This document shows positions 1-44,092 of a stretch of 44,092 bases of DNA, in pieces (position 1 is the stretch's first letter; the number at the start of each line of letters is the position of its first letter). A program made the position numbers and the translations under genes. Source of the DNA: Verrucomicrobiota bacterium (GTDB lineage Bacteria; Verrucomicrobiota; Verrucomicrobiia; Chthoniobacterales; JAFAMB01); NCBI GenBank assembly GCA_019246215.1, contig JAFAQT010000031.1, positions 1 to 44,092 on the forward strand, in the 5' to 3' direction. The notes under the pieces are model-generated. The model ran no database searches. It was given only the letters and a program-made list of their open reading frames with translations, and had not been told where the DNA came from.

Positions 1-170
1 CTCCAAAGAACCGGCTCCAGAACTCTGGAAGATGAAGCGGCCCTCAACGGTTCTGGACAGACAGTGGTAAAAACCCTGCCCCTCGGCTTTGACCCGGGGA
101 AAACGCATAAGCGAGGGCTACATTACACAACATAGAATAAAAGTGTAGATCAAATTAAACATTCGCCGCA

Positions 171-246
171 ACATTTGACCTGTCCGTGCCACAACCCCAC
201 ATTTGACCTGTCCCCTTCATAACCTTCTGTCCCCTTCATAACCTTC
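171..246. repeat. Modular short repeat: two copies of acatttgacctgtcc (171-185, 200-214) followed by a perfect 19-bp tandem duplication tgtccccttcataaccttc (209-227, 228-246)
   Basis: Read directly from the sequence; both units are identical over the stated spans. Confidence 0.9.
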
Positions 247-515
247 TTGGACTGTGCGGCCAACGCTTTGCCGTTATCGCGCTCCAAGATCCGATCCTCT
301 CCGAGCGGATCGTTCTTGCCGGCGATCAAACCGTGGATCGGATCAGCCGCAACTGGTCATGACCATTCAGATCTTCGTAGCCCAAGACCAAGCCATGAAT
401 CCGCTGACTGAGAAGTTCCTGAACGCTGTGTCGATCTAGCGCTGGTCACGGTAGTCGATGAAACACCCGCTAAAATCTCGCAACAACCCGCCGTGGCGCT
501 CAAATACGCGAAGGA
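247..515 (-). pseudogene. Decayed IS1380-family transposase fragment
   Basis: Reverse-strand translation pieced across frames gives ...CFIDYRDQR* / ALDRHSVQELLSQRIHGLVLGYEDLNGHDQLRL / DPIHGLIAGKNDPLGEDRILERDNGKALAAQSKK. The GYEDLN.HD.LR.DP core and ERDNGKALA resemble IS1380 transposases. At least two frameshifts and no intact ORF. Confidence 0.75.
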
Positions 516-622
516 TTAAGCCGCCCGATCGCTAGAGAGGTAGCCGCCTCCGAAATCTACCTCTACGTTCCGGTTACCTGATTCTTAAAATAGCCAACGT
601 CGTTCTCTACACTCTGTCATCG

Positions 623-689
623 AAGCGGCGTCCTTTTTGTAAAGTTAACTTGCTGAACACAAAGAACTTACAAAATCAGGGCGCCGCTT
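623..689. repeat. Imperfect inverted repeat / long stem-loop (arms 623-646 and 665-689)
   Basis: aagcggcgtcctttttgtaaagtt pairs with aacttacaaaatcagggcgccgctt with few mismatches and an 18-nt loop. Lies just downstream of the minus-strand glycosyltransferase. Confidence 0.7.
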
Positions 690-724
690 TGCTAGTTTGT
701 TTGTGAGTTTTTCAGGTTAGGGGG

Positions 725-1891
725 TTACGTCAACGCTTTCTTTCGCCACTGTTCGATAGCCTCAAAATAAGCCGATTCGAGAAATTCAGTCTGGCGCGGC
801 TGCGCGAATTCAGTGGCTACCGTCCGTGAGGCAGATGCGCCTAACGTTTTCCAGCGTGGAGGATCTTCAACGAGGTTGAATAGAGAGTTTACCAGTCCGT
901 CATCGTCTCGTTCCGCGACCAGCAACCCGTTCACGCCATCAGTCACCGCTTCGGGAATTCCACCGTGGCGAGTTGCCACCACGGGCAGCCCGCTGGCCAT
1001 GGCCTCAAGCATTGAATTTGGAATCCCCTCCTCATTTGAATCTGGAGGCAATTCACTCGGATGCATAAAAATGTGCGCCTTTTCGTACAGCGCGCGCAGT
1101 TGGGATTGACCGAGAAATCCAAGAAAGACAACGACATTTTGCAGACCCAATTGTCGCACCAATTGTTCCAGCTCTCGACGCAATGGACCGTCGCCCGCGA
1201 TCAGGAACCTGGATCTTGGAAATGCTTTTACGAATCGGGCGAATGCTCGCAAAGCCGTTACCAAACCTTTCTTGGGAACTAATCGACAAGCTTGAACAAT
1301 TGTCCATGCGCCTGCTACCGGAACGTTTCTGGCCAAGTACGGAAATTCCTCCAATGGAATTCCCGTGCGGTTCAACCGAATTTTTTGCGGATCGCAATCA
1401 AGTTCAATCAGTCGCTGCGCGATAGATCGACTGCGAACCAGTACAAGCGGCACTAGCCGAAGGAGCTTCCTTAACTTGGCTTCGTAATCTCGCTCGTTTT
1501 TCCGGCGTTGAACGTCCATCCCGTGGAACGAAACGACGCATGGGCGATCCCATCTCTCGATGAGTGGCAGCAGATGGACGCCGGTATTCCCGAAATAAAT
1601 GTGCATGAGATCCGGATTCCGCCGCAGGAGCACGCGCCGGATGACTTCGAACTCGCCCCTGTACACTAAGGCAGGCGCTCTGACCAGATACTTCAACCGC
1701 CCCCGAAAAACAGGACTTAGGTTGGAGCTTTTAAGCAACTCTAGATCTTGAAATGGATAGAGCGCCGCATTTTCCCTGATTTTCGCGATAACAAATGTAT
1801 GGACCCTTTGCAGTGAAGTGATCTGACGATAGATGTGAAGCATCTCCGCCTTGAGAAAATAGGTGCAAAAACTGGCAACGATCGGTTTCAT
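725..1891 (-). CDS. Family 4 glycosyltransferase
   Basis: GT4/GT-B C-terminal signature EEGIPNSMLEAMASGLPVVATRHGGIPEAVTDGVNGLLV; 388 aa ORF. Confidence 0.88.
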   Translation of the reverse strand: MKPIVASFCTYFLKAEMLHIYRQITSLQRVHTFVIAKIRENAALYPFQDLELLKSSNLSPVFRGRLKYLVRAPALVYRGEFEVIRRVLLRRNPDLMHIYFGNTGVHLLPLIERWDRPCVVSFHGMDVQRRKNERDYEAKLRKLLRLVPLVLVRSRSIAQRLIELDCDPQKIRLNRTGIPLEEFPYLARNVPVAGAWTIVQACRLVPKKGLVTALRAFARFVKAFPRSRFLIAGDGPLRRELEQLVRQLGLQNVVVFLGFLGQSQLRALYEKAHIFMHPSELPPDSNEEGIPNSMLEAMASGLPVVATRHGGIPEAVTDGVNGLLVAERDDDGLVNSLFNLVEDPPRWKTLGASASRTVATEFAQPRQTEFLESAYFEAIEQWRKKALT

Positions 1892-2010
1892 TTTGAATTT
1901 GAAGCAGCAGCCGAGGGTCCCACAGGTTCTTCATAAGCGAGGAGACAGGACCGGTTCGCTTTTCAACGCTTGCCCCCGACCTCCTTCCCAAAGAGTTCCC
2001 CACGACCAGT

Positions 2011-3075
2011 TCAAGGGTTTAAAAGCGTTTGCAGCGCCATTTTGAAATCTTCAACACCGCGGCCGTTTGCGGCAATCATCGGCACTATGACCTTATCGGA
2101 AAATCTGTTCCGGATAATTGCCAGATTCTCTTCAACGCCGTGCAAATCCATCTTATTGGCCGCAATAATCCATGGTCGTTGACTCAGCGTCGGATCGTAC
2201 AGGTCGAGTTCGCGGCGCAGGCAACGGAGGTCCTCGATCGGATTACGTCCTTCGCTGCCGGCGATATCGAGAACGAACACCAACAACTTACAACGAACAA
2301 TATGCCTGAGGAAGTCATGGCCCAATCCCATGTTCTGATGCGCTCCCTGGATGAGGCCTGGGATATCCGCGACCGTTGCGCGCTTGTATCCTTCAAATTC
2401 CACAACCCCAACTGCGGGGTTCAAGGTAGTGAACGGATAAGGCGCAATCTTGGGATGTGCGGCAGAAACCTTGCCAAGCAGGGTCGATTTGCCAGCATTC
2501 GGATAACCGACTAGCCCGACATCAGCAATCTTTCGCAGTTCCAGGAGAAAATAGCCTTCTTCACCCGGTTCACCTTCGGTGAACTGCCGCGGAGCGCGAT
2601 TAGTGGAGCTTTTGAAATGTGTGTTTCCTTTGCCGCCGGACCCGCCCCTGCACAAGACCAATTCCTGATTTTCCTGACACAGATCAGCCACCAATTCACA
2701 ATCGCCCGGCGAAATCACTGGCTTGGGTGGGGGCACATCCAATGTCTCCTCTATCAGAGGCAGCTCGAAAATTCGAGATGGTATCCGGTAGATGAGCGTG
2801 CCTGCGGGCACTTTGTAGACAGCGTCTTTGCCCGCTTTTCCGTACATGTTCTTGCCCATTCCATGTTCGCCACGCGACGCTTTCAGTAGCGGCTGAAAAT
2901 AAAAGGCCACCAGGTTGTCGGTATGCACATCAGTTCGAAAGACGATATCCCCGCCTTTTCCACCGTTCCCGCCGTTTGGGCCGCCTCGCGGCACAAATTT
3001 TTCCCGCCGAAAACTGACGCACCCGTTTCCGCCATCTCCAGCCTTTGCATGAATTCTGATCCGATCAACAAACAT
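2011..3075 (-). CDS. obgE: GTPase Obg
   Basis: Glycine-rich Obg fold (MFVDRIRIHAKAGDGGNGCVSFRREKFVPRGGPNGGNGGKGGD) and G1 motif GYPNAGKSTLL, DIPGLI, NKMD. Confidence 0.96.
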   Translation of the reverse strand: MFVDRIRIHAKAGDGGNGCVSFRREKFVPRGGPNGGNGGKGGDIVFRTDVHTDNLVAFYFQPLLKASRGEHGMGKNMYGKAGKDAVYKVPAGTLIYRIPSRIFELPLIEETLDVPPPKPVISPGDCELVADLCQENQELVLCRGGSGGKGNTHFKSSTNRAPRQFTEGEPGEEGYFLLELRKIADVGLVGYPNAGKSTLLGKVSAAHPKIAPYPFTTLNPAVGVVEFEGYKRATVADIPGLIQGAHQNMGLGHDFLRHIVRCKLLVFVLDIAGSEGRNPIEDLRCLRRELDLYDPTLSQRPWIIAANKMDLHGVEENLAIIRNRFSDKVIVPMIAANGRGVEDFKMALQTLLNP

Positions 3076-3136
3076 GAGCGTTCATCGTTCACCGTTGGGC
3101 GAAAGTGAACGTGATAGGCGAACCGAGGACGTTACG

Positions 3137-4339
3137 CTAAGCTAGGAGCGATTCGTACATTTTTTTTGTTTCGGCAGCGATTGTCGACCAGCTGAACTTT
3201 TCGACAGCTCGCTCGCGCCCAGCTTCTCCGAAGGCTTTGCGTAATGCTGGGTCGGCCATTAATAGATTTATTTTCTCAGCCATATCGCGAGAGAATTTGT
3301 CTGGATTTAGTGGCTCGAAGGGGGTCGTCTTCATCTGTTCCAGGGGCACAAGAAACCCGGTTTCTCCATCAACCACAACCTCTTTAATTCCTCCGACAGC
3401 TGCCGCAACAACCGCGGTTTCACAGGCCATTGCCTCAAGATTGATGATTCCAAAGGGTTCGTAGATTGAGGGGCAGACGAAGACAGCCGCATGGGTGTAA
3501 AGCTGATAAACAACCTCTTTTGTCACCATTTCGTCAATCCAGATGACCCCTTCTCTCTTGCTTATGGCTTCTGTCACAGCGCGTTGCATTTCCTGGGCAA
3601 TCTCGGGCGTGTCAGGTGCGCCAGCACAAAGAACGATCTGGAATCCCGGGTCCATATATTTGATCGCGTTGACGAGATGGATGATACCCTTCTGCCGGGC
3701 GATCCGACCGACAAATAATACAAATGGTTTGCTGGAATCTATCCCGTACTTTGGCAGCCGGTCACTGGATTTGCGGGGGTAATATTCTTCAGGATCAATA
3801 CCGTTGTAGATAATGCGAATTCGCGCAGGATCGATATTGAAGAGTCGCAGGACGTCGCTCCGCGTTCCCTCAGAGACAGCGACCACCGCATCCGCCATTT
3901 CGGTCGCCGTTTTTTCCAGCCAGGTAGAACAATCGTAGCCGTAGCCCAACTGTTCACGTTTCCACGGTCGAAGCGGTTCCAGCGAATGAACGGTCAGAAC
4001 CATTGGGACATGGTAATTGAGTTTGGCCAAAATACCGCCGAAATGAGAGTACCAAGTGTGGCAATGGACTATATCAGCGTCCAAACCTACCGTGTTGAAA
4101 TCGATGCAACGCCGGATCGCTCCAAACACCGAATTCAGATTCTTAGGGCAACGGAAGACCGCGCTGTTGACCCCAAATCCTCTTACACTCAAATGTGGCT
4201 GATCGAATTCCTGATCCCCAAAACAGCGCACCTCGACGTCCATTATTTTCGCCAGTTCACGACTCAGGTAATCGACGTGAACCCCGGCGCCCCCATAAAT
4301 GTTAGGGGGGTACTCGTTCGTTAGAAAGAGGGCTTTCAT
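3137..4339 (-). CDS. GT4-type glycogen synthase / glycosyltransferase (actinobacterial GlgA/GlgM-like)
   Basis: MKALFLTNEYPPNIYGGAGVHVDYLSRELAK N-terminus; FVGRIARQKGI; CPSIYEPFGIINLEAMACETAVVAAAVGGIKEVV. Start set at internal ATG 4339. Confidence 0.82.
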   Translation of the reverse strand: MKALFLTNEYPPNIYGGAGVHVDYLSRELAKIMDVEVRCFGDQEFDQPHLSVRGFGVNSAVFRCPKNLNSVFGAIRRCIDFNTVGLDADIVHCHTWYSHFGGILAKLNYHVPMVLTVHSLEPLRPWKREQLGYGYDCSTWLEKTATEMADAVVAVSEGTRSDVLRLFNIDPARIRIIYNGIDPEEYYPRKSSDRLPKYGIDSSKPFVLFVGRIARQKGIIHLVNAIKYMDPGFQIVLCAGAPDTPEIAQEMQRAVTEAISKREGVIWIDEMVTKEVVYQLYTHAAVFVCPSIYEPFGIINLEAMACETAVVAAAVGGIKEVVVDGETGFLVPLEQMKTTPFEPLNPDKFSRDMAEKINLLMADPALRKAFGEAGRERAVEKFSWSTIAAETKKMYESLLA

Positions 4340-4411
4340 GCTGGCATTAAGAATTGAAGACGACCAGAAGGCAAGCAGGAGAAGCGCTTCCACCGAGCGG
4401 TGTTACTTCTC

Positions 4412-6496
4412 TTATTTGAAGACAATCGGGATAATCAGAATGGCTACGATGTTCGCAACTTTGATCATGGGATTGATGGCGGGGCCTGAGGTGTCTTTGT
4501 ACGGATCGCCGACCGTATCGCCAGTGACAGCAGCTTGGTGCGCGGGAGATCCTTTCCCGCCGTGGTGACCTTCCTCGATATATTTCTTGGCGTTGTCCCA
4601 TGCGCCGCCGCCGGAAGTCATTGAGATCGCAACAAACAATCCAGTCACAATCGTCCCGACCAGAACAGCTCCCAGCATCACATATCCAAAAAACGATGCC
4701 ACTAGGACAAACACCACTGGGAGAAGCGCCGGAACAATCATCTCCTTCAGAGCTGCTTTGGTGACGATATCCACGCATTTTCCGTATTCTGGGGTTTCAG
4801 TTCCGGTCAAAATCCCAGGTTTACTCTGCAGCTGTCGGCGCACTTCTTTCACGACTGCACCGGCAGCTTTTCCGACAGCTTGCATGCTGAGCGAACTGAA
4901 AAGAAAGGGCAAGAGTCCGCCAACGAATAGTCCGATGATAACTTTGGGCTGTTCCAGCGAATATTCAGAAGAATGCGTTTCGTGACCCCCGAGAGAAGAG
5001 AAATGAGCCCTCAGTTCCGAGACATAGGAACCAAAAAGAACTAGGGCTGCCAATCCGGCGGAAGCAATCGCGTAGCCCTTTGTAACCGCTTTCATTGTGT
5101 TTCCGACTGCATCCAATTCGTCGGTTACCGCCCTAGTCGATTTAGGCAAGTCGCTCATCACAGCCACTCCGCCCGCGTTATCGGTAATCGGACCGAACGC
5201 ATCGAGGGAAATGATTGTCCCGGCCATGGAGAGCATGCTCATCACTGCGATTGCGATCCCGTAAAGTCCAACGCACGAATAACTCAGGATGATCGCAAGC
5301 CCGATAAAGATCACCGGCAAAGCTGTCGCTTGCTGACCGATCGCTAGACCGGAAATGATATTGGTAGCGTGACCGGTCTCTGACGCGAGCGCAATACTGC
5401 GAACTGGTTTGAACGCCGTCGACGTGTAGTAATTCGTGATCGCAACGATGATTCCTGTCATCACCAGGCCGATCAGAGTGGCCAGATAAATCTGTCTGGA
5501 CGTGTAAGCGGATGGTCCAACCTGAATCGTGGCTGGAAATAGTAACTTTGTTGCAGGCCAGTAAAGAATTGCGGAGACAAGCGCGTTCACCCCGACTGCC
5601 TCCACCAGTACCTGTGTCGGACCCGTTTTCCGAAAGCTCACCCACCAAATCGCCACAATCGCACCGATTACCGAGATCCCACCCAACAGGAAAGGGTAAA
5701 CAATGGCCGCGGGCGAATTTTGAACGGTCAGGGACCCTATAAGCATCGCCCCGATAACGCTCACCGCATACGTCTCGAAGACATCCGCAGCCATCCCAGC
5801 ACAGTCTCCCACGTTATCGCCGACGTTATCCGCGATGGTGGCGGGATTCCGAGGATCGTCCTCCTCGAGTTGACTCTCGATTTTGCCGACCAAATCGGCC
5901 CCGACGTCCGCGGCCTTCGTATAGATGCCGCCGCCTAAACGGGCAAAAACGCTGATCAGACTGGCTCCGAGCGCTAACCCAACCAGACTGTTGACGGCTC
6001 TCTCCTGGCTTCCAAGGACCGCTTCTCCGACCTTGTAATACAGTCCTACCGATAATAAAGCGAGACCGACAACCAGCAATCCCGTCACCGCCCCGCCGTT
6101 AAAGGCGACGCGAAGCGCCGCATGCTTTGAACTCATGGCGGCCTGTGCGGTGCGCGAATTTGACAACACAGCGATACGCATGCCGATGTATCCGGCGGCC
6201 ATTGAGCAAGCGGCTCCGAGAAGGAACCCAAGCGACGTATAAAAACCTCTGGCAAAAACCAGGATCACGAAAATCACAGTTGCGATCAGGCCCACGGACA
6301 CGACCTGTCGATGCAGGTACGCCTTTGCCCCTTCCTCCACAGCGCCGGAGATCTGAATCATGCGGTCATTGCCGGCAGAACACGAAATCACCGAACGAAC
6401 GAGATAATAAGCGAAGCCTAGACCCACGAGTCCGCACAACAGGGCTAACCAAACACCAGAGTTTGAAAGGAAGGTTAAAAAAAAAGGAAACATCAT
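4412..6496 (-). CDS. hppA: Membrane-bound (vacuolar-type) proton-translocating pyrophosphatase
   Basis: Multi-TM 694 aa; [78 protein letters not shown]. Confidence 0.96.
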
Positions 6497-6559
6497 AATT
6501 GAAGCGTGAAAGTGGGAATCAGTGGCTGACCAACTGCACCTTTACAACCTGCAACGCAA

Positions 6560-7459
6560 TCATTTTCTCACGTCGCTCAGGATTGCTTTTTGAACATGGA
6601 GACGGTTTTCGGCCTGGTCGAAGATCGTCGCGGCATGCTTTTCCAGCGTCTCGGCGCTGATTTCCCTGCCGCGGTAAGCAGGTAAACAATGCAGTACCAG
6701 CGCTTTTGGGGCTGCCCTCGCGACAAGCGGCTCGTTGATCTGAAACGCGTCAAGTTCCGCGAGACGACGAGCGCTTTCTTCTTCGAAACCCATACTGACC
6801 CAGACATCGGTATACAAAACATCCGCCTGATCAGCGCCGGCAAGAGGGTCGTCAGTTACGAAGATTCTGCTGTTTGTCATCTTTTCGAGTATGGAATCTG
6901 CCGGACGATAACTGTCTGGAGCCGCAATTCGTAGCTCGAATCCCAGCCGCTCGGCCGCCCAGATCCACGAGTACGCAACATTGTTCTTGCCGTCTCCTAT
7001 AAAGCATACCTTTAAATCGTCCAGACTCCCGCGTTTCTCCAAGATGGTGAGAAGATCGGCCATGATCTGGCAAGGATGCTCGTAGTCGGTCAAAGCGTTT
7101 ATGGTCGGTATCTGACTGTACTCAGCAAACTGCTCAATATCGGATTGAGCAAACGTGCGTATTACCGCGCCTTGAACCATTCGGCCCAAGACGCGAGCCG
7201 TGTCGATAATTGGTTCGCCTCTGCCCAGTTGAATATCGCCGCGAGAAAGGAAAATGACGGCTCCTCCCAATTCACGAATGCCAACCTCAAAACTGACACG
7301 AGTACGCGTCGAGGGTTTGCTGAAAAGCAACGCCCATGTTTGCCCATCCAGAAGCGATTCCGATGCCTTGCCCCGATTTGCCTTAAACTGAACAGACGAT
7401 TCCAGCAAAGCTACCAAGTGCTCCGCGGTCTCGGATTCGATCGAAAGAAAATGCTTCAT
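6560..7459 (-). CDS. argF: Ornithine carbamoyltransferase
   Basis: SKPSTRTRVSFEVG carbamoyl-phosphate motif and VLHCLPAYRGREIS. Start likely ATG 7459 (MKHFLSIES). Confidence 0.92.
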   Translation of the reverse strand: MKHFLSIESETAEHLVALLESSVQFKANRGKASESLLDGQTWALLFSKPSTRTRVSFEVGIRELGGAVIFLSRGDIQLGRGEPIIDTARVLGRMVQGAVIRTFAQSDIEQFAEYSQIPTINALTDYEHPCQIMADLLTILEKRGSLDDLKVCFIGDGKNNVAYSWIWAAERLGFELRIAAPDSYRPADSILEKMTNSRIFVTDDPLAGADQADVLYTDVWVSMGFEEESARRLAELDAFQINEPLVARAAPKALVLHCLPAYRGREISAETLEKHAATIFDQAENRLHVQKAILSDVRK

Positions 7460-7529
7460 AGGCTGAGGCGACCATTTAGCCAGACCGAAAATCAACAGGC
7501 TGAGATGCTCGAGAGATTTTCGCACTATG

Positions 7530-7550
7530 GAGCCGCTTTGGAAGCGGCTC
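7530..7550. repeat. Perfect 9-bp stem / 3-nt loop hairpin between argD and argF
   Basis: gagccgctt-tgg-aagcggctc; no T-run follows on either strand. Confidence 0.75.
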
Positions 7551-7633
7551 GGGACGAACTTTGGAAGTAATCAGGAATAAAACAGCGTGTGGACTCTTTT
7601 GAAGTTTGTAGGCGACTCAAGCTAAAACCGCCA

Positions 7634-8920
7634 TTACCGAGGGCGTATTTCATCCAGGCTCCTAGCCAGAATAGACACGGCCTCATCAATGTCAGTTCGA
7701 GAGACGTTGAGCGGGGGTAGCCACCGAATCACTGATGGGCCCGCCGGTACGGTCAATAGCCCGTTCTGCATCGATCTGACCACAATGACCTGCGAAGGCG
7801 TCTTTCCATTCACTGCCAGGGGCGCAAACTCTTCACCCAATTCGATTCCGAGCATCAACCCTATCCCGCGCACTTCCTTTATTCCTGGGAGAGCCGAGAG
7901 CTGCTTTTTTGCATAATCGCCATGGTTCCGGGCGTGTTGGAGCAAGCCTTCCTGCTCAATCGTCTCCAAAACGGCCAACGAGGTCGCGCAGGCCAGAGGC
8001 GTGCCTCCGTAAGTCGTTCCATGGGTTCCCGGTTTCAACAGATCGCAGAGGTCGACAGCTGCTCCTGTAAAACTGTGAATAGGCTTTTTGCGGATCCAGG
8101 TGGCGCCCAAGGGAAAACCGCCACCGATACCTTTGGCCCAACTGATAGTGTCGGGAACCAATTCCTCTTTCACGATCTCTTTCCATCCGCACCAGTTTCC
8201 AAGACGACCTAACCCGCATTGAATTTCATCCAGCATGAGCAGGAGGCCGTGGTGATCGCAGAGCCGGCGTAATCCGAGCAGAAATTCATTGCTGGCGGGA
8301 TAAATACCGCCTTCACCTTGGACCGGTTCGATCAGGATGGCTACAGTTTCGCCGGTAATCGCTTTTTCCACAGCTGCTAGCTCATTGAAAGGCAGATGTT
8401 TAAATCCGGCCAGCAACGGCGCAAATCCTTCTTTGATCTTCTCTTGGGCAGTAGCCGAAATCCCGGCTATAGTCCGCCCGTGAAACGATCGATGAAAGGT
8501 CAGGATCTCAAATTTAGGACTGCCGTTTTTGAGAGGTCCCGAGCATTCGTTGCCGAACTTTCGAGCTAGCTTGATAGCAGCTTCATTGGCCTCCGCGCCA
8601 CTGTTGGAGAAAAAGACCTTCCCCTGTACGTCAACGAGTTCGACCAGCTTACGGGCCAGTTCACCCTGGGGCCGCGTGTAATAGAGATTCGAAGTATGAA
8701 TCAGCTTGCGCGCCTGTCGGTCCAATGCCTCGATCATACGCGGATGCGCGTGCCCCAGAGTCGAAACTGCAATTCCCGCGCCGAAATCCAGATACTCTTT
8801 CCCCTCTTCGTCCCAAACGCGAGAACCCCGTCCCCGAACCAAAACAACATCGTAGCGGCTATAAGTGGGAACAACGAATTCTTCGAAGAGATTGCGGGTA
8901 TCTGGCTCGTCGGTAGGCAT
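7634..8920 (-). CDS. argD: Acetylornithine/succinylornithine aminotransferase
   Basis: Class III aminotransferase motifs: SNSGAEANEAAIKLARKF, LMLDEIQCGLGRLG, SWAKGIGGGFPLGA. Start likely ATG 8920. Confidence 0.92.
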   Translation of the reverse strand: MPTDEPDTRNLFEEFVVPTYSRYDVVLVRGRGSRVWDEEGKEYLDFGAGIAVSTLGHAHPRMIEALDRQARKLIHTSNLYYTRPQGELARKLVELVDVQGKVFFSNSGAEANEAAIKLARKFGNECSGPLKNGSPKFEILTFHRSFHGRTIAGISATAQEKIKEGFAPLLAGFKHLPFNELAAVEKAITGETVAILIEPVQGEGGIYPASNEFLLGLRRLCDHHGLLLMLDEIQCGLGRLGNWCGWKEIVKEELVPDTISWAKGIGGGFPLGATWIRKKPIHSFTGAAVDLCDLLKPGTHGTTYGGTPLACATSLAVLETIEQEGLLQHARNHGDYAKKQLSALPGIKEVRGIGLMLGIELGEEFAPLAVNGKTPSQVIVVRSMQNGLLTVPAGPSVIRWLPPLNVSRTDIDEAVSILARSLDEIRPR

Positions 8921-9173
8921 GGGAAAAGGTCGAAAGTAGCCTTTTTCGGACCTTCGCACAAGCAACAGGCTTTTAGGTTGACAGCAGGTTCGCCGAAGCT
9001 CTAATAGAAGCCCGGACTTGGTTTTTTTGCCCTTCGAAAAAAGTCAGCTTGCATAGGCGTGAGTTTCCGATCTGTGCCGGTCATTTTGAATCAAAGTATC
9101 AAGTCGATTACCGCTCCATCACACTACTGTTAACACTACGAAGCTTCCCACGCTGGAAGGAGTTACAACGATT

Positions 9174-10475
9174 ATGCGTATCAAGTTCCCCCACATCTTG
9201 CCACTCGCAGTTGCGCTCGCAGCCACAACGTCGGCGGGGTTCGCCACCGAGCTCGATCTCTGGTTTACACCGCTCTCAGCCGAAGGGCCAATGAAGGCTC
9301 CTTTGACCCAATGGTTGAAAGAACACCTGCCCAAGGATCTACCGGGGATAACCGTTGGAAACAACTTCGGACCTCCCGTGTATCAGGACGGGCAACAAAA
9401 GTTTGTCGTTCAAGGTCGCAAAGGCAAACCCGACGTGATTGAGTCCGTGCTCGAAGGGATGATCGCTTATCAGAGGGCCGGGTTGCTGGAGCCGCTGGAT
9501 GATCTGTTCGACAAATGGTCCGACAAAGACCAGTTCATTCCGAGTACAATCAAAGCTTTAACGCTGAACGGAAAATTGTTCGGCGTCCCATACAATACCA
9601 ATGTCCGCGTCCTGCTCTATCGGAAAGATCTCTTTCAGAAATATGGGCTCACGATTCCAAAAACGTGGGACGATTTCCTTCGGGACGCGGCAACAATTTC
9701 CTCCAAGGAGTCCGGCGTTGCTGGCGTAGGGCTAACGACAAAAAATGGAAGTGTCAGAACTTTCCAGGAATTCATCTCTTTCTTCTTTGAGGTGAACAAT
9801 GGCGAGAATCCCTACAAATACGATGAAGCGGGCAAAAAATGGGCAATGAACACCACCCCGGAAAAGCTGACTCAGGTCCTGAAGCTGTACAGCGATTTCT
9901 TTTTCGGAGCAAGCCCGTCGGCTGCCAATCAGAATACGCGTGGAAACGACTATCAAGCCACAGACACCGACTATGTCTCTGGTAAAAGCGCTATGGTACC
10001 AATGGGTCCGTGGATCTACAGCTACCGGACGAACGGTGAGGTCGCGAAAAAGATCCTCGAAGAAGAAACGGGTGTAGCTCCGCTGCCGCTGCCGCCCGAA
10101 GGTGTCCAGGCGACTTATTTGGAAGTTAAGCCGATCTCGATCAACGCATTCAGCAAGGATAAAAAGGATGACTGGGATCTCGTCAAGATTTTGACAAGCA
10201 AAGACTTCGTTGCGACGGCGAACCGGATTGAAGGGGTTAACCCGCCAAGAAAAGACGTCGCGCAACTGCCAGAATTCAAAAACGATTGGTGGGAACAGGC
10301 CTTCATCGCGCAGTTGCCAACTGGCGTGGCGCTGGCGCCGATCAACTGGGGACTTGTTATCAACGATATTACAGAGGCCCTGCAAAAGGCGATTTACAAG
10401 AACGCAACCCCGGAAGTAGCGGGCAAGGCGCTTTACAATACCCTCGAACAGCGGGCTAAGGACAATCAGCTCTAA
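9174..10475 (+). CDS. Sugar ABC transporter extracellular solute-binding protein
   Basis: Signal peptide-like N-terminus (MRIKFPHILPLAVALAATTSAGFA); PYNTNVRVLLYRKDLFQKYGLTIPKTWDDFL is typical of family 1 sugar-binding proteins; strong SD (ggaagg..) upstream; followed by two permeases. Confidence 0.9.
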   Translation: MRIKFPHILPLAVALAATTSAGFATELDLWFTPLSAEGPMKAPLTQWLKEHLPKDLPGITVGNNFGPPVYQDGQQKFVVQGRKGKPDVIESVLEGMIAYQRAGLLEPLDDLFDKWSDKDQFIPSTIKALTLNGKLFGVPYNTNVRVLLYRKDLFQKYGLTIPKTWDDFLRDAATISSKESGVAGVGLTTKNGSVRTFQEFISFFFEVNNGENPYKYDEAGKKWAMNTTPEKLTQVLKLYSDFFFGASPSAANQNTRGNDYQATDTDYVSGKSAMVPMGPWIYSYRTNGEVAKKILEEETGVAPLPLPPEGVQATYLEVKPISINAFSKDKKDDWDLVKILTSKDFVATANRIEGVNPPRKDVAQLPEFKNDWWEQAFIAQLPTGVALAPINWGLVINDITEALQKAIYKNATPEVAGKALYNTLEQRAKDNQL

Positions 10476-10489
10476 CTGATTCAGAAATT

Positions 10490-10621
10490 GTAGCCAGGCT
10501 CTCAGCTTGTACGAAGCCTCTTGCTCTATGCCGCGCGCGCGCGTTGTTCATGGGCGCAGATTTCGAATCATCTTAAAAGCTCCGCTCGAAGAGAAAATTG
10601 CAGGCTGGAGGCTTAGGCTAC
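10490..10621. repeat. Imperfect inverted repeat in the binding-protein/permease spacer
   Basis: gtagccaggctctcagcttg (10490-10509) versus the reverse complement of caggctggaggcttaggctac (10601-10621), i.e. gtagcctaagcctccagcctg; requires mismatches and a one-base shift. Confidence 0.55.
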
Positions 10622-10641
10622 CTTGACTCCGAACTCCACGG

Positions 10642-11565
10642 ATGATCGCAGTGACTCCGCAGAGAAACAGTTCGCTCTCACTTTGGCAAAATCTCGGGCG
10701 GAGGAGCTTCGCTTACTGGCTCATTTTTCCGGTCTTGCTTCTCATCCTCGGGTTGAACCTTTACCCGACGATCCAGGGGATTCTAACTTCTTTTACTAAT
10801 CAGTCCCTCATCGATCCGAGCCATTCCGGATACATCGGGATCGACAATTATTTCAAACTCCTGCAGGACCCGGTCTTCCGGGTGTCGTTGGGCCATTCTT
10901 TGGAGCTCACTTTTGCTGCCGTTCTGCTCCAGGTGATACTCGGCCTCATAATGGCTCACCTCCTGATCCAGAAAGTGCCCGGCATCCACTTTTTTCGAAG
11001 CGTCGCAATGATCACCTGGGTGCTCCCAATCATCGCTTCGGTCGTCATGTTCCGGTTCATAACTCTACCAAATTACGGCCTGATTAACATCGTTTTGAAG
11101 GAGCTGGGCCTGGCACCGCTTGCCCGGAATTGGTTTGGCGACGAAAAGTACGCCTTTCTTCTTGTATTGATCATGCACCTGTGGCGAAATGTGCCATTTT
11201 ACGCAATCGCCTTCATGGCGGCCATGCAGGCGATTCCCGCGGACTTGTACGAAGCCGCACGGATCGACGGAGCAGGCGATTGGCGCCAATTCTGGTTCGT
11301 TACACTTCCTAATCTGAGATATATCATCCTAGTGATGGTCGTGCTGCATGTGACCTTCACCTTCAATAATTTCGACTTTGTTTTTCTCTCAACCGGGGGC
11401 GGTCCGGTAAACGCCACGGAAGTGTTGCCCACCTACATCTACAAGCAGGCTTGGAACGGATACGCCCTCGGATACGCCAGTGCAGGTGGCGTGATCATGC
11501 TCGTAATCCTCGTTGTCCTGGTACTGGTCTGCAACAAGTTCATTAAGGGCTTGTCAGAGCAATGA
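10642..11565 (+). CDS. Sugar ABC transporter permease (MalF/UgpA-like)
   Basis: Multi-TM; EAA loop YEAARIDGAGDWRQFWFVTLPNL. Confidence 0.93.
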   Translation: MIAVTPQRNSSLSLWQNLGRRSFAYWLIFPVLLLILGLNLYPTIQGILTSFTNQSLIDPSHSGYIGIDNYFKLLQDPVFRVSLGHSLELTFAAVLLQVILGLIMAHLLIQKVPGIHFFRSVAMITWVLPIIASVVMFRFITLPNYGLINIVLKELGLAPLARNWFGDEKYAFLLVLIMHLWRNVPFYAIAFMAAMQAIPADLYEAARIDGAGDWRQFWFVTLPNLRYIILVMVVLHVTFTFNNFDFVFLSTGGGPVNATEVLPTYIYKQAWNGYALGYASAGGVIMLVILVVLVLVCNKFIKGLSEQ

Positions 11566-12392
11566 AAGGAGCATTTCCAATCCGCCGACTCGTCACCTAC
11601 TTCGGGCTCTCAATTTTTTATGTGTTTCTGCTGCTACCGATTGCTTGGCTAGTCCTCTCCAGCTTCCGCAACAGTGATTCGGTTCAATCGGGTCGTTTGA
11701 TTCCCGCATCGTCGGAACTCACATTCCAGAATTACGTCGAAACCTTCCAGATCAGCAACTTTGTTACCTACCTGGTCAATTCCTTCGTCATCGCATTCAG
11801 TGTGATGTTACTGACCGTTTTCCTGGGCAGTCTCGGCGCCTACTCTTTGAGCCGGTTTGCCATGAAAGGCAAAAAGCTTTTTATGATGGCCGCTCTGCTG
11901 CCGCAATTTTTTCCCTACGTCCTGGTTCTGATCCCGTTCTATGTTCTAATGTCAAGCTTGAACCTCGTCGACACCCATGTTGGCCTAATCCTCACGCACA
12001 GTTCGCTTACGCTCCCGTTTGCGCTCTGGATGTTGACCGGCTACTTCAATGCTATTCCGGTGGAACTTGATCAAGCGGCACTGATCGACGGTTGCTCGCG
12101 TCTTGGTGTGCTGTTTCGCATCCTTTACCCGGTTGCGATTCCGGGGTTGGTGGTTGCCGGATTCTTTGCCTTTGTGGTTTCTTGGGGCGATTACCTGTTC
12201 GTTTCGATTTTGTCGCAGAGCAACCAGACTCAAACGCTGCCGATCGGTTTGCAAACGTTTATGAGCAGTTTGGAGGTCCGATGGGGATTGATAACCGCAG
12301 GAACAGTCCTTGCCATCATACCGACGGTGATTTTCTTTTCGATCGTGCAGCGCCGATTGGTCTCGGGTCTCACGGCGGGCGCGGTCAAATAA
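11562..12392 (+). CDS. Carbohydrate ABC transporter permease (MalG/UgpE-like)
   Basis: Multi-TM; EAA-like loop ELDQAALIDGCSRLGVLFRILYPVAIPGL; ATGA overlap with the upstream permease. Confidence 0.93.
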   Translation: MKGAFPIRRLVTYFGLSIFYVFLLLPIAWLVLSSFRNSDSVQSGRLIPASSELTFQNYVETFQISNFVTYLVNSFVIAFSVMLLTVFLGSLGAYSLSRFAMKGKKLFMMAALLPQFFPYVLVLIPFYVLMSSLNLVDTHVGLILTHSSLTLPFALWMLTGYFNAIPVELDQAALIDGCSRLGVLFRILYPVAIPGLVVAGFFAFVVSWGDYLFVSILSQSNQTQTLPIGLQTFMSSLEVRWGLITAGTVLAIIPTVIFFSIVQRRLVSGLTAGAVK

Positions 12393-12485
12393 GAGCCAGA
12401 GGATTTTTATTTAAAGACAAAAATAATCGCGAGGATGTCGGATTGACTTGAAGCAGAGTTCCCCGACTTTCCGAGGAGAACAGCG

Positions 12486-13808
12486 ATGCCAAAGATTGCC
12501 ATCATCGGTTCTGGAAGCCTGGTCTTCACCCGAAACCTTTGCAGCGATATGCTGCTGGCGCCTTGTCTGCGGCGATGCACGATCAGCCTGATGGATGTCG
12601 ATTCGCAACGCCTTGAACAAAGCCGCCAAATCGTCCAATGCATTGCAGAGCGACGAAAGTTACCCGCTAAGATTGAGGCGACAACAGACCGCAAGGACGC
12701 TATCCGAGATGCCGATTACGTCATCACCACTTTTCAACAAGGCGGCCTGGAGGCATACAAAACGGATATCGAGATTCCTCAGAGGTACGGCGTGGAACAG
12801 TGCGTAGGCGATACGCTCGGTCCGGGTGGAGTATTTCGAGCGCTCCGCACAATTCCCGTTTTGGTCGACCTTTGTCTGGAACTTGACGACTTTGCGCCGG
12901 ACGCCCTCTTATTAAATTATGTAAACCCGATGGCGGCAAATTGCTGGGCGATCGATGTCGCCACCGGTCGCCCCCAGGTTGGCCTTTGCCACAGTGTTCA
13001 GGGAACCGGCGAGATGCTCGCAAACTGGATCAATGTCCCCTATAACGAGATCACGTTTTTCTGCGCCGGGATTAATCACCAATCGTTCTTCCTCGAGTTC
13101 CGACGGGGAAAAACAGATCTCTATCCCATGATCTGGGAAGCGGCCGAGCGGCCGGAGAATTACGCAAAAGAACCGGTCCGCATCGATCTCATGAAATACC
13201 TCGGGTTTTTTGTCACCGAGTCCAGTGGTCACGCCAGCGAGTATGTTCCGTACTTCCGGAAGAGCGCAGCGATGGTGAAGGATGAACTAGTCCCGAAATT
13301 CAGCGACGAAATCAACGCCTGGTTTGACTATGGGCGAACAGGCGGATATCTGCGGCACTGCCTGGATCGGCTGCAGAAATTCCAGCGGGAATTCGAAGAA
13401 ATTTTGGCGCAGGGTCCTGCGACAACCCGTAGCCACGAGTACGGCTCCTTCATTATTGAGGCTATGGAATCGCACTCGCCGATCTGTATTAACGGCAACA
13501 TTCCAAATACGGGGCTGATCGATAATTTGCCCGAAGATTGCTGCGTCGAGGTTCCCTGCCTAGTGGACGGGAATGGCGTGCAGCCCACAAAAGTAGGTTC
13601 TCTGCCACCCCAACTGGCTGCTCTTAACCGGACTAACATTAACGTTCAGGAATTGATCGTCGAAGCGGCCCTGAACGGGAGGACTGAATCAATCTATCAC
13701 GCCCTAATGCTGGATCCGCTCACGGCGGCGGTTTGCACCTTGCCCCAGATTCGAAGCATGGTGGACGAAATGCTGGAAGCGCAAAGACAATGGCTCCCAC
13801 AATTCTAA
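12486..13808 (+). CDS. melA: Glycoside hydrolase family 4, alpha-galactosidase-like (MelA)
   Basis: Rossmann start MPKIAIIGSGSLVFTRNL; NYVNPMAANCWA; GLCHSVQGT and AGINHQSFFL (the GH4 NAD/Mn motifs, CHSV type as in alpha-galactosidases). Confidence 0.85.
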   Translation: MPKIAIIGSGSLVFTRNLCSDMLLAPCLRRCTISLMDVDSQRLEQSRQIVQCIAERRKLPAKIEATTDRKDAIRDADYVITTFQQGGLEAYKTDIEIPQRYGVEQCVGDTLGPGGVFRALRTIPVLVDLCLELDDFAPDALLLNYVNPMAANCWAIDVATGRPQVGLCHSVQGTGEMLANWINVPYNEITFFCAGINHQSFFLEFRRGKTDLYPMIWEAAERPENYAKEPVRIDLMKYLGFFVTESSGHASEYVPYFRKSAAMVKDELVPKFSDEINAWFDYGRTGGYLRHCLDRLQKFQREFEEILAQGPATTRSHEYGSFIIEAMESHSPICINGNIPNTGLIDNLPEDCCVEVPCLVDGNGVQPTKVGSLPPQLAALNRTNINVQELIVEAALNGRTESIYHALMLDPLTAAVCTLPQIRSMVDEMLEAQRQWLPQF

Positions 13809-13810
13809 AG

Positions 13811-13991
13811 AAAGTTGCCAGTAAGTTGTCGGTTATCAGTGAATTGAGCATCACGGGCATTGCTGGCTTATCGTCGGCAAAAATAATGACCAGAACTTCG
13901 TCAAATTGAACGTTTCGAATCCACGGCCTCGCCTCCAATTCCGTTCAGAACACTGACAACTGAAAAAACTGGCACTGGCACCGGCAACTTT
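13811..13991. repeat. Intergenic inverted-repeat element, TGCCAGT family, copy A
   Basis: Ends aaagttgcc (13811-13819) and ggcaacttt (13983-13991) are perfect inverse complements. Inner blocks gttgcc[a/g]gt, agttgtc, tcagtg are also shared between the arms. Fills the GH4/argB convergent spacer. Confidence 0.7.
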
Positions 13992-14866
13992 CAGGGAACT
14001 ATCTCCGTGCCGATGCCGCCGGCTGTGAAAACTTCGAGCAGCAGCGCGTGTGGTATCCGCCCGTCGATCAGGTGAACTTTCCCAACGCCTTCATTAAGGG
14101 CCTCGATTGCCGAAAGGACCTTTGGAATCATGCCTCCTTCGATGGTGTCATGTTCGATGAGACGCGCCGCATTCTCTCGACTGACCGTCGGAATGAGCGA
14201 ATTCGGATCTTTTACGTTGCGCATGACCCCCATCACGTCACTGACATAGATCATTTTGGCGGCCTTCAGAGCGCCTGCCATCGCGCCCGCTGCTACATCG
14301 GCATTAACATTGAGAATGACTCCTTCCTCGGTTTGCGCGATCGGCGAGATGACCGGCACCACTTCCCGATCGATTGCTTCCGTCACCCCGCTGAGCTCGA
14401 GTGAGGTGACCTCCCCCACAAACCCGATATCCACCAGATTCTTACCATCGATCTGAGGAACCAACCGCTTAGCTTTAAATACATCCCGACCGGAAAAGCC
14501 CTCCGCGCGTCCACCAAATTGCTGCATCGTCTCTACGATGCGAGGGCGGATCACGGTGTCCAGAACCTCCTCCACAATTTTGATGGCAAACTCGTCGGTG
14601 ACGCGGAGTCCATTGACAAAACGCGGCGTCAATCCAGCCTCGCGCATCCGCTGGGTGATTGATTTCCCGCCGCCGTGAACAAGCACGGGATTGATGCCTA
14701 CGGCTTCAAGAAAAACGACGTCACGAAGCAACCGTTCGATCAGGTGATCATCCTCCATGGCACTGCCCCCATACTTGATCACGAAAGTTTGACCGCGGAA
14801 CTTTTGGATGAAAGGAAGCGCCTCTAGAAGGGCCTCTGCCTTTCCGACTCCCGATTGATTCTGCAT
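13991..14866 (-). CDS. argB: Acetylglutamate kinase
   Basis: FVIKYGGSAM, LVHGGGKSITQRM, NVNADVAAGAMAGALKA. Confidence 0.95.
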   Translation of the reverse strand: MQNQSGVGKAEALLEALPFIQKFRGQTFVIKYGGSAMEDDHLIERLLRDVVFLEAVGINPVLVHGGGKSITQRMREAGLTPRFVNGLRVTDEFAIKIVEEVLDTVIRPRIVETMQQFGGRAEGFSGRDVFKAKRLVPQIDGKNLVDIGFVGEVTSLELSGVTEAIDREVVPVISPIAQTEEGVILNVNADVAAGAMAGALKAAKMIYVSDVMGVMRNVKDPNSLIPTVSRENAARLIEHDTIEGGMIPKVLSAIEALNEGVGKVHLIDGRIPHALLLEVFTAGGIGTEIVP

Positions 14867-14889
14867 TCCTGTTTCTCCCTCTGCTCGAG

Positions 14890-16104
14890 TTACTCGCCCA
14901 TGTTAAACTTCACGTACTCGGGCGTTAAGTCGGTCGTAAAGACCTTGTATTCGGCCGAGCCCAAGTGGAGGTTGATGGTAACTGTAAACTTTCTGTTTCC
15001 GAGAACTTCTTTGAGCGTTTCCTCCGGAGTTCCGCTTGCCATCCCGTGCTGGGCGGCAACGGCCCCGTTGAAAAATATATCGATCATCTCTTCCCGGACT
15101 TTCGCCGAAGAATAGCCGACTGCATCCATGACTCGGCCCCAGTTTGGGTCTTCACCGTACCAAGCGCATTTCACCAGCGCGGAATTGGCGACCGCCTCGG
15201 CGGCCTTTCTTGCGTCCTGATAGGTTGCTGCGCCCTTCACATGAACCTCGACAAACTTTGTTACGCCTTCTCCATCTTCAATGATCATCCGGGCCAATTG
15301 GCGCGTCACAAAATTGAGGCCGTCAGTGAACCGCCCGTATTCTTCGTTATCCTGCTCGATGGGTGCAACGCCCGCCTGCCCATTCGCAAGGCAGATAGCG
15401 GTGTCGTTGGTGCTCATATCGCCATCGATCGTAATGCAGTTGAATGATTGCTCCACGCTGTCGGAGGTTACCTTTTGCAAGTCTCTCTTCGAAATCGAGG
15501 CGTCGGTGGTAATCAAGCAAAGCATTGTCGCCATGTTAGGGTTGATCATTCCGGCCCCTTTCGCTATTCCCCCAATCCGAACACACCTACCGCGCAGCGG
15601 CAGTTCTACGGCGATTTCTTTGTGGAAGGTGTCCGAGGTCATGATTGCTTTTGCCGCATCCTCACTTCCATTCGCACTCAATCCTGCTACCAACTCCGGC
15701 ATGGCCGCCTCGATTTTTTCAATTGGCAAATCGCGTCCAATCCGGCCAGTCGAACAAACCAGGACTTGTCGCTCTTTAAGACCCAATTGCCGCGCGACAG
15801 CCTGTGCCATCTTCTTTGCATTTTGGATACCGGTTGAGCCGGTGCAGGCGTTCGCATTTCCGCTGTTTGCGATAATCGCGCGTGTATCGGCGGCTCGCAA
15901 ATGCGCCGCCGAAACACGCACGGGCGCCGCTTTGATCTTATTCGACGTGAATGTGGCCGCCGCCACTGCCGGGTGATCGGAAATAATCAAACCAAGGTCG
16001 GATTTCTCAGAAGTCCGCTCCTCGATGCCGCATCGAACCGCCGCCGCACGGAAGCCTCTTGGCGCTGTAACACCTCCACCGATTTTAAAATATGTCGATT
16101 CCAT
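14890..16104 (-). CDS. argJ: Bifunctional glutamate N-acetyltransferase/amino-acid acetyltransferase ArgJ
   Basis: IGGIAKGAGMINPNMATMLCLITTDA autoprocessing region; GDMSTNDT; WGRVMDAVGYS. Start likely ATG 16104. Confidence 0.95.
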   Translation of the reverse strand: MESTYFKIGGGVTAPRGFRAAAVRCGIEERTSEKSDLGLIISDHPAVAAATFTSNKIKAAPVRVSAAHLRAADTRAIIANSGNANACTGSTGIQNAKKMAQAVARQLGLKERQVLVCSTGRIGRDLPIEKIEAAMPELVAGLSANGSEDAAKAIMTSDTFHKEIAVELPLRGRCVRIGGIAKGAGMINPNMATMLCLITTDASISKRDLQKVTSDSVEQSFNCITIDGDMSTNDTAICLANGQAGVAPIEQDNEEYGRFTDGLNFVTRQLARMIIEDGEGVTKFVEVHVKGAATYQDARKAAEAVANSALVKCAWYGEDPNWGRVMDAVGYSSAKVREEMIDIFFNGAVAAQHGMASGTPEETLKEVLGNRKFTVTINLHLGSAEYKVFTTDLTPEYVKFNMGE

Positions 16105-16161
16105 GGTTGAAAGGCGGTTCACCGTGATACAATAGGACGAGACTTCTGCCGAGAAATTTCG

Positions 16162-17205
16162 CTATGTTCCAAGTCCCAACGCTTCGTTCCAGCCATTCAT
16201 GATATTGAAACACTGGATCGCCTGCCCGGCGGCTCCCTTGACAAGATTATCTTCTGCGGACATCAAAATGATTCGCCCTGTCCGCGGATCAACCCGCCAG
16301 GCAATTTCCAGACGATTGGTGCCAACCACGTTTTTGAGGTCCGGATATCGAGTTAACCCCAGCAATCGGACAAACGATTCAGAGCCGTAGGCAGTCTCGT
16401 AGACTTCTTCCAGAGATTTGGGGCTCACCCCGGTGACCGACTCTGCATGAGTCGTCGTTATGATTCCACGGCTCAGCGGGATCAAGTGTGGTGCGAATTG
16501 AATGATCACCGGCTCTTTGGCAACGCTCGAGAGTTCCTGCTCGACTTCCGATAAGTGCCGGTGCAAAGGCAGCCCGTAGGGTCGGGCGCTCTCGTTGCAC
16601 TCGACAAAAAGCAAATCCATTTCCGCTTTGCGCCCAGCACCGCTGACGCCGCTCAAGCTGTTTACAACAATACTTGTCAGGCGAATCATCTTTGCGCGAA
16701 CGACTGGCAACAACGGCACCAGAATACTCGTTGGATAACAACCGGGACATGCGATCAATTGGGCGTTTCGAATCTGATCCCGGTAAGCCTCGGGGAGCCC
16801 GTAAACAGAATTCTTCAACAGGCCGGGCACCGGATGCTCTTGATGGTAAAAATACTTGTAGACGTCCGGGTCCTTTACCCGGAAATCTGCACTGAGATCG
16901 ATAACCCTGATCCCCAGTTCCAACAAAGGCACGGCGAACTCGCATGCGACGCCATGCGGTAGCGCCAGAAAGGCGAACTCGATTCCGAGAGACCTCATCA
17001 ATGTCAGGTCAGGGTAGGAGAATTCGAAATTTATCAATGACGAGCGAGGGCCGATCCAACCAAAAACGTCGGACGCTTTTTTGCGCGCGTGCTGGCGCGA
17101 AATGAGGCAACCGAGTTCGACCAAGGGATGTTCGGATAAGCGCTTCACCAATTCCTCGCCCGAATAACCGCTTGCTCCAAAAATCGCTACTTTGGCCTTC
17201 TTCAT
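16162..17205 (-). CDS. argC: N-acetyl-gamma-glutamyl-phosphate reductase
   Basis: MKKAKVAIFGASGYSGEELVKRL; ACPGCYPTSILVPL catalytic Cys; GVSGAGRKA. Start ATG 17205. Confidence 0.95.
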   Translation of the reverse strand: MKKAKVAIFGASGYSGEELVKRLSEHPLVELGCLISRQHARKKASDVFGWIGPRSSLINFEFSYPDLTLMRSLGIEFAFLALPHGVACEFAVPLLELGIRVIDLSADFRVKDPDVYKYFYHQEHPVPGLLKNSVYGLPEAYRDQIRNAQLIACPGCYPTSILVPLLPVVRAKMIRLTSIVVNSLSGVSGAGRKAEMDLLFVECNESARPYGLPLHRHLSEVEQELSSVAKEPVIIQFAPHLIPLSRGIITTTHAESVTGVSPKSLEEVYETAYGSESFVRLLGLTRYPDLKNVVGTNRLEIAWRVDPRTGRIILMSAEDNLVKGAAGQAIQCFNIMNGWNEALGLGT

Positions 17206-17359
17206 GATGGTGTTCGTGTCGTGCACCAGGGACCCGGTCAGTATAGCTTTTGGCGGGCTGGTAGAAAAACCAAAACTCAAAACTCAATTTTCAGAAATTC
17301 TCAGTTTTTCCCTCTGGTCAGCTCCTTTCGGCACGTGTATTTTCCCACCCCTTCAAACC

Positions 17360-19237
<1,878 letters not shown>

Positions 19238-19266
19238 GTGCACGGCGGGCACCCCGGATGCACTCT

Positions 19267-19272
19267 GAGGAG
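19267..19272 (+). promoter_or_regulatory. Shine-Dalgarno GAGGAG upstream of the proposed AUU start of infC
   Basis: gaggag at 19267-19272, 8 nt before ATT at 19281. Confidence 0.7.
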
Positions 19273-19280
19273 ATAGGTTT

Positions 19281-19862
19281 ATTCAGCAACAGCAGATTCG
19301 AGTCAATGGTCGAATTCGCGCACGCGAAGTGCGGGTTATTCTGGGAACAACCAACGAACAGTTGGGGATAATGAAATTGCAGGATGCCCTGCGAAGAGCC
19401 CAGTCCATTGGGCTTGATTTGGTCGAGGTTGCTCCGACTGCAAGTCCCCCAGTTTGCAAGATCGTCGATTTTGGAAAATACAGGTACGATCTGTCCAAAC
19501 AGGAGAAGGATCGCAGGTCAACCGCCTCAAAGCTTAAAGAGATCAAGTTCCGGGTTAATATCGATCCGCACGATTACGGCATAAAGGTTCGACACGCGGA
19601 ACAATTCCTCGATAGGGGCAACAAAGTGAAGTTCCAGCTCCAGTTTCGCGGCCGCGAAATGAGCCACAAGGAATTAGGCGACCTTCTAATGCGACGTTTG
19701 AAAGATGACCTCTCAACAATGGGACAGGTGGAGATGGAACCCAAGTTGATGGGAAAGAGCATCAATATGACAATGTCCCCTCTTCCTGTGGCAAAGCGGA
19801 AACGAAAATTCACCGTCGAGGACGAAGAGCTCCTCCCAGACCCGTCCGATACGGAAATATAA
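19281..19862 (+). CDS. infC: Translation initiation factor IF-3 with probable AUU start codon
   Basis: In-frame extension upstream of the GTG at 19329 reads IQQQQIRVNGRIRAREVRVILGTTNEQLGIM, restoring the conserved IF3 N-terminus (RVNxxIRxxEVRVI). ATT at 19281 is preceded by GAGGAG. Confidence 0.88.
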   Translation: MQQQQIRVNGRIRAREVRVILGTTNEQLGIMKLQDALRRAQSIGLDLVEVAPTASPPVCKIVDFGKYRYDLSKQEKDRRSTASKLKEIKFRVNIDPHDYGIKVRHAEQFLDRGNKVKFQLQFRGREMSHKELGDLLMRRLKDDLSTMGQVEMEPKLMGKSINMTMSPLPVAKRKRKFTVEDEELLPDPSDTEI

Positions 19863-20052
19863 TCGTCTGGTGGTTTAATGGGCAAATCCGCCTGAAGGCC
19901 TTGCCCATGCAAAGCTGCGTGGAAGCGGCACTTAGGCGATACCGGATAACGTGGCGGCCTGATTTTCCAGACATGAACTCGCCGAACCCTACTTGACACG
20001 CACTCCCTCGGGATGTACTGATGGCGTCCCGCCATTTTTGAAGGTGTGCTCT

Positions 20053-20589
20053 ATGGCTGACACCCAAATTATTCTGAAAGAAAATGTTCCCGGTCTCGGC
20101 GCCGAGGCCGAGGTCGTTAAAGTCCGTAAGGGCTTTGCGCGAAATCATCTGATTCCTACTGGGAAAGCCTACGAGGTGACTACCTCTAATCTCAAGCGTT
20201 TGAACCACTTGAAGGGTGTCCGGGCAGAGCGCGAAGCCCGAGAGCTTAATGATGCCGAGGATTTCGCCCGCAAGATCGGAAAACTAAAGCTCGGATTTAC
20301 GCTAGAAACCGGCGAGACCGGAAAAGCCTTCGGCTCGGTGACGACCAGAGATATCGAGGAGAAGCTTCAGTCGGAGTTCGGCATCACCATCGACCGACAC
20401 AAAATCGAATTGGAGCGGCCAATAAAGGATAGCGGCGAAAAAGAGATCTCAATCAAGCTTCACCCCGAAGTTGTCGCAACATTGAAGATCGAAATTAAAT
20501 CGTCGACTCCAGCTGCGCCGGTTCGCCAGGAGCGCGAATCGGTTGAAGCGAAACCAAGAGCAAAAAGGAAAGCCAAACCCGGCGCCTGA
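20053..20589 (+). CDS. rplI: 50S ribosomal protein L9
   Basis: ADTQIILKENVPGLGAEAEVVKVRKGFARNHLIPTGKA; basic C-terminal extension. Start ATG 20053. Confidence 0.93.
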   Translation: MADTQIILKENVPGLGAEAEVVKVRKGFARNHLIPTGKAYEVTTSNLKRLNHLKGVRAEREARELNDAEDFARKIGKLKLGFTLETGETGKAFGSVTTRDIEEKLQSEFGITIDRHKIELERPIKDSGEKEISIKLHPEVVATLKIEIKSSTPAAPVRQERESVEAKPRAKRKAKPGA

Positions 20590-20595
20590 CGACTG

Positions 20596-22071
20596 ATGCC
20601 AAATGGTTCTCACGGTTGGACCAAACCCGTCGAGAACCCCTTGAACACCGAAGGGGCAGACACTGGAGCAAAAAAAACGGGTTATTCACAGGATCTTCAC
20701 AGCTCGTTCACCACGCAGCGGGTGCCTCGCTCCCTCCCATTCAGCGAAGATGGTGAAAAGGGCGTCCTTTGTTCGCTGCTGCTTTCGCCACGGGACGTCG
20801 GCGACCTTTGCGTTCTGCACCTTCGGTCTGAAGCGTTCTACATTCCCGCTCACGAAATCATTTATCGACTGGTGCTCGAGTTTGGCGATAAGTGCAAACC
20901 AATTGACTTTATCTCACTCAAGCAGGCTCTCAAAGATCGCAATCAGCTGGAAGAGATTGGGGGACAGGAATTTCTCAGTGAGCTCTATAGTTTTGTTCCT
21001 ACCGCTGCCAACGCAGGCTACTACATCGATATTGTCCGCGAAAAGTATGTCCTGCGGCGATTGATTTCTGTCTGCACGAGGCTTTCGACGCAGTGTTACG
21101 ATCAACAGGGGGAAATCGAACCCCTGTTGGACGAAGCTGAGCGACACATTTTTGCGATCACCGGAGAACACGTAAAAACCGAAATTGTTCCGACCAAAGA
21201 TCTGGTCATGGAGGCAATCGAACAAATTGAAAGATTGTACGAGAACCGTGGTTCGGTGACGGGTTTGGCCACTGGATTTGTGGAACTAGACCGAATGACG
21301 AGCGGACTACATCCAGCAGAAATGATTGTCATTGCGGCACGGCCGGCTATGGGCAAAACGGCTTTCGCCATGAACATTGCGGAGCATGTAGCGATGGACA
21401 TTGGTAAGGCGGTAGCCGTCTTTAGTCTCGAAATGAGCAGTCAGCAACTGGTCCAAAGGATTCTTTGCTCGCGAGCCAGAGTCGATCTGCAGCGTGTGAG
21501 AAACGGGTTCTTGTCAGAGCGCGATTTTCCAAATCTTACTGCTGCCGCCTCACAAGTCGCGGCCGCGAAAATGTTCATTGATGACACGCCGGCCCTCTCG
21601 GTCACGGAACTGCGCGCCAAGGCTCGCCGGATGAAATCGCAGTACGATATTCAGCTTATCGTGATCGATTATCTTCAGCTGCTGCGTTCGATGAGCCGTA
21701 GGGCGCAAGACAATCGACAATTGGAAATCTCCGAGATATCCGCTGGGATAAAAGCCCTCGCCAAGGAGCTTGGTCTACCGATTATTGTGATCGCTCAATT
21801 GAACCGGCAACCAGACGCGCGCGCGAAAGAGGGAGGGCGTCCCCGCCTAAGTGACTTGCGCGAGTCGGGCTCGATCGAGCAGGACGCTGACGTTGTCGGG
21901 CTCCTTGTCAGACCGGAGTACTACGAGACCGATGATGAAGCAAAACAGGAACGAGCCGGCGAAGCGGAACTTATCATCGCTAAACAGCGAAATGGCCCGA
22001 CCGGCGACGTACCGCTGACATTCCTCAAGCAGTACACGCGATTTGAGACGCGCGCTCGCGAGCATTCGTGA
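20596..22071 (+). CDS. dnaB: Replicative DNA helicase DnaB
   Basis: ARPAMGKTAFAMNIAEHVA Walker A; VIDYLQLLR; LSDLRESGSIEQDADVV. Confidence 0.96.
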   Translation: MPNGSHGWTKPVENPLNTEGADTGAKKTGYSQDLHSSFTTQRVPRSLPFSEDGEKGVLCSLLLSPRDVGDLCVLHLRSEAFYIPAHEIIYRLVLEFGDKCKPIDFISLKQALKDRNQLEEIGGQEFLSELYSFVPTAANAGYYIDIVREKYVLRRLISVCTRLSTQCYDQQGEIEPLLDEAERHIFAITGEHVKTEIVPTKDLVMEAIEQIERLYENRGSVTGLATGFVELDRMTSGLHPAEMIVIAARPAMGKTAFAMNIAEHVAMDIGKAVAVFSLEMSSQQLVQRILCSRARVDLQRVRNGFLSERDFPNLTAAASQVAAAKMFIDDTPALSVTELRAKARRMKSQYDIQLIVIDYLQLLRSMSRRAQDNRQLEISEISAGIKALAKELGLPIIVIAQLNRQPDARAKEGGRPRLSDLRESGSIEQDADVVGLLVRPEYYETDDEAKQERAGEAELIIAKQRNGPTGDVPLTFLKQYTRFETRAREHS

Positions 22072-22211
22072 GCATTTAATCGTTCGAATCAGGGGCCAAA
22101 GCTTCCGTCGGCTGCTTGGCGCGGTGCAATCGTCAGAATGAAAACTCGTCTTGTATTTTTGTGAGCAGTAACCACAATATATTGGGGGGAGCATTCCATC
22201 CCACTTTAACC

Positions 22212-22703
22212 ATGCGATGCCCAAAATGCGGAAACCTTGAAGACAAGGTTATCGATTCCCGGTCAGCAAAGGGTGGGGCTGCTATTCGTCGTCGTCGCGA
22301 GTGCCTTGCATGCCAGCATCGATTCACGACTTACGAAGAGATTGAGCGTCGCGACTTGCGCGTGACTAAGCGGGACGGACGCCATGAGCCGTTCGATCGG
22401 CAAAAGTTGCTGAGCGGAATGATCAAAGCCTGCGAGAAGCGCCCTGTCAGCTATGATGCCTTGGAGCGCGCAGTCGAAGAGATCATTCAGGAATTAGAGC
22501 AGGCGTATACCCACGAGGTGCCTACTAAGGCCATCGGCATCCGCGTAATGGAACGGCTTCACTCGCTGGACGAGGTTGCATATATCCGATATGCGTCCGT
22601 TTACAGACAATTTCAGGATATTGGAGAATTTATCAACGAGATTGAATCTCTTGGTCGCAAAACAAAACGCAACGCACTTCAACCCGATTTGTTTGTGCCA
22701 TGA
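22212..22703 (+). CDS. nrdR: Transcriptional repressor NrdR
   Basis: MRCPKCGNLEDKVIDSRSAKGGAAIRRRRECLACQHRFTTYE zinc ribbon plus ATP-cone; RYASVYRQF. Start ATG 22212. Confidence 0.96.
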   Translation: MRCPKCGNLEDKVIDSRSAKGGAAIRRRRECLACQHRFTTYEEIERRDLRVTKRDGRHEPFDRQKLLSGMIKACEKRPVSYDALERAVEEIIQELEQAYTHEVPTKAIGIRVMERLHSLDEVAYIRYASVYRQFQDIGEFINEIESLGRKTKRNALQPDLFVP

Positions 22704-23260
22704 TAGCTTTACGTGACTCCTTGCCGCTTCTTCGACAACGGGACAATGAGTACTGTTCCATCCGACAGGACTGGCTTTGTTTTTGTCTATTTCGCGCTGC
22801 GCAGAAGGCCGGCTACAGTCGTTGGTGGCTTGCAGAACACGTCTCAGCGAGTGTGTTGTGTTATCTATCCAAAACGAACGAAAGCAATGTTGTTACGTCA
22901 AAACAACTGCGCGAGATGGTTGTGTCCGCTCTGCAGGCGATTGGCTACGCGGAGATCGCGCTGCGTTTGGACGTCATTGGTCCGCCATTCGAGCTTTCTT
23001 TGGTGGAGTTGGCAAAAGAGGCCGGTCCTGGATACGAGCTGGAATTTTTTCGGCTATTGAAAGAACGGATTCAACCGGCGCTCTGTGATGGCGCTTTGAG
23101 CCTCGAAATCTCTGGACTGCAGTCGTGCGTGCGGCACTTGAGATCGGCAAAGACCTGGAGTCGTGAGTGTTCAATGCTGAGGAACGAAATCGTGAATTTC
23201 CTTCGAGCACATCTGGAACGAACCAAAGTGAAAACTGACATCCACCTGACGATCAGATGA
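22700..23260 (+). CDS. Hypothetical protein coupled to nrdR and HIT
   Basis: 186 aa ORF with ATGA overlaps on both sides (nrdR stop 22701-22703; HIT start 23257). No family recognised; central VVTSKQLREMVVSALQAIGYAEIALRL is faintly ATP-cone-like. Confidence 0.7.
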   Translation: MIALRDSLPLLRQRDNEYCSIRQDWLCFCLFRAAQKAGYSRWWLAEHVSASVLCYLSKTNESNVVTSKQLREMVVSALQAIGYAEIALRLDVIGPPFELSLVELAKEAGPGYELEFFRLLKERIQPALCDGALSLEISGLQSCVRHLRSAKTWSRECSMLRNEIVNFLRAHLERTKVKTDIHLTIR

Positions 23261-23595
23261 CATTGTTTCAAAAAATTGTTGCGCGCGAGATTCCCGCAAA
23301 AATTATTTCGGAGGACGACGAATCGATCGTCTTCCACGATATTAATCCACAGGCGCCGATTCACGTTTTACTGGTGCCAAAAAAGCCGATACCGCGCCTC
23401 GCCGAAGCGACGGAAGAGGACAGGATTCTTTTAGGCAAATTGCTGCTCAAAGCTCAGGTGACGGCCCATGCGCTTGGAATTTCGCAGACAGGATTTCGAA
23501 TCGTGATCAATAGTGGACGCCACGGCGGAGAGACGATTCCCCATTTGCATCTACACCTGCTTGGCGGACGTCCGCTCGGCTGGCCGCCCGGCTAG
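23257..23595 (+). CDS. HIT-family protein (histidine triad nucleotide-binding)
   Basis: LFQKIVAREIPAKIISEDDESIVFHDINPQAPIHVLLVPKKPI; HLHLHLLGGRPLGWPPG. Confidence 0.95.
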   Translation: MTLFQKIVAREIPAKIISEDDESIVFHDINPQAPIHVLLVPKKPIPRLAEATEEDRILLGKLLLKAQVTAHALGISQTGFRIVINSGRHGGETIPHLHLHLLGGRPLGWPPG

Positions 23596-23951
23596 CTAGC
23601 CCGGGATATCAAGCCAAAGTGCCAAAGCACTGGTCGTAGTTTGCACTGTAATGCCGCTCGAAAGAAAGAGGAGTCGAAAAGAAAGGAAACAGGGTGTCTA
23701 CTCACTTCGAGAGTTTCCGAGCGATACACCTTCAGAGTTTGCCCCACAAATGTCGTTCAGGCGAAGCTCCCATTCCCCTTTGAAATAAGGGCGGATAACC
23801 GCTGACGTGAACTTTGACTTCCAATCAAGGCCTGTCATTGTCACACGCGCAGCCTGGCCTCCTGGGATCTGAATTAGTCGGGTCTGGGGCATTGGCCTTA
23901 AATCCCGAGCACCGCAGGGCAAATTCTCAAATCTTCCCACTCTCTAAAGAA

Positions 23952-26303
23952 CTACTCACGTAACGCCACTCCCAGGCGCTCGACGAGCTGCGATTTCAAG
24001 CGGCTGTGCGCCGCATTCGCTTCTTCTTGTGTCAACGTTCGATCGGTTGCTCGATAAGTCAAACTGCAAGCGATTGATTTCTTGTTCATCGGCACTTTTT
24101 CACCGCTCGGATCCACGAAGAGATCGAATAACTGAACATCGACCAGAAGCGGTTCGTTCGCGGAACCAAACGCATCCAGGACCGACTGGTACTTCAGCTC
24201 TTTGTCCGCTAGAAAAGCCACGTCTCGGGCCACCGCCGGGAAACGATCCAACGCTCTATAACGGAATCGTTTCAAATTTGCACTAGGCGCTATAGTGACT
24301 TCGGTGACCAGCACAGGGTTGCGCGCTCCAATTTCTTTTGCCAGACTCGGGCGAAGTTGCCCAATTTTACCGATTGAGTTTCCCTCCCCATCGATCATCC
24401 CGCAGAGGAGCGGAGCGAAACTGGTCGGCTGTTCTCGGAAGAATATTAAATCCCTGGAAAGGGCTGCCTTCAGAATACCTTTGAGATCGAATAGGTCGAA
24501 GGTGGTGGCTCCCTGATTCCAACTTTTGCTTTGTCGTTCTCCGCAAACAAGAACCGCAAGAGAAACTGATTCTTCCTGTGTCGCGACCTTGAAAACGCGG
24601 CCGATTTCAAAGATCGCCACGCTGCTCGAGCCACGATTGAGATTTCGCTCGGCCGCTCGAACGAGCCCCGGCACCAACGATGGTCTCAGAACCTTCTGAT
24701 CTTCGGTCAATGGATTTCGCAATCTGAGAGCGTTTGATGTTGGCTCCATCGTGTACTCCAAGTCCCGTTCGTCCATGAGCGCCAGGCTTCGGGCTTCAAA
24801 CAGACCCAGACCTACAAGTCTTTGGCGCAGCTGCATTAAATCATCATAAGCGCGATCGGAAGGTGAGCTTTCGGTGGCAGAACCAAAAAGACGCGAAGGG
24901 ATTTTCTGGATGCCGGCCATCCGACAAACTTCTTCGATCAGGTCTGCCTCTCGAGCGAGGTCCTGGCGATAGCTTGGGACCCTCCAGCGATTTTCACCTG
25001 CATGTTTGAGCCCGAGCCGAGCCAGGAGTTGGGCCGAGTCAGGAACCTTCACACCTAAGAGCTTATTGCAACGTTCCGGGCGCATTTCCACGACTCGATT
25101 CCAGGGCAGTATGGATCCGCCGATCACTACGCTTTCGTCGGCCTTACCTCCACCGACTTCCAAGACAAGATCCATCGCCCTGCAAGAAGCGGGCATTACC
25201 GCTCCCGGATCGACCCCCCGTTCAAAGCGAAAACTGGATTCCGAAATCAACCCTAGACGTCGACTGGTCCGACGAATGAATCCGGGGTTGAAATAAGCAG
25301 CCTCGAGGAGGATATCGATAGTGGTCGTCGCCACACCGCTCTGCTGGCCGCCCATTACGCCGGCGATCGCCAACGCCCGCTCATGATCCGCGATGACGAG
25401 ATCGTCAGGATGCAGCTCATATTCCTTCTCATCCAGCGCTAGCAATCGCTCCCCGGGATTAGCCATTCGAACAATGATACCCCCTCTGATATTCGCGAGA
25501 TCGAATGCGTGAAGCGGTTGGCCAAGTTCCAGCAGCACGAAATTCGTAACATCGATGACATTGTTAATTGAACGCAACCCCGCCGCTTCTAACTTCTGCC
25601 GGAGCCAGCCAGGACTTGGTCCCACTCGGATCCCCCTGATCACACGTGCGATGTAAAAGGGACATCCTTCTGGAGCTTCGAGCTTAACAACGCCGGGATC
25701 TTCACGAACTCTCTCGGAAATGGCGCTTATCTCGGGCACTTTTGCTGGCGGAAGATTAAGCAAAGCAGATAGATCTCGGGCGATTCCGTAGTGGCTCAAT
25801 AAGTCAGGTCGATTTGGCGTCACCTCGATTTCGAGCAATGTGTCCGGTGGATAAATATCAGACAATGGAGCTCCGAGGGGCGCCTCACGGGGCAAAATCA
25901 GGAGACCGGCGGCATCCTCCGCAACCTTCAGTTCCCGCGAACTGCAAAGCATGCCTTCGGATTCAACGCCGCGTAATTTGCCTGCTTGGATTTTTACGCC
26001 GTCCGGCAAAAGAGCTCCGGGCAAGGCCAACGGCACCTTGTCTCCTGCGCGGAAGTTTTTCGCTCCACAGACCACCTGTCGCGGCAGACCAGAGCCGTCG
26101 TTGACGCGGCAAACACTCAAACGATCCGCGTTGGGATGTGGCTCGAACGACTCGATCTGCGCCACGATAACTTTCTCGAAAAGCGCACTAGGTTGCTGGA
26201 CACCTTCGACTTCGATCCCAGCAAATGTCAATGCTTCGACAATCTCGGGGACCGAGCGCGTAAGGGGCAACATTTCTTTGAGCCAATTGAGAGACACTTT
26301 CAT
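23952..26303 (-). CDS. pheT: Phenylalanyl-tRNA synthetase beta subunit
   Basis: MKVSLNWLKEMLPL; tRNA-binding domain QIESFEPHPNADRLSVCRVNDG; C-terminal ferredoxin-like (FDX-ACB) domain; overlaps pheS by ATGA. Confidence 0.96.
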   Translation of the reverse strand: MKVSLNWLKEMLPLTRSVPEIVEALTFAGIEVEGVQQPSALFEKVIVAQIESFEPHPNADRLSVCRVNDGSGLPRQVVCGAKNFRAGDKVPLALPGALLPDGVKIQAGKLRGVESEGMLCSSRELKVAEDAAGLLILPREAPLGAPLSDIYPPDTLLEIEVTPNRPDLLSHYGIARDLSALLNLPPAKVPEISAISERVREDPGVVKLEAPEGCPFYIARVIRGIRVGPSPGWLRQKLEAAGLRSINNVIDVTNFVLLELGQPLHAFDLANIRGGIIVRMANPGERLLALDEKEYELHPDDLVIADHERALAIAGVMGGQQSGVATTTIDILLEAAYFNPGFIRRTSRRLGLISESSFRFERGVDPGAVMPASCRAMDLVLEVGGGKADESVVIGGSILPWNRVVEMRPERCNKLLGVKVPDSAQLLARLGLKHAGENRWRVPSYRQDLAREADLIEEVCRMAGIQKIPSRLFGSATESSPSDRAYDDLMQLRQRLVGLGLFEARSLALMDERDLEYTMEPTSNALRLRNPLTEDQKVLRPSLVPGLVRAAERNLNRGSSSVAIFEIGRVFKVATQEESVSLAVLVCGERQSKSWNQGATTFDLFDLKGILKAALSRDLIFFREQPTSFAPLLCGMIDGEGNSIGKIGQLRPSLAKEIGARNPVLVTEVTIAPSANLKRFRYRALDRFPAVARDVAFLADKELKYQSVLDAFGSANEPLLVDVQLFDLFVDPSGEKVPMNKKSIACSLTYRATDRTLTQEEANAAHSRLKSQLVERLGVALRE

Positions 26304-27316
26304 CTGGCAAACTGGGCTAAAAATCGTTGATCATTCTCGATCAGCAGCCTGATGTCAGGCAAACCAAACAAGGACATGGCCAAACGTTCGAGCCCCATGC
26401 CAAAGGCGAACCCAGTCCAGTCTTCGGGATCATAAGCGCTGTCTCCGCGCTTCGCGTTGATTTCCTCAAACACGGCGGGGTGGACCATTCCGCACCCCAA
26501 CAGCTCCATCCATTTTCCGCCTTGAATGGCCTGCAAACGGATGTCGAGTTCAAAACTTGGTTCGGTGAACGGGAAAAAGTGGGGCCGCAGGCGGGTCTGT
26601 ACCTCGTGACCAAGCAGCTCGCGCACAAAGTATTCCAAAGTTCCTTTCAGGTCGGCGACACTGACGTCGCGGTCGACATAAAGTCCCTCCAGCTGATTGA
26701 ACTGATTGAGGTGGGTGGCATCGATTTCATCACGGCGGTAAGCTGCTCCGGGGCCAATCACACGCACGGGAGGTTTCTGCGCCCCCATCGTTCGGATCTG
26801 AACGCTTGAAGTGTGCGACCGCAACAATCTTCCATCAGGAAGGTAAAAGGTATCCGAATCATTGCGCGCGGGGTGATTCGCCGGCGTGTTCAGCGCGTCG
26901 AAACAGTGCCATTCCGTTTCAATATCAGGGCCATCCGCGAGTGCAAACCCCAATCGACGGAAAGTTCGTACGGCCTGATCCTGAAGAAGCGTCAACGGAT
27001 GCAGACCGCCGACCCGAAATCGGGTGCCCGGAAGCGTTTCGTCAATATCGCTCAGAATTTGCGCCGTGCCTTCCGCCTCGATGGTATCGAGGCGGCTCTC
27101 GAGGGCCGCAGTGACAGCGTTCCGAATTTCATTTAGCAGCTTGCCCGTATGAGGCCGATCCTCTTTCGGCAGCTTGCGCATGTTTTCGCTCAATCGTGAA
27201 ATCGCGCCAGCTTTCCCCAGAAACTTCACCCGAAGATTCTCGAGCGCCATTTTGCTCTCAGCCTGCTGGATTTCATCCAGCGCCGTGCGCTGCAATTTGT
27301 AAAGATCGTTGTCCAT
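26300..27316 (-). CDS. pheS: Phenylalanyl-tRNA synthetase alpha subunit
   Basis: GGLHPLTLLQDQAVRTFRRLGF; HPARNDSDTFYL; GFAFGMGLERLAM. Start likely ATG 27316. Confidence 0.96.
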   Translation of the reverse strand: MDNDLYKLQRTALDEIQQAESKMALENLRVKFLGKAGAISRLSENMRKLPKEDRPHTGKLLNEIRNAVTAALESRLDTIEAEGTAQILSDIDETLPGTRFRVGGLHPLTLLQDQAVRTFRRLGFALADGPDIETEWHCFDALNTPANHPARNDSDTFYLPDGRLLRSHTSSVQIRTMGAQKPPVRVIGPGAAYRRDEIDATHLNQFNQLEGLYVDRDVSVADLKGTLEYFVRELLGHEVQTRLRPHFFPFTEPSFELDIRLQAIQGGKWMELLGCGMVHPAVFEEINAKRGDSAYDPEDWTGFAFGMGLERLAMSLFGLPDIRLLIENDQRFLAQFAR

Positions 27317-27382
27317 CAGTAGCAAGTGGAGCCTCCTCGGCTTGCCTACTTACCTGAGCAAATTAAGAGCGTTGGCTTACAA

Positions 27383-27754
27383 TCAGGCGGCGCTTTTCCG
27401 ATCTAACGCCACGGCAGCTTTGTCCAAAAGAGCCTTGAATGTCGCCTCGTCGGTGACAGCCAAGTCAGCCAGGACCTTGCGATCAACTTCTATTTTGGCG
27501 GCGGCCAGCCCTTCGATAAAACGGCTGTAGGTCGTGCCAAATTGCCGGCAGGCAGCGTTGATTCGCAGGATCCAGAGGTTTCGAAAATTGCGTTTTCGGG
27601 TCTTACGGTCACGATAAGCCCAATATTTCGCTTTCATGGTAGCGTCTTTGGCATACCGAAAAAGTTTGGAGCGACGCCCTCGGTATCCTTTGGCGCTGTC
27701 GAGAACTCTTTTGCGGCGTTCTCTACTCGCTGGCGCATTCGTTGCTCTAGGCAT
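27383..27754 (-). CDS. rplT: 50S ribosomal protein L20
   Basis: KGYRGRRSKLFRYAKDATMKAKYWAYRDRKTRKRNFRNLWILRINAACR. Start likely ATG 27754. Confidence 0.96.
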   Translation of the reverse strand: MPRATNAPASRERRKRVLDSAKGYRGRRSKLFRYAKDATMKAKYWAYRDRKTRKRNFRNLWILRINAACRQFGTTYSRFIEGLAAAKIEVDRKVLADLAVTDEATFKALLDKAAVALDRKSAA

Positions 27755-27870
27755 ATTTATGGTCGGCAATCGCCGAATCCTTACGCACAGGTTGTTTCAC
27801 AATTCGTCCTCCGACCTCACCTGTTGCATCAGTCCGAAGGTTTCGCGCAGGTGGAGAAAGTTGGCCGCTT

Positions 27871-28080
27871 TTAGTGGAACGGCAGGTTTTCTTTTATCCG
27901 CGCTACATCAGTTGAATCCAGCACCTCGGGCTTCGCAAGATGGCGTTTGCGCTTTGCGCTCTTGGACACCAGCAAGTGTCGACGGCCAGCGTGGCCGCGC
28001 AACACTCTGCCGGTTGCCGTTATTTTGAAGCGCTTTGCCACTGCTTTTTTTGTTTTCCGTCTCGCTATCGGTTTTGGCAT
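27871..28080 (-). CDS. rpmI: 50S ribosomal protein L35
   Basis: MPKPIARRKTKKAVAKRFKITATGRVLRGHAGRRHLL. Start at internal ATG 28080 of the longer ORF. Confidence 0.94.
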   Translation of the reverse strand: MPKPIARRKTKKAVAKRFKITATGRVLRGHAGRRHLLVSKSAKRKRHLAKPEVLDSTDVARIKENLPFH

Positions 28081-28211
28081 AGAGAGCGTGGAATCTATAC
28101 TCTTGGAACCAGTTCGCAATAAGAAAACGACGGGCAGAGAAAGCCGCCAGGCGGCGCATCTTCCCGCTTCGCGCGGCGGCTTGGAAGCAAAACGGGGAAG
28201 CTTTCCCCTAC

Positions 28212-28838
28212 TCAAGGCTGAAATTCAAACCTGCACCGGTATAACCCAGACGCCATCTCTTCCTCGCGTTCAACGCGCACACCGAGAATTCGCTCCATCA
28301 TTTCCCGTTCGAGACGTCTGACCAGAGGGAACGCTTCGAGCAGATCAAAAATGGGTGAGTGATACTCCACGATAGCGATCGGATCACCACTCGAAAGCTC
28401 GGACATATAACCCTCCTGCTCGCGGATTTTCACCAGCCTTTCAGCAAGCTCGAGTACCGTTTTCCCGTGCAGCTTTCTCATGTAATCCTCCGTTTTCAAG
28501 GAGAAGACAGAATACAACAATTTCTCCCCGGCCGCGTGACCGTAGAGCCGATTGGCAGCGTGCAGGACTTCAATCGTCATCGCGTTGGTCGCACTCGGGA
28601 AAAAAATGTGCGCTTTCGGAGTCAGCCGATAGACCATCTCTGGGCGTCCCACCGGTTTCGGACGACGCCAGGTATCAACATAGCCGTGCCGCTCAAGCTC
28701 GTCGCAATGCTGTTTCACACCCATGTAACTGAGCTTCAGCCGTTCCCCGAGTTCCTTGACACAAAGTCCCTGGGTCTTTTTCAACGTGTCAATAATTCGC
28801 ATTCTCTGCGAACGGCCTACTTCACTTATCCGTTTCAT
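28212..28838 (-). CDS. Helix-turn-helix transcriptional regulator (SufR/ArsR-like)
   Basis: RMRIIDTLKKTQGLCVKELGERLKLSYMGVKQHCDELERHGYVDTWRRPKPVGRPEMVYRLTPKA, typical of ArsR/SufR winged HTH. Confidence 0.8.
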   Translation of the reverse strand: MKRISEVGRSQRMRIIDTLKKTQGLCVKELGERLKLSYMGVKQHCDELERHGYVDTWRRPKPVGRPEMVYRLTPKAHIFFPSATNAMTIEVLHAANRLYGHAAGEKLLYSVFSLKTEDYMRKLHGKTVLELAERLVKIREQEGYMSELSSGDPIAIVEYHSPIFDLLEAFPLVRRLEREMMERILGVRVEREEEMASGLYRCRFEFQP

Positions 28839-29018
28839 CGAATTTCTGCACTGCGACGGCGATCGCCCGTAACAATCCGTTCGGGGACAACGGTTGCCCA
28901 CATGAGCAAATCCCGTCCGGTGAACCGAACCAGAAAGCCTTCCGTTCCGCCGGGAATGGGCAGGTCCCGACTTTTTTGGACCAGCCGCATTCTCAGAGCA
29001 GAATCAGGGACGCGCAGA

Positions 29019-30452
29019 TCATTTACCGATCTTTACAATGGAATAGGTTTTTACACCCTTGCGATCCAGCAAAAGCAAAAGGTTCGGCTTACCTTTCTGG
29101 TCAGCCAATGCTTTTTGGAACGATTCCGTATCGGTTACCTGGTTTCGCCCAACTTCAGTGATCACGTCCCCTGTCTGAATATCGGCCACCGCCGCAGGAC
29201 TGTTCGGGATAACCTCGGTCACCACAACCCCGGAATCCGACTTTAGTCCTAACTCTTGTCTCAGCCCGGGAGTTACGTCCTGGACCTGAACGCCGAAGCT
29301 GGACGCCACATTTTCGCGTTGCGAGGGGGGTGGCTGATTACTCGCCAATTTGTTGGTGTCGCTCGGCAACTCTTCGGTAACAACGTTCACAGTGGTTTTC
29401 TTGCCATTCCGCCAGACGCCGAGAGTAACTTGTGCACCTATTTTTTTCTTCAAGACCTCGTTTTGGAGTTCCCTTGCACTGGAGACTTGGACGCCATCCA
29501 CATCCGTGATGACATCTGCCGGACGCAAATCGCTCTTTGCCGCAGGGGCATCGGCTTGAATCGTTCGCACAACCACTCCACTGTCCACTCCTTTGAAAAC
29601 CTCTGCGCGGTTCTGATCATTGAGACTTTCGATGATAATCCCAAGCCATGGCCGAACAATTTTGCCCGAAGCGATAAGTTGATCGCTGACCCGCTTGGCA
29701 AGATTGCTGGAGATCGCAAAACCTAGCCCGCGGTTCAGGCCATGGATCAGCGTATTCATGCCAACAACGTTGCCATCAATATCACACAGCGGACCGCCGC
29801 TGTTTCCGGGATTGATTGCGGCATCCGTCTGGATGTAGTCCTCATATTTATCCGGTAAGAGTTCGTTGCGTCCTTTGGCACTGACCACGCCTGTCGTAAA
29901 TGTGTAAGCAAATTTGTACGGCGTTCCGATCGCACACACTATCTGACCTACTTTCAGCTCGTCGCTGTTAGAGAAAGCGACGGTGGGGAGATTGGCGGCA
30001 TCGATCTTTAAGACCGCCACATCGGTACGCTCATCAGAGCCAATGACCTTGGCTGCGAGCGTTCGCCCGTCCTTCAGTTTAACGTTTATCTTATCTTCGC
30101 CCTCAATAACATGGTTATTCGTGACGATGTACCCGTCCTCACGCACAATAAAGCCGGAACCTTCGCTCTGATCGGGCTGCTCACTTTCATCGCGTGGACC
30201 TCTAAAAAAGAAATCAAAACCATCCATCGGATTAGTGGAATTCCCCGCTCGCCCACTTTTCTCGACATCAACCACCACCACTGCCGGAGCAACTTTTTCG
30301 TACACGGCCGTATAAGCATTGTTCAGCTGGTGCGCGATATCTTTCGCCGAGTCCGAGGCCGACGTCTCGGCATAAAGTGGCTGGGGCGCCGGTTGGCTTA
30401 ACAGAAGTAGCCCCCCAAAGGCGAGGGCCGAGACACGATCAATTAGGCTCAT
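29019..30452 (-). CDS. htrA: HtrA/DegP-family periplasmic serine protease (trypsin + 2 PDZ)
   Basis: Catalytic H in TNNHVIEGED, D in RTDVAVLKID, S in TDAAINPGNSGGPL; two PDZ-like repeats; signal peptide. Confidence 0.94.
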   Translation of the reverse strand: MSLIDRVSALAFGGLLLLSQPAPQPLYAETSASDSAKDIAHQLNNAYTAVYEKVAPAVVVVDVEKSGRAGNSTNPMDGFDFFFRGPRDESEQPDQSEGSGFIVREDGYIVTNNHVIEGEDKINVKLKDGRTLAAKVIGSDERTDVAVLKIDAANLPTVAFSNSDELKVGQIVCAIGTPYKFAYTFTTGVVSAKGRNELLPDKYEDYIQTDAAINPGNSGGPLCDIDGNVVGMNTLIHGLNRGLGFAISSNLAKRVSDQLIASGKIVRPWLGIIIESLNDQNRAEVFKGVDSGVVVRTIQADAPAAKSDLRPADVITDVDGVQVSSARELQNEVLKKKIGAQVTLGVWRNGKKTTVNVVTEELPSDTNKLASNQPPPSQRENVASSFGVQVQDVTPGLRQELGLKSDSGVVVTEVIPNSPAAVADIQTGDVITEVGRNQVTDTESFQKALADQKGKPNLLLLLDRKGVKTYSIVKIGK

Positions 30453-30614
30453 AATGCAAGTACGCTGCGACAGGGGGGAGGTTAACCGCCTGTTCAATCT
30501 TCGGATTCTCCGCTACGGGTGGCATGAACGCAACCATGGTTCTAAGAGGTAAGGGGTCCACCTGATTGACAATCGGAAGTGAGCCCTTACTCTTTAACCA
30601 ACTAGTCAATCAAA

Positions 30615-31811
30615 ATGCACAGCTTAGCCGAAACCGCCGATAAGCGGTTCCTTTCTTTCGCCCCAGGTTTCTGGTCAACGATCGTTCCTGAACTCTGGAA
30701 TGACTGGAAATGGCAACTTAAGAATCGGATCACTAATCTTCAGCAACTTGAACAAAAGTTTGCCTTAACCCCCGAGGAGCGGGCCGGGGTGATCCTGTCC
30801 GGAAATAAGCTTGCGCTCGCGATCACACCTCACTTTTTTAATCTCATCGACCCGGAAGATGCAGATTGCCCGATTCGTCGACAAGTCATTCCGCGTGTCG
30901 AGGAGTCCTATCAATCTCCGCTCGAAATGGCTGATCCGTGCGGCGAAGACTCCCACATGCCAGTCCCGGGACTTGTCCATCGCTATCCCGATCGGGTGCT
31001 CTTTCTGGTTACCGACCGATGCGCCTCGTATTGTCGCTATTGCACTAGGAGCCGCGTGGTGAGTGGCGTTGGCGAACACGAGTTGCACACCAATTTTGAG
31101 GAAGCTTATCGATATTTGGAAACTCACCTAGAAATCCGAGATGTCTTGCTTTCCGGTGGAGATGCCCTGCTACTTTCCGACGATAAACTCCGCGGGATTT
31201 TGCGGCGTTTGCGCGCCATCGAACACATAGAGTTTGTCCGGATCGGCACACGTGTCCCAATTTTCCTGCCGCAACGGATCACACCGGAGTTGTGCCGGAT
31301 GCTCCAGGAATTTCATCCCCTCTGGATGAGCGTTCACGTCAACCATCCCCGCGAGTTGACCACCGAGGTGAGGACAGCTCTCGAACGCCTCGTCGATCAT
31401 GGAATACCGCTCGGAAACCAGAGCGTGCTCCTGAAAGGGGTAAATGACGATTTGACTGTGATGAGGGCACTTGTTCACAAACTGGTGATGTGCCGCGTCC
31501 GCCCGTATTATATCTATCAGTGTGACCTCATCCACGGGTCGGCTCACCTCCGAACCTCCGTGGCGAAAGGGATCGAGATTATCGAAGGTCTCCGGGGTCA
31601 CACGACCGGCTACGCTGTACCGCAGTTCGTCATCGATGCACCAGGGGGAGGCGGTAAAGTTCCAATAAACCCAGGATACATTCTCTATCATGACCACGAG
31701 AAGATCGTGATCAGAAATTACGAAGGGAAAATCTTCGAATATCCTGAATCGGAGACGACTGGGCATTCCAGTGCCAGCTCAGACTATGTAGACGAATATT
31801 TGTACTCCTGA
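30615..31811 (+). CDS. kamA: Lysine 2,3-aminomutase (radical SAM, KamA family)
   Basis: TDRCASYCRYCTRSR (CxxxCxxC); LLSGGDALLL; PQFVIDAPGGGGKVPINPGY PLP-domain region. Confidence 0.88.
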   Translation: MHSLAETADKRFLSFAPGFWSTIVPELWNDWKWQLKNRITNLQQLEQKFALTPEERAGVILSGNKLALAITPHFFNLIDPEDADCPIRRQVIPRVEESYQSPLEMADPCGEDSHMPVPGLVHRYPDRVLFLVTDRCASYCRYCTRSRVVSGVGEHELHTNFEEAYRYLETHLEIRDVLLSGGDALLLSDDKLRGILRRLRAIEHIEFVRIGTRVPIFLPQRITPELCRMLQEFHPLWMSVHVNHPRELTTEVRTALERLVDHGIPLGNQSVLLKGVNDDLTVMRALVHKLVMCRVRPYYIYQCDLIHGSAHLRTSVAKGIEIIEGLRGHTTGYAVPQFVIDAPGGGGKVPINPGYILYHDHEKIVIRNYEGKIFEYPESETTGHSSASSDYVDEYLYS

Positions 31812-31814
31812 AAG

Positions 31815-31965
31815 CAGTTTGCCAGCGTCAATTGTCAGTTGCCAGTTAAAGAAAGATAATTCGGAACCGCGCAGCTTCTCCCACGGCTAACTGCATTCGA
31901 GCGCTGGAATCTGGGCGCGACGCTGCTTTTCCAGCTGGCAACTGACAATTGAGACTGGCAAACTG
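31815..31965. repeat. Intergenic inverted-repeat element, TGCCAGT family, copy B
   Basis: Arms 31815-31845 (cagtttgccagcgtcaattgtcagttgccag) and 31935-31965 (ctggcaactgacaattgagactggcaaactg) are inverse complements at 29 of 31 positions. Confidence 0.92.
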
Positions 31966-31978
31966 GTATACTGCTTGC

Positions 31979-33148
31979 ATGGCCGGGATCGTCGTCAAAC
32001 CGCGTGCGCGGATTTTCCACGGACACGACTGGGTCTACAGCTCAGAGGTTCTGAAGATCTTTGGTAACCCAGAGGCTGGGGATGTTATCTCGCTCAAAGA
32101 CGCGCAAGATCGCTTGTTGGGATCTGCGATCTACAATCCGAATTCGCAGATCATTGCCAGACGATTCTCGCGGCGCAAACAGGCGTTAGACCACGATTTC
32201 TTTATCCGTAGAATCGGCCAAGCGATTTCCTCCCGCGAAAAACTCGGGATTCTGCGAAGCCCAGGGCGAGTCGTGTGGAGTGAAAGCGACGGATTGCCCG
32301 GGGTGATTATCGATCGTTACGGAACACATCTCGTTCTGCAAACTCTCACCCTGGCGATGGATCGGAAAAAGGAGTTAATTGTCGAAGTTGCCAAACAGCT
32401 CCTGTCGCCCGGTTCGATTATCGAAAGGAATGACGCACCGATCCGGAAAGCAGAAGGCCTCAAAAGCGCCGCAGGTCCCCTCTATGGGGAGCAGCCGGGC
32501 ACGATCACAATCGAGGCGAAGGGAATACGGTTTCATGTCGACCTGATGACAGGACACAAGACGGGACTTTACCTAGACCAACTGGACAATTATGAGGCAG
32601 TAGCAAAACTCTCTAATGGTTTAAGGGTCCTCGACTGTTTTGCAAATCAAGGGGCATTTGCGATTGCATGCGCCAACGCTGGAGCCTCGACTGTCACGGC
32701 CGTCGAAATCAGCGATCAATTAGTGAAGCTGATCGACGAGAACGCTCAACTGAACGGAGTCAGCATCACCACGGAGGAAGCGAATGTCTTTGACTACCTT
32801 TCGACGCAAATTCGAGAAAACGTGCAGTTTGATCTAATAATACTTGATCCCCCTTCTTTCACCAAAACCAAAGAATCGCTCAACAGCGCGCGGCGAGGTT
32901 ATAAGGAGATTCATTTACGCGCTCTTCAATTGCTGGCGCCGGACGGATATCTGGCGACATTCTCCTGCTCACATCACGTTTCACGTGAAATGTTCCTGGA
33001 GATGATCGTCGATGCTAGCGTGGATGCAAAGCGACACGTGCGAATCATCAAGTATCTATCGCAGCCGCTCGATCACCCGATTCTTCCACACATTCCGGAG
33101 ACCGAGTATCTAAAGGGGTACCTGCTCCAGGTGCTGCCGGGACGTTAA
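31979..33148 (+). CDS. Class I SAM-dependent rRNA methyltransferase (RlmI-like, PUA + methyltransferase)
   Basis: N-terminal PUA-like MAGIVVKPRARIFHGHDWVYSSEV; GHKTGLYLDQLDNYEAVAKLSNGLRVLDCFANQGAFAIACANAGA; LIILDPPSFTKTKESL. Confidence 0.92.
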   Translation: MAGIVVKPRARIFHGHDWVYSSEVLKIFGNPEAGDVISLKDAQDRLLGSAIYNPNSQIIARRFSRRKQALDHDFFIRRIGQAISSREKLGILRSPGRVVWSESDGLPGVIIDRYGTHLVLQTLTLAMDRKKELIVEVAKQLLSPGSIIERNDAPIRKAEGLKSAAGPLYGEQPGTITIEAKGIRFHVDLMTGHKTGLYLDQLDNYEAVAKLSNGLRVLDCFANQGAFAIACANAGASTVTAVEISDQLVKLIDENAQLNGVSITTEEANVFDYLSTQIRENVQFDLIILDPPSFTKTKESLNSARRGYKEIHLRALQLLAPDGYLATFSCSHHVSREMFLEMIVDASVDAKRHVRIIKYLSQPLDHPILPHIPETEYLKGYLLQVLPGR

Positions 33149-33150
33149 GG

Positions 33151-33345
33151 CAGTTGCCAGTGCCAGTGTTAACGTCAGTGCTTGCCAGAGGGGGAGCGTA
33201 GCCGGCGTGGCGGTGCTCTTGACGGTGGGACCCCTCGTCCGAATCCGGCAAAGTAGCTCGCGGCCAAATAGGAGGCTGGACCTGCAAATCCCGGCTCAAC
33301 CTACCCGCGGTTCAACACTGGCATTGCCACTGACACTGAGAACTG
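33151..33345. repeat. Intergenic inverted-repeat element, TGCCAGT family, copy C (diverged)
   Basis: cagttgccagtgccagtg (33151-33168) versus the reverse complement of 33328-33345 (cagttctcagtgtcagtg): 15 of 18 match; additional tgccagt/actggc words in both arms. Confidence 0.65.
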
Positions 33346-33402
33346 GTTTGAGATCACAGATTTTCGTTGCGGCCGCCTTTGTTTTCCTGACAATGGAGTT
33401 TC

Positions 33403-34014
33403 ATGTCGGAGAGTATGAAAGAACCGTTTCTTGATCTTCCGGACGAGCAATCTCCCTCACCTGAATTGCTCGATTCGCAGGTCCAACGGGCTCAGGAGCA
33501 GCTTCTGCAGCTAAAGCGGCAGCAGGAGCAGATCGAAAAACAGAAACGTGAACTCGAGGAGCTCAGCCGGAAACAGGAGGACCTTGAGAAGGGTCGCGCC
33601 GACATGATCGAAAAGCTCACCCGATCGCTCGTGGTGATCGAGCGAGAAACCTATGAAGCCGAAAAACGTGTGGAACAGTTGCGGCTCACAAACGCGACCT
33701 TCGCGCAACATCTCGATTCTCTCGAAAGGATTAATCCGAAAAGTTGGAGCAATTCGGATCTCCACAAAGAATTGAGCAAAGCGTTGAGCGCGGTGGATGA
33801 CGCCCGCGCCGAATACACGAAATCACTTACGAAAATCAATGCCAAGTCCGATGGAGAAGTAATCAAGCCAGGTCCGACGGTGGAGGAGGGTTACTATACG
33901 CCACCAGACGATGCCAGCTTCGCGGTGTGGCTCAAAAGGGGTTTCGCATTTACGCTCCCCGTTTTAATTTTTGGGTTAAGCGCGCTGCTGGTTTTCTACT
34001 TCATGCGCGGATGA
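33403..34014 (+). CDS. Hypothetical coiled-coil protein with C-terminal transmembrane helix
   Basis: QAQEQLLQLKRQQEQIEKQKRELEELSRKQEDLEKG heptads; C-terminal FAFTLPVLIFGLSALLVFYFMRG. Confidence 0.8.
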   Translation: MSESMKEPFLDLPDEQSPSPELLDSQVQRAQEQLLQLKRQQEQIEKQKRELEELSRKQEDLEKGRADMIEKLTRSLVVIERETYEAEKRVEQLRLTNATFAQHLDSLERINPKSWSNSDLHKELSKALSAVDDARAEYTKSLTKINAKSDGEVIKPGPTVEEGYYTPPDDASFAVWLKRGFAFTLPVLIFGLSALLVFYFMRG

Positions 34015-34026
34015 TACTGTTAAGCG

Positions 34027-34404
34027 ATGGGACGCAGACGATTTAACGATTCCCCGATTTCGGCGAAACAGGACGAGCTCGCGAAACAGGAAGAAGAGCT
34101 GCGTCGCCAGATGGAGGAATTGCAGCGCAAGATCGAGGAAGCCCCAAAGTTGGCGCAGGCCGAGCAGGAACGGCAGCGACAGGAAAGGATCGCGCGGGCA
34201 TCCACGAGACGGAGCCCACTGGATTCCCCGGACATCTTGCAGGATTCGCGGCACGGCGAGGATTTGTTCACAGAGCGCCCGCGTCGGCCGAGACGCGCGC
34301 AACGGCGTCAAGCCCGACTGCGCCTGTTGATTTCCTGTTTGGCGGTGCTAGTCCTGGTTGCCATCGTTATCTTTCTGACGATCCAGATGTTCAATCACCT
34401 CTGA
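34027..34404 (+). CDS. Hypothetical charged coiled-coil protein with C-terminal transmembrane helix
   Basis: KQDELAKQEEELRRQMEELQRKIEEAPKLAQAEQERQRQE; C-terminal LLISCLAVLVLVAIVIFLTIQMF; closely follows the previous gene. Confidence 0.75.
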   Translation: MGRRRFNDSPISAKQDELAKQEEELRRQMEELQRKIEEAPKLAQAEQERQRQERIARASTRRSPLDSPDILQDSRHGEDLFTERPRRPRRAQRRQARLRLLISCLAVLVLVAIVIFLTIQMFNHL

Positions 34405-34501
34405 GTAGCGAAGTCTCAGTGCCGGTCTGCTGATAAAATCTACAGGCCCTTCTCTCGGTTGCGAAACGCCCGCACTAGCCCTATTCGTTACCACGATCAC
34501 C

Positions 34502-34789
34502 ATGAGCTCAAAGAACTTTGACGTCGAATACCTGGCCGAACTGGCCCGCATCAAATTGACTCCAGACGAGATCAAAACATTCGAAGCCCAATTAGGACTA
34601 GTGCTAGAGCACGTAGCAAAACTGAATGCGATCGACGTCTTACAAGTCGAACCAATGGCTCACAGTTTCCCAATTTACAACGTCTTTCGCGAAGATGAGA
34701 TGGGAGAAAGCTTGGATCGCGAGGCAGCTCTCGCGAACGCGCCGAAACAAGCCCAGGGATTATTCATCGTAACGAAAGTCGTGGAGTAA
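34502..34789 (+). CDS. gatC: Asp-tRNA(Asn)/Glu-tRNA(Gln) amidotransferase subunit C
   Basis: VEYLAELARIKLTPDEIKTFEAQLGLVLEHVAKLNAIDVLQVEPMAH. Confidence 0.94.
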   Translation: MSSKNFDVEYLAELARIKLTPDEIKTFEAQLGLVLEHVAKLNAIDVLQVEPMAHSFPIYNVFREDEMGESLDREAALANAPKQAQGLFIVTKVVE

Positions 34790-34793
34790 CGCA

Positions 34794-36296
34794 GTGGAAC
34801 TCACCTCGCTGACCGTTCACGAACTTCAGCCGTTGATCCGCACTGGGCAAATCTCGCCAAAGGAGGCTGTCGAAGCGTTGGGGCGCCGGATCGAAGAAGT
34901 GGATCCATTCATCCACGGCTACCTGTCACACGATCTAGACCGCGCAATTTCGGACGCTCAAAAAGCCGATGTGCGTCTTCCTCTAGGCGGTGTGCCGATT
35001 TCCATCAAAGATGTCATCAACGTCAAAGGCCATCCTTGCGGTTGTGCCTCAAAGATTCTCGAAGGGTACGTCGCCCCGTACGACGCGACGGTCATTGCGA
35101 AGTTACGGGCTGCCGGCGCTGTACCGTTCGGCCGAGTCAATATGGACGAATTCGCCATGGGTTCTTCGACCGAAAATTCGGCATTCGGTCCGACCCGAAA
35201 CCCGTGGGATCTTACGCGCATTCCGGGCGGTTCGAGCGGCGGCTCCGCGGCGGTAGTCGCTGCCGATGAGGCTTTCGCAGCTCTTGGATCGGACACAGGT
35301 GGTTCAATCCGCCAACCCGCTGCCTTTTGCGGTCGAGTCGGGCTAAAGCCAACTTATGGTCGAGTCTCGCGTTTTGGTCTCGTCGCTTTTGCCTCTTCAC
35401 TGGACCAAATCGGCCCGATCACGAAAGATGTGCGGGACGCGGCTATCCTGATGAATATTATTTCCGGTCCCGACGAATTTGACTCCACCTCCCTGGACGA
35501 CCACGTACCGGATTTTACCGTTGCCCTTGAGAAAGGAGTCAAGGGACTGAAGCTTGGTCTCCCGAAAGAGTATTTTATTGAAGGGCTCGATCTCGAGGTG
35601 GAAAAAACTGTGCGGGCGGCTGTCGCCAACCTTGAGGGACTTGGCGCCGAGGTGATCGAGATTTCGTTACCCCACACCGAATTCGCCCTAAGCACCTATT
35701 ATATCATCGCTCCTGCCGAAGCCTCTGCGAACCTCGCCAGATTTGATGGCGTACGGTATGGTGCCCGCGCCAAAGGAACAAAGAGTTTGCTGGAACATTA
35801 TGGCAAAACAAGAGAAGAAGGGTTCGGCCCGGAAGTCAAACGGCGGATTATCCTGGGCACGTACGTGCTGAGTTCGGGCTACTACGACGCTTATTATCTG
35901 CGAGCTCAAAAGGTTCGGACGCTGATACGACAGGATTTCGCCGCTGCCTTTGAGAAGGTCGATGCTATTGTCTGTCCGACATCTCCAACACCGGCGTTCA
36001 AATTAGGTGAACGGACAAATGATCCTCTTAGCATGTATCTCGCAGACATTTTTACGTTGGCCGCAAACATCGCCGGGATCTGCGGCATAAGTGTCCCGTG
36101 CGGTTTTCTCGAGAGAGAGGAAAAACAGCTTCCCGTTGGTCTCCAGATCCTTGGCAAGGAGCTAAATGAGCCCGTTGTGCTCCAGATCGCTTATGCGTAC
36201 GAACAGAACACAGTTTGGCATAAGGCGAAGCCGCGCGTCACCTTTTCGCCCGCGAAATCAAGCGAAGGAAGAAGCGACGAGCTCATCGCGGATTAG
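34794..36296 (+). CDS. gatA: Asp-tRNA(Asn)/Glu-tRNA(Gln) amidotransferase subunit A
   Basis: Amidase signature PGGSSGGSAAVVAADEAFAALGSDTGGSIRQPAAFCG; GTG start. Confidence 0.96.
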   Translation: MELTSLTVHELQPLIRTGQISPKEAVEALGRRIEEVDPFIHGYLSHDLDRAISDAQKADVRLPLGGVPISIKDVINVKGHPCGCASKILEGYVAPYDATVIAKLRAAGAVPFGRVNMDEFAMGSSTENSAFGPTRNPWDLTRIPGGSSGGSAAVVAADEAFAALGSDTGGSIRQPAAFCGRVGLKPTYGRVSRFGLVAFASSLDQIGPITKDVRDAAILMNIISGPDEFDSTSLDDHVPDFTVALEKGVKGLKLGLPKEYFIEGLDLEVEKTVRAAVANLEGLGAEVIEISLPHTEFALSTYYIIAPAEASANLARFDGVRYGARAKGTKSLLEHYGKTREEGFGPEVKRRIILGTYVLSSGYYDAYYLRAQKVRTLIRQDFAAAFEKVDAIVCPTSPTPAFKLGERTNDPLSMYLADIFTLAANIAGICGISVPCGFLEREEKQLPVGLQILGKELNEPVVLQIAYAYEQNTVWHKAKPRVTFSPAKSSEGRSDELIAD

Positions 36297-36300
36297 ATGT

Positions 36301-38250
36301 TCAGTCGTGGACTCCTTTCAGTTTTGCCAGCACGTTGAAATCCTCGAGCGTTGTGGTGTCGCCTGTGACTTGGCCACCGCCCGCAATTTCTTTGAGCAGA
36401 CGGCGCATGATTTTTCCGCTTCGAGTCTTTGGCAAACCCTCCGCAAAACGGATATCGTCCGGCTTGGCAATAGCCCCGATCGCCGTTGCGACATGCTGTC
36501 GCAATTTTTCTCTAAGTTCCGGCGTGGGATGCTCCTTTTCCTTGAGCGTCACGAAAGCAACCACCGCTTGGCCCTTGATTTCATCGGGACGCCCCACTAC
36601 AGCGGCCTCCGCCACGCAGGGATGGCTGACCAATGCACTTTCGATTTCCGACGTCCCTAGCCGGTGCCCGGCGACGTTCAGAACGTCATCGATCCGTCCA
36701 ACGATCCAGAAGTAACCGTCCTTGTCTCTTCGCGCCCCATCGCCCGTAAAGTAGCATCCTTTGACCTCGCTCCAGTATTGTTTTTTATAACGTTGTTTGT
36801 CGCCCCAAATCGTGCGCAACATCGAGGGCCACGGCTTACGTACCACGAGTTTGCCTCCTACGTTCGGCGGCACTTCTTCCCCCTGGTCATCCACTACCGC
36901 CGCATCGATCCCAAAAAACGGCAGAGTCGCTGAACCCGGTTTAAGAGGCGTGGCGCCGGGCAGCGGAGTAATCATGATCGCTCCTGTCTCGGTCTGCCAC
37001 CACGTATCGACGATTGGGCAGCGACCACCCCCGATGACGGTGTGATACCACATCCATGCCTCCGGGTTAATTGGTTCTCCCACTGTTCCCAGCAATCGGA
37101 GCGAAGAAAGATCATGCTGATTTGGATATTCGTCGCCCCACCGAATGAAGGCTCGAATTGCGGTAGGCGCAGTGTAAAGCAGGGTTACTCCATACTCCTC
37201 GATCAACTCCCATAATCGATCCGGTTCCGGCCAGTTCGGAGCACCTTCGTAGATCAAAACCGTGGCGCCATTACAAAGCGGACCGTACACGGTGTAGCTG
37301 TGACCGGTGACCCAACCAATATCTGCGGTGCACCAGTAAATATCTTCGGATTTCAGATCGAAAACGTATTTCGTAGTTAGAGCCGTTCCCAACAAATATC
37401 CGGCACTGGTGTGCATTATTCCTTTTGGTTTGCCGGTCGAGCCGCTGGTGTAAAGGATATAGAGGGGATCTTCGGAATCCATCAACTCGGGCGGACAGTT
37501 TCCGTCGACATACTCCATTTCCCTGTGCCACCATGCATCCCGTCCTTCCTTGATGTGAATCTCGTTGTTCGCCCGACGAAAGACGATGACCCGTTCAATC
37601 TGCTCATTGTCTTTCAAGGCATCATCGACATTTTTCTTCAACGGAACGATGGCCCCGCGCCGATATCCGCCATCCGCGGTAATCACCATCCTGGCCCCGC
37701 AATCTTTGATGCGATCCTTAATGGATTCAGAACTGAATCCTCCGAAAACCACGGAATGAATGGCCCCGATTCTGGCGCAAGCCAACATTGCGATGGCAGC
37801 CTCGGGGCACATCGGCATGTAGATTATGACGCGGTCTCCCTTTTTGATGTGGTTCCGCTTCAGAACGTTGGCAAACTTGCATACCTCGCGATGGAGTTGC
37901 TGGTAGGTCAAAGTCACCTTATCACCGGGCTCACCTTCCCAGATCAAGGCTGCTTTATTTCGGGTTGCCCCGGTCAGATGCCGATCGAGACAGTTCTCGG
38001 AGACATTTAATTTACCGCCAACAAACCACTTTGCGAAAGGCTCTTTCCATTCTAGAACGGTCTTCCATTTTTTCCGCCAAAAGAGCAGCTCGCCTGCCTG
38101 TTTTGCCCAGAATTTTTCCGGATTAATTATCGATTTACGATATAACTCCATATATTCCGCCAAGCTGGTGATGTGCGCTTTTTTTGAAAGTTCTTTGCTG
38201 GGCTTAAAGATGCGATTCTCGACCAGATGCGATTCAATGTTGGTACTCAT
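36301..38250 (-). CDS. acs: Acetyl-CoA synthetase
   Basis: [47 protein letters not shown]. Start likely ATG 38250. Confidence 0.95.
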
Positions 38251-38334
38251 AAGGGGGTACAAATTGTTCCTCGTTAGAGTCTCTATTGCAAACAAGAGAT
38301 CGGAAAGGAAGCACTATCGCCTTGCGGAGGCGGT

Positions 38335-38727
38335 TTATACTCTCATCACGGGAAGAGGATAGCGGAGGACCAGCTCGTCATCCAAAAGTATCTCGACGTG
38401 ATGCAAACCGTACTGTTGGAATTGCACGCCGGCGAACACGTTCACATTGGTCACGTGGCCGTCCAGTTCCTTCAGCTCGAATTCGATGTGCGATTCGGCC
38501 ATTATTTGCACCTCCTCGACACCTAGAATTCGAGATGTCTGGCGAAATTTGCCGAAACCGCCACACCAGCGCGTCCAGAGACAGAGTTTCAAGAGACCAA
38601 CTGGCAGCGTCGGAGTTGGGAGAACGTTAATCACTCCGACCAGAGTCTGGAGACCATTCACTTCCTGCCTAACATCTTCACATACGATCGATGCCTGGAG
38701 ATCAGGAAGAAGTTTGTCCGCTTCCAT
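38335..38727 (-). CDS. Conserved hypothetical protein (possibly DUF6941-like)
   Basis: LPDLQASIVCEDVRQEVNGLQTLVGVINVL followed by KLCLWTRWCGG resembles the DUF6941 pattern from memory; not searched. Confidence 0.6.
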   Translation of the reverse strand: MEADKLLPDLQASIVCEDVRQEVNGLQTLVGVINVLPTPTLPVGLLKLCLWTRWCGGFGKFRQTSRILGVEEVQIMAESHIEFELKELDGHVTNVNVFAGVQFQQYGLHHVEILLDDELVLRYPLPVMRV

Positions 38728-38802
38728 GAAATCTCTTTCGCCGCCGTTCCGGGGCCCCAGCTTCATCGTGCGATCTCCGGGATCGCTGCCCCCAAAAACG
38801 GC

Positions 38803-39195
<393 letters not shown>

Positions 39196-39230
39196 TCACG
39201 GCCACGGACCAATGCTGCATTCGTCGGCAC

Positions 39231-39827
39231 TTACGCTCGCCGGTGGAATCTTTCGGCGATTTCGGCGATCACCGCCGGCACAAGCACGTGTTCCGACTGC
39301 TGGATTCGAGCATGCAAGCTCTCCGGGGTGTCGCCCAACAATATCGGCACGGTCTTTGCGCCCAGAATCTCACCCGCGTCGACTGCCGCTTCGACATAGT
39401 GCACGGTGCATCCGGTCACTCTCTCGCCCGCTGCCAGAGCCTGTTTCCATGCTTCCAGTCCGGGAAACTTCGGCAGCAATGAAGGGTGAATGTTGATAAT
39501 TCTTCGTGGAAAAGCGCTGAGCAACGGTTGCTTGACGATTCGCATGAAGCCGGCAAGAATAACGAGTTCGACTTGCGCTTCCTGCAATAGACGAACGATG
39601 TTTTCTTCAATTTCCGGCTCAAGCCTAGTTCTAAACCGACCGGGGCAAACATACAGGCCGGGAATCTTAAAATCGCGAGCAACTTTTAGAATACCGGAAT
39701 TATCCACGTCGGAAATAACGATCCGTACTTCAGCATCCAATTGGCCATCGACGATCTTTTCCACGATTGCTCGGAAATTCGACCCCTTTCCGGATCCCAG
39801 CACTCCAAGCCGCAACGGACGTTTCAT
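39231..39827 (-). CDS. purN: Phosphoribosylglycinamide formyltransferase
   Basis: VLGSGKGSNFRAI; INIHPSLLPKFPGLEAW; GCTVHYVEAAVDAGEIL. Confidence 0.95.
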   Translation of the reverse strand: MKRPLRLGVLGSGKGSNFRAIVEKIVDGQLDAEVRIVISDVDNSGILKVARDFKIPGLYVCPGRFRTRLEPEIEENIVRLLQEAQVELVILAGFMRIVKQPLLSAFPRRIINIHPSLLPKFPGLEAWKQALAAGERVTGCTVHYVEAAVDAGEILGAKTVPILLGDTPESLHARIQQSEHVLVPAVIAEIAERFHRRA

Positions 39828-40303
39828 CTTCGCTGAATAGCCTTAACGAGCTTCGAAGTCGATTTATCGGGCACCAAAGGTAGAATTTTAATTGTCGCAC
39901 CGATCTCCTCGAGTGCCGCCACTTCGTTCGGATCCAAAGTCTTGACGGTATAATCCCCTCCCTTCGCATAGACGTGCGGACGCACCTGCCGCAGAAGGTT
40001 GTCGACCCGCTTTTCACTGAAAATGATCACGTAATCAACTGCCTCGAGCCCGGCCATCACTTCCGCTCGATCTTCCTGCGAATTCAATGGACGGCCATCC
40101 CCTTTCAATTCTCGAACCGAGGCGTCCCCATTCAGACCGACGATCAGAATGTCCCCGAGTTGTTTGGCTGCTGCCAAGTACCGCACGTGACCCGCATGTA
40201 AGATATCGAAACAACCGTTGGTGAAGACGATCGTTTTCCCCTTATGCAGGCTTCGCAGATCCACGGCCTTCATTCGATCCAGAATCTTAGTCACCCCGAT
40301 CAT
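39824..40303 (-). CDS. rfaE2: D-glycero-beta-D-manno-heptose 1-phosphate adenylyltransferase (RfaE2/HldE C-terminal type)
   Basis: VFTNGCFDILHAGHVRYLAAAKQLGDILIVGLNGD nucleotidyltransferase HxGH. Confidence 0.92.
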   Translation of the reverse strand: MIGVTKILDRMKAVDLRSLHKGKTIVFTNGCFDILHAGHVRYLAAAKQLGDILIVGLNGDASVRELKGDGRPLNSQEDRAEVMAGLEAVDYVIIFSEKRVDNLLRQVRPHVYAKGGDYTVKTLDPNEVAALEEIGATIKILPLVPDKSTSKLVKAIQRR

Positions 40304-40354
40304 CGTTTTTTGTGTTGCAGTAGCAGGTTATCCCACTAAGTCTACTCATTTCCC

Positions 40355-41467
40355 ATGACAGATGCGCGTTTTGACGTTTTAGCAGAGGTTTTGATCGGTT
40401 TCTCAACTAAGCTGAAAAAAGGCGAGCGGGTCCTCATCGATGCCTTCGATGCACCCGCGGAAATGGTTATCGCTTTGATCCGCTCCGCGCGCTCCAAAGG
40501 CGCGTTTCCGTTCGTTAATCTCCAATCAAATGTCATCGCGAGGGAGTTGCTCAGAGGCGCTGAAGATGAACAATATCGGACGTTTCGCGACTTCGAGATG
40601 GCTAGGATGAAGACGATGGACGCCTATATCGCACTTCGGGGGAGCCACAATGCAACCGAATTTTCAGACGTAGATCCCGTGCGAATGCAGCTCGCAATGA
40701 AACTCCTCCAGCCAGTTGTCGAGCAACGTGTGAACAAAACTAAATGGGTTGTCCTGCGTTGGCCAACTCCAGCCATGGCGCAGATGGCCGGGATGAGTAC
40801 GGAGGCATTTGAGGAATTGTATTTCAATGTCTGTACGCTCGATTATTCCAAAATGAAGCCCGGCATGGAGGCCCTGAAGTCACTGATGGACAAGACGGAC
40901 CACATCCAAATCACTGGACCGGGAACCGATTTACGTTTCAGCATAAAAGATATTCCCGCAATCATGTGCGGCGGGGAGCACAATGTCCCTGACGGCGAAG
41001 TCTTTTCCTGCCCCGTGCGAGAATCCGTAGAGGGTCACGTTCAGTTCAATGCTCCGACCGTTTATCAGGGAACTGCTTTTGATTCCGTCCGCCTCGAATT
41101 CAAAAACGGCAAAATTGTAGACGCCGTCTCGAGCAACACGAAGCGCCTAAACGCAATTCTCGATTCAGACGAAGGCGCTCGGTACATCGGTGAGTTCGCA
41201 CTTGGATTCAATCCCTACATCCGCGAGCCGATGCGCGACATTCTCTTTGACGAAAAGATCTGCGGTTCCTTCCATTTCACACCGGGGCAAGCCTATGAGC
41301 GCGCTGACAATGGCAACCGCAGCCAGGTCCATTGGGATCTCGTCTGCATCCAGCGACCCGATTATGGCGGGGGTAACATTTACTTTGACCAGAAGCTTAT
41401 CCGGAAAGATGGCCTCTTCTTCCCGAAAGAACTTCAAGCGCTCAATCCGGATAATCTAAAATCCTGA
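40355..41467 (+). CDS. M29-family aminopeptidase
   Basis: [73 protein letters not shown]. Confidence 0.92.
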
Positions 41468-41886
41468 TAAGTCGGATTCAATTTGAGCTCGGGCCGCTTT
41501 GCCATCAAGTCCGTGTCCAACCGGCGGGCAAAATCCCTTACCAGTTCTCCGAATGCAGCAAACGGCACGGTAATCTCTCCCGCCGTGTAACTACCACTGA
41601 TCGTCATTTCGTCCCCTCGTCGATCAAACTGAAGTGTTGCGTCCGATTCGGTAAACTCGAACGTTTCGCTTCCCTCCGTGACCGCCAAGGCTTCCTCGAT
41701 CTCCCGCAAAGCCAGTGCAAAATCGATCAGCGGTATCCAGCCCCATTTCGCGCTCAGGTCTGTCTGATCTGTTCGAAGAATGACGTCGCCGGTTGCCGCA
41801 CAATAGCGGAGATCCGTCTCATCCGCTGCCGCTAGATCGATCAAATTCTCCTCCCAATCTTCGGAAAGCCGGTAGTCGATATGCAT
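41434..41886 (-). CDS. Hypothetical protein; candidate immunity/partner of the adjacent secreted nuclease
   Basis: Small acidic cytosolic protein directly downstream of the EndoU-like ORF on the same strand; ATG 41886 chosen (longer TTG start at 41907 possible). The immunity role is inferred from position only. Confidence 0.55.
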
Positions 41887-41937
41887 GGAGAGCTTCGTAG
41901 GTGTCAATCGCAGACCCGAGCGGTTACGCGATTTAGT

Positions 41938-42369
41938 TCAGAATGGAAATGCGGTAAGGAGTTGGTTCGACCGGTTCACAACGACCCGTAGCCGAGATGC
42001 CGGACTGCCATCAACGCCTATCCCGATCGGACGACCAAAATCGTATTCGTAAATTCTGCCGGGTCGTCCGTGTGTATTCTGTCTAACTCGCCCATTGGCG
42101 CAAGCTTCGAGCACAAGCTGTCTGAGAGATTCTTCGGTAATCCCGGGAGAAAACTTGCCGGCGCCCTGGGCAGGGCTGTTGGGCCAATGCCGCTCCTCGA
42201 TGTGACGAATCGCCCGCTGGGTAACGATCATCTGACCCGAGGATCCGCTGCCGGCATCGGCCCGGTCTTGCGCACGAGCACAGCAAACGCCGGACAGAAT
42301 CATCCCGATCAGGATCCATACAGAGCATGGAAGCGCCTGGAAAACGCTGGAAAATCGCCCTGCCCCCAC
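41938..42369 (-). CDS. Putative secreted EndoU/BECR-fold nuclease-like protein
   Basis: Signal peptide (VWILIGMILSGVCCARA|QD), then RHIEERHW...GKFSPGITEESLRQLVLEAC...GRIYEYDFGRPIGIGVDGSPASRLRVVVNRSNQLLTAFP, resembling bacterial EndoU toxin domains (HI..RH...K[ST]F...YxFGxPIG...VVV...TAFP). GTG start abuts the rpe stop codon. Confidence 0.6.
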   Translation of the reverse strand: MGAGRFSSVFQALPCSVWILIGMILSGVCCARAQDRADAGSGSSGQMIVTQRAIRHIEERHWPNSPAQGAGKFSPGITEESLRQLVLEACANGRVRQNTHGRPGRIYEYDFGRPIGIGVDGSPASRLRVVVNRSNQLLTAFPF

Positions 42370-43023
42370 CTACTCGCGCAACTCCTCGATTGCCAGAGCG
42401 GCATCCTGAGCTCTGAAGATATCGGTGCCTGCTACCATAACATTCGCGCCGCATTCACGGGCGATCGCGGCGGTATTTGAATTGATGCCTCCATCCACTT
42501 CGATATGAAATTCAAGCGCACGTTCAGTACGAAGCTGAGCCGCCCGCATCACCTTGGCCATCATCGGCTCTATGAAACTTTGCCCCCCGAACCCGGGATT
42601 AACAGTCATCACCAGTAACAGATCGATCTGATCAAGGTATGGTTCCACTTTTTCGAAGGGTGTCGGCGGGCTGATCGCCAAACCGCATGTCGCGCCTGCG
42701 GCTCGGATACCCTTCAATGTATTTCCGATGTCATAATCGGGCTCGACATGGATCGTTATATTGTTCACGTAGGGAACGAATCGCGGAAAGAAATGATCCG
42801 GCCGCTCGATCATGAGATGGGTATCGAGGGGAACAGTGGCGATCTTAGCAATCGACTGCACAACGGGCGGACCAAACGAAATATTGTCGACGAAATGACC
42901 GTCCATCACGTCGAGATGCAGCCAATCCGCGCCGGCTTTCTCTATTCGCACGCACTCCGCTTCAAGACGGTTGAAATCACATGCGAGTACCGAGGGAGCC
43001 ACGATTATCGGTTTGCTGTTCAT
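42370..43023 (-). CDS. rpe: Ribulose-phosphate 3-epimerase
   Basis: IVAPSVLACDFNRLEAEC; HLDVMDGHFVDNISFGPPVV; LVMTVNPGFGGQSFI; EVDGGIN. Start likely ATG 43023. Confidence 0.96.
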   Translation of the reverse strand: MNSKPIIVAPSVLACDFNRLEAECVRIEKAGADWLHLDVMDGHFVDNISFGPPVVQSIAKIATVPLDTHLMIERPDHFFPRFVPYVNNITIHVEPDYDIGNTLKGIRAAGATCGLAISPPTPFEKVEPYLDQIDLLLVMTVNPGFGGQSFIEPMMAKVMRAAQLRTERALEFHIEVDGGINSNTAAIARECGANVMVAGTDIFRAQDAALAIEELRE

Positions 43024-43051
43024 TGCTTTTGCTTTCTCTTTAGCCCTTATC

Positions 43052-43522
43052 ATGACCGATTTACTGGATTTATCGAGCGATACCTATTTTATGGGCGAAG
43101 CTTTGCGACAAGCGAGGAAAGCCGAATCGCAGGATGAAGTTCCGATCGGCGCAGTGGTCGTTCGCAACGCTGAAATTATCGCGCGCGCCTGGAACCAGGT
43201 GGAAATCCTGAAAGACGCCACCGCTCACGCAGAGATGCTTGCGATCACGCAGGCTGAAAGTGTCGTCGACGACTGGCGACTGGACGATTGCGATCTTTAT
43301 GTCACCAAGGAACCGTGCCCGATGTGCGCAGGAGCCATCGTTCATGCCCGGCTCCGGCGCGTTGTTTACGGTTGCCCGGACCCAAAAACCGGCGGGGCCG
43401 GCGGTATGATCAATCTGCTCCAAATGCCGCCCTTCAATCATCAATGCGATATCACACGCGGCGTGCGAGAAAGCGAGTGTCGCGAGCTTCTGCAACGGTT
43501 TTTCAGAGCAAAACGAGGTTGA
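43052..43522 (+). CDS. tadA: tRNA adenosine(34) deaminase
   Basis: FMGEALRQARKAESQDEVPIGAVVV; HAEMLAI; TKEPCPMCAGAIVHARLRRVVYG. Start likely ATG 43052. Confidence 0.93.
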   Translation: MTDLLDLSSDTYFMGEALRQARKAESQDEVPIGAVVVRNAEIIARAWNQVEILKDATAHAEMLAITQAESVVDDWRLDDCDLYVTKEPCPMCAGAIVHARLRRVVYGCPDPKTGGAGGMINLLQMPPFNHQCDITRGVRESECRELLQRFFRAKRG

Positions 43523-43682
43523 TCCCGAGAGAAGGCACCCGTACACGCATTTTGCAGGACCTAGCAAACTGCCAATTCGAGGAGCGTTCCGATCTTCGGG
43601 GACTTTTGTGCCGCAGAATCGCTTTTGTTTCTTCGACAGCCAGGTCTCACGTTCTCAAGCCAGCGACAGTTCAAATCTTGGG

Positions 43683-43758
43683 ACAGCCGAAAGGGAGGGA
43701 TTACCGTTGAACTCGAGGACAGCCGAAAGGGGACGACAGCCGAAAGGGACAGGTCAAA
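43683..43758. repeat. Modular array with acagccgaaaggg units (3 copies) ending in agggacaggtcaaa
   Basis: Direct reading: acagccgaaagggag..., acagccgaaaggggac, acagccgaaagggacaggtcaaagg. Confidence 0.85.
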
Positions 43759-43896
43759 GGTTGATGTCCGCTCGCAAACCTGTCTGCGGGGATTGAAAAC
43801 CGGTCTCCCTAAATAGGAGGGCAGAAATCGGCTCAGCCACCTTTCATCATTACCGCTGAACTCGAGGATTTAGCTGCGCGTGATTTGACCTGTCCC
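43746..43896. repeat. 13-bp perfect inverted repeat gggacaggtcaaa / tttgacctgtccc, plus a direct repeat attaccg[t/c]tgaactcgagga about 150 bp apart
   Basis: gggacaggtcaaa at 43746-43758 and tttgacctgtccc at 43884-43896. The direct repeat starts near 43700 and 43850. Confidence 0.85.
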
Positions 43897-43998
43897 CGTG
43901 GCTATAGCGTAGCGTTGCCCCCGCAGCTATATAAATGTCCTGCGGTAAGAGAATTTCGGACCATCCACCAGATCTCGCACCTGCGCCCCGATATCTGA

Positions 43999-44082
43999 CC
44001 TGTCCCCTGACTTCGGGCTCCTGTCCCCTGACTTCGGGCTCCCCTGACTTCGGGCCGTGCTGTCCCCTGACTTCGGGCCGTG
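43999..44082. repeat. Short tandem array: two perfect 21-bp units cctgtcccctgacttcgggct (43999-44019, 44020-44040) plus two variant units
   Basis: cccctgacttcgggc occurs four times within 84 bp. Confidence 0.95.
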
Positions 44083-44092
44083 AATTTCGACC

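Follow-up and report, generated by a model that had tools for sequence, protein, structure and literature searches.

What kind of element carries a short array in which a constant purine core alternates with a locally duplicated variable segment, and how does such an array arise? The question is raised by positions 171-246 of the window, a stretch of 44,092 nucleotides from a Verrucomicrobiota bacterium that is the whole of one contig (C384) in a 3.8-Mb genome bin of 443 contigs. Read directly on the minus strand, these positions are GAAGGTTATGAA-GGGGACA-GAAGGTTATGAA-GGGGACAGGTCAAATGT-GGGGTTGTGGCAC-GGACAGGTCAAATGT, exactly as an earlier note on this sequence had parsed them, and the arrangement is not a product of chance. 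That note described a constant core alternating with a variable unit. The layout is right, but the first copies of the variable unit end inside the core, so the repeating unit is the variable segment X together with the first few nucleotides of the core and not a free-standing X. With the 14-mer GGGGACAGGTCAAA and up to two mismatches, five matches were found in the window, all at its two ends: 174 and 202 (both minus) at the left end, and 43745 (plus), 43884 (minus) and 43994 (minus) at the right end, where the core had also been noticed before. Shuffled controls gave 0.38 matches on average, and none of 100 shuffles reached five. A search of the window against Rfam gave no match above the gathering score.

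The left-end array and its transposase gene

The window begins inside a gene. On the minus strand, positions 1-108 hold the opening 36 codons of a Y1/HUH transposase gene (TIRYT), the rest of which lies beyond the contig end (MRFPRVKAEGQGFYHCLSRTVEGRFIFQSSGAGSLE), as identified by translation and protein match; positions 7-108 (minus) share 68% identity over 34 amino acids (residues 1-34) with an intact 333-aa protein from the same genus. The earlier guess of a Y1/RAYT-type transposase was right, and the gene lies nearer than had been supposed. Upstream of the start codon, a leader (109-170, minus), common to three gene copies in pairwise alignments of contigs C384, C402 and C91, is followed by the inner terminal-repeat core GGACAGGTCAAATG (172-187, minus), about 77 bp from the start codon. 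Beyond it lie a variable spacer GGGGTTGTGGCAC (188-200, minus), which separates two cores and differs at every gene copy, an outer core that matches GGGGACAGGTCAAAT exactly (201-215, minus), and a stuttered outer flank, GAAGGTTATGAA-GGGGACA-GAAGGTTATGAA (216-246, minus), with a unit of 19 nt and 2-nt microhomology. The array at 171-246 is the upstream terminal repeat of a Y1 transposon of the TIRtron/TIRYT kind, which has GGGGWSAS ends (PMC3733652).

The gene is present in this genome as fragments only, all at contig ends. The leader and gene start recur at 95-100% at two further contig ends (C402 and C91), and a C-terminal fragment lies on C95, adjoining two elements. A GGGGACAG-type core adjoins all three gene 5' ends (C384, C402 and C91). 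Where compared, the three genes start with identical coding sequence while the arrays upstream of them differ, as expected after recent movement. Intact copies of 333 or 334 aa occur in genomes of the same genus, in one of which a large array of these cores immediately precedes the 333-aa Y1 gene. A Pfam Y1_Tnp search of the window's own genome detected only a different RAYT, on C28, with a GTAG-type repeat, and the same-genus protein was therefore needed as query. The flanks of the C28 RAYT gene (L009 1285-1863) carry a classical-looking REP, GTAGCATAGGCTTCCAGCCTGTG, at about 1050-1080, 1920-1950 and 2040-2075. This repeat is unrelated to the GGGGACAGGTC ends, and two Y1 systems coexist in the genome. 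On C91 (L014 ~4897-5000), a transposase with an internal deletion was read by eye from the shared leader and coding pieces, the leader being joined directly to later coding sequence (GAGGCCCAGAAATTTG); deletions of this type are a possible route to non-autonomous elements.

Catalytic residues were read on intact copies, the copy in the window being truncated. H64, H66 and Y175-x-x-x-N179-P180 are invariant in 25 homologues. The 333-aa protein contains THYH and YVDLNP motifs, and its AlphaFold model (mean pLDDT 83.7) predicts three extra helices between beta3 and alphaC. In fold, the model is closest to TnpA-REP 4er8, followed by the TnpA proteins of IS608 and ISDra2, the latter of which is also found by a sequence profile search of the PDB. 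The best NCBIfam match is REP_Tyr_transpos, with a score below its cut-off.

Distribution of the cores

The core is enriched across the genome, in line with the family of small elements proposed in the earlier note: exact GGGACAGGTCAAAT occurs 15 times in the 3.8 Mb against 0 for its reversed control, and the 14-mer core with at most one mismatch has 37 matches against 1 for the reversed pattern. Matches cluster, often near contig ends, and the end sequences are dispersed as singles, dimers and groups, a distribution like that of mobile DNA. Conservation is limited to GGGACAGGTCRRAT, the sequence being unconserved both outside and inside it; the end is only about 14 bp long, with GGGACAGGTCRRAT inverted at the opposite end. 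Many cores form inverted pairs, about 60 to 370 bp apart. A common interior for the elements was considered and rejected because interiors match within one locus only. These ends are carried by many non-autonomous copies with locus-specific interiors.

The variable segment was expected to be uniform at any one locus and to change from locus to locus. This is borne out at 51 cores of this genome: when the 12 nt outside the core were compared in pairs, 12 of 54 same-locus pairs were at least 75% alike, as were none of the 1,134 pairs drawn from different loci. X was rejected as a target-site duplication because a single element has unlike flanks at its two ends.

The right end of the window carries one such non-autonomous element, 151 bp long and lying between inverted cores (43746-43896), identified by comparison of interiors. 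Its interior is 95% like that of a copy at the end of contig C229 and unrelated to interiors elsewhere. To its left, a duplication scan and the sequence itself reveal a stuttered outer flank of GACAGCCGAAA-GGG units (43680-43745, plus). Further right, a core matching GGGGACAGGTCAGAT (43993-44007, minus) adjoins another stuttered outer flank (44008-44092, minus), which duplications and copy comparison resolve into GAGCCCGAAGTCA or CACGGCCCGAAGTCA plus GGGGA or GGGGACAG.

Homologues of the transposase at E 1e-20 or better are present in 56 of 289 genomes drawn from the phylum. A forward core lies within 250 bp upstream of the start codon in 12 of 29 homologous genes, mostly at 58-113 bp, a range that includes the distance of about 77 bp in the window, compared with 2 of 106 control windows. 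Six more of the 29 have a core in the opposite orientation upstream, which gives 18 of 29 with both orientations counted. A downstream inverted core within 300 bp was found in only three of the 29, and the right end is the weaker one.

Comparison with genomes of the same genus identified sites without the element. The cluster on C422 (L023 4450-4770) occupies an intergenic gap of about 320 bp, against about 80 and 47 bp in G001 (C5) and G002 (C108); the aligned G001 site contains no core, and the relatives are without the element at this locus. G001 is also without the C402 insertion. Cores are present in G001, and a search of it with the transposase as query detected no homologue. Exact insertion points are unreadable because the intergenic DNA of the relatives is too diverged, and none of five genomes yielded an intact version of the IS256-like or IS200-like genes that are interrupted.

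Tandem duplications and break points at the cores

The repeated unit is the outer flank X with the start of the core (X-GGGGAC), in tandem, and element ends copy 8-17 bases of neighbouring DNA. Of tandem duplications with a period of 9-45 nt, 28 were counted in the 7,496 bp that surround cores, against 9 in 167,759 bp of other sequence. Perfect or near-perfect ones are about 70-fold denser at cores, as measured on sampled contig stretches of the same genome. Duplications are enriched at homologous genes from the phylum as well, with 60 in 22.9 kb around GGGACA-type cores and 26 in 217.9 kb elsewhere; many of the 60 come from two arrays, in L217 and L234. The earlier description of a conserved anchor that locally amplifies adjacent sequence fits these data well. 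Going beyond it, the anchor serves an autonomous transposon as its terminal repeat, the copied unit has a preferred cut-off inside the core, and the pattern extends to other taxa.

Break points fall after GGGGA, GGGGAC or GGGGACA in 25 of 36 duplications, where 8.7 would be expected if they were uniform within the unit. None of 20,000 simulations placed 25 in these three positions; the simulation takes duplications as independent, which in arrays they are not fully. No consensus is visible at the upstream end of the duplicated unit. Five duplications in same-genus copies run inward and begin 0-3 nt past the G run, matching the outward break site; two outward units that had been sorted in with them are not counted. 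Junction microhomology is absent in 23 of 50 cases and at most 2 nt in 40 of 50, while microhomology of at least 2 nt is somewhat commoner than chance. In the literature searched, where only PMC3733652 and PMC6006769 bore directly on these elements, we found no earlier description of a break-point rule with a preferred position inside the core. Set on a known TIRYT background, the rule predicts a testable cutting site.

Nearly identical copies reveal recent change. The flank at 44008-44092 has exactly one 21-nt unit more than its near-identical copy at the end of C229. Contigs C206 and C268 share a flank; one element end differs between them by exactly one 20-nt unit and the other by a 78-nt insert. 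The one-unit differences are either population alleles or recent duplicates, and under both a unit was recently gained or lost.

From the gene, the ends, their mobility-like distribution and the clustered break points, we infer a nick at about GGGGAC^AG. The array probably forms the upstream terminal repeats of a mobile element that has a Y1 (HUH) transposase gene of its own and is locally re-copied from this nick. The transposase would act on single-stranded DNA and nick one strand at this position. The freed 3' end on X-GGGGAC would move back 11-17 nt, with hardly any homology or none, and the flank would then be copied or joined again, so that one X-GGGGAC unit is gained per event. Less often, duplication may proceed inward from this same nick. 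The break points are scattered over 3 nt, a wider spread than expected of a single precise Y1 cut. The nick model would explain the origin of short locus-specific tandem repeats beside the elements, as well as the assembly breaks there.

The main rival needs no enzyme. The ends would still be TIRYT terminal repeats, and the stutter would come from ordinary replication slippage at a G-rich end that is hard to copy, with no role for the transposase. The short G runs, the units of 10-26 nt, typical of slippage, and the above-chance microhomology of at least 2 nt suit this explanation, and the last of these indicates that slippage may contribute. Slippage, however, needs pre-existing direct repeats, which nearly half of the 50 junctions lack altogether, and it does not account for outward units ending, and inward units starting, at one 3-nt place; we regard it as unlikely to be the whole cause. 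Rather unlikely, too, is growth of the arrays by nested insertion of solo ends beside resident ends, with the stutter as a by-product of each insertion and not of later nicking. Two facts speak for it. All four 5' ends in this genome (window 171-215; L022 160-240; L014 4840-4910; L014 5035-5095) carry two cores with a spacer of 13-26 nt that is different each time, and one copy in the same genus stands at a large array in which the flanks are of many kinds. Simple duplication of X and core cannot make paired cores with differing spacers, which the transposase-nick model leaves unexplained. Yet near-identical copies differ by one unit with no new core, which means that units are gained and lost after insertion too.

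Two further readings have very little probability. The clusters sit at contig ends, and a single binned genome supplies both of the overlapping contig pairs, as might be seen if the duplications were assembly errors of a short-read metagenome bin. The stutter nevertheless occurs in the single-contig genome G322 and, in several copies, in the two-contig genome G224, which argues against assembly error; the same layout is present on long contigs in G066, and X is different at each locus. A classical GTAG-hairpin REPIN/RAYT system would share the class 2 Y1 transposase and the short repeats in inverted pairs, but the ends here have neither a GTAG head nor a conserved hairpin, their conservation is confined to 14 nt, and the classical-type RAYT of this genome, on C28, has a different repeat that does have the GTAG head. 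It is hardly credible as an account of the array.

Known Y1 systems and other taxa

The closest known systems are the TIRtrons or TIRYTs, in which a Y1 gene lies between inverted GGGGWSAS ends and further copies of the ends lie scattered as dimers and clusters (Di Nocera et al., 2013, PMC3733652). A Y1 transposase, inverted ends of the GGGGWSAS type and dispersed ends were all found here, and the copies characterised here are from Verrucomicrobiota. We found no mention in PMC3733652 of outer flanks that are duplicated locally with a truncated 3' end, nor of breaks at a preferred position. RAYT/REP and REPIN systems share with these elements a transposase of related type, short repeats that are believed to move in trans, and tandem reiteration, REP clusters having been reported to reiterate together with flanking DNA (PMC3733652). 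REPs carry GTAG at the foot of a hairpin, whereas the ends here have neither feature and only GGGACAGGTCRRAT is conserved. The HUH-Y1 catalytic core and the fold match are shared with IS200/IS605 elements (IS608 and ISDra2), which have subterminal hairpins and no inverted ends; the ends here are inverted 14-bp repeats, with no conserved subterminal hairpin sequence.

TnpA-Y1 subclass 2.3 comprises proteins of about 325-330 aa with NHYH and YVDLNP motifs, a beta3-alphaC insert and an extra long C-terminal domain (Quentin et al., 2018, PMC6006769). By this published description, the TIRYT examined here resembles subclass 2.3 in its length (333 aa), YVDLNP motif and predicted extra helices, with THYH instead of NHYH. 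In the same survey neither subclass 2.1 nor subclass 2.3 had a REP-like sequence beside it, whereas genes of this type have GGGACAGG ends here; the survey considered subclass 2.1 as probably equal to the TIRYTs of Di Nocera et al. (PMC3733652). More tentatively, the stutter may be the footprint of the nicking site for a whole class of Y1 transposases, with GGGGAC^AG recut while the element stays in place and the enzymes acting as local tandem-duplication engines for the DNA beside it. If so, the cleavage specificity of these domesticated-looking Y1 enzymes could be read from sequence alone. The break points predict a cutting position for Y1 genes like these, which resemble the large subclasses that lack classical REPs and here have defined ends.

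The 15-mer GGGGACAGGTCAAAT is present in many other phyla among the matches listed, many of which may be due to chance. It adjoins Y1 genes in a Desulfitobacterium and a Treponema MAG and has stuttered flanks in a Desulfitobacterium and a Clostridia MAG. In Lachnospiraceae-type genomes, one of them complete, the core bounds near-perfect palindromes of about 80 bp (L096 4915-4993 and L099 2435-2511). An array of about 500 bp lies directly upstream of an intact transposase gene (L029 192-1190, minus) in the same-genus genome G002. Its numerous cores all have separate flanks, often duplicated, and the array looks as if it grows outward. In L217 (G112), very dense GATGCCGGGGACAGACCCC-type arrays flank the transposase on both sides (about 980-1230 and 2550-2720), and core and flank merge into a minisatellite.
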